NCBI GenBank assembly: GCA_013112545.1 | Contig: JABFGJ010000005.1 | Span: 1-64,000, forward strand | Origin: Bacteroidota bacterium | Lineage (GTDB): Bacteria > Bacteroidota > Bacteroidia > Flavobacteriales_E > Vicingaceae | Reading direction: 5' to 3' | DNA: 64,000 nucleotides | Shown: positions 1 through 64,000 of the stretch, piece by piece | Layout: every line of letters starts with the position of its first letter | Position numbering within the stretch: the stretch's first letter is position 1 | Program-made: the position numbers and the translations under genes | Notes under the pieces: model-generated | Told to the model about the DNA's origin: nothing | Seen by the model: the letters and a program-made list of their open reading frames with translations, nothing else | The model's database searches: none

Positions 1-123
1 GTGTTTGCTCACATAAAAAGTAATCGAAACTTTAAACGATTTACATTAAAAGGAATAGAAAAAGCAGAAATAGAGTTCGGATTGCATGCTTTAGCTCATA
101 ATATCAAGAAGAAAAGGGCATGA
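1..123 (+). mobile_element. IS1182-type transposase, C-terminal fragment (cut by window edge)
   Basis: Frame 1 is open from the first base to a TGA at 121-123 and encodes the last 40 residues of a protein. The segment reads VFAHIKSNRNFKRFTLKG, then IEKAEIEFGLHALAHNIKK. This pattern (F-x-x-I-K-x-N-x-x-F-K-R-F, then E-x-G-L-x-A-L-A-H-N) is the conserved C-terminal end of IS1182-family DDE transposases, which cut and paste their own insertion sequence. Only the tail lies in the window, so I cannot say whether the element is intact. I did not identify its terminal inverted repeat in the bases that follow. Confidence 0.7.
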
Positions 124-193
124 AAAAGACCCTTTTTAACAGCTAACCTAAAAACAGTAAATAATCAACTCAATAAAAACTAAAACGAAAAAA

Positions 194-219
194 CCGCCTC
201 ACTTTTACAATGAGACGGC
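194..219 (-). terminator. Intrinsic terminator of ahcY
   Basis: A hairpin with arms CCGCCTCA and TGAGACGG is followed, on the minus strand, by a run of T (the A run at 188-193). It lies about 35 bases past the ahcY stop codon, in the right orientation to end that transcript. Confidence 0.75.
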
Positions 220-252
220 TTCTTTTGTAGTTATAATCCGTTTTTAAGCGAA

Positions 253-1569
253 TTAATATCTATAGTATTCTGGCTTATATGGCCCTTCAACTGTTACTCC
301 AATATACTCCGCTTGATCTTGAGAAAGCACTTCTAACTCAACGCCAATTTTAGCTAAGTGTAAATAAGCTACTTTTTCATCTAAATGCTTCGGTAAAGTA
401 TATACTTTGTTTTCGTAAGCATCTTTATTTGTCCACAATTCAATTTGAGCCAATGTCTGGTTTGTAAAAGAGTTTGACATTACAAATGAAGGATGGCCAG
501 TTGCACAACCTAAGTTCACTAAACGCCCTTGAGCTAAAAGAATAATATCTTTTCCGTCAATGGTATATTTGTCAACTTGTGGTTTAATTTCAACTTTAGT
601 TGAGCCATAATTATCATCTAAAAAGGCAACATCTATTTCATTATCAAAGTGTCCAATATTACAAACGATGGCTTTATCTTTCATCATTTTAAAGTGACGA
701 CCTTTAATAATGTCTTTATTTCCAGTAGCAGTAACTATGATGTCAACTTCAGGAATAGCATTGTCCATTTTTTTAACTTCAAAGCCATCCATTGCAGCTT
801 GTAAAGCACAAATTGGATCCACTTCAGTCACAATTACTCGTGCACCAGCACCTCTTAATGAAGCAGCAGATCCTTTACCAACATCGCCGTAACCAGCAAC
901 TACAGCAACTTTACCAGCCATCATAATATCAGTTGCTCTTCTGATTGAGTCAACTAATGATTCTTTACAACCGTATTTGTTATCGAATTTAGATTTTGTT
1001 ACTGAATCATTTACGTTGATTGCAGGCATTACTAAAGTTCCATTTTTCTCTCTTTCGTATAAACGATGTACACCTGTTGTAGTTTCTTCAGACAAACCAT
1101 TTATTCCAGCAGTTAATTGAGGATATAAATCAAAAACCATGTTGGTTAAATCACCACCATCATCTAAAATCATATTTAATGGCTTTCTATCTTCGCCAAA
1201 GAAAATCGTTTGTTCTATACACCAATCAAACTCTTCATCGGTCATTCCTTTCCAAGCATAAACTGGAATACCAGCAGCAGCAATAGCAGCAGCAGCGTGA
1301 TCTTGAGTCGAGAAAATATTACAAGATGACCATGTAACATCAGCTCCTAAAGCAACTAAAGTTTCAATTAAAACTGCAGTTTGAATGGTCATGTGCAAAC
1401 AACCGGCGATTCTTGCGCCTTTTAATGGTTGAGATGCTCCATATTCTTCTCTAAGAGACATTAATCCTGGCATTTCTGCTTCGGCTAATTCAATTTCTCT
1501 TCTTCCCCACTCTGCTAGGGAAATATCTTTTACCTTATAAGGTATGTACTCAACAGATGTTGTACTCAT
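253..1569 (-). CDS. ahcY: Adenosylhomocysteinase (SAH hydrolase)
   Basis: This cytosolic NAD-dependent enzyme splits S-adenosylhomocysteine into adenosine and homocysteine, removing the product that inhibits methyltransferases. The 438-residue protein has the family's full length. Visible features are the substrate-site segment [15 protein letters not shown] near residues 57-71, a Rossmann motif [10 protein letters not shown] near residue 226 that binds NAD, and the family's C-terminal KPEYYRY, which reaches into the neighbouring subunit's cofactor site. The ATG start is preceded by a promoter-like TAAATTTG. It is transcribed alone, divergently from the gene at 1648. The methionine-cycle partner metK is about 18 kb away in the same window. 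Confidence 0.97.
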
Positions 1570-1595
1570 ATTTATTATTTTTATTTTTGGGACGG

Positions 1596-1603
1596 CAAAT
1601 TTA
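1596..1603 (-). promoter_or_regulatory. Putative -7 promoter element of ahcY (TAAATTTG)
   Basis: The minus-strand octamer TAAATTTG matches the Bacteroidota -7 consensus TAnnTTTG and lies about 27 bases before the ahcY start codon. I see no clear -33 TTTG at the expected spacing, so this is a motif match only. Confidence 0.45.
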
Positions 1604-1647
1604 CCAATTAAAGATAAGAATCCTAGTATTTATATATTTACAATTAA

Positions 1648-2271
1648 ATGATATTGAAATCAATTACTCGGAATCATCATGTTTTAATTGCTAAGGTTAA
1701 TTACAATCATTTTGATAAATTGTTTTCCCTTTTAGAGAAAAACAAGATTGAACTTTCCCCACTAGGGCGAATTAAAAATATTAAACGCAAAATTGAATGG
1801 CTAACAGTACGATCGACATTAATTGAATTTTTGGGTAAACCCATTGAGATTGTATATGATCAAGAACACAAACCACATTTATCTGATAATTCAACCAACA
1901 TCTCTATTTCTCATTCTCATGAGATGATTGCCCTCAGTTTGAATAATGATATCAATAACGGAATTGATATTCAACATTTATCTAATAAAATAATTCGCAT
2001 AAAAGAAAAATTTCTAAGCCCTCAAGAGTTAGAAAAAATTGACCCAGGCGATGTAAAGACTTTAACTTTATACTGGTCTATCAAAGAAGCCCTCTTTAAA
2101 GTTTATGGAAAAAACGATATTTTTTTGAAAGAAAACATAGAGGTTGTAACCTTTTGTAAAAAAACAATGACAGCTGTTGGAAGAATAAAAACAGATAACT
2201 ATTTCAACGAACTTCGTTTAAACTTAGAAATTATTGATGATTATTCATTAGCTTACACTGTGAATTCTTAA
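1648..2271 (+). CDS. 4'-phosphopantetheinyl transferase superfamily protein
   Basis: The 207-residue protein has the two signatures of Sfp/AcpS-type transferases, which move phosphopantetheine from CoA onto carrier proteins. One is GIDIQ near residue 105 and the other is WSIKEALFKVYGK near residue 143; the acidic residues in these motifs bind the magnesium ion. The length fits the Sfp-like two-half architecture and not the shorter AcpS type. It begins 78 bases from the divergent ahcY start, so the two share an intergenic promoter region. Whether it serves fatty acid synthesis or a specialised carrier protein cannot be read from the sequence, since no PKS or NRPS gene is nearby. Confidence 0.85.
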   Translation: MILKSITRNHHVLIAKVNYNHFDKLFSLLEKNKIELSPLGRIKNIKRKIEWLTVRSTLIEFLGKPIEIVYDQEHKPHLSDNSTNISISHSHEMIALSLNNDINNGIDIQHLSNKIIRIKEKFLSPQELEKIDPGDVKTLTLYWSIKEALFKVYGKNDIFLKENIEVVTFCKKTMTAVGRIKTDNYFNELRLNLEIIDDYSLAYTVNS

Positions 2272-2294
2272 TTTCGCAACTTATCTGATTTGAA

Positions 2295-3044
2295 TTGAAT
2301 AAGAGCATCATAAATAAAATACAAAATACTGCTAAAGCTAATCAGAAGCAATTAGCTGTTTTAATAGACCCAGATAAATCCTCAGATGAGTATATCCAAT
2401 CCATTTGCAAGAATGCAAAACTAGCACAAGTCAGTTTTTTTTTGGTTGGAGGCAGTCTTTTAACCGATGGTAATATGGATGACACCATTAGTCAATTAAA
2501 ACAGAAAACAGATATTCCAATTATTATTTTTCCTGGTAGCAGCTCGCAAATCAGCAAGCATGCTGATGGCATTTTATTCCTTTCACTTTTGTCAAGTAGA
2601 AACCCCGAAATGCTGATTGGACAACAAGTTGTTGCTGCTCCATTTTTGAAAAAAACAAATCTTGAAATAATTTCAACGGCATACTTACTAATCGATTCTG
2701 GAGAACAAACAACAGCATCATACATTAGTAATTCACAACCAATACCTGCTAACAAAGCTGAAATTGCTGCCTGCACTGCATTAGCTGGCGAATACATGGG
2801 AATGCAAGTTCTCTATTTGGACGGTGGAAGCGGAGCTAAAAATCCAGTGAGCGCCGAAATGATCAGCAAGGTAAAAGAATACACTAAAAATCCTCTGCTA
2901 ATCGGCGGAGGAATAAACACGCTGGAAAAAGCTAAAACTGCTTGGAATGCAGGTGCTGATGTTATTGTTGTTGGAAATGCTTTTGAACAAGACGACTCTT
3001 TTTGTTTAGCCCTCGGGGAGCTGTTGAGCGAAATCAATCAATAA
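2295..3044 (+). CDS. Geranylgeranylglyceryl/heptaprenylglyceryl phosphate synthase
   Basis: This TIM-barrel prenyltransferase joins sn-glycerol-1-phosphate to a long polyprenyl diphosphate, as in archaeal lipid synthesis; Bacteroidota carry a bacterial version. The 249-residue protein shows LIDPDK near residue 23, YLDGGSGAKNPVS near residue 174 and GGGINTLEKAKTAWNAGADVIVVGN near residues 204-228, which are the phosphate-binding loops. The start is TTG; no in-frame ATG before LIDPDK was found. It sits 23 bases after the transferase gene and abuts the pnuC-like gene directly (stop at 3044, next ATG at 3045), so the four genes from 1648 to 4161 are probably one operon. The product's role in bacterial membranes is not known from this sequence. 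Confidence 0.9.
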   Translation: MNKSIINKIQNTAKANQKQLAVLIDPDKSSDEYIQSICKNAKLAQVSFFLVGGSLLTDGNMDDTISQLKQKTDIPIIIFPGSSSQISKHADGILFLSLLSSRNPEMLIGQQVVAAPFLKKTNLEIISTAYLLIDSGEQTTASYISNSQPIPANKAEIAACTALAGEYMGMQVLYLDGGSGAKNPVSAEMISKVKEYTKNPLLIGGGINTLEKAKTAWNAGADVIVVGNAFEQDDSFCLALGELLSEINQ

Positions 3045-3644
3045 ATGTTCGATTCACTTTTTGAACAAATACAACATCCTAACTTAGATTTTTTATTAGA
3101 AGCCATTGCAGTTATAACGGCAATCATATATGTTTGGTTGGCTGCTAGAAGTAATTATTGGTGCTTTTTGTTTGGTTTTATTAGCAGTGCAGTATATGTT
3201 TATATCTGTTTTCAATTTAAACTTTATTTTGATGTAATCATCAATTTATTTTACCTCCTGATGTCGGTTATTGGTTGGGTTAGTTGGAAAAACAACACAG
3301 AAGATAATATCCTTCAGATATTTTCAATGAATAAAAGGGAGTTCTGGAAGTTAATTGCATTGGGTATAAGCATTACAATACTTCTTGCTGCCTTTGCTAC
3401 ACATTTTTCCGATGCTTCACTACCCTATTTAGATGCTTTTACTACGGTGTTCGGCATTATAGCAACTATTCTAGTGATACAACGTAAGATCGAAAATTGG
3501 TTAATCTGGATAGCAGTTGATATTGTTGCTATAAGCATGTATTTTTACAAAGGCCTACAGCTTACTGCTTTGCTTTTTTTAATTTACACTATCATTGCAA
3601 TAAGTGGCTATATCTCTTGGAAAAAACAATTGAATCATGATTAA
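3045..3644 (+). CDS. pnuC: PnuC-family vitamin transporter
   Basis: This is an inner-membrane facilitator of the PnuC family, which moves nicotinamide riboside (PnuC) or thiamine (PnuT) and is pulled by phosphorylation of the cargo inside the cell. The 199-residue protein is nearly all hydrophobic, with about seven membrane segments. It carries the family region around SNYWCFLFGFISSAVY and VIGWVSW near residues 78-82. It overlaps the downstream kinase gene by 8 bases, which suggests translational coupling and a shared pathway. The NadR-like kinase argues for nicotinamide riboside, while the TPP riboswitch just beyond raises the thiamine alternative. The sequence alone does not decide. Confidence 0.85.
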   Translation: MFDSLFEQIQHPNLDFLLEAIAVITAIIYVWLAARSNYWCFLFGFISSAVYVYICFQFKLYFDVIINLFYLLMSVIGWVSWKNNTEDNILQIFSMNKREFWKLIALGISITILLAAFATHFSDASLPYLDAFTTVFGIIATILVIQRKIENWLIWIAVDIVAISMYFYKGLQLTALLFLIYTIIAISGYISWKKQLNHD

Positions 3645-4161
3645 AACTATTGCCATTGTTGGTCCTGAATCGAGCGGTAAATCGAGTTTAGCTCTTGAAT
3701 TAGCTGCGTATTTTAAAGAGCCTTTGGTTTTGGAATATGCTAGAACATACCTATCAAAACAAAATGGAAAATACACCATTAATGATTTGGCATGTATTGC
3801 AAAGGGTCAGTTAGAAAGTGAAAAAAAAGCTATTCAAAAAGCCAATCAACTTATAATCGCTGACACCAGCAATATTGACATCCAAGTTTGGTCAAAAATA
3901 AAATATGGTTATACTTTGAAAGAAATTTACCAATATGAACCAGACTATATACAGACCCACTATCTTTTGACTGAACCTGATTTGCCATATGAGGCAGGAG
4001 TTTATAGAGAGCGCCCTAAAATTGAAGACCGTATTGAAATATTTGATACTTTTTTTGACTTGCTTATAGACAATGTTAACTTTCTTGGAATTGTAAATGG
4101 AATAGGTGAAATTCGATTTAAAAATGCTTTAGAAAGAATTAATTCAAGAATAAATATCTAA
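3637..4161 (+). CDS. NadR-like P-loop kinase/ATPase (vitamin-trapping kinase)
   Basis: The 174-residue protein begins with a Walker A loop, IVGPESSGKSSLALELAAYF at residues 7-26, followed by LEYARTYL. This matches the ribosylnicotinamide-kinase domain of NadR, which phosphorylates nicotinamide riboside to NMN. Unlike E. coli NadR it has no helix-turn-helix and no adenylyltransferase domain, so it is the kinase domain alone. It overlaps pnuC by 8 bases, the usual transporter-kinase pairing for metabolic trapping. The downstream TPP riboswitch leaves open that the pair handles thiamine. The -7 promoter element of the next transcript overlaps this gene's stop codon. Confidence 0.75.
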   Translation: MIKTIAIVGPESSGKSSLALELAAYFKEPLVLEYARTYLSKQNGKYTINDLACIAKGQLESEKKAIQKANQLIIADTSNIDIQVWSKIKYGYTLKEIYQYEPDYIQTHYLLTEPDLPYEAGVYRERPKIEDRIEIFDTFFDLLIDNVNFLGIVNGIGEIRFKNALERINSRINI

Positions 4162-4166
4162 GTTTG
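4159..4166 (+). promoter_or_regulatory. Putative -7 promoter element of the TPP riboswitch transcript (TAAGTTTG)
   Basis: TAAGTTTG matches the Bacteroidota TAnnTTTG consensus and overlaps the stop codon of the kinase gene. Transcription would start close to 4172, just at the beginning of the riboswitch, so the receptor appears to have its own promoter. Confidence 0.5.
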
Positions 4167-4167
4167 C

Positions 4168-4275
4168 TTCATCTCTTTTGGGGTGCCTTTTTTACGAAAG
4201 TAAAATTAAAAACAGGCTGAGATTACACCCTTTGAACCTGATGCCGATAATGCGGACGCAGGGAGAAGAACAAGC
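4168..4275 (+). ncRNA. TPP (THI-box) riboswitch
   Basis: The conserved thiamine pyrophosphate aptamer is directly readable: GGGGTGCC at 4180-4187, GGCTGAGA at 4215-4222, then ACACCCTTTGAACCTGAT, GATAATGCGGACGCAGGGA. These are the P1/P2, J3/2 and P4/P5 elements that bind TPP. The outer stem can form between TCTC before the first block and GAGA after the last. A small hairpin AGCACA/TGTGCT (4273-4287) follows without a T run, so control may act on translation or on an alternative structure and not through a plain terminator. It sits about 80 bases before the TonB receptor start. Confidence 0.95.
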
Positions 4276-4353
4276 ACATTTTGTGCTACATAAATATATT
4301 TGTTTACACGAAAAATAACCCCAAGTTTTTCAATAATAGGTTAATTCATTATT

Positions 4354-6792
4354 ATGAAAAAGTCGTTGTTTTTTATTTTGGCATTAAGCCCATGTTTATT
4401 TTTTGCACAAAACAGAATTTCTGGAAAAGTCTTTGACAAATCAAATCAAGAGGTTTTATCTGGGGCAAATGTTTTTATTGAGAACAGTTATTATGCAACT
4501 TTCACAGATGCAGAGGGCTCGTTCCAATTTAATAGTATTAAATCCGACCATTCAAACATCATTATTTCATTTATAGGTTACGAAAATGACACATTTGCTT
4601 TAAGCGATAAAAATCTCGAAAATATAAGAATATTCCTAAGCCCAAAGGAGTTTCAAACAGAAGAAGTGATTGTTTCGGCAACTCAAATTAACGATCAAAA
4701 CCCATCGACAAAAAGCAATTTAAATGCAAAACAAATTGGTGAAAACAACATGGGAGCAGACATTCCTTATTTGCTTCAACAAACCCCATCAGTTGTAACA
4801 ACTTCAGATGCTGGAGCAGGCGTGGGATATACTGGAGTTCGAATAAGAGGTATTGACCCAACTGGAATAAACATCACTTTAAATGGGATTCCGATTAATG
4901 ACTCAGAATCTCATGGAGTTTTCTGGGTAAATATGCCAGATTTAGCGTCTTCTTTATCGAATATTCAAATTCAACGTGGAGTAGGCACTTCAACTAATGG
5001 TGCTGGTGCTTTTGGGGCATCGATTAACATGCAAACTGATGGGTTGACTAAAAAAAGTATTGGAGAGATCAATAATTCGTACGGCTCATTTAACACAAGA
5101 AAACACACCGTTAAAGTCGGCACAGGCTTAATCAACAATAGGTTTGCTATGGAAGGCCGCCTTTCTAAAATAAACTCTGATGGTTATATAGACCGAGCAA
5201 GCTCCGATTTAGGTTCCTACTTTTTATCGGGAACATATTATGGTAAAAAGACCATAATCAAAGCTATCATTTTTGGAGGAAGAGAAACAACGTATCAATC
5301 GTGGTACGGAACGCCTGAAGCAAGAATTAATAACGATTTAAATGCCCTTGAAAACACAATTAACAATGAGGGTTTTTCCGATAAAATTGCCAATAACCTT
5401 AGAAACTCAGATCGAAGATACAATCACTATTTATATGACAACCAGGTTGACCAATATGGGCAAGACCACAATCAACTGCATTTTTCGCATCAATTCTCAG
5501 AAAAGCTTACAGCCAACCTTTCTCTTCATTATACACATGGAGAAGGCTATTATGAGGAGTTTAAAGAAGATCAAGACTTTTCAGATTACAATTTAAACAA
5601 CATCAATTTAGCTGCAGATACAATTGAATCAACTGACTTAATCAGAAGAAGGTGGCTTAAAAATGATTTTTATGGTTTTACATACTCCTTATTATATAAG
5701 CCAAATCACAAACTAAAATTTACTTTAGGAGGTGGTGCAAATCAATATGAGGGAGATCATTTTGGCGAGATTATTTGGGCTGAATTTTCTTCTAATAGTT
5801 TTCCTAGACAAAATTACTATTTGAACAGCAGCACCAAAACTGACGCAAACAGCTATTTAAAGGCCAGTTATCAAGTCAATAAAAAAATAATAGCTTTTGT
5901 TGATCTTCAAGCTAGATTTATAACTTACAAAAGCAAAGGTGTTGACAATGACCAAAGAAAGATAGATGTTCAAGAAAACTATCAATTCTTTAATCCCAAA
6001 CTTGGATTGAATTATTTGCTGAATGAAAAAAATACGTTTTCCTTGTTATTTGCCATTGGAAATCGCGAACCAAACAGATCTGATTTAATCGACCAAGACA
6101 GTCTGGCAAACAAAGCTGAACAACTTCAAAATATTGAAATAGGTTACGAAAACAAAGGGAAAAAGCATTTACTTGGAATTAACCTTTACTATATGTTGTA
6201 TAAAGACCAATTGATAAACACAGGCCAACTTAATGATGTGGGTTCACCCATTCGAAAAAACGTAAAGTCTAGTTATCGAAGAGGAATTGAGTTAACTGGA
6301 GCTTATGCATTTACCAAAAAATTGAAATATCAAGCCAACATCACTCTAAGTCAAAATCAAATAGAATCTTTTACAGAATTAACTTATGATTATACCAATG
6401 GATTTGATATACGGTCAACAAACAAGGGCACAACCGACATTGCATTTTCTCCTTCCATAATTGCCAATGGAGAATTGGTATTTAATCCAAGCAAAGTAAT
6501 TGAAATAGGTTTTCAATCCAGATATGTAGGTGAACAATATTTAGACAATACTTCAAATAAAAACAGAAAATTGGATGCGTATTTTGTTAATGATTTGAGA
6601 ATTGAATTTAAAATACCATCAAAAACCATTCGAGAAGTTAAAGTTATGGCAAGAGTTAATAATATTTTTTCTGAAGCATATAGCGCAAATGGATATACCT
6701 ACACTTATATTGTAGGTAAATCAATTACAGAAAATTTTTATTATCCTCAGGCATTACGGAATTACATGATTGGGCTGAACCTTAAGTTTTAG
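4354..6792 (+). CDS. TonB-dependent outer-membrane receptor under TPP riboswitch control (probable thiamine uptake)
   Basis: The 812-residue protein has a signal peptide (MKKSLFFILALSPCLFFAQ) and an N-terminal carboxypeptidase-regulatory-like domain, residues 20-105, with the usual GKVFDKSNQEVLSGANVFI start. A plug domain covers about 115-230 (VRIRGIDPTGINITLNGIPIND), and a long beta-barrel ends in the outer-membrane terminal phenylalanine (LNLKF). It imports a ligand across the outer membrane with energy from TonB-ExbB-ExbD. Because a TPP riboswitch lies in its leader, the ligand is probably thiamine, its phosphates or a thiamine precursor. This is inference from regulation and not from a ligand-binding motif. 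Confidence 0.9.
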   Translation: MKKSLFFILALSPCLFFAQNRISGKVFDKSNQEVLSGANVFIENSYYATFTDAEGSFQFNSIKSDHSNIIISFIGYENDTFALSDKNLENIRIFLSPKEFQTEEVIVSATQINDQNPSTKSNLNAKQIGENNMGADIPYLLQQTPSVVTTSDAGAGVGYTGVRIRGIDPTGINITLNGIPINDSESHGVFWVNMPDLASSLSNIQIQRGVGTSTNGAGAFGASINMQTDGLTKKSIGEINNSYGSFNTRKHTVKVGTGLINNRFAMEGRLSKINSDGYIDRASSDLGSYFLSGTYYGKKTIIKAIIFGGRETTYQSWYGTPEARINNDLNALENTINNEGFSDKIANNLRNSDRRYNHYLYDNQVDQYGQDHNQLHFSHQFSEKLTANLSLHYTHGEGYYEEFKEDQDFSDYNLNNINLAADTIESTDLIRRRWLKNDFYGFTYSLLYKPNHKLKFTLGGGANQYEGDHFGEIIWAEFSSNSFPRQNYYLNSSTKTDANSYLKASYQVNKKIIAFVDLQARFITYKSKGVDNDQRKIDVQENYQFFNPKLGLNYLLNEKNTFSLLFAIGNREPNRSDLIDQDSLANKAEQLQNIEIGYENKGKKHLLGINLYYMLYKDQLINTGQLNDVGSPIRKNVKSSYRRGIELTGAYAFTKKLKYQANITLSQNQIESFTELTYDYTNGFDIRSTNKGTTDIAFSPSIIANGELVFNPSKVIEIGFQSRYVGEQYLDNTSNKNRKLDAYFVNDLRIEFKIPSKTIREVKVMARVNNIFSEAYSANGYTYTYIVGKSITENFYYPQALRNYMIGLNLKF

Positions 6793-7364
6793 TACTTGCA
6801 GTTACAAGCGTTTGAGATTCTGATTACAGTTTCAGGAAACCAATTCCTCAACTTTATTTCTAAATCTCTTGAAATTAACATACCGCTTAAGTCCAATAAT
6901 TCTAGTTGACTTAATTCACCAAATGAATCTGGGAATTCTTTAATCTCATTAGACCATAAATCTAATCTTCTTAATGCGCTTAGTTTAGAAAACTCCTTGG
7001 GAATTTTTTTTATGGTATTGTTATTTAGAGTTAGTACCTCTAAAAATTGTAAGTGACCCATTTGATAAGGTAAGTGACTTATCTTGTTTTTAGATAAGTC
7101 CAATTCAGTTAATTGCGAAAGACTATCGATCTTCAATGGGATTTGTGAGATTTTATTTTTACTTAAATTAAGGTATTCAAGATTTTTAAACTCAAAAATG
7201 GAGTTTGGGAATTCAAGTAATTTATTTTTCGATAAATCTAAGCGATATACAATTTCAGGACGCTCTAAGGCATGTTTTAAATTTGTAAACACATAATCTC
7301 TTTCTCCAATTTCCTGACTTAAAAGGCTAAACGGCAAAATCAATAGAAAAATAAAAACTCTCAT
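6789..7364 (-). CDS. Exported leucine-rich repeat protein
   Basis: The 191-residue protein has a signal peptide (MRVFIFLLILPFSLLSQ) and then about five leucine-rich repeats. The repeats have the form L-x-x-L-x-L-x-x-N-x-I-x-x-I-P, for example LEYLNLSKNKISQIP and LEVLTLNNNTIKKIP. They are of the bacterial type that forms a curved protein-binding surface. It overlaps the 3' end of the TonB receptor by 4 bases on the opposite strand and the ribF stop codon by 4 bases on its own strand, so it is probably co-transcribed with ribF. Its partner is unknown. Two cysteines close to the C-terminus (NACNCKY) are a small oddity. Confidence 0.8.
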   Translation of the reverse strand: MRVFIFLLILPFSLLSQEIGERDYVFTNLKHALERPEIVYRLDLSKNKLLEFPNSIFEFKNLEYLNLSKNKISQIPLKIDSLSQLTELDLSKNKISHLPYQMGHLQFLEVLTLNNNTIKKIPKEFSKLSALRRLDLWSNEIKEFPDSFGELSQLELLDLSGMLISRDLEIKLRNWFPETVIRISNACNCKY

Positions 7365-8290
7365 TTTAGAATTTGTTTTACTCGTTGTTGATCATTTCTA
7401 ATTGCTTGAGTTAACAATTCTCTAGTTTCAAACTTTTTCTCATCTCGAATACGTTGCATCAACTCTACTTGAATAGTCTGCCCATAAATCATGTCATTAA
7501 AATCAAAAATGTTTACTTCTATAGTTAGCTGATCTTTTTGGTCTGAAATACTCGGACGAAATCCAATGTTCATCATTCCATGGTATTTTTGACCTGAAAA
7601 TTTTACATAAACAGCATAAACACCATGTGCTGGAATTAATTTATAGTGCTTGTCAATTTTTAAATTTGCTGTTGGAAAACCCAATTCTCTCCCCAATTGC
7701 TGCCCTTTAACAACCGTGCCGGTCAAACTGTAAGGCTGGCCTAAATAATGCATAGCCGTTTGTATGTCTCCTGACAATAATGCATTTCGAATTTTAGTTG
7801 AACTTACATTTACATCTTCGATTTCTTGAGCTGGAATCTCCTCAACCTCAAACCCATATAATGGTCCAAACTCCATCAGATGCTCAAAAGAGCCTTCTCT
7901 ATTTCTACCAAAATGATGGTCATAACCAATGACAAGTTTTTTAGTTCCTAATTGATTAACTAAAATATCTCTTACAAATTCGAGAGAGCTAATTCTTGAA
8001 AACTTTTTTGTAAAAGGATGAATTATGAGATGTTCTATTCCCGCTTTTTCTAGCAATTTAACTTTTTCATCAATCGTATTTAAAAGCTGTAAATCAGAAT
8101 CTGGATTAAGCACCATACGTGGGTGAGGAAAAAAAGTGAGCAGAACTGTTTCTGCATCATTTTTTTGGGCAACTTCTATCAAGCGGTTCAAAATTTTTCG
8201 GTGGCCAATATGCACTCCGTCAAACGTTCCTGTTGTAACTACAGCCTTGTTTCGCTTAACGAAACTATCAATCCCATGGTAAACCTTCAC
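7361..8290 (-). CDS. ribF: Bifunctional riboflavin kinase / FAD synthetase
   Basis: This cytosolic enzyme phosphorylates riboflavin to FMN and then adenylates FMN to FAD. The 309 residues contain the N-terminal nucleotidyltransferase domain with TGTFDGVHIGH near residue 21 and the STKIRNALLSGD region near residue 168. The C-terminal flavokinase domain has GRELGFPTANL near residue 199. Length and domain order are normal for the family. It is the first gene of a two-gene minus-strand unit with the LRR protein, with a TAATTTTG promoter-like octamer about 56 bases upstream. Confidence 0.95.
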   Translation of the reverse strand: MKVYHGIDSFVKRNKAVVTTGTFDGVHIGHRKILNRLIEVAQKNDAETVLLTFFPHPRMVLNPDSDLQLLNTIDEKVKLLEKAGIEHLIIHPFTKKFSRISSLEFVRDILVNQLGTKKLVIGYDHHFGRNREGSFEHLMEFGPLYGFEVEEIPAQEIEDVNVSSTKIRNALLSGDIQTAMHYLGQPYSLTGTVVKGQQLGRELGFPTANLKIDKHYKLIPAHGVYAVYVKFSGQKYHGMMNIGFRPSISDQKDQLTIEVNIFDFNDMIYGQTIQVELMQRIRDEKKFETRELLTQAIRNDQQRVKQILK

Positions 8291-8345
8291 GTAGAGAAAA
8301 TATTAATTTTTGAATTTAAAGCTTAATCATTCATTATAGAAGACT

Positions 8346-8353
8346 CAAAATTA
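8346..8353 (-). promoter_or_regulatory. Putative -7 promoter element of ribF (TAATTTTG)
   Basis: The minus strand reads TAATTTTG, matching TAnnTTTG, about 56 bases before the ribF start. It lies in the same divergent intergenic space as the atpD promoter. Confidence 0.4.
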
Positions 8354-8401
8354 GCAAAATAAAAAGAGCAAAAAAGCTTTCCAATAAATAGAAAAAAGCA
8401 G

Positions 8402-8409
8402 TACTTTTG
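8402..8409 (+). promoter_or_regulatory. Putative -7 promoter element of atpD (TACTTTTG)
   Basis: TACTTTTGCA matches the strong form of the Bacteroidota -7 element (TAnnTTTGC). It lies 45 bases before the atpD ATG. Confidence 0.55.
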
Positions 8410-8451
8410 CAGCCTAAAATTTGGATACAATTTTATTATTATAAATTATAA

Positions 8452-9978
<1,527 letters not shown>

Positions 9979-9984
9979 AACTGC

Positions 9985-10057
9985 GCCCTTCGGTGCTAAT
10001 TAAATCACAATAAACGTTTATACAACAAACTTTTAGATTTTTTAATTCGCTAAGGGC
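9985..10057 (+). repeat. Imperfect inverted repeat between atpD and atpC
   Basis: The 97-base gap contains GCCCTT (9985-9990) and AATTAAA (9998-10004). They pair with TTTAATT (10041-10047) and AAGGGC (10052-10057), giving 13 base pairs around an internal loop. It has no T run after it, so it looks more like a processing or stability element than a terminator. Confidence 0.5.
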
Positions 10058-10075
10058 TCTCAATAAAATTGAATT

Positions 10076-10312
10076 ATGTTAATCGATATCGTTACACCTG
10101 ATAAAAACATATTTAGTGGAGATATAGCATCTGCTGTTTTCCCAGGAACTGATGGAAGTTTTGGAGTGCAGGAAAATCACGCTGCATTAGTGGCTACACT
10201 TAAAGCAGGAAAAATTCTTGTTGTTGACAATGCAAACAAGGAACAAGAATTTGAAGTAAAAGGTGGTGTTGTAGAAATTAATCATAACAAAATCATTGTG
10301 TTGGCTGAATAG
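10076..10312 (+). CDS. atpC: F1Fo ATP synthase subunit epsilon, short form
   Basis: The 78-residue protein matches the N-terminal beta-sandwich of epsilon: IVTPDKNIFSGDIASAVFPGTDGSFGVQENHAALVATLKAG. This domain attaches to the rotor. The usual C-terminal two-helix domain, which inhibits ATP hydrolysis in many bacteria, is absent, and the protein stops right after the sandwich (KIIVLAE). Shortened epsilon subunits are known in Bacteroidota, so this is likely natural and not a broken gene; the stop is followed by a clear terminator. It is the second gene of the atpD-atpC pair. Confidence 0.95.
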   Translation: MLIDIVTPDKNIFSGDIASAVFPGTDGSFGVQENHAALVATLKAGKILVVDNANKEQEFEVKGGVVEINHNKIIVLAE

Positions 10313-10332
10313 CTTATACAAACTTATATCAG

Positions 10333-10358
10333 AAAGCCGTTTCAACTGAAACGGCTTT
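10333..10358 (+). terminator. Intrinsic terminator after atpC
   Basis: A perfect 12-base-pair stem, AAAGCCGTTTCA with TGAAACGGCTTT around a two-base loop, is followed by TTTTGG. It lies 20 bases past the atpC stop. Confidence 0.9.
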
Positions 10359-10444
10359 TTTGGTTTTATACGATTAAACCCTTTTCTACCTTTAGCAAAT
10401 GAGTTTTTCTATTATTCATTATATTTACTACAATTACTCAACTC

Positions 10445-11677
10445 ATGAAACTATCAAAATCGAAATGGCTGATTGTTGGCTCTTTAATATCAGTATTACT
10501 AATTTTTCTATTATGGCCAAAAGACGAAAGAAACAACCTTAAAGCCGTAGTCACAAAGGGTGATTTTAAAATAGAAGTCAATACTTCTGGCGAACTTAAA
10601 GCGAAAGAAAGTGAGGATATAAAAGGCCCAACTGGTTTACGATCTCATGGAATCTGGCAAATTAAAATTACAGACCTTATCACAGAAGGAAGTTATGTGA
10701 AAGCAGGAGAATATGTTGCTCAACTCGATAAGTCTGAAGTTGGAACTAAAATTATAGCCGCTTCAACAGAGGTGGAAAAAATAACATCGGAATATGAGCA
10801 AGCACGTTTAGATACCGTTATAGAAATGATGCAATTGAAAGATGAGTTGCTAAACTTGACTTATGCCATTGAAGAGAAACAACTTATATTTGACCAAAGC
10901 ACCTATGAAGCCCCTGCTGTTAGACGACAATCAGAAATTGATTTAGAAAAAACAAAAAGAAGCCATAGTCAAAAGGCGAATAATATTTTGTTAAAGCGAG
11001 AGCAAAACACTGCCAAACTTCGCCAAATTCAGCTGTCTTTAAATCAAGAACAATCTACATTAACCCGTTTAGAGGAATTGTTAAGTGAATTAAAAATAAT
11101 AGCACCAAAAGATGGAATGGTTGTTTACAAAAGAACTTGGGATGGAACAAAAATAACTTCAGGGAGTCAGATAAGTGTTTGGGATCCAACTGTTGCAACC
11201 TTACCAGATTTGTCGAAAATGGTCACTCAAACTTATGTTAATGAAATAGACATTAGTAATCTAAAGAAAGGACTTCATGTGAGTTTAAGTGTAGATGCGT
11301 TTCCAGACAAGGTATTTACTGGAGAAGTAGTAGATGTAGCAAATGTTGGCGAACAACTGCCAAATAGCGACTCTAAGGTATTTGAGGTTACAGTAGAAAT
11401 TAACGAGCAAGACACCTTGCTTCGCCCATCAATGACTACCAACAACAACATTCTAATTGAAGAACTCAAAGAGGTTTTATACATCCCTCAGGAAGGAGTT
11501 TTTGTAAATGATACGATAAGTTATGTTGTCGTAGAGTCAGGTATTGGGTTAAAGAAACAAAAAGTTACTTTAGGTAAAACAAATGCCAATTATGTTGTAG
11601 TTAAAGAAGGTTTAAAGGAAGGGGAAGAAATTCTTTTAGTTAAACCCGAAGATGTTGAATCAATAGCATGGAGATAA
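10445..11677 (+). CDS. HlyD/MacA-type periplasmic adaptor of an ABC exporter
   Basis: The 410-residue protein has one N-terminal membrane anchor (residues 8-25). After it come a lipoyl/biotinyl half-motif, a long coiled coil (about residues 95-215, rich in E, K, Q and L), the second lipoyl half (ELKIIAPKDGMVVYKRTWDG) and beta-barrel domains. This is the order of membrane fusion proteins that bridge an inner-membrane pump and an outer-membrane channel. It begins a three-gene unit: the permease gene starts 3 bases after its stop, and the TolC-like gene follows. The substrate is unknown. Confidence 0.88.
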   Translation: MKLSKSKWLIVGSLISVLLIFLLWPKDERNNLKAVVTKGDFKIEVNTSGELKAKESEDIKGPTGLRSHGIWQIKITDLITEGSYVKAGEYVAQLDKSEVGTKIIAASTEVEKITSEYEQARLDTVIEMMQLKDELLNLTYAIEEKQLIFDQSTYEAPAVRRQSEIDLEKTKRSHSQKANNILLKREQNTAKLRQIQLSLNQEQSTLTRLEELLSELKIIAPKDGMVVYKRTWDGTKITSGSQISVWDPTVATLPDLSKMVTQTYVNEIDISNLKKGLHVSLSVDAFPDKVFTGEVVDVANVGEQLPNSDSKVFEVTVEINEQDTLLRPSMTTNNNILIEELKEVLYIPQEGVFVNDTISYVVVESGIGLKKQKVTLGKTNANYVVVKEGLKEGEEILLVKPEDVESIAWR

Positions 11678-11680
11678 GCT

Positions 11681-12994
11681 TTGATTAATAGGTCCAACGT
11701 TAAAATAGCAATAGAAGCGCTAATTGAAAACAAATTTCGATCGGGGCTAACTGCACTCGGAATTATCTTCGGAGTAGCTGCCGTTATTACAATGCTTGCA
11801 ATAGGAAACGGTGCACAACAGCAAATCATCAAACAAATTGAGCAAGTAGGAGCGAAAAACATTATTATACGGCCTAAGCTAATGGGCAACATTGAAAGGG
11901 ATGATGATGTTTCAAAAAAGTATAGCCCTAAACTAACTATTCTAGATGTAGAAGCCATAAATAAAATATTGCCAGATATTGAAAAAATAACTCCTTTTTT
12001 AAGCTATGAAACCTCAGCAATAACCAATGGTAAAAAGAAAAATTGCAACTTGGTGGGTGTCAGTTCTGAGTATTTTTCCATTTATAATTTAAAGCTCGAT
12101 CAAGGAACTATCTTTTCTGAAATCCATCAAAAAAAATCAGCTGCAGTTTGCATTATTGGAGCGAACCTAGCTGTGAAGTTATTTGCTGGTAAAAACCCCA
12201 TTGGTAGAACTTTAAAAACAAATCGTTTGCAACTTACAGTAATCGGTGTTATTTCTTCAGGAACTGCCATAGGAGAATCACTTCAAAGCATTGGAATGAA
12301 TAATTACAATGATGAAATTTTTGCTCCGATTAATACTGTTCTAAGAAGGTATAAAGATCGAGGAAGAATAACTGAAAAATTGATTAATTCTAGCAACGAT
12401 GATGAAGAAAACAAAGAAGAACAAAAAAATCAATCAGAGATTACAGATCAAATTGAAAAAATAGTGCTCTCGATAAAAGAAACAGACAACATGGCTCAAA
12501 GTGTTGACATTCTATATCGATTATTATTAAGAAGGCATCAAAAGGTGGAAGATTTCGAAATTATTGTTCCTGAACAAATTCTTCAACAAAAAAAACAAAC
12601 CGATGATATCTTTAACATATTACTTGGTGTAATTGCAGCAATATCCTTACTTGTTGGCGGCATTGGAATTATGAATATAATGCTAGCATCTGTTCTAGAA
12701 AGAATCAAAGAAATTGGTTTAAGAATGGCTATCGGGGCAACCAAAAGAGATATAAAACAGCAGTTTGTATATGAGTCGGGCTTAATTTCGTTAGTAGGTG
12801 GTATTATTGGTATCTTCTTGGGTATATTTTTATCTTATTTAGCGCAATGGTTAACCAGCACCCCAACAATTATTTCTTTTTGGAGTGTTGCAATCTCCTT
12901 TTTTATTAGCGCATTTATTGGGATTATTTTTGGTTACATGCCAGCTAAAAAAGCGGCAGAACAAGATCCTGTTTATTCTTTAAGACATAACTAA
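11681..12994 (+). CDS. MacB-type ABC transporter permease (FtsX family, no ATPase domain)
   Basis: The 437-residue inner-membrane protein has one N-terminal membrane segment (LTALGIIFGVAAVITMLAIG) and a periplasmic MacB-like core domain (about residues 40-300). The C-terminal FtsX domain has three membrane segments and the family motif ASVLERIKEIGLRMAIGATKRDI. The start codon is TTG. MacB of E. coli carries its ATPase on the same chain, but this protein lacks it, and no ATPase gene is present between the adaptor and the channel genes. A separate ATPase encoded elsewhere is needed for transport. Confidence 0.9.
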   Translation: MINRSNVKIAIEALIENKFRSGLTALGIIFGVAAVITMLAIGNGAQQQIIKQIEQVGAKNIIIRPKLMGNIERDDDVSKKYSPKLTILDVEAINKILPDIEKITPFLSYETSAITNGKKKNCNLVGVSSEYFSIYNLKLDQGTIFSEIHQKKSAAVCIIGANLAVKLFAGKNPIGRTLKTNRLQLTVIGVISSGTAIGESLQSIGMNNYNDEIFAPINTVLRRYKDRGRITEKLINSSNDDEENKEEQKNQSEITDQIEKIVLSIKETDNMAQSVDILYRLLLRRHQKVEDFEIIVPEQILQQKKQTDDIFNILLGVIAAISLLVGGIGIMNIMLASVLERIKEIGLRMAIGATKRDIKQQFVYESGLISLVGGIIGIFLGIFLSYLAQWLTSTPTIISFWSVAISFFISAFIGIIFGYMPAKKAAEQDPVYSLRHN

Positions 12995-12996
12995 AC

Positions 12997-14445
12997 ATGA
13001 AGAAATTATACCTAATCCTTATCTGTATATTTTGCCTATTTTCAATAAAGGCTCAGAATCAACTCGACTTAACTGATGTTATCAACATCGCAAAAGAAAA
13101 AAGCATAAGAAGTAAACAAATTGAAAACAGATATCAGAATGCCTACTGGAGAAATTTCTCATACAAAAGACAGTTCTTACCCTCATTAAATTTTAATGGC
13201 ACTCTTCCTGAAATACAACGCTCTATTTCTAGCGTCACTCAAAACGATGGTACTGAGATTTTTGTCAATAGAAATGTGATGTCAAATGGAGCTAACCTTA
13301 GTTTAAATCAAATAGTGCCCTTTACAGGAGGAAGTTTTTTTGCGAGATCTGGGCTAGACAATATAGAACTTTCGGGAAATCAAAACTCTACGACTTACCT
13401 TAGCAGGCCGGTAGAATTTGGCTATTCTCAAAATATATTTGGTTTTAATCAATTTAAATGGAATAAAAAAGTAGAACCTTTATTTTTCAATGAAGCAGAT
13501 TTATTAAAAACAGAAGAGATTGAAGCGCTTTCTGTTGAAGCTGTCAACCGTTATTTTGATTTATTAAGAGATCAATTAAGTTTGGAAAATTCAGAAAAAA
13601 ACCTGTTGAATAACGACACCATATATAAAATTGGTAAAGGGAGGTATTCGTATGGCAAAATCTCTGAAAATGAGTTGCTCCAATTGGAACTTTCATTATT
13701 AAACTCCGACATTGCATTTGAAAGAGAAAAGTTAAACTACGACTTAAGTCGGCAGAAACTAGCAACTTTTCTCGGTTATTCCTCTCAAGAGCAAATTAAA
13801 TTGAAACTAGATTCTTTTATTCCTGACTTTACAATCAATCTTGTAGAGGCAATAACATATGCAAATCAAAATAATTCTGCTATTATCAGGCAAAAAAGAC
13901 AGATAGTTGAAGCAGAAATGAATGTTGCAAAAATAAAAAGTGACAATCGCTTTAACTTTAATCTTTTTGCGTCCTTTGGTTTAAGTCAAACTGCTGACAA
14001 TTTAGACGATGCATACCAAAATCCTCAGAACCAAGAATATGTTTCTATGGGGGTGAATATTCCTATTATACAGTGGGGTTTAGGAAAAGGAAGAATCAAG
14101 CAAGCTCAGGCGAATGCAGAATTAGTCAATTCAACTATTGAGCAAGAAAGAATAGATTTTGAGCAGGATGTTTATGAAAAAGTAGCTCGTTTTAACCTGA
14201 ATAAAAAACAATTAAAAGTAAGTAAGCGTGCGAATGAGGTTGCCGAAAAAAGATTTGAAGTCACCAAGCAACGATACCTTTTGGGTAAAATATTAATAAG
14301 CGATTTACAAATTGCACAACAAGAAAAAGATCAGGCTTTAATCAGTTATATAGGAGCTTATCGTGCTTTTTGGCAATCTTATTATGAAATAAGAGGAGTA
14401 ACACATTATGACTTTGAAAAAAATGCCCTGATTAAATATGAATGA
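12997..14445 (+). CDS. TolC-family outer-membrane efflux channel
   Basis: The 482-residue protein has a signal peptide (MKKLYLILICIFCLFSIKAQ) and two copies of the TolC-type helical hairpin. LTDVINIAKEKSIRSKQIENRYQNA opens the first, and LVEAITYANQNNSAIIRQKRQIVEAEMNVA opens the second. The product forms the trimeric exit duct of a tripartite exporter. It starts 2 bases after the permease stop, so adaptor, permease and channel are one operon. No terminator is evident after it. Confidence 0.88.
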   Translation: MKKLYLILICIFCLFSIKAQNQLDLTDVINIAKEKSIRSKQIENRYQNAYWRNFSYKRQFLPSLNFNGTLPEIQRSISSVTQNDGTEIFVNRNVMSNGANLSLNQIVPFTGGSFFARSGLDNIELSGNQNSTTYLSRPVEFGYSQNIFGFNQFKWNKKVEPLFFNEADLLKTEEIEALSVEAVNRYFDLLRDQLSLENSEKNLLNNDTIYKIGKGRYSYGKISENELLQLELSLLNSDIAFEREKLNYDLSRQKLATFLGYSSQEQIKLKLDSFIPDFTINLVEAITYANQNNSAIIRQKRQIVEAEMNVAKIKSDNRFNFNLFASFGLSQTADNLDDAYQNPQNQEYVSMGVNIPIIQWGLGKGRIKQAQANAELVNSTIEQERIDFEQDVYEKVARFNLNKKQLKVSKRANEVAEKRFEVTKQRYLLGKILISDLQIAQQEKDQALISYIGAYRAFWQSYYEIRGVTHYDFEKNALIKYE

Positions 14446-14581
14446 CTTAGTTCTATAATTTGTTCTTCTTGTAATAACTGGCTAATCTCTGCATAGAATA
14501 AGGAATTCTGGTTCTTTTTAGAATACGAGAATCTCAAAATAAACGTTAGCATTATTAACTTTTGGTGAATAGTAAAATTAT
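14446..14581. other. Intergenic stretch between the TolC gene and the ATPase pseudogene
   Basis: No gene is supported here. On the minus strand a short open stretch reads DSRILKRTRIPYSMQRLASYYKKNKL and stops. It has no start codon and could be a leftover of a lost gene, but it is too short to assign. Confidence 0.3.
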
Positions 14582-15702
14582 ATGTTCAATAGAATTGTTC
14601 AACAAAAGCTAAACCACTTCTTTAAAAAGGGAAAAGCAATACTTCTTTTAGGCCCAGGCAAGTGGGGAAAACAACCTTGATTAATACACTTTTGAAAAAT
14701 GAAAGTGTTCTCTTTTTAAACGGCGACGACCCTTTTGTTAGAAATCTATTAAGCGAAATAAATTCAGAGCAGTTAAAGGAATTAATTGGTAAAAAAGAAT
14801 TTGTTTTTATCGTTGAAGCACAACTTATTCCGAACATAGGATTAACCCTTAAACTAATTACCGATCAAATATCTACTATACAATTATTGGTTAGTGGTTC
14901 TTCCTCATTAGCCTTAGGTAATTTATTAAACGAGTCTTTAACTGGAAGAAAAAGAGAGTTTAAGTTCTTCCCTATTTCATGGTCAGAGTTTGAGGAGAAA
15001 CATGGTGTTTTAAAGTCTATCCAACTATTAAACAACAGGTTGGTTTATGGATTCTATCCTGAAGTTTTAAATGCAGAAGGAGAAGAAGATGCTAAGGAGG
15101 TGCTACAAGAATTAACAACTAGTTATTTGTTCAAAGATATTTTAGCTCTTGGCAATATTCGCAAGCCGCAGGTATTAAACAAACTGATTCGCGCCTTAGC
15201 ATTTCAAGTGGGTTCAGCGGTTAGCTACAATAAGCTAGCACAGTTGGTTGGTGTAGATAAAAACACCGTTAGTAACTACATCGATTTATTGGAACAAGGT
15301 TTTGTAATTTATCGCTTAGGAAGCTTTAGCGGTAACATAAGAAATGAAATAAAAACCAATCAGAAAATATATTTTTACGACAACGGAATTCGAAATTTTG
15401 TGATTTGAAATCTTAATCCCATTGCATTAAGAAGTGACATAGGCGTCTTGTGGGAAAATTTTTTAATTATGGAAAGGGTTAAAAAACAAGCGTATGATAG
15501 ATCTTTTGGTCAAAACTATTTTTGGAGAACTAAACAACAACAAGAGGTCGATTGGGTTGAGGAAAACAACGGTTCAATTAAGGGTTTCGAGTTTAAATGG
15601 AATCCTAAAGCCAAAGTGAAAATCCCCAAAAAGTTTGAAGAAGCATACAATACAAAAATTGAAGTTATAGATAGCAATAACTTTAGGGATTTTGTAATCT
15701 AA
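14582..15702 (+). pseudogene. DUF4143-type AAA ATPase, inactivated
   Basis: The frame from ATG at 14582 reads MFNRIVQQKLNHFFKKGKAILLLGP and then breaks. Adding one A after 14655 would give GPRQVGKTTLINTLL, the exact Walker A of this family, so a one-base deletion is the likely cause. A second lesion is TGA at 15406-15408, between IRNFVI and NLNPIALRSDIGVLWENFL, where relatives have a glycine. A third is IVEAQ near 14810, where the Walker B of relatives reads IDEAQ. The remaining frame covers the ATPase, a winged helix (residues about 190-220) and the DUF4143 nuclease-like C-terminus (WRTKQQQEVDWVEE). The combined length equals a normal 373-residue member. Confidence 0.88.
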
Positions 15703-15725
15703 ATACCAAGTTTAATTCAAGAGTA

Positions 15726-16052
15726 CTATTTCAATTTCTCATTCTCTTTATGTCTTGTGCCATCTCGTTTAGTCTTTTTATCAAGATTTTTTTTCATGGC
15801 TGATTCTAAGTCAACTCCAGTTTGATTAGCAATGCACACCAAAACAAATAACACGTCAGCCAACTCATCTCCTAGGTCCTTTTCTTTATCGCTTTCTTTT
15901 TCAGATTGTTCACCATACCTCCTCGACATAATCCGAGCGACCTCCCCTACTTCTTCAGTTAAAATGGCCATATTGGTTAGTTCATCAAAATAACGAACAC
16001 CATATTCTTTAATCCATCGGTCAATAAGTTGTTGTGTTTCTTGAATTGTCAT
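15726..16052 (-). CDS. MazG-like nucleotide pyrophosphohydrolase
   Basis: The 108-residue protein has the helical MazG fold signature. LTEEVGEVARIMSRR near residues 31-45 and DLGDELADVLFVLVCIANQ near residues 60-78 supply the E-E-x-x-E and D-E-x-x-D metal ligands that cleave nucleoside triphosphates to monophosphates plus pyrophosphate. It is a single-domain type, shorter than E. coli MazG. It overlaps the upstream dipeptidase gene by 4 bases, which makes it the last gene of the rsgA-dtd-dipeptidase unit. Its preferred nucleotide, possibly a damaged dNTP, cannot be read from the sequence. Confidence 0.85.
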   Translation of the reverse strand: MTIQETQQLIDRWIKEYGVRYFDELTNMAILTEEVGEVARIMSRRYGEQSEKESDKEKDLGDELADVLFVLVCIANQTGVDLESAMKKNLDKKTKRDGTRHKENEKLK

Positions 16053-16732
16053 TGTATGTTCTTTAGGGTTTCAAAAGAAAGGTTCATAATTGGGTATTGC
16101 TCCCATCCACGAAAATCAAAGTGCCACCATTCATTTTTATAAACATCAAAGCCATGTTTATCCATAATGTTTATTAAAAAGTCGCGATTATTTTTAGCAT
16201 TTTCGGGCAAGTCTTCATAAGTAGGGTGAGCTTGTTCAGTAAAATCATCATAAGGTGTTGGCATATCCAACGGTTTTTTAGATATTAAGTCGATAAGCGT
16301 TAAATCTATAGCACAGCCTCGATTGTGTCTTGAACCACTGTAGGGCGATGCAACATAGTTTGTATCTTTATATAATTCATAAAACTTAACAGTAGCATCA
16401 TAAGGCCTGTAGGCATCATAAATTAGCAAGGCTAGACCATTTTTGTTTATTTCCTGACTGATTGCTTTTAAAGCCTTAGCTACTTCAGCTCTTGCAAATG
16501 CCCCAATTTGAGGATAGACAACCGAACCAGTAAAGTTGTTTTTCGTAGCATATCGAATATCAAAAAACAGTCCCTGGATTTTTGTTAAATCAACTAAATG
16601 CTGAGTTGAGTCATTTTGGAGCTGTTCTAAGTAAATCGACTTATCTGAAACAGACTCAACGCCATACTTATTATTCTTTTGAGCATATACTGAACTTGTA
16701 ATCATCATAAGAATTAAAAATAAAAACTTCAT
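16049..16732 (-). CDS. D-alanyl-D-alanine dipeptidase (VanX/DdpX family), exported
   Basis: This zinc dipeptidase cleaves D-Ala-D-Ala. The 227-residue protein has a signal peptide (MKFLFLILMMITSSVYAQ). It shows the zinc-ligand segment SRHNRGCAIDLTLID near residue 133 (S-x-H-x-x-G-x-A-x-D), the EWWHFDF motif near residue 205 with the catalytic Glu and zinc His, and YRPYDA with the transition-state Arg. The signal peptide suggests recycling of cell-wall dipeptide in the periplasm and not the cytosolic vancomycin-resistance role; no vanA or vanH genes are nearby. It overlaps dtd by one base. Confidence 0.88.
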   Translation of the reverse strand: MKFLFLILMMITSSVYAQKNNKYGVESVSDKSIYLEQLQNDSTQHLVDLTKIQGLFFDIRYATKNNFTGSVVYPQIGAFARAEVAKALKAISQEINKNGLALLIYDAYRPYDATVKFYELYKDTNYVASPYSGSRHNRGCAIDLTLIDLISKKPLDMPTPYDDFTEQAHPTYEDLPENAKNNRDFLINIMDKHGFDVYKNEWWHFDFRGWEQYPIMNLSFETLKNIQ

Positions 16733-17184
16733 TATACTTTATCTTTTGAATCTATAATTAGAGTAACTGGCCCATCATTTAGCAAACTAACTTTCATGTC
16801 TGCACCAAACTGACCTTGTTGTATTTTCTTTCCCAAAAGCTTGGCTAAGTTTTCATTGAATTGCAAATACATTTTTTCGGCAAATTCAGGTTTTGCAGCG
16901 TAAATAAATGAAGGCCGATTTCCTTTTTTGGTGCTTGCATGCAAAGTAAATTGACTTATGGAAAGTAAATCACCTTGAACATCTAAAAGCGATAAATTCA
17001 TTTTACCATCTTGGTCATTAAAAATTCGCATGTTACAAATCTTCTTACACAACCAGTCCACATCGGCAGGTTCATCATCTGCGGCAATTCCAACCAACAA
17101 TAACAAACCAGTATTTATTTCGCCAATCACCTTTTGATTAACGCTTACTTTCGCTTCAGAAACTCGCTGTAATACAACCCTCAT
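16732..17184 (-). CDS. dtd: D-aminoacyl-tRNA deacylase
   Basis: This cytosolic enzyme removes wrongly attached D-amino acids (and glycine) from tRNAs. The 150-residue length is standard. MRVVLQRVSEAKV at the N-terminus, LLSISQFTLHAST with the catalytic SQFTL near residue 78, and the G-x-V-T-L motif (DGPVTLIID) near the C-terminus are all intact. It lies between rsgA and the D-Ala-D-Ala dipeptidase; the pairing of two D-amino-acid enzymes may be coincidence. Confidence 0.96.
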   Translation of the reverse strand: MRVVLQRVSEAKVSVNQKVIGEINTGLLLLVGIAADDEPADVDWLCKKICNMRIFNDQDGKMNLSLLDVQGDLLSISQFTLHASTKKGNRPSFIYAAKPEFAEKMYLQFNENLAKLLGKKIQQGQFGADMKVSLLNDGPVTLIIDSKDKV

Positions 17185-17233
17185 TTTAATCTAATTATTA
17201 ATCATTCGAATTTCAAAAAATTCACAAAACAGA

Positions 17234-18169
17234 TCAATATCCCTTTGCGCGAAACGTTTCTTCATCATCTTCGCTGTATATTGACAAATAGTTTTGATAC
17301 CTCGATTTTTGAATTTCTCCCCGCTCAACAGCCTCTTTAATGGCACAGTTTGGTTCGTTGATGTGTACGCAGTTATTAAATTTACAGGCATTCAGTAAAG
17401 CCCTCATTTCTGGAAAATAATGTGCTAATTCTTCTTTTTCAATTTCTACGTTTCCAAAACCTTTAATGCCAGGAGTGTCTATGATATCGCCTCCGAATTC
17501 TAATTCAAATAATTCTGCAAAAGTGGTCGTATGTTGCCCTGATTTGTGATAATCCGATATTTTATTCACTCTTAAATCCAGATTTTTATCTAATTTATTG
17601 ATTAGTGTACTTTTCCCAACTCCAGAATTTCCAGACAAAATATTCAATTTATCTTTCATTTTGTTTTTCAGCGCATCGAGTCCCAATTCTTGCTCGGCTG
17701 AAACCTGCAAACACACATAACCCACTGATTCATATTTATTAATCCATTCGGAAAGTTTCAATTGTTGGCTTTCGGTTTGTAACAAATCAATTTTATTAAA
17801 CACTAAAATCGCTGGAATACGATAGGCTTCTGCACCAACTAAAAATCGATCGATAAAACCCAATGTTGTAACCGGATTTTCGAGTGTTACAATTAGAAAA
17901 AGTTGATCGACGTTGGCAGCTAAGATTTGAACTTGCTTCGAAAGGTTGATTGATTTGCGGATTATGTAATTTTTTCGATCCTTAATTTGATAAATTACAG
18001 CTTCGTCACCTTCTTCTTCAAATAAAACCCGATCTCCAACTGCAACTGGGTTTGTGCTCTTAATTCCTTTCAAGCGAAACTTGCCTTTCAAGCGAGCATT
18101 AACCCGCTTTCCCTGCTTCGTTTTTATCTCATACCAACTCCCAGTTGACTTTACAACAATTCCTTCCAA
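17234..18169 (-). CDS. rsgA: Ribosome small-subunit-dependent GTPase A
   Basis: This circularly permuted GTPase helps late maturation of the 30S subunit. In order it has an OB fold at the N-terminus (KSTGSWYEIKTKQGKRVNARLKG), the G4 motif NKIDLL, the G1 loop SGNSGVGKSTLIN, DTPGIKGFG (G3) and a C-terminal zinc knuckle, C-x-x-x-x-x-C-x-H-x-x-x-x-x-x-C (CKFNNCVHINEPNC). I chose the TTG at 18169, giving MEGIVVKSTGSW and 311 residues, because homologues start just before this motif. An in-frame ATG at 18238 would add 23 low-complexity residues and overlap the divergent ABC gene by 8 bases. Confidence 0.93.
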   Translation of the reverse strand: MEGIVVKSTGSWYEIKTKQGKRVNARLKGKFRLKGIKSTNPVAVGDRVLFEEEGDEAVIYQIKDRKNYIIRKSINLSKQVQILAANVDQLFLIVTLENPVTTLGFIDRFLVGAEAYRIPAILVFNKIDLLQTESQQLKLSEWINKYESVGYVCLQVSAEQELGLDALKNKMKDKLNILSGNSGVGKSTLINKLDKNLDLRVNKISDYHKSGQHTTTFAELFELEFGGDIIDTPGIKGFGNVEIEKEELAHYFPEMRALLNACKFNNCVHINEPNCAIKEAVERGEIQKSRYQNYLSIYSEDDEETFRAKGY

Positions 18170-18230
18170 TAGATTTAAATTTAGATTTTTAAAATTAGTA
18201 AATTCGTTCTCATAAAAAATTCGATTTTCT

Positions 18231-19142
18231 ATGTCCATTATAGTTGAAAATGTAACTAAAATTTACGGAAAACAAAAAGCATTAAACGACGTTAGTTTTA
18301 CTGCAAAGCCAGGCGAAATCGTTGGTTTCCTTGGCCCTAATGGAGCAGGCAAATCAACCATGATGAAAATTATAACAGGTTTTTTACCTGCAAATTCTGG
18401 TTCTGTTTCGGTTTGCGGTTTAGAGGTAAGTAGCAATCAAATTGAGATAAAAAAGAAAATTGGCTACTTGGCCGAACAAAATCCACTTTATTACGACATG
18501 TATGTTCGAGAATATCTTGCTTTTATTGCAGGTATTTTCAAAATCAATGACTCCAAAAACAAAATAAATGAAATCATCGAGTTAGTTGGATTAAGTTTAG
18601 AACAAAACAAAAAAATTGGCGCATTATCTAAAGGCTACAAACAACGAGTTGGGTTAGCTCACGCATTGTTGCATGACCCTGAAGTTCTTATTTTAGATGA
18701 GCCAACCACAGGTTTAGACCCCAATCAACTTGAAGAGATTCGCAATTTGATTAAAAAAATTGGCGCAAAAAAAACAGTTATGCTTTCTACACACATTATG
18801 CAAGAAGTAGAAGCCATTTGCGATCGAGTGATTATTATCAATCGAGGTGAGATTGTAGCCAACGATTCTACTAAAAATTTATCTTCAATATTCAATCAGA
18901 AATCGGTGATTATTGTTGAATTTAAAAAAGAGCTTAGCATAAAAAGAATAGCATCTATAAAAGGAATTACAAAGGTTGAAGCCATTGATAGCAAATCATT
19001 TAAGGTTTATCACAATCCCGAAGTTGAAGTAAGAAATGAGCTCTTTAATTTAGCAATTTCAGAAAACAACAGTGTAGAAACATTACATAAAGAAACTATA
19101 AACTTAGAGGGTATTTTTAAAGAGTTAACTTCTAAGAATTAA
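18231..19142 (+). CDS. gldA: ABC transporter ATP-binding protein, GldA-like
   Basis: The 303-residue ATPase has Walker A GPNGAGKST near residue 35, the signature ALSKGYKQRVGLAHALL near residue 137, Walker B VLILDEPTTGLDPNQ and the H-loop STHIMQEVEA. The N-terminal sequence and the long C-terminal tail after residue 215 resemble GldA, the ATPase of the Gld ABC transporter tied to gliding motility in Flavobacteriia. The partner permeases GldF and GldG are not in this window, so the gene may be a lone gldA, as in some Flavobacteriia, or a related ATPase. It could in principle serve other ABC permeases, including the exporter at 10445-14445. Confidence 0.72.
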   Translation: MSIIVENVTKIYGKQKALNDVSFTAKPGEIVGFLGPNGAGKSTMMKIITGFLPANSGSVSVCGLEVSSNQIEIKKKIGYLAEQNPLYYDMYVREYLAFIAGIFKINDSKNKINEIIELVGLSLEQNKKIGALSKGYKQRVGLAHALLHDPEVLILDEPTTGLDPNQLEEIRNLIKKIGAKKTVMLSTHIMQEVEAICDRVIIINRGEIVANDSTKNLSSIFNQKSVIIVEFKKELSIKRIASIKGITKVEAIDSKSFKVYHNPEVEVRNELFNLAISENNSVETLHKETINLEGIFKELTSKN

Positions 19143-19197
19143 TCATTTTATATTATTAATTCAATGCGTACTTTAGCGCACTTATAAAATTTAACAA

Positions 19198-20451
19198 ATG
19201 TCATATTTATTTACATCAGAATCTGTATCTGAGGGGCATCCAGACAAGGTCGCCGATCAAATTTCAGATGCATTAATTGATAACTTTTTAGCTTTTGACA
19301 AAGAATCAAAGGTAGCATGCGAAACACTCGTTACAACTGGTCAGGTAGTTTTGGCTGGCGAGGTCAAATCAACAGCCTATCTTGATGTTCAGGTTATTGC
19401 AAGAGATGTAATCAATAAAATTGGTTACAACAAGGGAGAGTATATGTTTGATGGTAATAGTTGCGGTGTATTTTCTGCAATTCACGAACAATCTCCAGAT
19501 ATAAATCAAGGTGTTGAACGAGCAAACAAAGAAGATCAAGGTGCAGGTGACCAAGGTATGATGTTTGGCTATGCGACCAATGAAACCGAAAGCTTTATGC
19601 CTCTGCCATTAGAGATTTCGCACATCCTTTTAAAAGAGTTGGCTGTATTGAGAAGAGAAAATAAAGACATCACTTATTTAAGACCTGATTCAAAATCACA
19701 GGTTACTATTGAATATGATGACAACAATAAGCCAGTAAGAATTGATGCTATAGTAGTTTCTACTCAGCACGACGATTTTGATACTGAAGCGAATATGCTT
19801 GCAAAAATTAAGAAAGACATTATAGAAATCTTAATTCCACGAGTAAAGGCTCAGCTGCCAGCCGAAACTCAAGCATTGTTCGACGATAAAATCACATATC
19901 ACATCAACCCTACTGGTATTTTTGTAATTGGCGGGCCACATGGAGATACTGGTTTAACTGGTCGTAAAATTATTGTAGATACTTACGGTGGAAAAGGAGC
20001 TCACGGTGGAGGTGCTTTTTCAGGAAAGGATCCAAGTAAAGTTGACCGATCTGCGGCTTATGCAACTAGACACATTGCAAAGAATTTAGTTGCCGCAGGC
20101 ATAGCTGATGAAGCATTGGTGCAAGTAGCCTATGCAATTGGTGTTGCAAAACCAATGGGACTTTATGTAAATACCTACGGTACTTCTAAGGTAAGTATGA
20201 GTGATGGAGCAATTGCAAAAAAACTTATGGAAGTATTTGATATGCGTCCTTATGCTATTGAAACTCGATTTAACTTAAGAACTCCAATTTATTCTGAAAC
20301 TGCTGCTTATGGTCACATGGGTAGAACCTGCGAAGTGGTTAACAAAACCTTTACTTCGCCAAATGGTGAAAAAATAAGCATGGATGTGAAATTATTTCCT
20401 TGGGAAGAATTAAACTATGTAGATAAAGTAAAAGCTGCTTTTGGTAAATAG
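19198..20451 (+). CDS. metK: Methionine adenosyltransferase (SAM synthetase)
   Basis: This enzyme makes S-adenosylmethionine from methionine and ATP. The 417 residues include [15 protein letters not shown] near residue 10, [12 protein letters not shown] near residue 116 (the ATP-binding hexapeptide region) and [19 protein letters not shown] near residue 270 (the P-loop-like motif). The ORF starts at ATG 55 bases after the gldA-like gene. I see no SAM riboswitch in this short leader. It ends at a strong palindromic terminator. Confidence 0.98.
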
Positions 20452-20470
20452 TAGCGGTTAAACAATACAA

Positions 20471-20506
20471 AAAACCCTTTGAAACTGATCAGTTTCAAAG
20501 GGTTTT
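20471..20506. terminator. Bidirectional terminator between metK and der
   Basis: A perfect 36-base palindrome runs from AAAACCCTTTGAAAC to GTTTCAAAGGGTTTT. It has an A run on the left and a T run on the right, so it can end both metK (+) and the convergent der-era transcript (-). Confidence 0.9.
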
Positions 20507-20572
20507 TTTTGCAGAAAATTATTATTCAGGATTATGCATTAGAAAAAGAATAATACATAAATCGGAATTGTC

Positions 20573-21877
20573 TTATTTTTTTCTAAAAAAGATTTGAATT
20601 GGCACTCCAGTAAAATCAAATTTCTCCCTTAGTCTATTTTCGATGTATCGCTTATATTGCTCTTTAATATATTGAGGGTGATTGCAATAAAAAACGAATG
20701 TCGGTTTGTAAGTAGGCATCATCGTAACATACTTTATCTTAATAAATTTTCCTTTAACCGATGGTGGTGGAAAAGCCTCTGTAATTGGAAGCATCACTTT
20801 ATTTAGTTCAGATGTGCTAATTTTCTTGATTCTATTCTCATAAACTTGAATAGCCATTTTCAACACATCGTGTATTCTTTGTTTTTCTATAACCGAAGTA
20901 AAAATAATAGGCACATCAGTAAAAGGCGCTATCCGTTCTAAAATGGCTTCTTTAAACTCCTTCATGGTATTGGTTCCTTTGTTTTCTACTAAGTCCCATT
21001 TGTTTACCATTATCACGATGCCTTTTTTATTCTTTATCGCCAATTGATAAATATTCATATCCTGCGCCATCATACCCTCAAGCGCTTCAATCAAAATAAC
21101 ACACACGTCAGCATTTTCGATGGCTCGAATAGAACGCATCACCGAATAAAACTCTATATCTTCTTCCACTTTAGATTTCTTACGAAGACCTGCAGTATCA
21201 GTTAAAATAAAATCGAATCCATATGAATTATATCGTGTCCCAACTGCATCACGTGTTGTGCCAGCGATGGGCGTAACAATGTTGCGTTCTTTACCTATCA
21301 AAGTGTTTACAAATGAAGACTTTCCAACATTAGGTCTGCCAACTATTGCAATTCTTGGAATATCAGACTCCTCTTCAATATCATCTTCTAGAGTTTTAGC
21401 AATTTCATCTAAAAGATCACCTGTTCCACTACCGTTGATACTCGAAATGGCAAATACATCACCTAAGCCAAAATTGTAAAATTCTGCAACATCAGCTAAG
21501 CGATCAGGATTATCTACTTTGTTGGCAATGATGTATATTGGTTTCTTGGTCCTTCTCAATAAGGAAGCAACTGCCAAATCTAAATCCGTTATACCTACAG
21601 TAACATCAACAACAAACAAAATCATGTTTGCCTCTTCAAGAGCAATTTCAACTTGTTTTCTAATTTCTCCTTCAAACTCATCTTCAGAGCCCTTAACATA
21701 ACCTCCAGTATCTATTACTGTGAACTCTTTACCGTTCCATTCTGCTTTTCCGTATTGTCGGTCACGCGTTACACCACTTGCTTCATCCACAATGGCTTGC
21801 CTGCTTTCGGTCAATCGATTAAAAAAAGTTGACTTTCCAACATTTGGCCTTCCTACTATTGCAACTATATTTCCCAT
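20573..21877 (-). CDS. der: Ribosome biogenesis GTPase Der (EngA)
   Basis: This essential tandem GTPase matures the 50S subunit. The 434 residues carry two full G domains, [14 protein letters not shown] near residue 8 and [14 protein letters not shown] near residue 181, each with its DTxG and NKxD motifs. A C-terminal KH-like domain ends in IFFRKK. It begins 5 bases after the era stop codon, so the two GTPase genes form one operon. Confidence 0.98.
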
Positions 21878-21882
21878 AATTC

Positions 21883-22761
21883 TTATAAATACCCAAACTT
21901 TTTAAGTTGTTTATCGTCATTTCTCCAGTCTTTATTAACCTTGACATACAACTCTAAATAAATCTTTTTAGCAAAAAATTGTTCTAAATCTTTTCTTGAT
22001 TCAGAACCTACAATTTTTAACATGGAGCCACCTTTGCCAATCAAAATACCTTTTTGACTTTCTCTACTCACATAAATGATGGCTCTAATTCGAATAATTT
22101 CTTCTTCTTCTTTAAATTCTTCTACTTGTATTTCAACAGAATAAGGCACTTCCTGATCATAATGCAATAATATCTTTTCACGCACTTTCTCTTCTACAAA
22201 AAATCGCTCTGACTTATCGGTCAAACTGTCTTTTGGATAATAAGGTGGATTTTCAGGCAAAAATTTTATGATTTGCGCTTTTAATTGATCCACATTAAAA
22301 CCATGTAAAGCAGAAATTGGCAAAACATAAGAATTTGGCAATTTATCTTTCCAGCGAATCATTTCTTGTTCCAACAATTCTTGGTTCGATAAATCAACTT
22401 TATTGATAACCGTAATGATTGGAATTTTAGTTTTGATTAAAAAATCATTTAGCTTTTCGTCCTTTAATTCCTTTTGCCCACATTCAATTAATAAGACAAC
22501 TACATCCGCATCTTTTAAAGAACTGTAAACAAACTTCATCATTCCTTCCTGCATTTTATATGCTGGATCTATAATTCCCGGAGTGTCAGAATATACAATT
22601 TGATAGTCCTCCTCGTTCACAATGCCAAGAATACGGTGCCTGGTTGTTTGTGCTTTAGAAGTAATTATAGAAAGTTGCTCGCCAACCAATTGATTCATCA
22701 AGGTTGATTTACCAACGTTTGGATGACCAATTATATTCACGAAGCCCGCTTTATGTGCCAA
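21883..22761 (-). CDS. era: GTPase Era
   Basis: This 16S rRNA-binding GTPase acts in 30S assembly. The 292 residues have the G domain with [14 protein letters not shown] near residue 12, DTPGI, NKVDLS, and the C-terminal KH domain with [23 protein letters not shown] that reads the 3' end of 16S rRNA. It is the first gene of the era-der operon and the last core gene before the accessory region at 22762-26351. Confidence 0.98.
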
Positions 22762-23226
22762 TTTTATATTGTTTTAATTTTTTTGCAAAGAAACTAAATA
22801 AAGCGGAGTAGAAGCCACTATATTTTAATGGGTTAATTGACTATTTTTTGGATAATAAACTGGTATTTAATTGAGCGTTTTGATTATTTTGAGTGCTCCA
22901 TATTACATCTTCAATTCCTATCCTTTATAAAACCTCTATGGTTAAGTCGATTTTTCTAACTTAGATGAGAGTTTCATTTTATTGATGGACTTGTACTTTA
23001 AGTTTAAATATTGGAGGTTTGGGGTTTGAGGCTGCAAATAAAAACCAAAAACTCCTAAGAATTAATTAATTTGGGCTAAATAAAATGCGGATATGATGTA
23101 CTTGTGTGTTGTATTTTAAACTCCCCCCAAATAAGTACAGTTTATAAATAGTATTTATAATTTATAATAACTAATTTTAATCAACTGCCATATTTTTAGA
23201 ATCAGACACCTAAACAAAGAAAACCC
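22762..23226. other. Non-coding stretch upstream of era holding a dispersed repeat
   Basis: The first 50 bases hold the era start region on the minus strand (TTTCTTTGC is a weak promoter match). The middle holds repeat copy 1 (22911-23038). The rest is AT-rich, with a small palindrome ATAAATAGTATTTAT near 23143, and leads into the lipoprotein gene. I see no further gene. Confidence 0.6.
22911..23038 (+). repeat. Dispersed intergenic repeat, copy 1
   Basis: It shares with copy 2 the series TTTATAAAACC, GTCGATTTTTCTAAC, TTTCATTTTATTGATGGACT, TTTAAGTTTAAA and GAGGCTGCAAA, in the same order and spacing. The left end is more divergent than in copies 2 and 3. It lies before the lipoprotein gene at 23227. 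Confidence 0.7.
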
Positions 23227-23868
23227 ATGACCTCAAAATCAATATTCACAGCGTTATTATTTGTTTTCACAATTTCAAGTTGTGTAGAAACAAGTAATGA
23301 TATTACCCCTGTTGACTTTGAAAAATATAAAAAAGAGTTTATTCCAGGGTTAACCCAAAAAAGAGCGAATGAAATCTTAAGCAAACAGAGGGTAGAAGTT
23401 TTAGAAAAGACTATAGGAAAAGAAATTCCTGACTCAATCTTTGTGAAAAACGAAAATGGTGAGGTAGAATTAAAAAAATTACTCACTGAAAAAACATTAT
23501 TAGTACTGACTGCATCTCATTGTGCTTGGGGAATGGAAGGACTTACAAATGACATGCCTTATGCACTGAATAAACTAAAAGAAGAAAAGATAGAAATTAA
23601 TGTAATTTGTCTTTTCATTAAAACAGAATTTGATGATGAAGATATTACGTATTTCAATACAACATACAATGAATTAAAAGTTTTCTATCCAAACATTTAT
23701 GTGATTTCTGAAAAAGATTCAAGAAGACTTAATGTTACTGTAAATCCAGCAAGAATGTTAATTGACCAAGACAAGTCAGTTATTTCAAAAAGAGATGGAG
23801 TTTCTACACCAGAAGGCCTTTATGAAGAATTAAAGAAACTGCTGCAAACAAAAGCTAATCAATTATAA
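23227..23868 (+). CDS. Thioredoxin-fold lipoprotein of unknown role
   Basis: The 213-residue protein has a lipoprotein signal peptide (FTISSC at residues 15-20). The second half has the layout of a redoxin/TlpA-like fold: LLVLTASHCAWGMEGL near residue 92, a central segment INVICLFIKTEF, and NPARMLIDQDKSVISKRDG near residue 177, where the proline is at the cis-Pro position. The usual C-x-x-C is replaced by a single cysteine (HCAWG), so a normal disulfide exchange is not expected. It lies between two copies of the dispersed repeat and has no operon partner. Confidence 0.6.
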   Translation: MTSKSIFTALLFVFTISSCVETSNDITPVDFEKYKKEFIPGLTQKRANEILSKQRVEVLEKTIGKEIPDSIFVKNENGEVELKKLLTEKTLLVLTASHCAWGMEGLTNDMPYALNKLKEEKIEINVICLFIKTEFDDEDITYFNTTYNELKVFYPNIYVISEKDSRRLNVTVNPARMLIDQDKSVISKRDGVSTPEGLYEELKKLLQTKANQL

Positions 23869-24007
23869 TTCAGCACCTCCCATTCCAATATTTTATAAAA
23901 CCCAAATGTTTAGTCGATTTTTCTAACAAAGTTGAGGATTTCATTTTATTGATGGACTTGTATTTTAAGTTTAAAAAACTGAGAAGTTTAACTTCTGAGG
24001 CTGCAAA
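23865..24007 (+). repeat. Dispersed intergenic repeat, copy 2
   Basis: It begins inside the stop region of the lipoprotein gene with ATAATTCAGCACC. Its first 60 bases are nearly identical to copy 3 (ATTCCAATATTTTATAAAAC, CCAAATGTTT, GTCGATTTTT). Its second half matches copy 1 (CATTTTATTGATGGACTTGT, GAGGCTGCAAA). It therefore joins the other two copies into one family. Confidence 0.8.
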
Positions 24008-24116
24008 GCCAACACGAAAAGCCCATTAGGCCAATATCATTTTAACACACAAAAAATATTAGTAATAATTCGAGATAAGTAGTTTATTTTGCTACTTTTA
24101 TCAAAATTATACTAAA

Positions 24117-24908
24117 GTGAACGCAAAAGCGTATATCAACTATTTATTATCTATTGAGAATTACTCCTTCTCTCTTGAAGAGATTATTCAACATACTGAC
24201 GGCAAGGGTACATCTCTAAAATTTGAGCTTGCTAGATTAATAAATAAAAAAGTAATTATTAATCTAAGAAAAGGGTTTTACTTAATAATTCCACCAAGGT
24301 ATAGTAAGCAAGGTCATCTTCCTACTCAACTTTACATTGAAAAGCTTTTTAAATACCTCGATCGCAACTATTACTTAGGGTTTTACTCGGCTGCCAAATT
24401 TTATGGAGCAAGCCATCAACAAACTCAGCGAGATTATTTAATGACTGAAAAGCCAAAATTAATTGACATAAAGAAAGGCGCTTATGACATACGCTTTTTC
24501 ACTAGTGCAAAATGGCCAACTAAAAATCTACTGGTCAAAAAATCTGATGCTGGCAATTTTAAAATTTCTAGCCCAGCTCTTACTGCTGTAGATTTAATTC
24601 ATCACCAAACCAAATTAGGCGGAATAAACAGAATGTTAGCCGTTTTAGAAGAACTTGCAGAAGAAATAAACCAAAATGACATTGCAGAATTGCTGTCTTG
24701 GTATCCACATAAAAGCACTATGCAACGCTTCGGTTTTCTACTCGAAGTAGTTAACGCTGATAAAATCTTATGCAATCTTATAAAAACTCACTTAGATAAA
24801 TTCAAGCTATTTCCTGTTTTATTAAGCCCAAAAACGGGACAAAAGCCAGGGGCTGTTGATAATTTCTGGAAAGTAGCTATAAACATAAAGCTGGAAAGTG
24901 ATTTATGA
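24117..24908 (+). CDS. abiEi: AbiEi-type antitoxin of a type IV toxin-antitoxin system
   Basis: The 263-residue protein has an N-terminal winged-helix region, where EIIQHTDGKGTSLKFELARLINKKVIINLRKGFYLI near residues 22-57 matches the AbiEi DNA-binding domain. The C-terminal AbiEi_1-like region includes YYLGFYSAAKFYGASHQQ and SPALTAVDLIHHQTKLGGINR. AbiEi proteins repress their own operon and counteract the AbiEii toxin without direct binding. The start is GTG. The gene overlaps the toxin gene by 4 bases (ATGA), so the pair is coupled. It sits in the repeat-flanked region beside tRNA-Gln. Confidence 0.85.
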   Translation: MNAKAYINYLLSIENYSFSLEEIIQHTDGKGTSLKFELARLINKKVIINLRKGFYLIIPPRYSKQGHLPTQLYIEKLFKYLDRNYYLGFYSAAKFYGASHQQTQRDYLMTEKPKLIDIKKGAYDIRFFTSAKWPTKNLLVKKSDAGNFKISSPALTAVDLIHHQTKLGGINRMLAVLEELAEEINQNDIAELLSWYPHKSTMQRFGFLLEVVNADKILCNLIKTHLDKFKLFPVLLSPKTGQKPGAVDNFWKVAINIKLESDL

Positions 24909-25696
24909 TTCCAAAACCTTACATAGCAAAATGGCAAGACCATGCTCCTTGGAATCAATTTTATCAAGTTGAACAAGACTTAGTAATTAGTCGTGCTTTG
25001 ATAGAGGTATTTTCGGATGACTTCTTGCGTGAAAACTTAGCTTTTAGAGGAGGTACGGCATTACATAAATTATACCTAAATCCTGCACCAAGATATTCGG
25101 AAGATATTGATTTAGTTCAAATTAAAGCTGGGCCAATTAAGCCAATTATGGAACGAATCAAAGAGGTAATTACTTTTTTCGAAGAACCAAGAAAAACGCA
25201 GGTAAAAGGTCATGGAGCAAGAGCTCTGTATCGTTTTACATCTGAATACGAAGAAATTCGATTACGCTTAAAATTTGAAATCAACTGCAAAGAGCATTTT
25301 AACGTGTTGAATTGGGTTGATTTCCCTTTTGAAGTTGAAAGTGAATGTTTTTCTGGAAAATGCAAGATAAGAACCTACAATATCAATGAACTCCTAGGAA
25401 CTAAACTTAGAGCATTATATCAAAGAAGTAAAGGACGAGATTTGTTTGATTTGGACTATTCTCGATTAAATATGGAGTTAAATATTGATGAAATTATCCA
25501 CTGCTTTAAAAGGTACATCACATTTGCAACAGAAAATAGACCACCTAGCAAAAAGGATTTTTTAATGAATCTTGAAGAAAAAGAAATTGACCCCGATTTC
25601 ACAGGAGATATGGAAGCTTTGTTGAGAACCGAAATTACATACAATCAAGAAGAAGCATTTTCTTGGTTGAAGAAAACAGTAATTGATAAAATATAA
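24905..25696 (+). CDS. abiEii: AbiEii-type nucleotidyltransferase toxin
   Basis: The 263-residue protein has the GSX10DXD-type nucleotidyltransferase core: FRGGTALHKLYLNPAPRYSEDIDLVQ near residues 47-73, with the GG-T and S-E-D-I-D metal-binding residues. It also has the KLRALYQRSKGRDLFDLDYS motif near residues 162-181, where the Lys and Asp are conserved in AbiEii. Such toxins transfer nucleotides, with tRNA as the known substrate class in studied members, and stop growth when phage infection disturbs the antitoxin. Key residues look intact, so the system may be active. Confidence 0.88.
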   Translation: MIPKPYIAKWQDHAPWNQFYQVEQDLVISRALIEVFSDDFLRENLAFRGGTALHKLYLNPAPRYSEDIDLVQIKAGPIKPIMERIKEVITFFEEPRKTQVKGHGARALYRFTSEYEEIRLRLKFEINCKEHFNVLNWVDFPFEVESECFSGKCKIRTYNINELLGTKLRALYQRSKGRDLFDLDYSRLNMELNIDEIIHCFKRYITFATENRPPSKKDFLMNLEEKEIDPDFTGDMEALLRTEITYNQEEAFSWLKKTVIDKI

Positions 25697-25752
25697 GTAC
25701 TCGCTACCTAGAATTTGTAAATACTACATAGCACATCTTTGGTTTTTCTTGC

Positions 25753-25828
25753 ATAATTCAGCACCTATCATTCCAATATTTTATAAAACCCAAATGTTTG
25801 GTCGATTTTTTCAAGCTTAGATGGTGTC
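25753..25828 (+). repeat. Dispersed intergenic repeat, copy 3
   Basis: ATAATTCAGCACCTATCATT through GTCGATTTTT is nearly identical to copy 2. After 25810 the likeness fades, leaving only scattered matches (CTTAGATGG). It lies after the AbiE toxin gene and before the tRNA-tail array. Confidence 0.75.
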
Positions 25829-25891
25829 TTAGTTTTTTATCTAGTTTTTGTTTTGCCCTTCATAACCTCGTTCAGTATGTTTCCCATAAAA

Positions 25892-26294
25892 AACTCCGAA
25901 CTGTAAAAACAATTCGGAGTTAATTTAGATTCGTTGTCCGACTAGGGCTTCCTCCTACATTGCTTTCCGGCGGATAAACTTCTCGCCCTTAAATTCTGCA
26001 AAAAAAAAAAACTCCGAACTGTAAAAACAATTCGGAGTTAGTTTAGATTCGTTGTCCGACTAGGGCTTCCTCCTACATTGCATTCCGGCGGATAAACTTC
26101 TCGCCCTTAAATTTTGCAAAAAAAACTCCGAACTGTAAAATCAATTCGGAGTTAATTTAGATTCGTTGTCCGACTAGGGCTTCCTCCTACATTGCATTCC
26201 GGCGGATAAACTTCTCGCCCTTAAATTTTGCAAAAAAAACTCCGAACTGTAAAACAATTCGGAGTTAATTTAGATTCGTTGTCCGACTAGGGCT
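25892..26294 (-). repeat. Tandem array of tRNA-Gln 3'-tail plus terminator units (four copies, the last inside the intact tRNA)
   Basis: The hairpin AACTCCGAAC...AATTCGGAGTT occurs at 25892-25921, 26010-26039, 26124-26153 and 26238-26266, with spacings of 118, 114 and 114 bases. Each is followed by TTAGATTCGTTGTCCGACTA and GGGCT, where the last 15 bases equal the 3' end of tRNA-Gln (25935-25949, 26053-26067, 26167-26181 and, in the intact gene, 26280-26294). In copies 1-3 a shared segment, starting TCCTCCTACATTGC and ending CTTCTCGCCCTTAAATT, takes the place of the rest of the tRNA. The units differ at only a few bases, so the duplication is recent or maintained. Confidence 0.9.
26238..26266 (-). 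terminator. Intrinsic terminator of tRNA-Gln
   Basis: On the minus strand a stem of about 11 base pairs (AACTCCGAATTG with CAGTTCGGAGTT) is followed by a T run (A at 26232-26239). It lies 13 bases past the tRNA 3' end. The same terminator is repeated three more times in the array. Confidence 0.8.
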
Positions 26295-26351
26295 CGAACC
26301 TAGACTCTTCTGGACCAAAACCAGACGTGTTGCCAGTTACACCATCGGACA
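26279..26351 (-). tRNA. tRNA-Gln (anticodon TTG)
   Basis: The minus strand folds as a full cloverleaf. The acceptor arms are TGTCCGA/TCGGACA, the D arm is GGTGTAACTGGCAACAC, the anticodon stem TCTGG/CCAGA encloses TTTTGGT with anticodon TTG, and the T arm is CTAGGTTCGAGCCCTAG. CCA is not encoded. A Bacteroidota-type promoter element lies upstream. The 3' 15 bases are repeated three times in the array downstream. Confidence 0.95.
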
Positions 26352-26377
26352 ATTTTCTGCCTTTTTGCAAAGCGACC

Positions 26378-26389
26378 ACAAAAGTAATA
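26378..26389 (-). promoter_or_regulatory. Putative -7 promoter element of tRNA-Gln (TATTACTTTTGT)
   Basis: The minus strand reads TATTACTTTTGT, containing TACTTTTG, a strong match to the Bacteroidota consensus. It lies about 26 bases before the tRNA 5' end. The array units themselves have no such element. Confidence 0.6.
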
Positions 26390-26498
26390 ATTTTTTCATC
26401 TAATTTTATTAATTCTTAACAAATTTAGCCTCTTATTTATTGGTTTAATATTGATAAATTCGCAGCTTACTCTTTTTTGAACATAGATAGAATAGAAT

Positions 26499-29400
26499 AT
26501 GGATAATTTCAGAAAACTGAATTTAACTTTCGGATGGATAACATGGTTGATTGCAACCGTAGTTTATCTTCTAACAATAGAGCCAACAACTAGTTTTTGG
26601 GATTGCGGTGAATTTATCGCTACTGCTTACAAACTTGAAGTGGGACACCCTCCCGGTGCACCGTTCTTTATGATTCTGGCTCGTTTCTTCACTTTATTTG
26701 CAGGTCCAGAAAACGCCGCCTTGATGGTTAACTCGCTATCGGCGCTTGCAAGTTCATTTACTATTCTATTCCTATTTTGGACTATTACTGCTTTCGCTAA
26801 AAAAATTGCTTTGCAATCTGGCGAATTAACTCAAAGTAAAATATATGCCATCGTTGGTTCTGGAGTTGTTGGAGGTTTAGCTTATACTTTTTCAGATTCA
26901 TTCTGGTTTTCAGCAGTTGAAGGTGAGGTTTATGCACTTTCATCTTTATTTACCGCTGCGGTATTTTGGGCCATTATCAAATGGGAAGGGGTTGCTGACA
27001 AAACTCATAACCTGCGATGGATAGTCTTAATTGCTTACCTAATGGGACTTTCTATAGGTGTTCACTTATTGAACTTATTGGCTATACCTGCTATTGTTTT
27101 AGTTTATTATTTCAAAAAATTCAAACCTACACCAAAAGGAACTGCCTTAGCTCTAGCGCTTTCTATTGTAATTCTAGGAGTTGTTCAATATGGAATTATT
27201 CCTGGAGTTATCATTATCGCTTCTAAATTTGAATTGCTTTTCACCAATTCTTTTGGAATGCCTTTTAATACAGGATTCTTTGTTTATTTAGCCTTGTTAA
27301 TCGGTTTGTTGATTTTTGGAATTTACAAAACTCATCAGAAAGGGAAAGTTATTTATAACACGATCCTATTGTGCTTTATGGCCATTCTTATGGGTTACTC
27401 TTCGTTTGCAGTAATTATGATTCGTTCAAATGCAAACACACCGATGGATGAAAATAATCCTGAAAACGTATTTACATTTCTTTCTTATTTGAATCGAGAA
27501 CAATACGGACAACGCCCCTTATTTAATGGACAATCTTTTAACACTCCTTTAGATGCTAGAAACCCTTACCTAGATGGATCTCCAGTTTATTTTCAAGACA
27601 AAGAATCTGGAAAATACATTATTACAGACCAACGTAAAAACTCGGAAGCAAATTATGATGAGCGTTTTTTAAGTGTAATTCCAAGAATGTGGAGCAGCGA
27701 AGCTCGACATAAAGGCCAATATAAAAATTGGTCTAACTTTAAAGGAAAACCGATACGTTATCAAGGTCCAGATGGGAGTACGAAAGTGATTAACACTCCA
27801 ACCTTTGGTGAAAACATGACCTATTTCTTTAGGTATCAGGTTAATTGGATGTACATGAGGTATTTCATGTGGAATTTTGCTGGAAGGCAAAACGATATAC
27901 AAGGACATGGCAATGTAGTAAATGGTAACTGGATTTCGGGAATTAAATTCATTGATGAAATGAGATTGGGCACTCAAGACAATCTACCTGAGTTTATAAA
28001 AGATAATCCTGCACATAATAAATATTATATGCTGCCATTAATTCTAGGCTTAATCGGATTATTCTTTCAATTTAGTAAAAACAATAAAGATGGTGCCATC
28101 GTTTTGTTACTCTTCTTTTTTACTGGTCTAGCGATTGTAATTTACCTTAATCAGTATCCACTCCAACCTAGAGAAAGAGATTATGCATATGCTGCATCCT
28201 TTTATGCTTTTGCCATTTGGATTGGACTGGGTGTATATGCTCTATATGATTGGATTGGGAATAAAATCCCCCAAAAAATAAGCGCAATTGCTGTTACTGC
28301 ATTATGCCTTATTTTGGTTCCTGGTATTATGGCATCAGAAAACTGGGATGATCATAGCAGAGCTGATCGCTATACAGGAAGAGATTTCGCTAAAAACTAT
28401 TTAGATTCTTGCGAACCCAATTCTATTTTGTTTACCAATGGCGATAATGATACTTTCCCACTTTGGTATGTGCAAGAAGTAGAAGAATATAGAACAGATG
28501 TTCGTGTAATTAATTTAAGCCTTTTAAACACTGACTGGTATATCAATCAAATGCGAATGAAAGCATACGAGTCTGAACCTGTTGCTTTAACACTTCCTGA
28601 AAAGAAAATCAGACAAGGAACTAATGATTATTTACCTGTTTACGAAAGGGAGCAAATTAAAGGAAATATTGATGTTAAGGATTTAATCAATTTTATATTG
28701 AGTGATAATCCTCAAACTAAAATTCCAGTTGGAAGCGGTGAAAAAATCGATTATATCCCAACTAAAAAATTAAAAATAAGTGTTGATAAAGCAAAAGTTT
28801 TAGCCAACGGAACTGTATCTGCGGACATGGCCGATGAAATTGTTGACAACATCACTTGGGACATTAAGAAAAACTATCTATTTAAAAATGATTTAACCAT
28901 ATTAGACATTCTAGCTTCAAACAATTGGGAAAGACCCATCTATTTTGCTAGTACAACTGGTATTGATAGCTATATTGGACTTGAAGATTATTTTAGAGCT
29001 GAAGGTATGGCTTATCGACTTGTTCCAATTAAGAAAGCTCCAAACCCAGATGGAAACCCAGGTTATGTAAACTCTGAAATTCTCTATGACAGACTGATGA
29101 ACGATTTCAAGTGGGGCGGCATGGATGTTAGCGATATCTATATGGACGAAACTAACCGCAGAATGACAATGAGCTTGCGCATCACTTTTTCTAGGTTAGC
29201 TCAGCAACTAATAGAAGAAAATGATAAAGAAAAAGCACTTGAGGTTCTTGATAAAGCATTTGAAGTAATGCCAGAAAGAAATGTACCATATGATGTATTT
29301 GTGATGTATTTAGCAGAAAATTATTATGCAGCTGGCGATGCTGAAAAAGGCAATCAGGTGGTTGCAAGACTTGCCGATATTTATGAGCAAGAATTACTGT

Positions 29401-29582
29401 ACTACAATAGCTTAGCTCCAGAATTTGCAAAATCTATCACACGAGAACAACAACAAGCGGGTGCTATTTTAAATCGATTAGTGGTGATGACAAATCAATT
29501 ATACCCTCAGGGTGAATTTGGAGAGCAACTTAGAGATCGATTAAACCCTGTATTTAGTAGAGGCTCTCAGCAAAATAGGTAA
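26499..29582 (+). CDS. DUF2723 multi-pass membrane protein (O-mannosyltransferase-like)
   Basis: The 1027-residue protein has about a dozen membrane segments in its first 620 residues. It carries the DUF2723 hallmark [25 protein letters not shown] near residue 33, where the acidic loop is placed as in membrane glycosyltransferases of the GT-C fold. A soluble part with [17 protein letters not shown] and [37 protein letters not shown] follows, and the last 130 residues look helical and TPR-like. The human DUF2723 protein TMEM260 is a protein O-mannosyltransferase, so a role in protein O-glycosylation is a fair guess but unproved. It is transcribed away from the tRNA-Gln. Confidence 0.8.
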   Translation: [1027 protein letters not shown]

Positions 29583-29634
29583 ACAAGTATTAAGCTAATG
29601 TAATTAGAAGCAATTGTCTATATTTGAGCTCATT

Positions 29635-30174
29635 ATGAAAAAGCTTTATTCATTTCTAAAGATTTCAATGGTTTTAATAGCCATAGTTAGCACTTATCAT
29701 TCATATGCTATTAGTAGTAAAAAGGATAGTATATTATTGGTTGGTAAGATTTTTAATAATGAAGAGCGGGTTAAGGATGTGGTGATTAATGTATTTGATC
29801 ATAACTTGAAAATCAAAACCATAAAAGTGAAATCTTCAAATTTTGTTAGAACCTATCTACCTAAAAATACAATTCTAACCATAGAAATAACTGCACCTAA
29901 TTTTCATGATAAACGATTTATGTTTGACTCGCATGTGCCGGACAAACTAACAAAATTACCTGGCTATGAGTTCGACATGGATATTTTTAGCATAGAGGAG
30001 TTGTCTGGAGTAAACACCTCTTTACTTGATTTTCCAGTAGGTCTAGTTAAATACAATTCCAAAAAGAAAATCTTTATACGGGATAAGGATTACACTAAAA
30101 GAATGAAGAAGCTCTATTTCCAATTGCTGGAAGAAGCTCAAATGTCGGAGCGTGGAACGCTTAAAGATGACTAA
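29635..30174 (+). CDS. Exported protein of unknown function
   Basis: I do not recognise this protein. From the ATG at 29635 it has a signal peptide (MKKLYSFLKISMVLIAIVS) and a beta-rich domain starting LLVGKIFNNEERVKDVVINVFDHN. This resembles the opening of carboxypeptidase-regulatory-like domains found in cell-surface proteins of this phylum. The C-terminal part is basic and helical. A longer reading from a TTG adds seven residues but no signal. It follows the DUF2723 gene by about 50 bases and converges on the serine hydrolase with a 4-base overlap. Confidence 0.65.
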   Translation: MKKLYSFLKISMVLIAIVSTYHSYAISSKKDSILLVGKIFNNEERVKDVVINVFDHNLKIKTIKVKSSNFVRTYLPKNTILTIEITAPNFHDKRFMFDSHVPDKLTKLPGYEFDMDIFSIEELSGVNTSLLDFPVGLVKYNSKKKIFIRDKDYTKRMKKLYFQLLEEAQMSERGTLKDD

Positions 30175-31205
30175 TTAATGTCTCTAGACCTGTAATTGCC
30201 CTCCTTTTCTATCGTTAAACTTGCTTTCTGATACGCAAGATTTGATACTAGATAAATGGCTTTTTTCAAGCTTTCTATATCTTCTCCTTTGGTCATAACT
30301 CCCAACAAGAATGGTTTCCTTGATAAGTAAACTAATCCAAAATGATGTAGCTCTTGCAAGTTTTCATTTATCACCTTGTGACCAAATTTATGTGCTATAG
30401 GGATATCAACTGGGATTGCCTGACGAATACCAAAACCATATCCAGACTTTTTTAAAATTGATAGTGCAAGATTCGAGTATTCTTCATTCAAATATGAAGC
30501 GTTGTATAAGGTTCGAAAAAAAGAAGAAAATTGTTTTACTGTAATAAAATCTTCAGCATAAACGGCACTATCTGGGACAATTAGCCCAATCTCACTCTGA
30601 ACTTGGTTTAAAAAATCAGGATTAAACGCATCTAAAAAATCCAATAACAAAATAGTTGCCTCGTTGTCACTTTCGTCTATCATGATTTCCATTAATTTCA
30701 TTAGCGAATATCTCATCCCACTAATTAAAACAGTTGAATTGGCTCCCACAGTTCGTCCATTATTATATTGATTTTCCTGAATGCCCTTGAATTCAATTTC
30801 TTGACTTAAAACTTTTGAGTCATTTTCAGCTAATTTTAAAATAGCAATCATAACAGGCACTTTCATCAAACTTGCTGGGGAAAATATCTCTAAGTCATTT
30901 ATTGAAACTGTATTCCCATTGCTAAGGTCTTGAAAGTAAATCGAAATACTTTTTACATTTTTATTTTTTACCAATTGTTCAGCTTCAATGGTTAAATCTT
31001 CCTCAAGCCCTTCTATCATTTTTAAACTATTTGTTCTATAATCTCGAATGGATTGTAGCGGATTCAAATTCTCATAAAGTATTGCTTTACGCTCTACACT
31101 TTTTATCTCTTGTGGCTGACTTAATTTCCCACCAACCTCACTACCAACAAAATAGCCCACTAGCAAAAAAAATAATGCAGTGCTAATTAATTTCAAAATC
31201 TTCAT
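30171..31205 (-). CDS. Membrane-anchored serine hydrolase, class A beta-lactamase-like
   Basis: The protein has one N-terminal membrane anchor (ILKLISTALFFLLVGYFVG). The penicillin-binding fold motifs are visible: S-x-x-K as SLMK in FSPASLMKVPVM, SDN in MIDESDNEATILLLDFL, and a K-x-G position as HKFGHKV. It may be a cell-wall carboxypeptidase or an esterase-like enzyme. The KTG triad is weakened to KFG, and the anchor argues against a classical secreted beta-lactamase. I place the start at ATG 31205, before MKILKLI; an ATG eight codons upstream would add a charged extension. An 8-base inverted repeat lies in its leader at 31233-31258. Confidence 0.75.
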   Translation of the reverse strand: MKILKLISTALFFLLVGYFVGSEVGGKLSQPQEIKSVERKAILYENLNPLQSIRDYRTNSLKMIEGLEEDLTIEAEQLVKNKNVKSISIYFQDLSNGNTVSINDLEIFSPASLMKVPVMIAILKLAENDSKVLSQEIEFKGIQENQYNNGRTVGANSTVLISGMRYSLMKLMEIMIDESDNEATILLLDFLDAFNPDFLNQVQSEIGLIVPDSAVYAEDFITVKQFSSFFRTLYNASYLNEEYSNLALSILKKSGYGFGIRQAIPVDIPIAHKFGHKVINENLQELHHFGLVYLSRKPFLLGVMTKGEDIESLKKAIYLVSNLAYQKASLTIEKEGNYRSRDIN

Positions 31206-31232
31206 TTTTTTAGTTTCTTTTCTAATCAAATA

Positions 31233-31258
31233 ATCCTTTTCCTCATTTCAAAAAGGAT
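31233..31258 (-). repeat. Inverted repeat in the serine hydrolase leader
   Basis: ATCCTTTT and AAAAGGAT form a perfect 8-base-pair stem around a 10-base loop, about 28 bases before the start codon. It could be an operator or a leader hairpin. Confidence 0.4.
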
Positions 31259-31339
31259 GCGAAAATTAGAGAAAAGAATTCTGTGGAATTTAAGCTTGTA
31301 AAAAAACTTCTTATTTAATATTACGTGTAATTTAGTGCT

Positions 31340-32863
31340 ATGGTAAAATCAAAACGTGTAGCACTTCTCATTATAGATGGTTGGGGTTATGGGAAAAAAG
31401 ACAAATCAGATGCTATTTTTCAAGCAAACACCCCAGTATTCGACGACTTAATTTCAACTTATCCCAATGCTACATTATTAACAGATGGATTAAATGTGGG
31501 TTTGCCTAAAGGACAAATGGGTAACTCAGAAGTAGGGCATTTAAATATAGGCGCAGGAAGGGTCGTATATCAAGATTTAGTTAAAATAAATAATGCCATT
31601 GAAGATGATAGCATTTCAACGAATCCCGAATTAATTAAAGCTATTGAATATGCTAAGAATGAGAACAAATCAATACATTTTATAGGTTTAGTTTCCGATG
31701 GTGGAATTCATTCACATCAAAAGCATCTGGAGAAACTAAGTGAAATTGCATCAAAAAATGGATTAAGCAATATATTTATTCACGCTTTTACCGATGGCCG
31801 AGATACCGACCCCAATAGTGGGAAGAAGTTTTTAGCCAATTTACAAAAGCACAATCAAAAAACTGGGGCAAAGATTGCAAGTATTACTGGTCGTTATTAT
31901 GCCATGGATAGAGATTTAAGATGGGAACGCATAAAAATTGCCTACGATGCTCTAGTTCATGGAAAAGGTACTACATCTAAGAATTTGCTAGAAAGCGTGC
32001 AGAAATCTTATGATGCTGGAATTAGCGACGAGTTTATCAAACCGATAATAGCCCTAGACAACCAAGGTGATCCAATAGCTCGAATTCGTGAAAACGATGT
32101 GGTTGTCTGTTTTAATTACAGAACAGATCGATGTAGAGAAATTACCAGAGCATTATCGCAAGAAGATTTTGAGGATTTTGACATGTTTAAGCTACCCTTG
32201 AATTATGTAACAATGACAAATTATGATAACTCATTTCAAGGAGTATCGGTTTTGTTTCAGAAAGATAACCTTAAAAACACCTTGGGCGAGGTGCTAAGTA
32301 AAGCTGGCAAAAAGCAAATTCGGATTGCAGAAACTGAAAAGTATCCGCATGTCACGTTCTTTTTTTCAGGTGGTAGAGAAAAACCATTTGAAGGAGAAAA
32401 AAGAATCATGGCTGCATCGCCCAAAGTGGCAACTTATGATTTACAGCCAGAAATGAACGCCAAAGAAGTTAAAACTAAAATCATAGCTGAAATTAAGAAT
32501 AAATCTGCTGATTTTATATGCCTCAACTTTGCTAACCCTGATATGGTCGGCCATACAGGAGTTTTTTCTGCCATAATTAAAGCTGTAGAAACAGTAGATC
32601 AATACACTGGAGAGATTGTCAAAGCTGGACTGGAAAATGATTATTCCTTTATCATTATTGCAGATCATGGGAATGCTGATTATGCAATAAACGAAGATGG
32701 TAGTGCAAACACCGCTCACACAACCAACCCAGTTCCAATCATTTTAATTGACAAGGATTACACACATATTCAATCTGGTAAGCTTGCAGATGTTGCACCA
32801 AGCATTCTCAAATTGTTAAATCTTGAAATTCCTCAAGAAATGGATGGCAACCTATTAATCTAA
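31340..32863 (+). CDS. gpmI: 2,3-bisphosphoglycerate-independent phosphoglycerate mutase
   Basis: This glycolytic enzyme interconverts 3- and 2-phosphoglycerate using two manganese ions. The 507 residues have the alkaline-phosphatase-like core: LLIIDGWGYGK near residue 9, the catalytic serine in GQMGNSEVGHLNIGAGRV near residue 60, TDGRDTDPNSG, and the second metal site IIADHGNADYAINEDGSANTAHTTNPVP near residues 440-467. It is a single gene with ATG start, divergent from the serine hydrolase. Confidence 0.97.
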   Translation: MVKSKRVALLIIDGWGYGKKDKSDAIFQANTPVFDDLISTYPNATLLTDGLNVGLPKGQMGNSEVGHLNIGAGRVVYQDLVKINNAIEDDSISTNPELIKAIEYAKNENKSIHFIGLVSDGGIHSHQKHLEKLSEIASKNGLSNIFIHAFTDGRDTDPNSGKKFLANLQKHNQKTGAKIASITGRYYAMDRDLRWERIKIAYDALVHGKGTTSKNLLESVQKSYDAGISDEFIKPIIALDNQGDPIARIRENDVVVCFNYRTDRCREITRALSQEDFEDFDMFKLPLNYVTMTNYDNSFQGVSVLFQKDNLKNTLGEVLSKAGKKQIRIAETEKYPHVTFFFSGGREKPFEGEKRIMAASPKVATYDLQPEMNAKEVKTKIIAEIKNKSADFICLNFANPDMVGHTGVFSAIIKAVETVDQYTGEIVKAGLENDYSFIIIADHGNADYAINEDGSANTAHTTNPVPIILIDKDYTHIQSGKLADVAPSILKLLNLEIPQEMDGNLLI

Positions 32864-32907
32864 TCCTTACCTTGCATTTCCTATATTTAATAATGAAAAA
32901 CACTTAG

Positions 32908-34275
32908 ATGAAAAACGTAAAAGAATACATAGACCAACATAAAGATCGATTTATAAACGAGCTAATAGAATTGCTTAAAATTCCATCTATAAGTGCAGAT
33001 TCAGCCTATAAAAATGATGTTTTTGCAGCTGCTGAAGCAGTAAGGCAAACCCTAGAAGAAGCAGGGGCTGACAATACTGAAATTTGTCAAACTGCTGGCT
33101 TTCCTGTTGTTTACGCAGAAAAAATCATTGATATTAACAAACCCACAATACTTGTTTATGGTCATTACGACGTGCAACCTGCCGACCCATTAGAATTGTG
33201 GGACAGCCCTCCATTTGACCCAGTAATTAAAGACGGGAAAATTTATGCACGTGGCTCTTCAGATGATAAAGGTCAAATGTATATGCATGTTAAGGCCTTT
33301 GAATTAATGATGAATACTAACCAATTGCCTTGTAATGTGAAATTCATTATAGAAGGAGAGGAAGAAGTTGGTTCAGCAAATCTTGAGACTTTTATCGTTG
33401 ACAATAAAGAAAAACTAAAAGCAGATATCATTTTAATTTCTGACACTTCTATGCTTTCGCTTGAGCATCCTTCTATCACTACTGGTTTGAAAGGACTTAG
33501 CTATTTAGAAGTTGAAGTAACAGGCCCAAATCGAGATTTACACTCTGGAATGTATGGCGGTGCAGTTGCCAATCCTATCAATATTCTTTCAAAAATGATT
33601 GCCTCGTTGCACGATGAGAATAACCGCATTACGATTCCTGGATTTTACGACAAAGTGATAGAAGCTAGTCCAGAAGAAAGAGCGTTGATTGCAAAAACAC
33701 CTTTTGAATTAGACCTTTATAAATCAAAACTTGGTATTAAAGCTGTCCATGGAGAAAAAGGATATTCTACCATTGAGCGCACAGGCATTAGGCCAACTTT
33801 AGATGTTAATGGTATTTGGGGTGGATATATAGGAGAAGGTGCTAAAACCGTGTTGCCCTCTAAAGCTTATGCTAAAATTTCTATGCGATTAGTTCCAAAT
33901 CAAAGCGATGACGAGATAACTACTTTGTTTGAAAATCATTTTAATTCCATCGCTCCAGATTCAGTAAGCGTTAAGGTAAAACCTCATCATGGAGGAGAAC
34001 CTTATGTTACCCCAATTGACACAAAAGAATATCAAGCTGCAAGTGAGGCTATCGTTATGGCTTTTGGTAAAGAACCCGTACCTGTCAGAGCAGGCGGAAG
34101 TATTCCTATTGTTGCCTTGTTTGAACAAATTCTTGGGTTAAAGTCTATATTGTTAGGCTTTGGATTAGACACAGATGCAATACACTCACCTAATGAATCT
34201 TATGGGGTGCAAAATTTCTTAAAAGGTATTGAGACCATTACTTATTTCTACAAAACTTATTCTTCCAAAAAATGA
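32908..34275 (+). CDS. M20-family dipeptidase
   Basis: The 455-residue cytosolic metallopeptidase has the M20 zinc ligands in order: VYGHYDVQPADP near residue 84, ARGSSDDKGQMYMHVKAFE near residue 115, and IEGEEEVGS near residue 149. A lid domain covers about 200-350, and the last ligand is in DAIHSPNESYGV near the end. It resembles the carnosinase/CNDP-like dipeptidases common in Bacteroidota. It overlaps the following lipoprotein gene by 4 bases. Confidence 0.92.
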   Translation: MKNVKEYIDQHKDRFINELIELLKIPSISADSAYKNDVFAAAEAVRQTLEEAGADNTEICQTAGFPVVYAEKIIDINKPTILVYGHYDVQPADPLELWDSPPFDPVIKDGKIYARGSSDDKGQMYMHVKAFELMMNTNQLPCNVKFIIEGEEEVGSANLETFIVDNKEKLKADIILISDTSMLSLEHPSITTGLKGLSYLEVEVTGPNRDLHSGMYGGAVANPINILSKMIASLHDENNRITIPGFYDKVIEASPEERALIAKTPFELDLYKSKLGIKAVHGEKGYSTIERTGIRPTLDVNGIWGGYIGEGAKTVLPSKAYAKISMRLVPNQSDDEITTLFENHFNSIAPDSVSVKVKPHHGGEPYVTPIDTKEYQAASEAIVMAFGKEPVPVRAGGSIPIVALFEQILGLKSILLGFGLDTDAIHSPNESYGVQNFLKGIETITYFYKTYSSKK

Positions 34276-34763
34276 TATTAATTAAATCCGTTTACAAATT
34301 GCTAGGCCTAGGCCTAGTGATTTGTTTTTTTAGCTCATGTATCAATTTTCAAGAAGTTAAAATAGAAGATATCAAAACCATACACATCAACGAACTTGGA
34401 AATAGTAGTTTGCGATTTAATTCTGAGATAAAAATCTCAAACCCTAACTTTTTCGAGATAAAGGTTATAGATTCTAATTTTGATGTATTTATTAAAAACA
34501 CAAAAGTAGGTCAAGCTAAATTTGAAGAAGAAATTACAATTCCTGGAAATTCTAGTAATTATGTTGATGTTAGTTTTAAAGGTTCATACAATGAAGCTGA
34601 TATGAACACCTTATCCAGTTTAATGGGAAGTGTTTTATTTGGAAATAAAGAAATAGACTTTAAGGTTGACGGATTTGTTGAAGGAAAAGCCTTGTGGATT
34701 AAGCGAAAAATAGAATTGCAGCACGAAGGAAAAGTCCCCCTAGAGCTTTTTAATCCCAAATAA
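34272..34763 (+). CDS. LEA type 2-like lipoprotein
   Basis: The 163-residue protein has a lipoprotein signal with lipobox FFSSCIN. It is followed by a single beta-sandwich of the water-stress/LEA14 type: LRFNSEIKISNPNFFEIKVIDSNFDVFIKNTKVGQ, then IPGNSSNYVDVSFKG. LEA type 2 domains in bacterial lipoproteins have no well-defined function. It overlaps the dipeptidase gene by 4 bases (ATGA), so it is co-transcribed. It ends about 150 bases before the convergent PKD protein gene. Confidence 0.75.
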   Translation: MILIKSVYKLLGLGLVICFFSSCINFQEVKIEDIKTIHINELGNSSLRFNSEIKISNPNFFEIKVIDSNFDVFIKNTKVGQAKFEEEITIPGNSSNYVDVSFKGSYNEADMNTLSSLMGSVLFGNKEIDFKVDGFVEGKALWIKRKIELQHEGKVPLELFNPK

Positions 34764-34915
34764 TTCCTAAAATAAGCCAAACTTATTTTGTTAAACGCTT
34801 ATAAGTAATAAACCGCTTTAGCTTAATCTAAATCTTTTCCGCTGTAGTGGATTGAATGCTTATAAGGTTTAAAAGAGTCTTTTGGATTCCTGATTAAAGC
34901 GCATTTAAACTATAA

Positions 34916-37636
34916 TTAATCTCTAATCAAAGTGAGGGCTCCATTATAATTTCGATATTCACCCATAAAATCTTTAATCTTGATTTTATAAAAATAAACT
35001 CCTTCGCTAGCTATACGTTCATTTATTCTTCCAGTCCAATTTATATTCATGGAAGTACTTTGAAAAACGGATATCCCGTAACGATTAAAAATTTCTATTT
35101 CGTATTCGTAAACACCACATGCTCTAACAGCAAATTCATCATTTACCCTATCTCCATTGGGTGTAAAAATATTGGGTATAATAAATTCGAATTCATCATA
35201 TACAAAAACTATTGCTGAAGTAGTGTCAAAGCATCCAAAGTCATTTTGAACAATTTGAGTCACAGTGAAATGACCAGTATCTGTAAAAGTGTAATCAACT
35301 AAACTAGAGTTAGAAATAAACACACCGTTAATGTATAATTGCGAGGAGGTATTTGATAAACTTGAAGAACCATCGAAAGAAAAGCTTGCATGCTTTAAAG
35401 GCTTCATGCTGTCTGATAACTCTAAAATAGATGTTGGAGTCGGTAAAATCCTTATTGCGCTATCTTTACTTAGTACTAAAGTGTCCACGCATTTGTCTTT
35501 AGTTATCAATAATAAGCCAACAGAATAATAGCCTGTGTCTGTATAAGTATAGCTTGGGTTTTGAAGTTGAGACAAACTATTGTTGCCAAAATCCCAAAAG
35601 TAGTCGGCACTGCCTTCATAAAAAGATGAATCGAGAAACATGATAGGTGTTCCAGGGCAAGCTTCAGTTGGGCTAATTCCAAATTTAATTTCATTCAAGC
35701 TCGAATCTAAAGAAATATAAATAGCACTGTCTTTTTGTAAGCTAAATGTCTCAATACATTTTTCAGTTGTAGTTACAGCTAAGCTCACATTATAATAGCC
35801 ATTGGCAGTATAGGTATGTCGTGGATTCTCAGTTGTTGAAGTTGTTCCATCTCCAAAATCCCACAAGAAAGTTGCATTTCCTTCATAAACCGAATGATTT
35901 AAAAACTGAACAGGTAAAGGATAACAACCAGCTGAATCAGTATAGGAATAGTTCACTTTATTTTTACTTGAATCTAAAGAAATATCAATCACGCTCTTTT
36001 TGATTATAGTCAAGGTATCGATGCATTTATCTGTAGTTCGTATAGTTAATTCCACATCGTAAAATCCATTCGCCAAATAGGTATGACTAGGGTTTTTTAA
36101 ACTTGAGCTTGCTCCATCTCCAAAATCCCATTGGTGAACTATAGCTGAATTTGGGGTAGCTAAACTTGTAAAATTAACCGGCAATGGATAACAACCAGCT
36201 GAATCGCTATATGTAAAATCTATGGTTGGATTTGGGTACAAAACAACTTGTTGGTCTATCGTGTCTGAACATTCATCTTGACTAACAATTAGCTGCACAG
36301 GATAAGTTCCAGCTCCTCCGGAAAAGATTATACCTGCAACACTATCGCTTGTGCTACTTGTAATATTTGCCGAACTGCCAAAATTCCAATTAAAGCTAGC
36401 ATAAGGTTCATACAGCCCTCTCGCAACAAAAGTTACATTATTGGCATCTATACAGGTTTGTCCTTCAATTGCCAAAATGGGGGAGAGTTTCTTGTAAACA
36501 TGAAAGTCGTTTGTAGAAGTATCGGTACATGGTAAGCCAGGGTTCGATATTAAAGTAATGGTGTAAACTCCAGTGTCTGGATAAGTGAATATAGGGTTCC
36601 TTTTACGCGAGGTGTCGTTTTGTTGGTTAAGTACACCAAAATCCCACTTATACCCTTGCAATGCAACATTAGAGGTGCTATTGTTTTGAAATTGAACAGT
36701 TAATCCATCGCAAAATAAATTTTGATCTTGGATGGCAGAAGTAATTACAGGGTCACAGCTGCCAGTATTCACTTGTATATCTCTTCTTGTTGTATTAATT
36801 AAAACACCATTTCTATATTCTTCTACACAATAGCCTAATAAGTATTGCCCCAAAGTAGTGGGGGTTCCATTCAGTTTGCCACTAATGGGGTTCAAAGTCA
36901 AAGCAGGGTTTGAAGGCATAGGATTGCTTGCTGAAAAAAGACTTAGGTAGGGAATGAAACTATAGGGCGGAGGATTGGCAGGGATTGGTCTAACATCTAA
37001 TCTATCGGGATAGTTAAATGGAGCACATAAACTATAAACTAAAGAATCTCCGTCGGGGTCGAACGCTGATAAATCTAGGTTAACATCATACCCAGAGCAA
37101 ATACTAATGGGAGGAAAGTCGTTAAAAACTGGTGATGAATTGCAAGAATCGGTATTAAAAGCAGGAATCACAGTTGTTAATGTTGTGCCTTGTTCGTCAG
37201 GTCTAAATACATTTGCAATACTGTTGTTTCTACAACATCGTTGATAAGTTATTCGATGTGGTCTATTTGGTGAAAGTAATAGGGTTGTGGTATAAATTTC
37301 CTCTTTTACGCAAACATTTGGGCCAGTTACAACACAAGGATTACTGATGTTGTTTGGCAAAATACTGTCTTTTGTTAATTGCATGCTGCTGTTCAACACA
37401 TCCAAACCAGTGTTTTCATCAAAAATAGTAAAGGCAGCAGGTTCAATAATGACATTAGAGCCTGGTCCACAGTCAACATACAAATAGAGCTTTAATTCAT
37501 ATTGAACAATATTTCCGGTGCTTAATCCAAGGCAGTTATACTCCATATAGCCTCCAATCAAATGTGTCGATTTAGCTTGGAATGATAAGACGCTTAAAAA
37601 AAGCAAAATAAAAATATTTCTCAAATAAGAAAACAT
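34916..37636 (-). CDS. Large PKD-repeat surface protein with T9SS type B (gliding-motility) C-terminal domain
   Basis: The secreted protein of about 906 residues has a signal peptide (FSYLRNIFILLFLSVLSFQAKS) and an N-terminal region with HLIGGYMEYNCLGLSTGN that is typical of large Bacteroidota surface proteins. Several PKD domains follow (FLWDFGDGTTSTTENPRHTY and near copies). The end is a CHU_C-type domain, FTPNGDRVNDEFAVRACGVYEYEIEIFNRYGISVFQ, the type B sorting signal of T9SS. Two PKD units share nearly the same opening (YTDSAGCYPLPV), evidence of internal duplication. I use the internal ATG at 37636 because the signal peptide follows it; an upstream ATG at 37675 adds 13 residues. Confidence 0.9.
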   Translation of the reverse strand: MFSYLRNIFILLFLSVLSFQAKSTHLIGGYMEYNCLGLSTGNIVQYELKLYLYVDCGPGSNVIIEPAAFTIFDENTGLDVLNSSMQLTKDSILPNNISNPCVVTGPNVCVKEEIYTTTLLLSPNRPHRITYQRCCRNNSIANVFRPDEQGTTLTTVIPAFNTDSCNSSPVFNDFPPISICSGYDVNLDLSAFDPDGDSLVYSLCAPFNYPDRLDVRPIPANPPPYSFIPYLSLFSASNPMPSNPALTLNPISGKLNGTPTTLGQYLLGYCVEEYRNGVLINTTRRDIQVNTGSCDPVITSAIQDQNLFCDGLTVQFQNNSTSNVALQGYKWDFGVLNQQNDTSRKRNPIFTYPDTGVYTITLISNPGLPCTDTSTNDFHVYKKLSPILAIEGQTCIDANNVTFVARGLYEPYASFNWNFGSSANITSSTSDSVAGIIFSGGAGTYPVQLIVSQDECSDTIDQQVVLYPNPTIDFTYSDSAGCYPLPVNFTSLATPNSAIVHQWDFGDGASSSLKNPSHTYLANGFYDVELTIRTTDKCIDTLTIIKKSVIDISLDSSKNKVNYSYTDSAGCYPLPVQFLNHSVYEGNATFLWDFGDGTTSTTENPRHTYTANGYYNVSLAVTTTEKCIETFSLQKDSAIYISLDSSLNEIKFGISPTEACPGTPIMFLDSSFYEGSADYFWDFGNNSLSQLQNPSYTYTDTGYYSVGLLLITKDKCVDTLVLSKDSAIRILPTPTSILELSDSMKPLKHASFSFDGSSSLSNTSSQLYINGVFISNSSLVDYTFTDTGHFTVTQIVQNDFGCFDTTSAIVFVYDEFEFIIPNIFTPNGDRVNDEFAVRACGVYEYEIEIFNRYGISVFQSTSMNINWTGRINERIASEGVYFYKIKIKDFMGEYRNYNGALTLIRD

Positions 37637-37675
37637 AAAATAAAAGTAATAAATCCCTTTAAACTGTTGAAGCAT

Positions 37676-38001
37676 TATAATTTATTAAAAAAGAAGATTG
37701 AGTCTCACTTGCAGCAATAAACTAAATAACTTCTTCTCACCCGCTAATTCCGCTGATTGACGCTAATAATTATTGCAATAACTTAACCCGATTAACAATA
37801 TAAAATCTGCGAAGATTCGCGAGATCAGCGGGAAATACTTCTGGCTTAAATCTCTCCCGCAGATTACGCAGTTTCCGCCCCTTCGGGCAAGTTCACGCTG
37901 AAACAAATTGTAAAATTGGATTGAATTTAGAAATCTAAATTTTGCTAAGACTCCCGAGAAATAAAAATCGCTTCTTAATAATAACGACATTTGATTCTTA
38001 T
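37676..38001. other. Intergenic region with Bacteroidota-type repeat
   Basis: This divergent region between the PKD protein and the DUF255 protein holds the GC-richer repeat at 37733-37904. The remaining flanks are AT-rich and show no gene. A short open frame across the repeat on the minus strand looks like chance translation. Confidence 0.6.
37733..37904. repeat. Intergenic repeat made of short CGC-type motifs (CCGCTAATTCCGCTGATT)
   Basis: Motifs such as CCGCTAATT, CCGCTGATT, CTGCGAAGATTCGCGAGATC, CAGCGGGAAA, CCGCAGATTACGCAG and TTCACGCTGAAAC follow each other in an otherwise AT-rich gap. Such CGC/AATC mosaics are common dispersed repeats in Bacteroidota genomes. GCCCCTTCGGGC can fold into a small hairpin inside it. 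Confidence 0.55.
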
Positions 38002-40110
38002 ATGTTTAAGTTAAATCTTTGTTGCACTTTTATACTTTTGCTTTTAATCTTTTCTTGTGCGCCAAATTCTCAAAAATCAGATATGAATTCATCCAACAAA
38101 GCAGCTAATGAGCTAATTCATGAAACTAGTCCATATTTACTGCAACATGCATACAATCCAGTTAATTGGTTGCCATGGGGCAAAGAAGCTCTTGAAAAAG
38201 CGAAATCTGAGAACAAAGCAATTTTAATTAGCATTGGTTACTCAGCCTGCCACTGGTGCCACGTGATGGAGCATGAATCCTTTGAAGATAGCTTGGTAGC
38301 TAAAATAATGAATGAACACTTTATTTGCATTAAAGTAGATCGTGAAGAGCGCCCAGATATTGATCAAGTATATATGAATGCTGTACAATTAATGACTGGC
38401 CGCGGTGGATGGCCTTTAAACTGTTTTGCGACTCCCGATGGAAAACCATTTTATGGCGGCACCTATTTTCCGAAAGATGATTGGCAAAATTTATTAAGTC
38501 AATTAAGTGATTTATATCAAAACCAACCTGAGAAAGTCTTGGAGTATGCTGAAAAGTTAACCCTTGGAGTGCGCTCTTCAGAGTTAATTGAAAAACAAGA
38601 AATAGCGAAACAATTTAAAAATGAAGACTTAAAAATTGGCATAGATAAATGGAAAGCTCAATTCGACACACATGAAGGAGGTAATAACTATGCTCCTAAA
38701 TTTCCAATTCCTAACAATTATGAGTTTTTGCTGCATTATGCTTCTGCCCTAAAAGACAATGAAGTTCTTGAACACCTGCATCTAACCCTTAAAAAAATGG
38801 CCTATGGAGGTATTTATGATCAAATTGCTGGGGGATTTGCAAGATATTCTACCGATATGGAATGGAAGGTCCCTCATTTTGAAAAAATGCTTTACGACAA
38901 TGCACAGTTGGTGAGTTTATACACAAAGGCATATCAAGCAGAAAAAAATTCCATTTACAAACACATTGTTTCAGAAACATTAGATTTTATTGCTCGTGAT
39001 TTTACCGATAAAACAAGCGCTTTCTATTCTGCTTATGACGCTGACTCAGAAGGAGAAGAAGGAAAGTTTTATGTATGGCAAAAAGAAGAATTAAAAGCCT
39101 TACTCGGAGCTGATTTTGAATTGGCTCAACATTATTTTAACATCAATGAAAAGGGATATTGGGAACACGAAAACTATATTTTATTAAGAGATAAGGATAA
39201 TGGTGAATTGGCTCAACATTTTAACCTGAATGAAATAGAGTTCGCTGAGCGTATTCAAAAAATCAAAAAAATTCTGTTAACTGAAAGATCAAAAAGAGAA
39301 AAGCCAGGCTTAGATGATAAATCTCTGACTTCGTGGAATGCCCTAATGCTAAAGGCTTATGCTGAGGCTTATTTGTGTTTTGGTGAAAGAAAGTATTTAG
39401 AAGCTGCAGAAAAAAACGCTCAATTTATACTCAAGCTTCAAAAAAAATCGGATGGTGGACTCTATCACAGTTATAAAGAAGGAATCTCAAAACTCAATGG
39501 CTATTTAGAAGACTATTGTTTTACTATAGAAGCATTTATCGCCTTATATCAAGCTACGAGTAATGTTGCCTATTTAGAAGAAGCTTCTCAGCTGATGGAG
39601 TATTCCATAAAACACTTTTATGATCAAGAGTCGGGAATGTTCTTTTTTACAAGTAATGAAGATGAAGCTTTAATCGCACGAAAAACTGAAATAAGTGATA
39701 ATGTAATCGTAGCTTCGAATAGTAGCATGGCACACTCACTATTCAGACTAGGCCTTATATACGATCATGCTAGCCATATCAATATGTCAAAACAAATGCT
39801 CTCAAATGTTAAAAATCAAATAAACACACATTTGTCTTCATATAGCAATTGGGCATTGCTGTTATTACAAATGGCAAACCCTTATTATGAAGTGGCAATT
39901 TCTGGGAAAAACGCCAACGAAAAGCTTCATGAATTACAACAAAGTTATTTTCCTAATTGCTTATTTCTGGTATCCAAAGAAGAAAGCACCATTCCCCTAT
40001 TAGAAAATAAATTCATTCAAGATAAAACCATGATTTATGTTTGCGAAAATAAAGTTTGCCAATTACCCGTTGAAAACCCTGCTGAAGCAATAAAACAAAT
40101 TCAATTTTAA
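38002..40110 (+). CDS. DUF255 thioredoxin-domain lipoprotein (YyaL/SSP411 family)
   Basis: From the ATG at 38002 the protein has a lipoprotein signal ([12 protein letters not shown]). A thioredoxin-like domain follows, with [20 protein letters not shown] and the active site [14 protein letters not shown] near residue 84. Then comes a long alpha/alpha barrel (about residues 250-560) resembling glycosidases, with [11 protein letters not shown] and [18 protein letters not shown]. Homologues in many phyla are uncharacterised; a link to nucleoside or sugar epimerase chemistry is only structural. A longer frame upstream adds 20 residues with no signal. The stop overlaps the next gene by one base. 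Confidence 0.85.
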
Positions 40111-40955
40111 TGCGAATATCCTTTCTTTTACTTGCAATTCTTATCACAGTACAATCCTCTGCCCAAATTTTAGATTTAGAAAAGGAATGGTTTGAAATAG
40201 ATGGTTTTTTTAATAAAAATTCAATTCAAAAACGCGGAATAAAATCCATAAGCATACGTAGTTCAAACAAATATGATGGCCAAAAGATAAAGACCAAGAA
40301 GGACTTATTAATTTTTGAATTTTACCCTAGTGGCCAATTAAAAAGAGGTTTAAAAGTGAATGAGTTCATCAATAAGTTAGACACCATGTCGCTTAGTTTT
40401 TATTATGATCTAGAAAATAGGCTTTATAAAAAAATAGAACATTTTAAGTATTACACCTTTGCTTATTATTATCAATACAATAAACAAGGAGAGCTGGTAA
40501 GAGAAATCAAAATTGATGTGAAAGACCAGGCTTCAGATACTTTATACATGAGAAGCTATTCGTATGAACAAAATGATTCTTTAAAAATACAATTTGTTAG
40601 AAATGAGAATGGCAAAACTTTTCAAACGAATCGCTACCTCATAAAACCAAATTTTAAATCAATTAAAATAAGTTACACTCAAAATCAAAGTTATCTTTTA
40701 GATGAATTTTTTTATCAAGAAGGCCGACTTAAGGAGTGGAAAGTGTCTGCTTTTTATAAGGACTTAAATGAAATGAGTTTTCGATATAGTTTTAAGCAAA
40801 ACGAAATAGATGAACAAGATCTTTATAAAGGTAATATCTTAACACTTAAAAGAGCTATACTATATGAACCCGAAGGTTTAATCAAAAATGTAGTTGAAAG
40901 GAATTATGCAGAACAGACTATTAGAATTTACTTTTTTGACTATAACTTCTATTAA
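40110..40955 (+). CDS. Exported protein of unknown function
   Basis: I do not recognise the family. The 281-residue protein has a signal peptide ([19 protein letters not shown]). The rest is a string of beta-hairpin-like units of the form Y-x-x-x-G-x-L-x-x-x, for example FYPSGQLKRGLKV, QYNKQGELVREIKI and YEPEGLIKNVVE. That layout is like YD/RHS or MORN-type repeats of surface proteins. The start codon overlaps the stop of the DUF255 gene by one base (TAATG), so the two are probably co-transcribed. It converges on the DUF922-like gene with an 11-base gap. Confidence 0.6.
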   Translation: MRISFLLLAILITVQSSAQILDLEKEWFEIDGFFNKNSIQKRGIKSISIRSSNKYDGQKIKTKKDLLIFEFYPSGQLKRGLKVNEFINKLDTMSLSFYYDLENRLYKKIEHFKYYTFAYYYQYNKQGELVREIKIDVKDQASDTLYMRSYSYEQNDSLKIQFVRNENGKTFQTNRYLIKPNFKSIKISYTQNQSYLLDEFFYQEGRLKEWKVSAFYKDLNEMSFRYSFKQNEIDEQDLYKGNILTLKRAILYEPEGLIKNVVERNYAEQTIRIYFFDYNFY

Positions 40956-40966
40956 AATCATTCAAC

Positions 40967-41578
40967 TTAATCGAAGTGTATAAGGTTAATTTCTATTTCG
41001 TTAAAAGTAAAATCCTTGTAATTGATTAGCTCTTGTTTGACAAATTTATTCCAATTGATTTGTTCTCTAATGGTTTTAGAAAAGTTGGTTTCTTTATCGT
41101 ATTTATCTTGCATGGCTCTGTATTTAACATTCCAATACTTATTAATAATTTTTTCTGCTACTTCCTTATAATTATCCTTATCCATTTTAGCATTTAGCAA
41201 TTCTCTTACAATCATTCTACGAAATAACTCAGCTATATCAAAATGCAATTGTTCGTGTTGAAGCAAAACATTGTTTTGTTTATCCTCTTTTGACCAGGAC
41301 TCATTTTTTATAAAACAGACGTTGATATACATTTTTAGAGTCCCTTCTCCATCAGAGATAAATGAATATGGCAATCCGATGGATGATTGAGCAGCTACCC
41401 CTTTTCCAGCACTTTCTTCGCTTTGAAAATCAGACCATTCTAATTTATACCATTCATCCCAAAATATTCGAGTCTGGCTGCTATCTAATTTAGGTTTAGG
41501 TTTTTGGACTTGCACTTGAGAAAAACTTGTAACGGTTATAACCAAACCCAAGGATAAAAATAGAATATACTTTAGCAT
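40967..41578 (-). CDS. Exported DUF922-like putative metalloprotease
   Basis: The 203-residue protein has a signal peptide (MLKYILFLSLGLVITVTSFS). The segment YKLEWSDFQSEESAGKGVAAQSSIGLPYSF near residue 46 and LLQHEQLHFDIAELFRR near residue 106 match the DUF922 layout, where H-E-x-x-H in the second is a zinc-peptidase-like motif (HEQLH). It is a candidate secreted protease of unknown substrate. It stands alone, upstream of the infB terminator but transcribed toward the plus-strand gene. Confidence 0.6.
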   Translation of the reverse strand: MLKYILFLSLGLVITVTSFSQVQVQKPKPKLDSSQTRIFWDEWYKLEWSDFQSEESAGKGVAAQSSIGLPYSFISDGEGTLKMYINVCFIKNESWSKEDKQNNVLLQHEQLHFDIAELFRRMIVRELLNAKMDKDNYKEVAEKIINKYWNVKYRAMQDKYDKETNFSKTIREQINWNKFVKQELINYKDFTFNEIEINLIHFD

Positions 41579-41701
41579 TTTTCAAATATAGAGAATAAAG
41601 TTCTAGGAAGTTTAACCGTACAAAGTTAAAAACAAACACTTTAAATTTTTTAAAAAAAAATTAATTAACCGAAAATAAACTTCAGATTTTAATAAAAATA
41701 A

Positions 41702-41727
41702 AAAGAGGAGTCAAATGACTCCTCTTT
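41702..41727 (-). terminator. Intrinsic terminator of the rimP-nusA-infB operon
   Basis: A perfect 12-base-pair stem AAAGAGGAGTCA/TGACTCCTCTTT lies 23 bases past the infB stop. On the minus strand it is followed by TTATTTTTATTAAAAT. Confidence 0.85.
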
Positions 41728-41749
41728 AAATTGCATTATCGTATTTGTT

Positions 41750-44626
41750 TTATAGTTTTTGAGCTACTTCAACTTCTTCATAAGCTTCTACAATATCACC
41801 TACCTTAATGTCATTATAATTGGCAATATTCAAACCACATTCATAGCCCCTTGCAACTTCTTTTACGTCATCTTTAAAACGCTTCAATGATCCAAGTTCA
41901 CCTGTATAGACAACTACTCCATCGCGAATAACTCGAACTTTGTTCTTGCGATTTACTTTTCCGTCAGTTACCATACAACCTGCAATGGTTCCTACTTTAG
42001 AAATTTTAAACGTTTCTCTAATCTCAATCGTTGCAGTAACTTGCTCAACCACTTTTGGTTTCAACATGCCTTCCATGGCAGATTTTAACTCCTCAATTGC
42101 ATCGTAAATAATTGAATACAATCTAATGTCAATTTCTTCTTGTTCGGCTATTCTTCTTGCATTTACAGATGGCCTTACTTGGAATCCAATCACAATTGCA
42201 TCGGATGCAGCAGCTAGCATAATGTCTGATTCAGAAATTTGTCCAACTGATTTGTGAATTATATTCACTTGGATTTGCTCAGTAGATAACTTCAATAAGG
42301 AGTCTGAAAGTGCTTCAATAGAACCATCCACATCACCTTTCACAATAACGTTTAATTCTTGGAAATCACCAATTGCTATACGTCTTCCAATTTCATCAAG
42401 CGTAATGTGTTTTTTAACTCTTGACCCTTGTTCACGTTGTAATTGTAATCTTTTTGTTGCAATATTTCTAGCCTCACGTTCATCATCCATGATGTTAAAG
42501 CGATCGCCAGCATTGGGTGCACCGCTTAAACCAAGAACAGAAACTGGAATAGAAGGTCCTGCCTCATCTACATCAACCCCTCTTTCATTAAACATTGCTT
42601 TCACACGACCACTATGAGGTCCTGCAAGAATAACATCTCCAACACGCATCGTTCCCGATTGAACAATTAAGGTAGAAACATATCCTCGACCTTTATCTAA
42701 TTCCGACTCGATAACAACACCTTTAGCGTTTTTATTTGGGTTCGCTTTCAATTCTAAGACTTCAGCTTCAAGCAATACTTTTTCTAATAAATCTGGAATT
42801 CCTTGTCCAGTTTTAGCTGAAACCTCCTGACTTTGGAATTTTCCTCCCCACTCTTCAACTAAAATATCCATTTGAGATAATTCTTCTCTTAGTTTATCAG
42901 GGTTGGCTGCTGGTCTATCAATCTTATTAAATGCAAATACGATTGGCACTCCAGCTGCTTGAGCGTGGTTAATAGCCTCTTTAGTTTGCGGCATCACATT
43001 ATCGTCAGCAGCAATTACAACAATTACAACATCAGTCACTTGCGCTCCACGTGCTCTCATGGCCGTAAAGGCTTCGTGACCAGGAGTATCTAAGAAAGTA
43101 ATGTTTTTGCCATTTTTAAGACCTACATTATATGCTCCAATGTGTTGTGTAATTCCACCTGCTTCGCCAGCTATCACGTTTGCTTCACGAATATAATCCA
43201 ACAAGGATGTTTTACCGTGGTCAACGTGACCCATAACGGTAACAATTGGATATCTTTCAACTAAATCTTCAGGTTTGTCTTCAACTTCTAGAACATCATT
43301 TTGAGATTCAGGTTTAATAAATTCTAATTCAAATCCAAATTCTTCGGCAACAATACTAAGTGTTTCGGCATCCAATCTTTGGTTAATAGAAACAAACAAA
43401 CCTAGTGACATACAAGCAGAAATGACTTCATTTACACTTACGCTCATCATACTTGCCAATTCATTAGCAGTAACAAATTCTGTTACCTTTAGTATGCTTT
43501 TTTGTAATTCTGCTTCTTCTGCTTCTTGCTGTGCAATATCGGCAGCAGCATCTCTTTTTTGTCTTCTGTATTTAGAACCTTTAGATTTTCCACCTCCACC
43601 GGTCAATCGAGCCAAGGTTTCCTTTATTTGTTCTTGAATCTGTTTATCAGTTAATTCAGCTTTTTCTTCCTTCTTAACTGGTTTTTTTCCTCTTCCGGAA
43701 GCACCAGAACCACCTCTATTTGCTGAGCCTGCTCCAGGTTTTGGTTCAATAATACGCTTGCGTTTGCGTTTTGGTTTTTGGGTATCCTTGCTTTCAGATG
43801 AAGAAGCCACAGGTTTCTTAGGTTTCTCAACTGGTATTTCAATTTTACCTAGCACTTTTACACCCGATAATTTTTCAATCTTAGTAACGTGTTCTTGACG
43901 CTCAGCTGGTTTGTCAGCAAGTGGTTTTTCAACCTTAGTCGCTTCTTTTTCAGCTTCTGCTTCAGCCTCAGCAGCTGCTTTTGATTTTGCTTTTTCGGCC
44001 TCAATTTTTGCAGCAGCTTTTGCTTTTTCATCAGCAGCTTTTTTATCAGCAGCGGCTTTATCTTTTTTCGCTTTTTCAGCAGCTCCAGATTTAGATTTCT
44101 TGTCAGGTCTTGTTTTTAGATTTAAAGAATCTAAATCTATTTTACCTACAACTCTAACTTTTCCATCTGCAATTTCTTCGGCAGGTTCAATTCTTGGGGA
44201 CTCTTGTTTAGCAACAACAGGCTTCTCTTCTTTTTCTTCGGACTTCGTTTCTTCCTTAGGTTCAGTAGGGGATTCAACTGGTTTTTCAACCTTAGATTTT
44301 GGCTCTGGCTTTACCTCAGGTTCAGTGTCAGCCGGAATATTTTTAATTAAAATACTATCTTCCTCTTCTGTAGATTTTACAGAAGGTGCTGGAGCTTCAA
44401 TCGAAACACTTTCTCGATCGGTAGAAGGCATACTTACATTCTTTGATTCTTCTTTTGCACTTTTTTCAGATTGAAATTCTGCACTCAAAAGATCATAAAT
44501 ATCAGCTTCTATTTTGGTGTTAGGCTTAGCGTCAATCTCTACCCCTTTTCCACTTAAAAAGTCAACGATAGTACTAATCCCAACATTCAGCTCTTTAGCA
44601 ACTTTACTTAGTCTTTGCACGGCCAT
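41750..44626 (-). CDS. infB: Translation initiation factor IF-2
   Basis: This GTPase delivers initiator tRNA to the 30S subunit. The 958-residue length is large because of a long N-terminal charged region (about residues 60-350) rich in E, K, A and P. The IF2 N-terminal domain opens it ([24 protein letters not shown]). The G domain shows [37 protein letters not shown] and NKIDRP near residues 465-580. Domains II, III and C2 follow to the end. It is the last gene of rimP-nusA-infB. Confidence 0.98.
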
Positions 44627-44677
44627 ATAAACGGTTCCCTTTTTTATTATAAAATTCTCTTAGCAGTATAATTTGAC

Positions 44678-45919
44678 TTATTCAAACTCTGCTTTAAATA
44701 TATTTCTAATCTCTCGAATTGTCTCTTCTTCTAAATCTGTTCTTTTTAACAGCTCTTCTTCTGACAATTCTAAAACATTTTTTGCAGTATCACAACCGAT
44801 ACCTTTTAATTCGTCAATTATCCAATCTTCAATTTCGTCTGCAAACTCATCTAAAGCAACGTCATCCTCAACGTCGTTTCCTTTATCTTCTCTATAAACA
44901 TCTATTTCATAGCCAGTTAATTTACCAGCCAACTTAATGTTATGCCCACCTCTACCAATTGCTAATGAAACTTGGTCGGGCGACAAGAATACCTCAGCCT
45001 TACCTGTTTCTTCATTAATGGTTATCGAAGATACTTTTGCAGGGCTTAAAGCTCTTGTTATATATAATTGAATATTGTTTGTGTAATTAATTACGTCTAT
45101 GTTTTCATTTCGTAACTCACGAACAATACCGTGGATTCGAGAACCTTTCATACCAACACAAGCACCTACAGGGTCAATACGATCATCATAGGATTCTACA
45201 GCCACTTTTGCTCTTTCTCCTGGTTCTCTAACGATGTTTTTAATGGTAATTAAACCATCGAAAATTTCTGGCACTTCCATCTCGAAAAGTCTTTCCAAGA
45301 AAACTGGTGAGGTCCTCGAAAGTGTAATCAAAGGTTTGTTGTTTCTCATTTCAACCTTTTTTACAACTGCTCTAATGTTATCTCCTTTTTTGAAATAATC
45401 ATTTGGAATTTGCTCTGTTTTTGGTAGAATTAACTCATTGCTTTCATCATCTAAAATTAACAATTCTCTTTTCCATACCTGATAAACTTCACCTGTGATA
45501 ATATCACCAACTCGGTCTTCGTATTTTTTAAAGATATTGTCTTTTTCTAATTCCAATACTTTAGAAATCAAATTCTGACGCAAAGCCAAAACTGCCCTTC
45601 TTCCAAAGTCATTTAATTTCACTTCTTCAGAAGCTTCCTCACCTACTTCAAAATCTGGTTCAATTTTAATTGCTTCAGATAAAGCAATCTGACTATTTTC
45701 ATCTTCTACTTGATCATCTTCAACAATCTCGCGGTTTCTCCAAACCTCTAAATCTCCTTTATCAATATTTAATATAATATCGAAATTTTCGTCAGAACCA
45801 TATTTCTTAATAATCATATTTCGGAAAACGCTTTCCAAAATATTCATCATAGTAGGACGGTCAATGTCCTTAAACTCTTTAAACTCTGCAAATGACTCAG
45901 TTAAATTAATCTTATCCAT
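44678..45919 (-). CDS. nusA: Transcription termination/antitermination factor NusA
   Basis: The 413-residue protein has the NusA N-terminal RNA polymerase-binding domain, an S1 domain (VGDIITGEVYQVWKRELLILDDESNELILPKTEQIP) and two KH domains. One KH contains DPVGACVGMKGSRIHGIVRELRNENIDVINY; the other contains SLAIGRGGHNIKLAGKLTGYEIDVY. A short acidic C-terminal helical region ends it (LEEETIREIRNIFKAEFE). It binds nascent RNA and modulates pausing and hairpin-dependent termination. It starts 5 bases after rimP, and the operon leader holds a terminator-like hairpin that NusA itself could influence. Confidence 0.97.
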   Translation of the reverse strand: MDKINLTESFAEFKEFKDIDRPTMMNILESVFRNMIIKKYGSDENFDIILNIDKGDLEVWRNREIVEDDQVEDENSQIALSEAIKIEPDFEVGEEASEEVKLNDFGRRAVLALRQNLISKVLELEKDNIFKKYEDRVGDIITGEVYQVWKRELLILDDESNELILPKTEQIPNDYFKKGDNIRAVVKKVEMRNNKPLITLSRTSPVFLERLFEMEVPEIFDGLITIKNIVREPGERAKVAVESYDDRIDPVGACVGMKGSRIHGIVRELRNENIDVINYTNNIQLYITRALSPAKVSSITINEETGKAEVFLSPDQVSLAIGRGGHNIKLAGKLTGYEIDVYREDKGNDVEDDVALDEFADEIEDWIIDELKGIGCDTAKNVLELSEEELLKRTDLEEETIREIRNIFKAEFE

Positions 45920-45924
45920 TTTTT

Positions 45925-46392
45925 CTATTTGAAAGATATTACCACTTTAGTTTCTTTTATTTCATTCATCGGAATATGCTTATTCTCAATAATTGTTTCC
46001 TTTTTTTTCTTACCCTCTATTCGCTCTTTTCTACTTGTTTCAAGTACAATTTCATCTTCATTAGCAGACAATAACTTGCCCTGTAACTTATTCCCGCTAT
46101 TCGTTTTTACAGTAACTTCTCTGTTTAAATAGCGTTGGTATTGTCTTAAAATCTTAAAAGGTTGATCCATACCAGCTGAGCTAACAGTCAACTCAAAATC
46201 TTCTTGCTCTCTATCTAAACTTCCTTCTATGTGTCGGCTTATTTCTACGCAGTCTGCTATATTAACCCCTTGATCACCATCGATTTCTACACGAATAGAG
46301 TTTGATGAACTCACATTTACATCAACAATAAAATAGGGCATTTCTTTAATTTTCTGCTCTACTAAACCTCGAATGTATTTTTGTGAAATCAT
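45925..46392 (-). CDS. rimP: Ribosome maturation factor RimP
   Basis: The 155-residue protein has the two RimP domains. The first contains FIVDVNVSSSNSIRVEIDGDQGVNIADCVEISRHIEGSLD (residues 21-60) and LTVSSAGMDQPFKILRQYQRYLNREVTV, the family's S-S-P-G-like motif being SSAGMDQP here. The second is the Sm-like C-terminal domain. It binds the 30S subunit during assembly. It is the first gene of rimP-nusA-infB, the standard bacterial order. Confidence 0.95.
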   Translation of the reverse strand: MISQKYIRGLVEQKIKEMPYFIVDVNVSSSNSIRVEIDGDQGVNIADCVEISRHIEGSLDREQEDFELTVSSAGMDQPFKILRQYQRYLNREVTVKTNSGNKLQGKLLSANEDEIVLETSRKERIEGKKKKETIIENKHIPMNEIKETKVVISFK

Positions 46393-46414
46393 ACTTAAAT
46401 CTAACTTATAAAAA

Positions 46415-46434
46415 GAGGGGACTTTTGTCCCCTC
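46415..46434 (-). terminator. Terminator-like hairpin in the rimP-nusA-infB leader (possible attenuator)
   Basis: GAGGGGAC and GTCCCCTC form an 8-base-pair GC-rich stem with a four-base loop. On the minus strand it is followed by TTTTTATAAG, 22 bases before the rimP ATG. A promoter-like element lies upstream of it, so the hairpin can be read either as the end of the YwqK transcript or as an attenuator in the operon leader. Confidence 0.75.
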
Positions 46435-46457
46435 AATATTTAAATCCTCAAATTCAA

Positions 46458-46470
46458 TGCAAAAGTAATA
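46458..46470 (-). promoter_or_regulatory. Putative -7 promoter element of rimP-nusA-infB (TATTACTTTTGCA)
   Basis: The minus strand reads TATTACTTTTGCA, a strong form of the Bacteroidota TAnnTTTGC element. It is placed so that transcription starts before the hairpin at 46415-46434. Confidence 0.6.
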
Positions 46471-46490
46471 ATATTTTCTCTAAAAATAAA

Positions 46491-48200
46491 CTATTCACTT
46501 TGTTTTACTCCATTTTTAAACTTAATCTCTCTTATTAATTCCCCTTCTTTTTTCCCATAAAACTTAAATGTCCCTGTAGGAACCCCTTCTTTATAAAACT
46601 TTTCGCTTTCAAGAGTGCCCACATCATACCACGAACTAACCTTGCCGTTTAAGCGTCCTTCAAGGTAGGTTGACTCCATCATTTTATTCCCCCTTTCGTA
46701 GTAATAGATCCAAAGTCCATCTTGTTTCCCCATTTTAAACGAACCTTCATCTCTCAATTTCCCATTGGCATACCAGCTTTTTCTAGGGCCATTTAATACT
46801 CCATCTAGATAATTTTCCTCCAACTCTTTAGCTCCTCTCTCATTCCAATAAATCCATTGCCCATTCTTTAAGCCAGCTTTATAAGCTCCTTGATATCTGG
46901 TTTGCCCAGTTTGATAATAACCCAACCAATCGCCATCCATTTTACCTAAAAGATATGTCCCTTCATCTTGTTGATTTCCATCAGCGTAATATGTAAACCA
47001 GCGGCCATCTTCCTGGCCTTTTAAGTAACTTCCTTTGATAATGACGTTTCCGTTTTCATGCCAAGTTTGCCACAAACCACTTTTTAAGTCATTCACAAAC
47101 TCCCCTGACTTCCATATACTGCCATCTTCATAATAATAATTCCAAACTCCAACTCGTTTATCTTCTTTAAATGAGCCCTTAGAAATCACTTGGGTTGTGT
47201 CTTCATAATAATATTTCCATTCACCAGACTGCTTTCCATGCAAGAAATCTCCTTGCATTTCCATTGCTCCACTTTCTAAATAAAACTTCCATTCCCCAAT
47301 TTTCTCTCCATCTAAGTATTTTCCTTCCTCGGCTAATTTCCCATTTTCAAACCATTGCTTATAGTCTCCACTTAGCAACCCATTGTTATAAAACTCTTCC
47401 TGGCTTTTCTTTCCTGATTCAAAAAAATAGTTCCATTGACCAGCTTTTTTATTGTTAGCATAAGCACCTTCCCACAAGAGCTGGCCTTTTTCATTATATA
47501 AAGCCCAAACTCCGTTTGCAAGGCCATTTTTATAATTTTGGACAGACTTTATTTGCCCTTTTTCATCCCATTCTTGCCATTTGCCATTAGGCTTGCCAGC
47601 TAAATATTCTCCAGCCAATATTTTAATCCCATTTTTAGAATATTCTTCAAACTTTCCATTTCCATCACTGAGAAGTTCTGCACCCGTTCGACTGTAAAAG
47701 CTCAATATTTTTTCTCCATCTTCTTGGTATTCTATTTGCTTTTGAACCTGTCCGTTTTCATACCAAAATTTCCATATACTACTGCGTTCATCTTTTTCAT
47801 AAGGGCCTTGCATTTTTTTATTTCCATTTTCATAAAATGAAGTCCAAACACTATCTTTAAGTCCCAATTTATAAAAACCTGTCAATTGCAGCTTTCCATT
47901 TTCATAATATGTTTTAAATGCTTGATCTCGAACCGCATTTTTGAAAATCCCCTCCTCTGTTAACACTCCATCTTCCGAGAAATTTTGGTAAGGCCCATTA
48001 AATTGACCAAAGGAATAATTCACAATTTGAACAAGTATGCCTTTCTGATTGTAGAACTTCCACTCTCCTTCTTCTATACCCCCTTGAACAATTTTGCCTT
48101 CCGCTTTTATCTTACCATTAGGCCATTTATATTCAGCTTGTTGAGCAAAAATATTGGTAAACGAGAACAATAGTGCTAGAAAAAATAAACGATTTATCAT
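46491..48200 (-). CDS. Large exported MORN/YwqK-type repeat protein
   Basis: The 569-residue protein has a signal peptide (MINRLFFLALLFSFTNIFAQQ) and then about 22 tandem repeats of roughly 23 residues. The pattern is G-x-W-x-x-Y-Y-x-x-G-x-x-x-x-x-G-x-Y-x-x-G-x-x-x-G; examples are GEWKYYYEDTTQVISKGSF and GVWNYYYEDGSIWKSGEFV. Databases call such proteins YwqK-family antitoxins, but a signal peptide and the length argue for a surface or periplasmic binding protein. No toxin partner is adjacent. Repeats this regular can expand and contract. Confidence 0.8.
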   Translation of the reverse strand: MINRLFFLALLFSFTNIFAQQAEYKWPNGKIKAEGKIVQGGIEEGEWKFYNQKGILVQIVNYSFGQFNGPYQNFSEDGVLTEEGIFKNAVRDQAFKTYYENGKLQLTGFYKLGLKDSVWTSFYENGNKKMQGPYEKDERSSIWKFWYENGQVQKQIEYQEDGEKILSFYSRTGAELLSDGNGKFEEYSKNGIKILAGEYLAGKPNGKWQEWDEKGQIKSVQNYKNGLANGVWALYNEKGQLLWEGAYANNKKAGQWNYFFESGKKSQEEFYNNGLLSGDYKQWFENGKLAEEGKYLDGEKIGEWKFYLESGAMEMQGDFLHGKQSGEWKYYYEDTTQVISKGSFKEDKRVGVWNYYYEDGSIWKSGEFVNDLKSGLWQTWHENGNVIIKGSYLKGQEDGRWFTYYADGNQQDEGTYLLGKMDGDWLGYYQTGQTRYQGAYKAGLKNGQWIYWNERGAKELEENYLDGVLNGPRKSWYANGKLRDEGSFKMGKQDGLWIYYYERGNKMMESTYLEGRLNGKVSSWYDVGTLESEKFYKEGVPTGTFKFYGKKEGELIREIKFKNGVKQSE

Positions 48201-48346
48201 AGTGTAATTATATCTAACAAAAATAGTCCAAAGACCAAAACAGATGTATAGGTTTTAAACGCTTTTATAAACAAATCAATTAAAAGAAAAAACCTATTTC
48301 TATTTTAACAGTTAAGCATAAATGTTTAATTAGCAATTTTTTGATG

Positions 48347-48354
48347 TATGTTTG
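48347..48354 (+). promoter_or_regulatory. Putative -7 promoter element of the GDPD gene (TATGTTTG)
   Basis: TATGTTTG matches TAnnTTTG about 97 bases before the GDPD start. A 22-base palindrome begins on its last base. Confidence 0.45.
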
Positions 48355-48375
48355 CTTTATTTAACGAAATAAAGC
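48354..48375 (+). promoter_or_regulatory. Palindrome at the GDPD transcription start (operator or leader hairpin)
   Basis: GCTTTATTT and AAATAAAGC form a perfect 9-base-pair stem around AACG. The position, immediately after the -7 element, is where a repressor could block initiation or a 5' hairpin could protect the RNA. Confidence 0.45.
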
Positions 48376-48450
48376 AACAAAGTGTCGTTAAAATTTATCC
48401 TTTAGCAGAATTTTATTCCCCCAATTAAAAATTAGATTTAACTTTACTTA

Positions 48451-49212
48451 ATGACTCAGCGACCATTAATTATTGCACACCGTGGCGCATCAGGTTTAGC
48501 TCCTGAAAACACCCTTGCGGCATTTGCAAAAGCAATAGAAATTGGGGTTGACCGCTTAGAGATGGATTTGCGGCAAACCATAGATGGCGAAGTTGTCGTA
48601 ATTCATGACAAAACCATCATGAGAACAACCAATGGATGGGGTTCAGTGCGAAAATTGAGTTTAAAAAACATTCAAAAATACAGTGCTGGTTCTTGGTTCC
48701 ACTATAATTTTAGCTCCGAAAAAGTGCCCACCTTTAGAGAGGTTTTGAAGCTGGTAAATGGGCAAACAAAATTATTGCTAGAAGTAAAAGAAGGTAGCCC
48801 CTACCACCATAACATTGAAAGAAATATATTGAATTTAATTAATGAATTCGATGCTCATAAATGGTGTATAGTTCAATCTTTTAATGATAAGGTTTTAGAA
48901 AACTTTAGAGAACTTCCCAACTTAAATAGCGACGTTCAGAAACTGTTTGAAGCCTTTATTCCAGTTGCACCTTTTTATGGAGGCAGTAGGTTTAGTTATA
49001 AACGCATTAGAAGTTATGGCTTTGCAGAAGAAGTAAATATTAATTACCGATATGTAACTCCCTTGGTAGTGCGAAAAGTGCATGAATTGGGGAAAAAAGT
49101 AAATGTGTGGACGGTTAATCAACCTGAAAACTTGGTAAAATATACCAAAATGGGGGTTGATGGAATAATCACCGATTATCCAGATCGATTGAGGCAGGCT
49201 TTAGGCTTGTAA
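48451..49212 (+). CDS. Glycerophosphodiester phosphodiesterase
   Basis: The 253-residue TIM-barrel enzyme hydrolyses glycerophosphodiesters to glycerol-3-phosphate and an alcohol. The start of the barrel carries IIAHRGASGLAPENTLAAF near residue 7, with the catalytic His-Arg, then the metal-binding E-x-D in RLEMDLRQTIDGEVVVIHD near residues 36-54, where the second catalytic His is. NVWTVNQPENLVKYTKMGVDGIITDYP closes the barrel. No signal peptide is seen, so it is probably cytosolic, in contrast to E. coli GlpQ. It is monocistronic. Confidence 0.93.
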   Translation: MTQRPLIIAHRGASGLAPENTLAAFAKAIEIGVDRLEMDLRQTIDGEVVVIHDKTIMRTTNGWGSVRKLSLKNIQKYSAGSWFHYNFSSEKVPTFREVLKLVNGQTKLLLEVKEGSPYHHNIERNILNLINEFDAHKWCIVQSFNDKVLENFRELPNLNSDVQKLFEAFIPVAPFYGGSRFSYKRIRSYGFAEEVNINYRYVTPLVVRKVHELGKKVNVWTVNQPENLVKYTKMGVDGIITDYPDRLRQALGL

Positions 49213-49360
49213 TTCAAATGGAATCTATAATTGCATTGAACGATTAACTAAGCTATGGAATCTATTTATTGCGAGCTTATTCAGAGGGAGAGATTCGAAA
49301 TCTGAAAATGGTGATAAATAAAAAAATAAATCCTACATTTATGTTCCAACTTAAATTTAA

Positions 49361-50014
49361 ATGAAAAAGTTTCTCCTTGTATTCTTTACAATATTTACCT
49401 ACCACCTTTACGCCCAGGTAACGCTAGATCAGGTAATCATCAAAATAGATTCTATTGGATACGATACAGCATTTATACGTTATACTTCTCATTTAAATAA
49501 ACCTGTTACAATTGGAGGTGTTACCGCCACCTACCCCAATGGTTGTCACTATTTACATACTTCAATGGATTTTCAAGGCAGTTTAACCCTTAACCCAATT
49601 ACTAGAGACACATTCATTCGTGTTGGCTATTTAGGACTAGTAACGGATTATATACGAATCAATGCACTCTGGGACACAGCAACAACACCTCCCCCACCCC
49701 CTACACCAAAAATTCTTCTTGACCAATTTATATATGATTCATGTTTTACAACAAAAATATCTGAGACAAGGCTTAGAATAGAAACTGAACTATTCCCTAA
49801 TCCCGCTTCAAATTACTTTAAGGTGGTATCTAAAAATAACAGCGAAAAAATAAAGCTCATCGAACTATTTAATATAAACGGTAAGAGTATCAAAAGATTT
49901 AAATATAACTCAAACAATACTTACAACACATCAAAATTAAGTTCTGGGGTATATTTTGTTTTTATCTATACTACAGCTGGAAGGAATTCTCATAAATTAA
50001 TAATAAATAAATAG
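49361..50014 (+). CDS. Secreted T9SS type A sorting-domain protein, function unknown
   Basis: The 217-residue protein has a signal peptide (MKKFLLVFFTIFTYHLYAQ). A middle domain of about 115 residues is not recognised and ends in a proline run (TPPPPPTPK). The T9SS type A C-terminal domain follows: LFPNPASNYFKVVSK, then IELFNINGKSIKRF, LSSGVYFVFIYT and the final KLIINK. It ends 29 bases before the protease gene, so both may be expressed together and could act at the same place on the surface. Confidence 0.8.
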   Translation: MKKFLLVFFTIFTYHLYAQVTLDQVIIKIDSIGYDTAFIRYTSHLNKPVTIGGVTATYPNGCHYLHTSMDFQGSLTLNPITRDTFIRVGYLGLVTDYIRINALWDTATTPPPPPTPKILLDQFIYDSCFTTKISETRLRIETELFPNPASNYFKVVSKNNSEKIKLIELFNINGKSIKRFKYNSNNTYNTSKLSSGVYFVFIYTTAGRNSHKLIINK

Positions 50015-50043
50015 AAATACATCATACCCTAAACCACTCAAAA

Positions 50044-52482
50044 ATGAAAAACTTTATACCGTTTTTTGGAATAATTTTAATGTTTCAATTCAGTTATTCT
50101 CAAAATACCATTGTCAACGGGAACAAAACATCAATAAAGGAGGTTCCTTTTCAAGTTTCAATTATGGATTGGACACCAATTAATGGAGTTCCAGGAATAC
50201 GACTCAGAGGATCAGGGTATATAATTGGAGATAAATGGATTTTAACTGCTGCACATTGCTTGGAAAATAACGATCCAACACTTTTTATTACCAATCCAAT
50301 AGTCCTAAAGTCAGACATATACATTCATAGTGGTAGTTCTTATTACGGAAATTATGGTAACGCAAATAACCAACCTCCAGACATTCATAGTGTAGCAGCT
50401 ATCCATATTTACCCTAATTACAGCTTTATCACAGGGACTTTTAATAGACCTGATGAAGACATTGCAATCATAGAATTAAACAATCCAATTCAATATAATC
50501 ATAATCAATACCCTATTGAATTTGCTAACTCTAGTAACACCCAGCCTACAGATTATCTTTCTGGGGATTCTATATTAATAAGTGGGTGGGGTGCAACCAG
50601 TCAATATCGCTCAAATACCCCATCTACAGAATTATTTAGCACCAATAGTGTACAAATTGATAATTCAGTTGCCACACAAATGTTATTTGCGAATTCCTAT
50701 AGCCAAGTTCTATATAATGGTGTTCCGATAAATAACAATATGCTCTCTTTATTTAATGGTTTTTCTACTTCATATAATTTTGACAGTGGAAGCCCTGCAG
50801 TACTTGACAAAAATGGGAACAAAGTCAGTATTGGAACTACATCTTGGAGTTACAAACCTAAATCTAGTAATCCTATAAATTTACCAACTATATATACAGA
50901 TATAAAGCATTACGAAAATTGGATTACGACAATAACTGGAATAAGTCTCCCTTCAAATACTTTAGACTTGTATACTAAAGACAAACCGTGGGATCAAGGG
51001 GAAGAGCCATTTGTAACACCAGATGCCTGGACTAGTGAAGATATTTGGGTAAGAAATATCAATGATAGAATTGAAATTCATCAACCACCAGAATATAAAG
51101 CAAATTCGTCAAATTATGTTTACGTAAGAGTTACAAATAATAGTGCTGTTCCTTCTACAGGCAGCGAACTATTAACTTTAAATTGGGCTAAAGCAGCTAC
51201 TAACTTAACTTGGCCAAGTAATTGGGATGGTTCAATAAGTGCTGGAAGTCAGCCTTTAGGTGGTCTTGTAGGAACAGTTAACTTACCAGTAATTCAACCT
51301 GGTGATGCTTATATTGCAGAGATTCCATGGAATCCTGCAGACCCTGCTGTGTTTTCTCAGCTTTATGCATCAAATATGAATCTCTTTCTAGCAAATGAAC
51401 CACATCATTTCTGTTTATTATCAAGAATTGTATCTACAACTGATCCCATAATAAACGAAACCTCAAGTGTATATTCTAATACCCTTACTAATAACAACAT
51501 TGCCTGGAAAAATGTAACTGTCCTTAATTCTGATATAAATGATATTTCAGGAAATGGTGTCCCAAGAGATGATAGGCCAGTAGGAGCCAATGTAATTGTA
51601 GGTGGAACTGGTGACGGGGATGAAGAATTTGATATAAATTTCTGTAACTTACCTATTGCAGGTGAGGATTTGGTAACGAATTATGCAGAAGTAAAACTTA
51701 CTTTAGATGATGCTTTATGGAGTATTTGGGAAAATGCTGGTCTTAATAGCACAGGTATAGAGATAATAAACGAAGAGAAAAAACAGGTTCTTTTAGTTGA
51801 TAATTGTGGTAGTCTTAATAACTTAACATTTAACAATCATGATAATTACATACTTCATACAAGCTTCAATTTTTTAACAGATGAAATTGAAGAAGTAAAG
51901 ACATTCCATTTTTCTGTTTTTCAAAAAAGAACTATTGACGGCACAACGATTGGAGGAGAAACTTTTGAGATAACTAGTAACGATAGAACCGACTTTGACG
52001 CAGATGCAGGAGACGATATTGAAGTAACTAAATATACAGATTCTGTCACAATTAGTGCCGGCCCAATAAGCGAACCCGCAATCTACAATTGGTATGATGA
52101 AGAAGGTAATTTATTACATACAGGAAAAGATTTTAAAGTTTCTGCTGAAATCTCTAATAAATTTAAATTAGAAGTAATTGCTCTTGAGGATGGATTTAAG
52201 GATTATGATGAAGTTGAAATAGTAGTAAAAGAAAATTATATTGAAAGTTATTCTCCAAACCCAGCCGACAATTATTTAAATATTAACTATAAAGTTATAG
52301 ATGCTCAATCTGCCTTTTTTGTTCTTCTGAATTTGCAATCTAACACATCTAACCAACACTTAGTTGACCCTTCTAATGGCAGTATTCAACTGAATACAAG
52401 CAGTCTATCAAATGGCAATTATGCTCTAATTTTATTTGTTGACGGCGTAGTTCAAGACAGCAAAAATATAGTTATCCAATAA
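50044..52482 (+). CDS. Secreted trypsin-like serine protease with T9SS C-terminal domain
   Basis: The 812-residue protein has a signal peptide (MKNFIPFFGIILMFQFSYS). The trypsin-fold domain spans about residues 20-300. Catalytic His is in DKWILTAAHCLENND near residue 75, Asp in RPDEDIAIIELNNPI near residue 140, and Ser in YNFDSGSPAVLDKNG near residue 250, where the usual GDSGSP reads FDSGSP. The following 400 residues are beta-rich, with an Ig/PKD-like segment near DADAGDDIEVTKYTDSVTISAG. The end is a T9SS type A sorting domain (YSPNPADNYLNINYKV). The triad is intact, so activity is likely; the substrate is unknown. Confidence 0.87.
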   Translation: MKNFIPFFGIILMFQFSYSQNTIVNGNKTSIKEVPFQVSIMDWTPINGVPGIRLRGSGYIIGDKWILTAAHCLENNDPTLFITNPIVLKSDIYIHSGSSYYGNYGNANNQPPDIHSVAAIHIYPNYSFITGTFNRPDEDIAIIELNNPIQYNHNQYPIEFANSSNTQPTDYLSGDSILISGWGATSQYRSNTPSTELFSTNSVQIDNSVATQMLFANSYSQVLYNGVPINNNMLSLFNGFSTSYNFDSGSPAVLDKNGNKVSIGTTSWSYKPKSSNPINLPTIYTDIKHYENWITTITGISLPSNTLDLYTKDKPWDQGEEPFVTPDAWTSEDIWVRNINDRIEIHQPPEYKANSSNYVYVRVTNNSAVPSTGSELLTLNWAKAATNLTWPSNWDGSISAGSQPLGGLVGTVNLPVIQPGDAYIAEIPWNPADPAVFSQLYASNMNLFLANEPHHFCLLSRIVSTTDPIINETSSVYSNTLTNNNIAWKNVTVLNSDINDISGNGVPRDDRPVGANVIVGGTGDGDEEFDINFCNLPIAGEDLVTNYAEVKLTLDDALWSIWENAGLNSTGIEIINEEKKQVLLVDNCGSLNNLTFNNHDNYILHTSFNFLTDEIEEVKTFHFSVFQKRTIDGTTIGGETFEITSNDRTDFDADAGDDIEVTKYTDSVTISAGPISEPAIYNWYDEEGNLLHTGKDFKVSAEISNKFKLEVIALEDGFKDYDEVEIVVKENYIESYSPNPADNYLNINYKVIDAQSAFFVLLNLQSNTSNQHLVDPSNGSIQLNTSSLSNGNYALILFVDGVVQDSKNIVIQ

Positions 52483-52500
52483 TGTTAATTTAAATAAAAA

Positions 52501-52519
52501 GTCTTGAAAAATTCAAGGC
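52501..52519. terminator. Terminator between the protease gene and the convergent operon
   Basis: GTCTTGAA and TTCAAGGC form an 8-base-pair stem (one G-T pair) with an AAA loop. An A run lies to the left and TTTTTATTTTTG to the right, so it can serve both directions. Confidence 0.7.
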
Positions 52520-52522
52520 TTT

Positions 52523-52711
52523 TTATTTTTGCGCTCTCTTACCCAAGTAAATTAACAAGAATCCAATAATTATAGTCCCGATTTTAAAGGTGTATCTGTT
52601 CGAATAAATCCAATTTCCATCATTTATGGTTAAGTGTAGATTTAAACCAGAAATAATGGCGTAAACAATTAACACACTTCCAAAAACTGTTAAAACTTTT
52701 CCTAATGTCAT
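52523..52711 (-). CDS. Small two-helix membrane protein of unknown function
   Basis: This 62-residue protein has two hydrophobic helices, LGKVLTVFGSVLIVYAIISG and TFKIGTIIIGFLLIYLGKRA, with a short polar loop (NDGNWIYSNR). It ends the six-gene minus-strand operon, 5 bases after the GT87-like gene stop, and its stop region abuts the shared terminator. The tight spacing is the main reason to accept it as a gene. I cannot assign a role. Confidence 0.55.
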   Translation of the reverse strand: MTLGKVLTVFGSVLIVYAIISGLNLHLTINDGNWIYSNRYTFKIGTIIIGFLLIYLGKRAQK

Positions 52712-52716
52712 GATCT

Positions 52717-54030
52717 CTAATTTGAATTAAATTTAAGTTTTTCTTTGTACATGAAAAACTCAGCTATAAAATAGCAAAAAACAGCAAGGTATTCAAAGGC
52801 AATCAAATATAAGTTTTCTTGATAAGCCGGAGTTTGATATGCCCAATATGAAAGCACCGCCAAGAAACTCCACAATACCGCGAATTTATACTTGGTGAAA
52901 ACCCCTAAAACTAGAACCGTACAGATATACCAAGGGTGAACAATAAATGCAAATAAATAATAAATTGAAAGTGCAAAAAATAGCGATTCAAAAATTCTCA
53001 ACCAATTGTTATTTGCTTTTCTCAATAAAATCAACAACATGATTAACAAAGCTATTTTGGGCATAATTAGGCCAGCCATCTCTATCACATTATATCCTAG
53101 CATTTCAAAACCTAGCCAACGCACTACATAATAGATACTCGCATTAAATTCAAAGCTTTTGAAATACAAATTAAATGATTCGGAAAAGTGAATAAGAAAG
53201 TCTTTATTATAGAGTGGAAACCATAAAAACAAAAAGAGAAAAGTGCTTATTCCACAGATAAACAACAAATCTTTTAACTTAAACCTACGATATAGAACTG
53301 GTAAAAAAACCAAAGGAATTAACTTAGTGGCTGCAGCTAAAGCCCAAAACACAGAACCTGCAAGATTTTTTTGTTTTAAAATAAAAAATAAAGCCGCTAA
53401 CAAAAAGAATATCATTATGCCTTCGAAATGCAAATTGCCTGTTAGCTCAACAATAACTAGTGGATTTAAAATATACCATAAACTACTGATGGGGTTTAGA
53501 TTTAACTGTTTCAGAATTTTAGGAAGCAAGAATATGGTGCCAATTTCAGCTAAAACAACAATTACTCTCATGGATACGATAGACCCTAAAATAGAATTAG
53601 GTGAAAGAACCGCCCCTAGCCAGTAAACCAATTGCGCCATTGGTGGATAAATGGAATAATATTCAGGGCTATTCATTCCGCTAAGTAATACTGCTTTATT
53701 CGGGAACTCAGCTAAAACCTCAGCTGGTAAATAATCGAAAGGGTTTATGCCTTTGGCAAGCAATTGCCCATCCCAAATAAATCTAAAATAATCGTCGGAG
53801 AGTTTGGGGAAAGAAAAAAGAAAAATCAATCGAAATAAAACTCCAAGAAATTGATACTTTTTTAAATTACTTAAATCCGCTTGTTTAACTAATAAGGCAT
53901 AAGCAGAAAATAAAACAGAAAAACCGATTAGAATTTCATAAAACTGAGTTCGATCTAGATAATATCCAACATAAGCATAAACCAACAGGCTTAGAAAAAC
54001 AAGAATTCCTATTTTCCAATTGCTGCGCAT
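52717..54030 (-). CDS. Multi-pass membrane glycosyltransferase (GT87/DUF2029-like mannosyltransferase)
   Basis: The 437-residue protein has about ten to twelve membrane segments. DDYFRFIWDGQLLAKGINPFDYLP near residues 79-102 is the acidic loop motif of GT-C polyprenol-phosphate-sugar transferases. YYSIYPPMAQLVYWLGA near residue 125 also fits the family. It would add a sugar, often mannose, from a lipid-linked donor on the outer face of the inner membrane. The donor-making enzyme may be the DPM-like GT2 at 55541. It begins 3 bases after the GT2 gene in the operon. Confidence 0.78.
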   Translation of the reverse strand: MRSNWKIGILVFLSLLVYAYVGYYLDRTQFYEILIGFSVLFSAYALLVKQADLSNLKKYQFLGVLFRLIFLFSFPKLSDDYFRFIWDGQLLAKGINPFDYLPAEVLAEFPNKAVLLSGMNSPEYYSIYPPMAQLVYWLGAVLSPNSILGSIVSMRVIVVLAEIGTIFLLPKILKQLNLNPISSLWYILNPLVIVELTGNLHFEGIMIFFLLAALFFILKQKNLAGSVFWALAAATKLIPLVFLPVLYRRFKLKDLLFICGISTFLFLFLWFPLYNKDFLIHFSESFNLYFKSFEFNASIYYVVRWLGFEMLGYNVIEMAGLIMPKIALLIMLLILLRKANNNWLRIFESLFFALSIYYLFAFIVHPWYICTVLVLGVFTKYKFAVLWSFLAVLSYWAYQTPAYQENLYLIAFEYLAVFCYFIAEFFMYKEKLKFNSN

Positions 54031-54033
54031 TGC

Positions 54034-55521
54034 CTATGATCTAGAAACTTTAAATACATGAATTAGCGAATAAAACGCTACATAAATAAACCCAAAGGCC
54101 AATAAAATATGAAACGGCAGTAGGCCAAAATCATCATATTTGAAGGCCAAGGAAATTCCAAAAATAAAATACGCTGCAAAAGCTAATTCGATAAAGGTCA
54201 GTGGAGTTAGATGGCTCTTTAAATACACGTTGCGTTTCCATTTCCCAGTATTTTTATTGGTCAAATTCATTTTAGGTGTTCTAATAAAAGGAGTTTTCTT
54301 GCCGATATATCCTTCTATAACTGCAAGGGCATTGTGTAAAGACAAACCCATAGATACGGAAAGAAACAAGGGAAATAGAATAAAAAATTTAAAAAACGAT
54401 TTGACTTTATTAGGTTTTTTATAAGCATAAGAAGTCCAGTAAAACCAAGCTAAAATGGGCAAACTCAAAATAAATGCACTTGCAATTTGAAAAAGCACTT
54501 TATACTCCAAGTGATAATTTTTAACCATTAAAGCCGGAATACTCAAGAGTGAAATAAGAACCACGCAAATAAAAACTGCTGAATTCATTAAGTGAAAAAT
54601 GGCATTCACTTTAGTTCCAAAGCCTAAATTCTTTGACCTTAATACTTTTCCTAAATTTTTTCGAGTACATTCTGCCGCTCCTTTATTCCATCTAAACTGC
54701 TGTGTTTTAAGCGCATTCATTTCTGCAGGCAATTCAGCTGGAGCTCCTATTTCTTCTAAAAATTTAAACTTCCACCCTTTCAGTTGTGCCCGGTAACTTA
54801 AATCCAAATCTTCGGTTAAGGTATCCGATTGCCAACCCCCTGCATCTTCAATGGTTTTTTTTCGCCAAACGCCCGCAGTTCCATTAAAATTCATAAAATG
54901 TCCTCCTGCATTTCTTCCGCCCTGTTCTACCGTAAAATGGGCATCCAAGCCAAAAGCTTGTAACTTGGTTAATAAGGAATAATTTTCATTGATATGCTCC
55001 CACCTCGTTTGAACCATTCCAATATTGAAATCAGTAAACTGGCTTAAGGTTTTCTTTAAAAAATCAGGATTGGGCAGAAAGTCTGCATCAAATATGGCTA
55101 AAAATTCTCCTTTGGCCCTTTTTAATCCTTCGGCCAATGCGCCTGCTTTAAAACCAGAACGATTTGTTCTACAAATTTGAATAATGTCAACTCCTTTGTT
55201 TTTCCACTCTTCTACTTTCTTTTTAACGATTTCAATGGTTTCATCCGTAGAATCGTCCAATACTTGAATTTCTAACTTATCGGAAGGATAATCTAGTTGA
55301 GCCATTGCATCAATTAAGCGAGCAGCTACATATTGCTCATTAAAAAGTGGAAGTTGCACTGTTACTTTGGGCAAATCCATGGGGATGTCCCCTTCTTCCA
55401 ATCGCTTTTTCTGAGTGATTTTGTATTTGTTGTATTTAAAAACCAATTGAATTTGAATCAAGCTATAGCCGAATATAAAAAACAAAGCAAGACCGTAAAT
55501 GATAAAGAGAGCTATTTCCAT
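54034..55521 (-). CDS. Processive family 2 glycosyltransferase (cellulose-synthase-like)
   Basis: The 495-residue membrane protein has an N-terminal helix, a GT-A catalytic domain and four or more C-terminal helices. Motifs are VTVQLPLFNEQYVAARLIDAM near residue 51, D-D as LDDSTDE, DADF as AIFDADFLPNPDF, TED as TLTEDLDLSYRAQLKGWKF, and QxxRW as QQFRWNKGAA. All residues for a processive inverting transferase are present. No BcsB or PilZ domain is visible. It may polymerise a surface glycan or glycosylate a lipid. Confidence 0.88.
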   Translation of the reverse strand: MEIALFIIYGLALFFIFGYSLIQIQLVFKYNKYKITQKKRLEEGDIPMDLPKVTVQLPLFNEQYVAARLIDAMAQLDYPSDKLEIQVLDDSTDETIEIVKKKVEEWKNKGVDIIQICRTNRSGFKAGALAEGLKRAKGEFLAIFDADFLPNPDFLKKTLSQFTDFNIGMVQTRWEHINENYSLLTKLQAFGLDAHFTVEQGGRNAGGHFMNFNGTAGVWRKKTIEDAGGWQSDTLTEDLDLSYRAQLKGWKFKFLEEIGAPAELPAEMNALKTQQFRWNKGAAECTRKNLGKVLRSKNLGFGTKVNAIFHLMNSAVFICVVLISLLSIPALMVKNYHLEYKVLFQIASAFILSLPILAWFYWTSYAYKKPNKVKSFFKFFILFPLFLSVSMGLSLHNALAVIEGYIGKKTPFIRTPKMNLTNKNTGKWKRNVYLKSHLTPLTFIELAFAAYFIFGISLAFKYDDFGLLPFHILLAFGFIYVAFYSLIHVFKVSRS

Positions 55522-55540
55522 GTAAGATTCAAATTTCGCT

Positions 55541-56236
55541 TCAAAGGTATTTAAATATGGTTGTGATAATTTTATATCCTGCTAGAACAGTTCCTTTGAC
55601 TGTGCCACTTATCTTAGAAAACCCAATCCGATTTCTATACTTCACAGGAACTTCTTCAAAAGGGACTTTCTGCTTTACTGCCTTTACTTGCATTTCAACT
55701 GTCCAGCCATAGGTTTTGTCTTGCATGTTTAAATCCAAAAGGGTTTGGTAATCTATGGCTCTAAATGGCCCCAAATCAGTAAAGCTTGCGCCGTAAATAA
55801 TTCGAATTAAAGTTGTTGCCAACCAATTCCCAAAAATTTGAGGAAAAGTCATTGAGCCAGACTCTCGCTGACCCAAGGCTCTTGAGCCTATTACCATTTT
55901 TGCTCGATTGGCCATAATGGGCTCAATTAATTGTTCAATCTCTTCGGGATAATCTGAATAATCTGCATCGAGAAAAACAACGATATCCGTTTTTTCTTTT
56001 CTGCTGTTTTGCAAATATTCGATTCCTTTCAAACAAGCATTTCCGTAGCCTTTAATTGGTTCAAACAAAACAGTAGCGCCTTCTTTTGCGGCAGCTTCAG
56101 AAGTTTTATCAGTAGAATTATTGTTGATTACTACCACTTCGTCAACCAATCTCTTAGGGATATCGGCGACTACTTTACCAACTGCATTTTCTTCATTAAA
56201 AGCCGGTATTAACACGACTACAATAGGATTCGTCAT
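55541..56236 (-). CDS. Family 2 glycosyltransferase, dolichol-phosphate-mannose-synthase-like
   Basis: The 231-residue protein has the GT-A signature: VVLIPAFNEENAVGKVVADIPKRLVDEVVVINNNSTDKT at the N-terminus, the donor-binding DADYSDYPEEIEQLIEPI near residue 90, and DKTYGWTVEMQVKAVKQ. It lacks the C-terminal membrane helices of some relatives. Such enzymes make polyprenyl-phosphate sugars on the cytoplasmic side, which would supply the GT87-like protein in the same operon. It starts 4 bases after the polyferredoxin gene. Confidence 0.87.
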   Translation of the reverse strand: MTNPIVVVLIPAFNEENAVGKVVADIPKRLVDEVVVINNNSTDKTSEAAAKEGATVLFEPIKGYGNACLKGIEYLQNSRKEKTDIVVFLDADYSDYPEEIEQLIEPIMANRAKMVIGSRALGQRESGSMTFPQIFGNWLATTLIRIIYGASFTDLGPFRAIDYQTLLDLNMQDKTYGWTVEMQVKAVKQKVPFEEVPVKYRNRIGFSKISGTVKGTVLAGYKIITTIFKYL

Positions 56237-56240
56237 GTTT

Positions 56241-57824
56241 TTAGAAATTCAATTTTACTCCATCATTTCCAAATGTGATGGGATTAGATTCATGTCTTGA
56301 AGAACCAGTGTCTTCGCCATTTTCTAATTTTAAAACGCCTCTTGGACAAACTGCCGAGCAAACTCCGCAACCAACACAAGAAGAACGAACTATGTTTTGC
56401 CCTTTTTGAGCATAAGCTTTTACATCGATTCCCATTTCACAATAAGTAGAACAGTTTCCACAAGAGATACATTGCCCGCCGTTGGTGGTGATTCTAAACT
56501 TGGAAAACAAGCGTTGTTGCATCCCCAAAATAGCAGCCATTGGACAGCCAAAGCGGCACCAAACTCGATTTCCAAAAATGGGATAAAACCCTGTACCGAT
56601 AACACCACTAAAAATTGAACCGATTAGAAATCCATAAGTTGAACGAAGGCTTTCTGCTTCAAATAAAAATACATTCTGATTATCGCTAAAAAAGTGCATT
56701 CCTATTAGAAATAGAACTATCGTTAAATATCCTATCGCTCCGAGTTTAGCATCTTTGCCAAGCTCATGTTTTTTGAAATAATAAATTAGGGCAAACAGCA
56801 AACCCAAGCCTAGCCCAACAATCAAAAGAAACACATCTTTAGTTAACCAGTATTTTTCTGGATCCCAACCCAAATAAGTTGAAATAACTGCCGTAGTCAT
56901 CACAACTACAAAGACCAAAACACTGTGAACAAGCCATCGTTCTACTTTCCAAGCAAAAGTGCTTTTATCGGACAATTGGCGAAAAGAATCGCCTGCGGTT
57001 TCTGCTAAACCTCCACAGCCACAAACCCAAGAGCAATACCATCGCTTGCCAAATTTGTAGGTTAAAATTGGCGTGATTATCAAAATGGAAGCAATTCCAA
57101 AAAACAATAAAAATAAACCTACTGAACCAGCAGAAATAAAATCATCAACTCGATATTGCTCGAAATTATAGTAATTCAGCGGCCATATATTTTTTAAATC
57201 GTAATAAGGTAAATGAAAGGTTTCGCTGTTTAAACGAGCCATTAATTCGGGAATAATGAAAGCAAAAGCCAATTGAAAAAACATGACACTTAGCGTTCTT
57301 AACTTCTCGTAATTGTTGTTTCTGTACTTCCAAATGAATTTGATACCAAAAGCAAAAATAGCGACAGTATAAAGTGTTCCATAAACAAACCACTGGCTAG
57401 CATCGTGACCGCTTAAAAGATGACTTAATGGGTCAAAAAATGCAATAACACCAGTATTTCCAGATTCGTTTAATCCCAAGAATTGAGGAAAAAAGTACAA
57501 GACTATGTAAAAACTAGTTAAGCAAATCCCTAAAATCCAAGCTAAGAAACCTCGGCTAGAAATGGAATAAAACCAAACATGATCGTTTTTAATTCCCGAT
57601 AGTTTGGCATCGTACAAACCTTTAGAGTATAAAATAACTCCCAAAGTCATAGCAGCAATAGACAGGCCTAACCAAAGCCCTTTGTTGGGAAAATCTACAT
57701 TAAATCCAGCTAAAGCAATGATAATCAGCCCTAGCATTCCGATTAATGTCCCAAGCTTTTGGAAAACATTAAATGTTGTTGGTGGCCCTTTGATTAATGC
57801 CATATCTTTTTGAACTTTAGTCAT
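56241..57824 (-). CDS. Membrane polyferredoxin (NapH/RdxA-like 4Fe-4S protein)
   Basis: The 527-residue protein has about ten membrane helices and two kinds of cysteine sites. Membrane-edge motifs are WYCSWVCGCGGLAE near residue 263 and WCRFGCPMAAIL near residue 428. The C-terminus has two classical 4Fe-4S motifs, CISCGNCSTYCEMGIDV near residue 452 and CVGCGVCSAVCPRGVL near residue 484. It should move electrons across or along the inner membrane, as NapH and NosR-like proteins do. It starts 3 bases after the flavoprotein gene, its probable redox partner. No nap, nos or cco genes are nearby. Confidence 0.86.
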   Translation of the reverse strand: MTKVQKDMALIKGPPTTFNVFQKLGTLIGMLGLIIIALAGFNVDFPNKGLWLGLSIAAMTLGVILYSKGLYDAKLSGIKNDHVWFYSISSRGFLAWILGICLTSFYIVLYFFPQFLGLNESGNTGVIAFFDPLSHLLSGHDASQWFVYGTLYTVAIFAFGIKFIWKYRNNNYEKLRTLSVMFFQLAFAFIIPELMARLNSETFHLPYYDLKNIWPLNYYNFEQYRVDDFISAGSVGLFLLFFGIASILIITPILTYKFGKRWYCSWVCGCGGLAETAGDSFRQLSDKSTFAWKVERWLVHSVLVFVVVMTTAVISTYLGWDPEKYWLTKDVFLLIVGLGLGLLFALIYYFKKHELGKDAKLGAIGYLTIVLFLIGMHFFSDNQNVFLFEAESLRSTYGFLIGSIFSGVIGTGFYPIFGNRVWCRFGCPMAAILGMQQRLFSKFRITTNGGQCISCGNCSTYCEMGIDVKAYAQKGQNIVRSSCVGCGVCSAVCPRGVLKLENGEDTGSSRHESNPITFGNDGVKLNF

Positions 57825-57827
57825 CTA

Positions 57828-59120
57828 TTAGGCATTTTCAGTGATTTTGTTTTTAAATAAAGCAGCAAGCTCATGTAAGTTGTTCTCGAAAAATTCAGGA
57901 TCGAAATTAGCTTCGTTCAAATGATCTAAAACAGTATAAATTGGAGTTTTTTCTTTAATCCATTTATCTATCACTTGATGCCGGATTCGAATTCCAAAAG
58001 CATTCACCCCCACCAAATTATTTTCGTTTTTATTATACACCAACTTAATACACTTCTCTTGCTTAGAATGTTCCCAGTATAATTCTATTTCATCCTCATT
58101 GGGTTCTGCAGAAACCTGCCCATAAGTTTGGTATTCGATATCAAAAAACTTGGCAGAATTAAACCACACTCCAGGTTTGTAAGCTGTTTTATTCCCGCAT
58201 ATACTTTGTGCAATCGTTTCGCCCATCATTTTTCCGGTGTACCAAACTTGTTCGATGTTTTTACGCCCTGTTGGGTGTTGAATAAATTCGGCACAATCGC
58301 CAATCGCATAAACATTGGGGACATTGGTTTCTAAAAACTCATTAACTAAAACTCCTCGATTGGTCTCAATTTTTGAGTTTTTTATAAATTCTATATTGGG
58401 GATAACCCCTGTAGTTAATCCAACAAATTGGCAATTGATAATTTCTCCCGCTTTGGTTTTAATTTTTTCAACTCTACCATCTTCTCCAGCTATAATTTCT
58501 TCTAATTCCGATTCTAAACGCAAATCAACATGATGCGATTTTAGATGTCGAGAAATCAGTCCTCCTTCTTCTTTAGGTAATATGTTACCCCAAAATCGAT
58601 CTTCTCGAACTAAAAATGTCACTCCAATTCCTCTTGAAGTTAACATTTCTGCCATTTCAACCCCAATTAATCCTCCACCAACAATAAGCGCATGCTGAAT
58701 GTCTTTGGTATTCTCTTCCATTAACTCAAGGTCTTGCCAACTGTATAAACCTTGCACTCCAGGTAAATCTTGGCCTTTCCAACCAAATTTATTCGGTTTA
58801 GACCCACTTGCAATAATTAAATCATCGTAATCAAAAATTTCACCTCCACTTAATTTCAACTGCTTATGATCTGTATCAACAGCTTCCACAAAAGCCTTTT
58901 TCAAGTCTATTCTATTTTTCTTCCAAAAGTGATCTTCATAAGGTTTGATGTGTTCAAAGTTCATGTGTCCCATATATACATACATCAACGCAGTCCTTGA
59001 AAAGAAATACTCTGTTTCTGCTGAGATAATTGTAATCTTGTTTGCAGAAAGCTTGCGAATATGCCTTGCAGCTGTAACTCCCGAAATTCCATTACCAATA
59101 ATAACTGTATGTTTCGTCAT
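57828..59120 (-). CDS. FAD/NAD(P)-dependent oxidoreductase
   Basis: The 430-residue protein has two Rossmann folds: VIIGNGISGVTAARHIRKLSA at residues 5-25 for FAD, and ALIVGGGLIGVEMAEMLTSRGIGVTFLVRE near residues 147-176 for NAD(P)H. NVYAIGDCAEFIQ near residue 284 closes the flavin site. No C-x-x-x-x-C redox disulfide is visible, so it resembles rubredoxin or ferredoxin reductases and the NirB N-terminus. It probably feeds electrons to the membrane polyferredoxin next to it. It is the first gene of the six-gene operon. Confidence 0.88.
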   Translation of the reverse strand: MTKHTVIIGNGISGVTAARHIRKLSANKITIISAETEYFFSRTALMYVYMGHMNFEHIKPYEDHFWKKNRIDLKKAFVEAVDTDHKQLKLSGGEIFDYDDLIIASGSKPNKFGWKGQDLPGVQGLYSWQDLELMEENTKDIQHALIVGGGLIGVEMAEMLTSRGIGVTFLVREDRFWGNILPKEEGGLISRHLKSHHVDLRLESELEEIIAGEDGRVEKIKTKAGEIINCQFVGLTTGVIPNIEFIKNSKIETNRGVLVNEFLETNVPNVYAIGDCAEFIQHPTGRKNIEQVWYTGKMMGETIAQSICGNKTAYKPGVWFNSAKFFDIEYQTYGQVSAEPNEDEIELYWEHSKQEKCIKLVYNKNENNLVGVNAFGIRIRHQVIDKWIKEKTPIYTVLDHLNEANFDPEFFENNLHELAALFKNKITENA

Positions 59121-59201
59121 AAGCCTTGAAGCAATTAAATATAAAAAACGTAAAATTGTTTGTCAAAATTCAGACTCATCAATATCAATTTTTTATTAAA
59201 C

Positions 59202-61364
59202 GTGAAGTTAAAAAAGATAATCGATAAAAACCCAGCACTATTACTTGGACTTATCCTCATTCTTGGTTTTGTTATTTATTACCCTTCAACAAAGTTTCAG
59301 TTTTTAATCAATTTTGATGATGACACCCTTATCCTTAACAGCCCCGAGATTCAGTCACTTAACTGGGAAAACGTAAAATATATTTTTGCACATACCAAAG
59401 ATGGGCTTTATCATCCAATCACGTCTTTAACCTGGCAAATCGAACATTATTTTTTCAAACTCGACCCCTTTTATTATCATTTAGACAATCTGCTCATTCA
59501 CTTGTTGAGTGTTTTTTTGGTTTTTCTTTTTATCAAAACTTTGTTTAAAGATGTTAGAATAGCATTGTTTAGCGCATTGCTTTTCACAATACACCCCATG
59601 CATGTAGAAAATATTTCGTGGATTTCTTCACGAAAAGATTTGGTGTATGGCATTTTCTTTCTGCTTTCTTTGTTTCAGTATAGCAAATACAAGCAAGAGG
59701 GGAAAAACTGGCACTTTTTATTAAGCATTCTATTTTTTGTGCTTTCGCTGCTTAGTAAAGCCAATGCAGTTGTGTTACCAGCTTTGTTTTTATTAATCGA
59801 TTGGTTTGTTGGCGATAAAAATTGGAAGAAAAACAGTTTAACTAAAATTCCATTATTTGGGCTGAGTATAGCTTTTGTCATTTTAACCATCAACGCTCAA
59901 CAATCTGCTGGATTTATTGCCGATACAAGTTTTACTTATAATATCGTTGATCGAATATTTATGCTTGCGGCAAGTTTACTTCATTATCTGAGCAATTTTG
60001 TTCTCCCATTTAATTTGGCTCCTAAAAATTTCTATCCTGAAAAAACTGCCGCTTTTTTACCTTGGTTTTATTATGCAAGCATTCCCATTCTTGGATTAAT
60101 TGCTTTTTTCACTTTCAAATCAAAACATAAAAAGTATTTATTGTTTGGTTTCTTATTTCTAGGAATTACCTTGGGGCCAGTTTTAAAGATTATACCAACG
60201 GGAAACGATCTCGTTTCTAACCGTTACGCTTATATGCCATATATTGGACTTTATGCTGTGCTTGGCTATTTTATTTTTAATCTAAAAAAAACATGGTTAA
60301 ACACCTTCGCTTTTATTTTAATTGTGGCTTTTGGGGTTAAATCATACAGCTATCAATTCACCTACAAAGACAGCCTTGCCGTTTGGACAAAAATTATAGA
60401 AATAAGCAATGGAAACAAGTGGGCGACCGCCATGTCGTATAATGAACGAGGGCAGGTTTATTTAAAATATCGAAATCAAACGGCTGCATTAAAAGATATT
60501 ACTCAGGCTTTAAAAATAGAACCAACACTCTTGCGTGGGCTTATGAATAGGGCGAATATTTACGAGCTAAACAATCAACTGGACTTGGCTTTAAAAGACT
60601 TAAACAAAGCGATTGAAATTGAACCTGACCAAGTAGAAGCATTAAGGATAAGAAGTGTGATTCACGGAAAAATGCAGCATCCGAAATTGGCCATTACCGA
60701 TTTAGATCGAGCTATTTCGCTTAGCCCTCAACGAGCCGACTTATACAACAACAGAGGTATTGCAAATGCCATATTGGGAAATAACGAAGCCGCTAAAAAA
60801 GATTTTTCGAAAGCAATAGCCTTAGATCAATTTTACTTTGACCCTTATGTCAATCGAGCGAATTTACACATTGAACTTCAAGAAATTAAATTGGCTCAAC
60901 AAGACTTAGCCTTTTTGTATCAAAAGAATCCTGATCATTTTATTTATGCTTATTTAATTGCAAAAACGCACTTAATGCAAAACAACGAAGACAAGGCTCA
61001 TGCATTTTTAGCTCCGTTTGCAAAAGATGAAATGATGGCCGGTCAAGTTGCTGAACACTTAGCCAATGATGGCTATTATGCCCAAAGTTTACCGTATTTT
61101 ACAATTGCTATAGGGAACGAATCAATTCGAGAAAAATCACTTTACCAAAGAGCGAATTCATACAGAGAACTTGGAAACTATCAGAATGCCATTGACGACT
61201 TAATGGCAATTTTAGAAAAAATGCCTAACCCGCAGTTTTTCTTTGAGATTGGGAACTTATACCACACTCTAGAAAACAATAGTAAAGCCTGCGAATTTTG
61301 GAATGAAGGTGCCATTCGAAATCATGAAGCATGTAAAGCAAGCTTAACCGAATATTGTCAATAA
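59202..61364 (+). CDS. TPR-containing membrane protein, O-mannosyltransferase-like (TMTC-type layout)
   Basis: The N-terminal half (to about residue 400) has ten or so membrane segments. NFDDDTLILNSPEIQSLNWENVKYIFAH near residue 28 is an acidic first loop like GT-C enzymes, and HPMHVENISWISSRKDLVYGIFFLLSLFQY near residue 122 is typical of TMTC proteins. The C-terminal half has about eight TPR units (ALKIEPTLLRGLMNRANIYELNNQLDLALKDLNKAIEIEPD). The start is uncertain: GTG at 59202 gives a normal lysine-rich opening, while TTG at 59160 adds 14 residues. It is divergent from the redox-glycan operon. Confidence 0.82.
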   Translation: MKLKKIIDKNPALLLGLILILGFVIYYPSTKFQFLINFDDDTLILNSPEIQSLNWENVKYIFAHTKDGLYHPITSLTWQIEHYFFKLDPFYYHLDNLLIHLLSVFLVFLFIKTLFKDVRIALFSALLFTIHPMHVENISWISSRKDLVYGIFFLLSLFQYSKYKQEGKNWHFLLSILFFVLSLLSKANAVVLPALFLLIDWFVGDKNWKKNSLTKIPLFGLSIAFVILTINAQQSAGFIADTSFTYNIVDRIFMLAASLLHYLSNFVLPFNLAPKNFYPEKTAAFLPWFYYASIPILGLIAFFTFKSKHKKYLLFGFLFLGITLGPVLKIIPTGNDLVSNRYAYMPYIGLYAVLGYFIFNLKKTWLNTFAFILIVAFGVKSYSYQFTYKDSLAVWTKIIEISNGNKWATAMSYNERGQVYLKYRNQTAALKDITQALKIEPTLLRGLMNRANIYELNNQLDLALKDLNKAIEIEPDQVEALRIRSVIHGKMQHPKLAITDLDRAISLSPQRADLYNNRGIANAILGNNEAAKKDFSKAIALDQFYFDPYVNRANLHIELQEIKLAQQDLAFLYQKNPDHFIYAYLIAKTHLMQNNEDKAHAFLAPFAKDEMMAGQVAEHLANDGYYAQSLPYFTIAIGNESIREKSLYQRANSYRELGNYQNAIDDLMAILEKMPNPQFFFEIGNLYHTLENNSKACEFWNEGAIRNHEACKASLTEYCQ

Positions 61365-61394
61365 AAACCCATCTCTCCTGCTTACTTTTACAAG

Positions 61395-62417
61395 GTGAAA
61401 TTTTACCTGTCAGATACGATACAATTTCTTAAAAGAGCAACTTTTAGGCGTGGTATAAATGCAATAAAAGTTCTTGGCAGCTATTATGTTTCTATGTTAA
61501 CTAAAATTCCACGTCAAGCGGGATTGCCATTAGCCATTGCTATAGAGCCAACCACAGCTTGTAACCTGAGTTGCCCAGAATGCCCTAGCGGTCTTAAAAT
61601 GTTTACTCGCCCTACTGGAAATCTTAAAGAGGATTTTTATAAGTCGGTTATCGACCAAGTTCATAAAGACACGTTTTACCTCACTTTTTATTTTCAAGGA
61701 GAGCCGTTTATCAATCCGAAATTTTTAGATATGGTTTCTTATGCCGCTTCTAAAAATTTATATACGGCTACATCCACCAATGCTCATTTTTTAACGGATG
61801 AAAACGCAAAGAAAACAATAGAGTCAGGTTTAGATCGCTTGATTATTTCCATTGATGGAACAACCCAAGAAACCTATGAAAGTTATCGAATTGGGGGAAG
61901 ATTAGAAAAAGTATTGGCTGGCGCAAAAAACATAGTCAAATGGAAAAAGAAGCTAAAGTCTAAAACACCTCATGTTATTTTTCAGTTTTTGGTGGTTAAG
62001 CCCAATGAACATCAAATTGATGATGTATATCGACTTGCGAAAGAAATTGGCGTGGATGAAGTTAAGTTAAAAACAGCACAGGTTTATGATTTTAAACATG
62101 GGAATCCACTTATCCCTACTATTGATAAATACGCAAGGTATCGCAAACAAAAAGATGGCACTTATGCCATTAAAAATGCACTAGCAGACCATTGTTGGAA
62201 ACTGTGGCATTCTTGTGTCATCACTTGGGATGGCAAGGTTATTCCCTGCTGTTTTGATAAGGATGGTGACTACCGTTTGGGTGAATTGGAAAACGACAGT
62301 TTTAAGAATATATGGCAAGGCCAAAAATACCTTGACTTTCGAAAACAGATTTTTAAAGGTAGAGAGCATATTGATATTTGCAAAAACTGCTCTGAAGGCA
62401 CTAAGATTTGGGGTTGA
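61395..62417 (+). CDS. Radical SAM/SPASM-domain protein
   Basis: The 340-residue protein carries the radical SAM cluster motif CNLSCPECPSG near residue 56 (C-x-x-x-C-x-x-C) and the SAM-binding TFYFQGEPFINP near residue 98. The C-terminal SPASM cluster region has CWKLWHSCVITWDGKVIPCCFDKDGDY near residue 264 and ICKNCSEG near residue 330. SPASM proteins modify peptides or other large substrates. The start is GTG, 30 bases after the TPR protein, so the two are likely co-transcribed. No precursor peptide gene was seen. Confidence 0.9.
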   Translation: MKFYLSDTIQFLKRATFRRGINAIKVLGSYYVSMLTKIPRQAGLPLAIAIEPTTACNLSCPECPSGLKMFTRPTGNLKEDFYKSVIDQVHKDTFYLTFYFQGEPFINPKFLDMVSYAASKNLYTATSTNAHFLTDENAKKTIESGLDRLIISIDGTTQETYESYRIGGRLEKVLAGAKNIVKWKKKLKSKTPHVIFQFLVVKPNEHQIDDVYRLAKEIGVDEVKLKTAQVYDFKHGNPLIPTIDKYARYRKQKDGTYAIKNALADHCWKLWHSCVITWDGKVIPCCFDKDGDYRLGELENDSFKNIWQGQKYLDFRKQIFKGREHIDICKNCSEGTKIWG

Positions 62418-62605
62418 TTATTCCTTTAATTATTTCTTTACAATTTTCTTCGAAACCACTCCTTCTCTCGTTCTTAATGCACCAAATAAACCCCTTGTGA
62501 TACTTAAATAGATTTTAATCTTTTATCCCACTTTCCCTTGATGAAATTGGAGCAAAAATCAAGAAAAAACAAAGCATTAATAATTATAACATTGGTAATT
62601 ACTAA

Positions 62606-63547
62606 TTAATCCTTCACTATTTTCTGGCTGCTTATTCCTCCATTAAGGGTCTCTATTCGAATAAAGTATATCCCTTTTTCTTCTGGCAATTTAATTTGTG
62701 TCGTGTTGCCTTCGTATTGTTTTACCTTTTTTCCGAGCAAATTAAAAACGTCTATCCGTTTTAATTCCTGCTCCACAGCTATAAAAACTTCTCCTTTACT
62801 AGGATTGGGGTATATTTTAAGTTTATTTTCTTTGGTAACAACCGGTATTCCTGTTACAAAACTGCAATCATAATAAAAAACTGGGATTGACCAGACTGGG
62901 TAGGGATTTTCAAATTTGAAATAACTATACTGTTTAAAGCAAAATAAGGTGTTTGAAGTATGCCAATCTGCAAAACTAGATCCCGATGGATAAATTAAAT
63001 CTAAATCAATGGCACCAATACCTTCAATCCAAGTCATGGTTTTTGGAATTCCTTTATGATTGATTAAATTAAGTCCTATTCTTTTTCTATGGTTGCTGTC
63101 TAAATCAGTTATTGAATCTAACTGAACAACGGAGAAGTAAAGCGTATCAAAGAAAATCTCGAAAGAAGCAATTTGAAATGTATCGCCCAATGCCAAGCCA
63201 AAATCATACAGTAACACTTCGTCTGAGAATTGAAATGCCCCTAGTGTATCTTGATACCAAATCCTTGCAAAAACTTGTTTTTGGATTGTGTCTTCTCGAA
63301 TTATACTTTTTGAATGGCTATCTATCTTATAGCTTAATCCTTGATATATAGTGTCTTTTGCAAGGCTTATATTATATGGACTATACGAGGTTGAGCCTGA
63401 CCCCATTGACTCAACATGTATATAATTCCATTCAGCACTATCTGTTATTAGTGGAAAATACTTTTGCGCTTTGGCTCTATTTGATGTGCCTATAACGATC
63501 AATAAAGTTAAAAGAAGCTGGATGAGTTTGATTTTTTGTGGTTTCAT
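62606..63547 (-). CDS. Secreted protein with T9SS type A sorting domain, function unknown
   Basis: The 313-residue protein has a signal peptide (IQLLLTLLIVIGTSNRAKAQ) and a beta-rich central domain of about 200 residues that I do not recognise, containing YFPLITDSAEWNYIHVESMG. The C-terminal T9SS domain has KIYPNPSKGEVFIAVEQELK, RIDVFNLLGKKVKQY, EKGIYFIRIETLNG and QKIVKD. Proteins of this layout are common and variable in Flavobacteriales. It stands alone between the convergent SPASM gene and frr. Confidence 0.8.
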   Translation of the reverse strand: MKPQKIKLIQLLLTLLIVIGTSNRAKAQKYFPLITDSAEWNYIHVESMGSGSTSYSPYNISLAKDTIYQGLSYKIDSHSKSIIREDTIQKQVFARIWYQDTLGAFQFSDEVLLYDFGLALGDTFQIASFEIFFDTLYFSVVQLDSITDLDSNHRKRIGLNLINHKGIPKTMTWIEGIGAIDLDLIYPSGSSFADWHTSNTLFCFKQYSYFKFENPYPVWSIPVFYYDCSFVTGIPVVTKENKLKIYPNPSKGEVFIAVEQELKRIDVFNLLGKKVKQYEGNTTQIKLPEEKGIYFIRIETLNGGISSQKIVKD

Positions 63548-63716
63548 AAACTGTTCAATTTTTACAGTCTAAAATTAGCAAAAATTTTAACACACTCAAT
63601 ACAATGGATTTAGACGACACAAATCCACAGAAGTGAATTAGCGATTCGTTTATAAAAATCAAAAATTATTTTAGATGTTTGAGAAATAATATGTCCAAGA
63701 AAAAACCATTCAGGCT

Positions 63717-64000
63717 TTATACTTTCATAATGTCTGCTTCTTTTCTAACTAAGACTTCATCAATTTTAGCTCCATGAGAGTCCGTTAGTTTTTGAATTTC
63801 TGCTACTAAATCTTTCGCTCGATCTTCAGACAAACCATCTTTTTCTAACTTCTTAATTTCATCATTAGCATCTCTTCTGGCGTTTCTGATGCCCACCTTG
63901 GCGTCTTCTGCTTCTGCTTTAGCTTGTTTTGTTAAATCTCTTCTTCGTTCTTCGGTTAATTGAGGCACATTAATTAAGATCATGTCCCCATTATTTTGAG
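63717..64000 (-). CDS. frr: Ribosome recycling factor, C-terminal half (cut by window edge)
   Basis: The open frame runs to the right edge as QNNGDMILINVPQLTEERRRDLTKQAKAEAEDAKVGIRNARRDANDEIKKLEKDGLSEDRAKDLVAEIQKLTDSHGAKIDEVLVRKEADIMKV. This is the second half of RRF, where the PLTEERR-like element, the R-N-x-R-R-D segment and the final helix match. RRF splits post-termination ribosomes with EF-G. About 90 residues of the N-terminal side lie outside the window. A downstream ATG (63983) only imitates a start. Confidence 0.95.
   Translation of the reverse strand, partial: QNNGDMILINVPQLTEERRRDLTKQAKAEAEDAKVGIRNARRDANDEIKKLEKDGLSEDRAKDLVAEIQKLTDSHGAKIDEVLVRKEADIMKV

Follow-up and report, generated by a model that had tools for sequence, protein, structure and literature searches.

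Organization of the rimP-nusA-infB leader

The window, that is, the whole 64-kb stretch of DNA that was analyzed, carries on its minus strand a rimP-nusA-infB operon composed of rimP (45925..46392; Pfam RimP_N and RimP C-terminal SH3 domain), nusA (44678..45919; Pfam NusA_N, S1, and KH domains), and infB, which encodes the translation initiation factor IF-2 (41750..44626; Pfam). A YwqK-type gene with Pfam MORN_2 repeats (46491..48200) lies upstream, outside the operon and on the same strand, and its stop is located 57 nt ahead of a hairpin that precedes rimP. This terminator hairpin, GAGGGGAC-AAAA-GTCCCCTC (46415..46434, read on the minus strand like all parts of the leader), has arms at 46434–46427 and 46422–46415 that form eight perfect pairs, six of them G-C, and is supported by sequence, folding, a window scan, conservation, and covariation. 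The T-tract TTTTTATA (46414–46407) follows directly on its 3' side, corresponding to the U-tract UUUUUAUA (46407..46414) with a distal interruption common to its family, and 22 nt separate the stem from the rimP ATG (46392–46390).

Direct reading of the minus strand ahead of the hairpin reveals a promoter-like sequence, TATTACTTTTGCA (46470–46458), containing the −7 box TACTTTTG (46460..46467), which agrees at every defined position with the TAnnTTTG consensus of Bacteroidota −7 boxes (PMC7366714, PMC9723704). The preliminary description had reported a promoter-like sequence at 46458–46470, an 8-bp GC hairpin with a T run downstream of it at 46415–46434, and a rimP ATG within 22 bases of the hairpin; the promoter-like sequence and the distance to the ATG are confirmed, and the hairpin is confirmed base for base. 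Inspection by eye gave no clear −33 element at the promoter, and an E. coli sigma-70 site was rejected because the box (46467–46460) is absent from the output of a sigma-70 scan. In F. psychrophilum, the −7 box is placed at −12 to −5 (PMC9723704), and by analogy the transcription start is predicted near 46455. The rimP 5' UTR would then measure about 63 nt, with an unstructured linker of about 21 nt (46435..46455) and a hairpin spanning approximately +22 to +41.

The leader region folds at −24 kcal/mol, compared with −13 kcal/mol for shuffled sequences (z = −4.2). When both strands of the window were scanned for at least eight perfect pairs, at least six G-C pairs, and at least five T, the rimP-leader hairpin was the sole site in the whole 64 kb, and five dinucleotide-shuffled windows yielded none of this stringency. 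On the plus strand, the window also carries a TPP riboswitch (4169–4281; 65.7 bits, Rfam RF00059).

Conservation of the leader hairpin in Bacteroidia

Of 100 related genomes, 89 yielded a RimP, and 88 upstream regions, from the same family and class, were read. The hairpin search required a G-rich 5' arm and at least four T, so that G-richness and T content are partly built into its outcome, whereas position, promoter, and covariation are not. A hairpin with a T-rich tract is present just ahead of rimP at 84 of the 88 loci, and the 8 nt after the stem are 79% T in these 84 leaders, T being a selection criterion. The strict TAnnTTTG box occurs in 83 of the 84, ahead of the G core by 14–34 nt with a median of 27; when the upstream sequences were shuffled, an average of 2.1 and at most 8 had it at the matching place. 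A second TAnnTTTG between stem and rimP is found at none of the 84 loci. In a second set of 80 loci, taken from named records and overlapping in part with the genomes of the first set, 69 carry the G-rich hairpin, F. johnsoniae (L264) among them, and 66 the promoter box as well. Four Flavobacterium loci (L252, L269, L270, and L271) have the stem GAGGCACGC...GCGTGCCTC in place of GGGGAC while the hairpin position, the T-tract, and the promoter box are kept. Judged from these sequences, the leader element seems nearly universal in the sampled class Bacteroidia, yet it is missed by the Rfam model: RF01770 (rimP; gathering 47 bits) gave no match at the site, at the gathering threshold or at E up to 5, and its search of the whole genome returned only weak matches, all away from the rimP leader site.

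Base pairing of the stem is under selection. Among 68 aligned hairpins, 95.9% of the pair cells hold standard pairs and 26 cells show changes on both sides, compared with 4.7 in shuffles, none of the 500 shuffles reaching the observed value; all slid versions of the stem alignment are worse than the true register. The clearest compensatory change converts GAGGGGAC/GTCCCCTC to GAGGGAAC/GTTCCCTC. The same data bear on a rival reading in which a dimeric repressor binds the perfect inverted repeat (about +22 to +41) as DNA, the repeat serving as its operator shortly after the promoter. Between loci, the loop ranges from 3 to 7 in length, so that the half-sites would be turned relative to each other, and it is for this variation that the operator was rejected; G-U pairs, paired changes, and the trailing T-tract also speak against it, leaving it a negligible probability.

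The leader comparison also bears on the second option of the preliminary description, in which the hairpin is merely the 3' terminator of the YwqK-type gene and plays no role in the rimP leader. The orientation of that gene and the short distance from its stop to the hairpin agree with this option, and the gene may well use the rimP-leader hairpin as a terminator too. At 23 of the 84 loci, however, the longest open frame upstream of the leader runs divergently, with at least 100 codons at 21 of them, and Pfam confirmed three of the five divergent upstream genes examined (an MscS channel, MTHFR, and DUF3109); at ten loci, a second, separate hairpin and its T run precede the rimP promoter. Since the element is kept where the upstream gene differs, appears to be divergent (about a quarter of loci), or has its own terminator, and since the promoter box precedes the hairpin at 83 of 84 loci, a role confined to the YwqK-type gene is quite improbable, although the hairpin of the window may additionally end YwqK transcripts. 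The comparison among relatives that had been suggested as a check thus favors the leader attenuator that was put forward at the outset, with promoter, hairpin, T-tract, and rimP conserved as a unit at 83 of the 88 class loci.

The 3.27-Mb genome of the window has a single occurrence of the exact motif GGGGACN3-7GTCCCCTNTT, at rimP, and the majority of its exact matches across 60 genomes are at rimP; GGGG is present in the 5' arm of 67 of the 84 rimP leaders, compared with 0 of 45 gene-end terminators from the family of the window. The matches of the covariance model that were inspected away from rimP in relatives are weaker than those at rimP and correspond to gene-end terminators, mostly between convergent genes. 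None of these inspected matches revealed another operon with the same leader, TAnnTTTG lying nearby in only 1 of 20. As the other matches are ordinary gene-end terminators, the form of the hairpin is that of a genuine terminator, set in an unusual place. Lying no more than 22 nt from the rimP start and close to where the mRNA is predicted to begin, the hairpin might instead protect or regulate the mRNA 5' end, through stability or translation start, but given these gene-end matches and the T-rich tract after the stem, even with its T content partly selected, we regard such a function as highly improbable.

Probable premature termination and the candidate role of NusA

The promoter box, the hairpin, the T-rich tract, and rimP follow one another with conserved order and spacing. 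We consider that they probably act within the 5' leader of rimP-nusA-infB as an intrinsic terminator that stops transcription prematurely and is stimulated by NusA, perhaps together with NusG. Transcripts from the TAnnTTTG promoter would begin about 20 nt ahead of the hairpin, so that each of them would have to pass the hairpin and its U-tract. Part of the transcripts would stop after about 46 nt, while the remainder would read into rimP. By raising the stopping at the leader hairpin, NusA (perhaps with NusG) in excess would lower its own operon, and a shortage of NusA would raise it; neither an antiterminator RNA nor a leader peptide would be needed. The linker between the predicted start and the stem is, class-wide, 6.5% C and 67% purine, and the linker plus 5' arm has a median fold energy of 0. 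It offers only short complements to either hairpin arm, with no competing structure visible, and a leader peptide was discarded as a candidate, a closed ATG frame of at least four codons being present in only five leaders. A leader this short, C-poor, and poorly folding makes a classical antiterminator or leader peptide unlikely. A terminator dosed by a protein is the simplest reading, and NusA, the best candidate, is the most likely factor.

Two characterized operons support this candidate. The NusA of B. subtilis is reported to autoregulate via NusA-stimulated termination in its own leader, in an account that cites Mondal et al. 2016 (PMC12288461). As in the B. subtilis nusA operon described there, an intrinsic terminator lies in the leader of the operon encoding NusA, here between that operon and a promoter recognized by consensus and conservation; at about 180 nt (PMC2965389), the leader in B. 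subtilis is longer than the 63 nt or so predicted here. In the E. coli metY-rimP-nusA-infB operon, the terminators t1 and t2 are likewise located between the promoter and rimP, NusA-dependent termination in the leader lowers the operon, and a reduction of NusA termination brings more transcript (PMC6511841); unlike the present leader, where no tRNA is found, that of E. coli has a tRNA gene along with the two terminators before rimP. Literature evidence of leader RNA comes from a relative, F. psychrophilum, in which an expressed, structured 5' element was reported at rimP with no Rfam hit (PMC9723704); for NusA dependence, no such evidence turned up from any of the Bacteroidota.

Two features fit a NusA-dosed terminator less well. 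The perfect 8-bp GC-rich hairpin looks strong, whereas NusA-dependent terminators of B. subtilis are often suboptimal (PMC8060035), and a transcript of just 46 nt or so would end unusually early. In the family of the window, position 6 of the U-tract is interrupted in 19 of 22 distinct tails, mostly by A and also by G or C, compared with 10 of 45 gene-end sites, and position 7 is T in 22 of 22. The interrupted U-tract resembles NusA-dependent terminators (PMC8060035), which we take as a hint only. As a potential NusA signature, the distal interruption is strong in this family but absent from the rimP leaders of other families, and it possibly reflects shared ancestry.

The leader attenuator could also be dosed by another signal, such as NusG, RimP, the ribosome-assembly state, or the growth rate, or act as a fixed brake on the level of the operon. 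In B. subtilis, NusG likewise enhances termination at many intrinsic sites (PMC8060035), feedback by RimP was deemed possible by Naville & Gautheret (PMC2965389), and the part given to NusA in the factor dependence of this leader is one that we infer. Control by NusA is, however, the mechanism reported for the operon in the B. subtilis account (PMC12288461) and fits the E. coli data (PMC6511841), so that dosing by another signal, or by none, appears rather unlikely. Under the preferred reading of a NusA-stimulated terminator, the known self-limiting circuit, in which NusA terminates its own operon early, would extend to Bacteroidota. With about 46 nt to the stop and neither an antiterminator nor a leader peptide, such a compact leader would also provide a clean system in which to examine how intrinsic termination depends on protein factors in bacteria other than E. 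coli and B. subtilis.

Known rimP leaders and stem variation across Bacteroidota

The rimP-leader was described by Naville & Gautheret in 2010 as the most ubiquitous transcription attenuator (PMC2965389); Bacteroidota are not named in the main text of that study. The element described here shares with it the gene and the operon, a G-rich 5' arm and a C-rich 3' arm, a T-stretch after a hairpin located 4–130 nt from rimP (22 nt from stem to ATG in this case), the lack of a visible antiterminator, and a stem motif that is not seen at gene-end terminators. It differs in its stem, where GAGGGGAC/GTCCCCTC, i.e., GGGGAC...GTCCCC, is close to the literal GGGc/gCCC motif without being identical to it, and in being tied to the TAnnTTTG promoter at a narrow distance. 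By most of the defining features, the leader is very probably the Bacteroidia form of the published rimP-leader. The rimP 5' element of F. psychrophilum comes from the same phylum and precedes the same gene, likewise without an Rfam hit; the main text of that study gives no details of what it does or of its sequence (PMC9723704), and it is likely the same element.

Outside the class Bacteroidia, a polarity-neutral scan of the 150 nt before rimP for a hairpin of −8 kcal/mol or below adjoining a T run retrieved such a hairpin at 38 of 43 rimP loci, compared with 7 of 60 shuffles. The stem letters vary by clade: several families have GTGGG...CCCAC, while families f55, f57, f60, f71, and f75 show the inverse polarity CCCG...CGGG, with a C-rich 5' arm and a G-rich 3' arm (e.g., L127, L131, L146, and L151, within the range L127–L152). 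These inverse-polarity hairpins are often followed by TATTTTTT or ATTTTT, not by an unbroken T run. A CCCg...cGGG motif has been described for the extra upstream terminator that some Gammaproteobacteria have, and recognition of the stem motif by a protein has been argued for (Naville & Gautheret, PMC2965389). A strict sequence-recognition model is weakened by the replacement of the stem letters, seen both inside the genus Flavobacterium and from class to class, though the strong stem conservation inside Bacteroidia still asks for an explanation. We tentatively consider a phylum-wide promoter-proximal rimP hairpin whose stem is replaced clade by clade, up to inversion of its polarity; what is sensed might then be structure and timing, not the protein-recognized stem motif proposed in 2010. 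The most interesting loose end of this analysis is that the stem shifts in both letters and polarity within the phylum.

Within Bacteroidales, two leaders (L202 and L205) carry a tRNA-like sequence between a TAnnTTTG box and the rimP hairpin, an arrangement that resembles E. coli metY-rimP; judged by eye, this sequence looks like tRNA-Gln.
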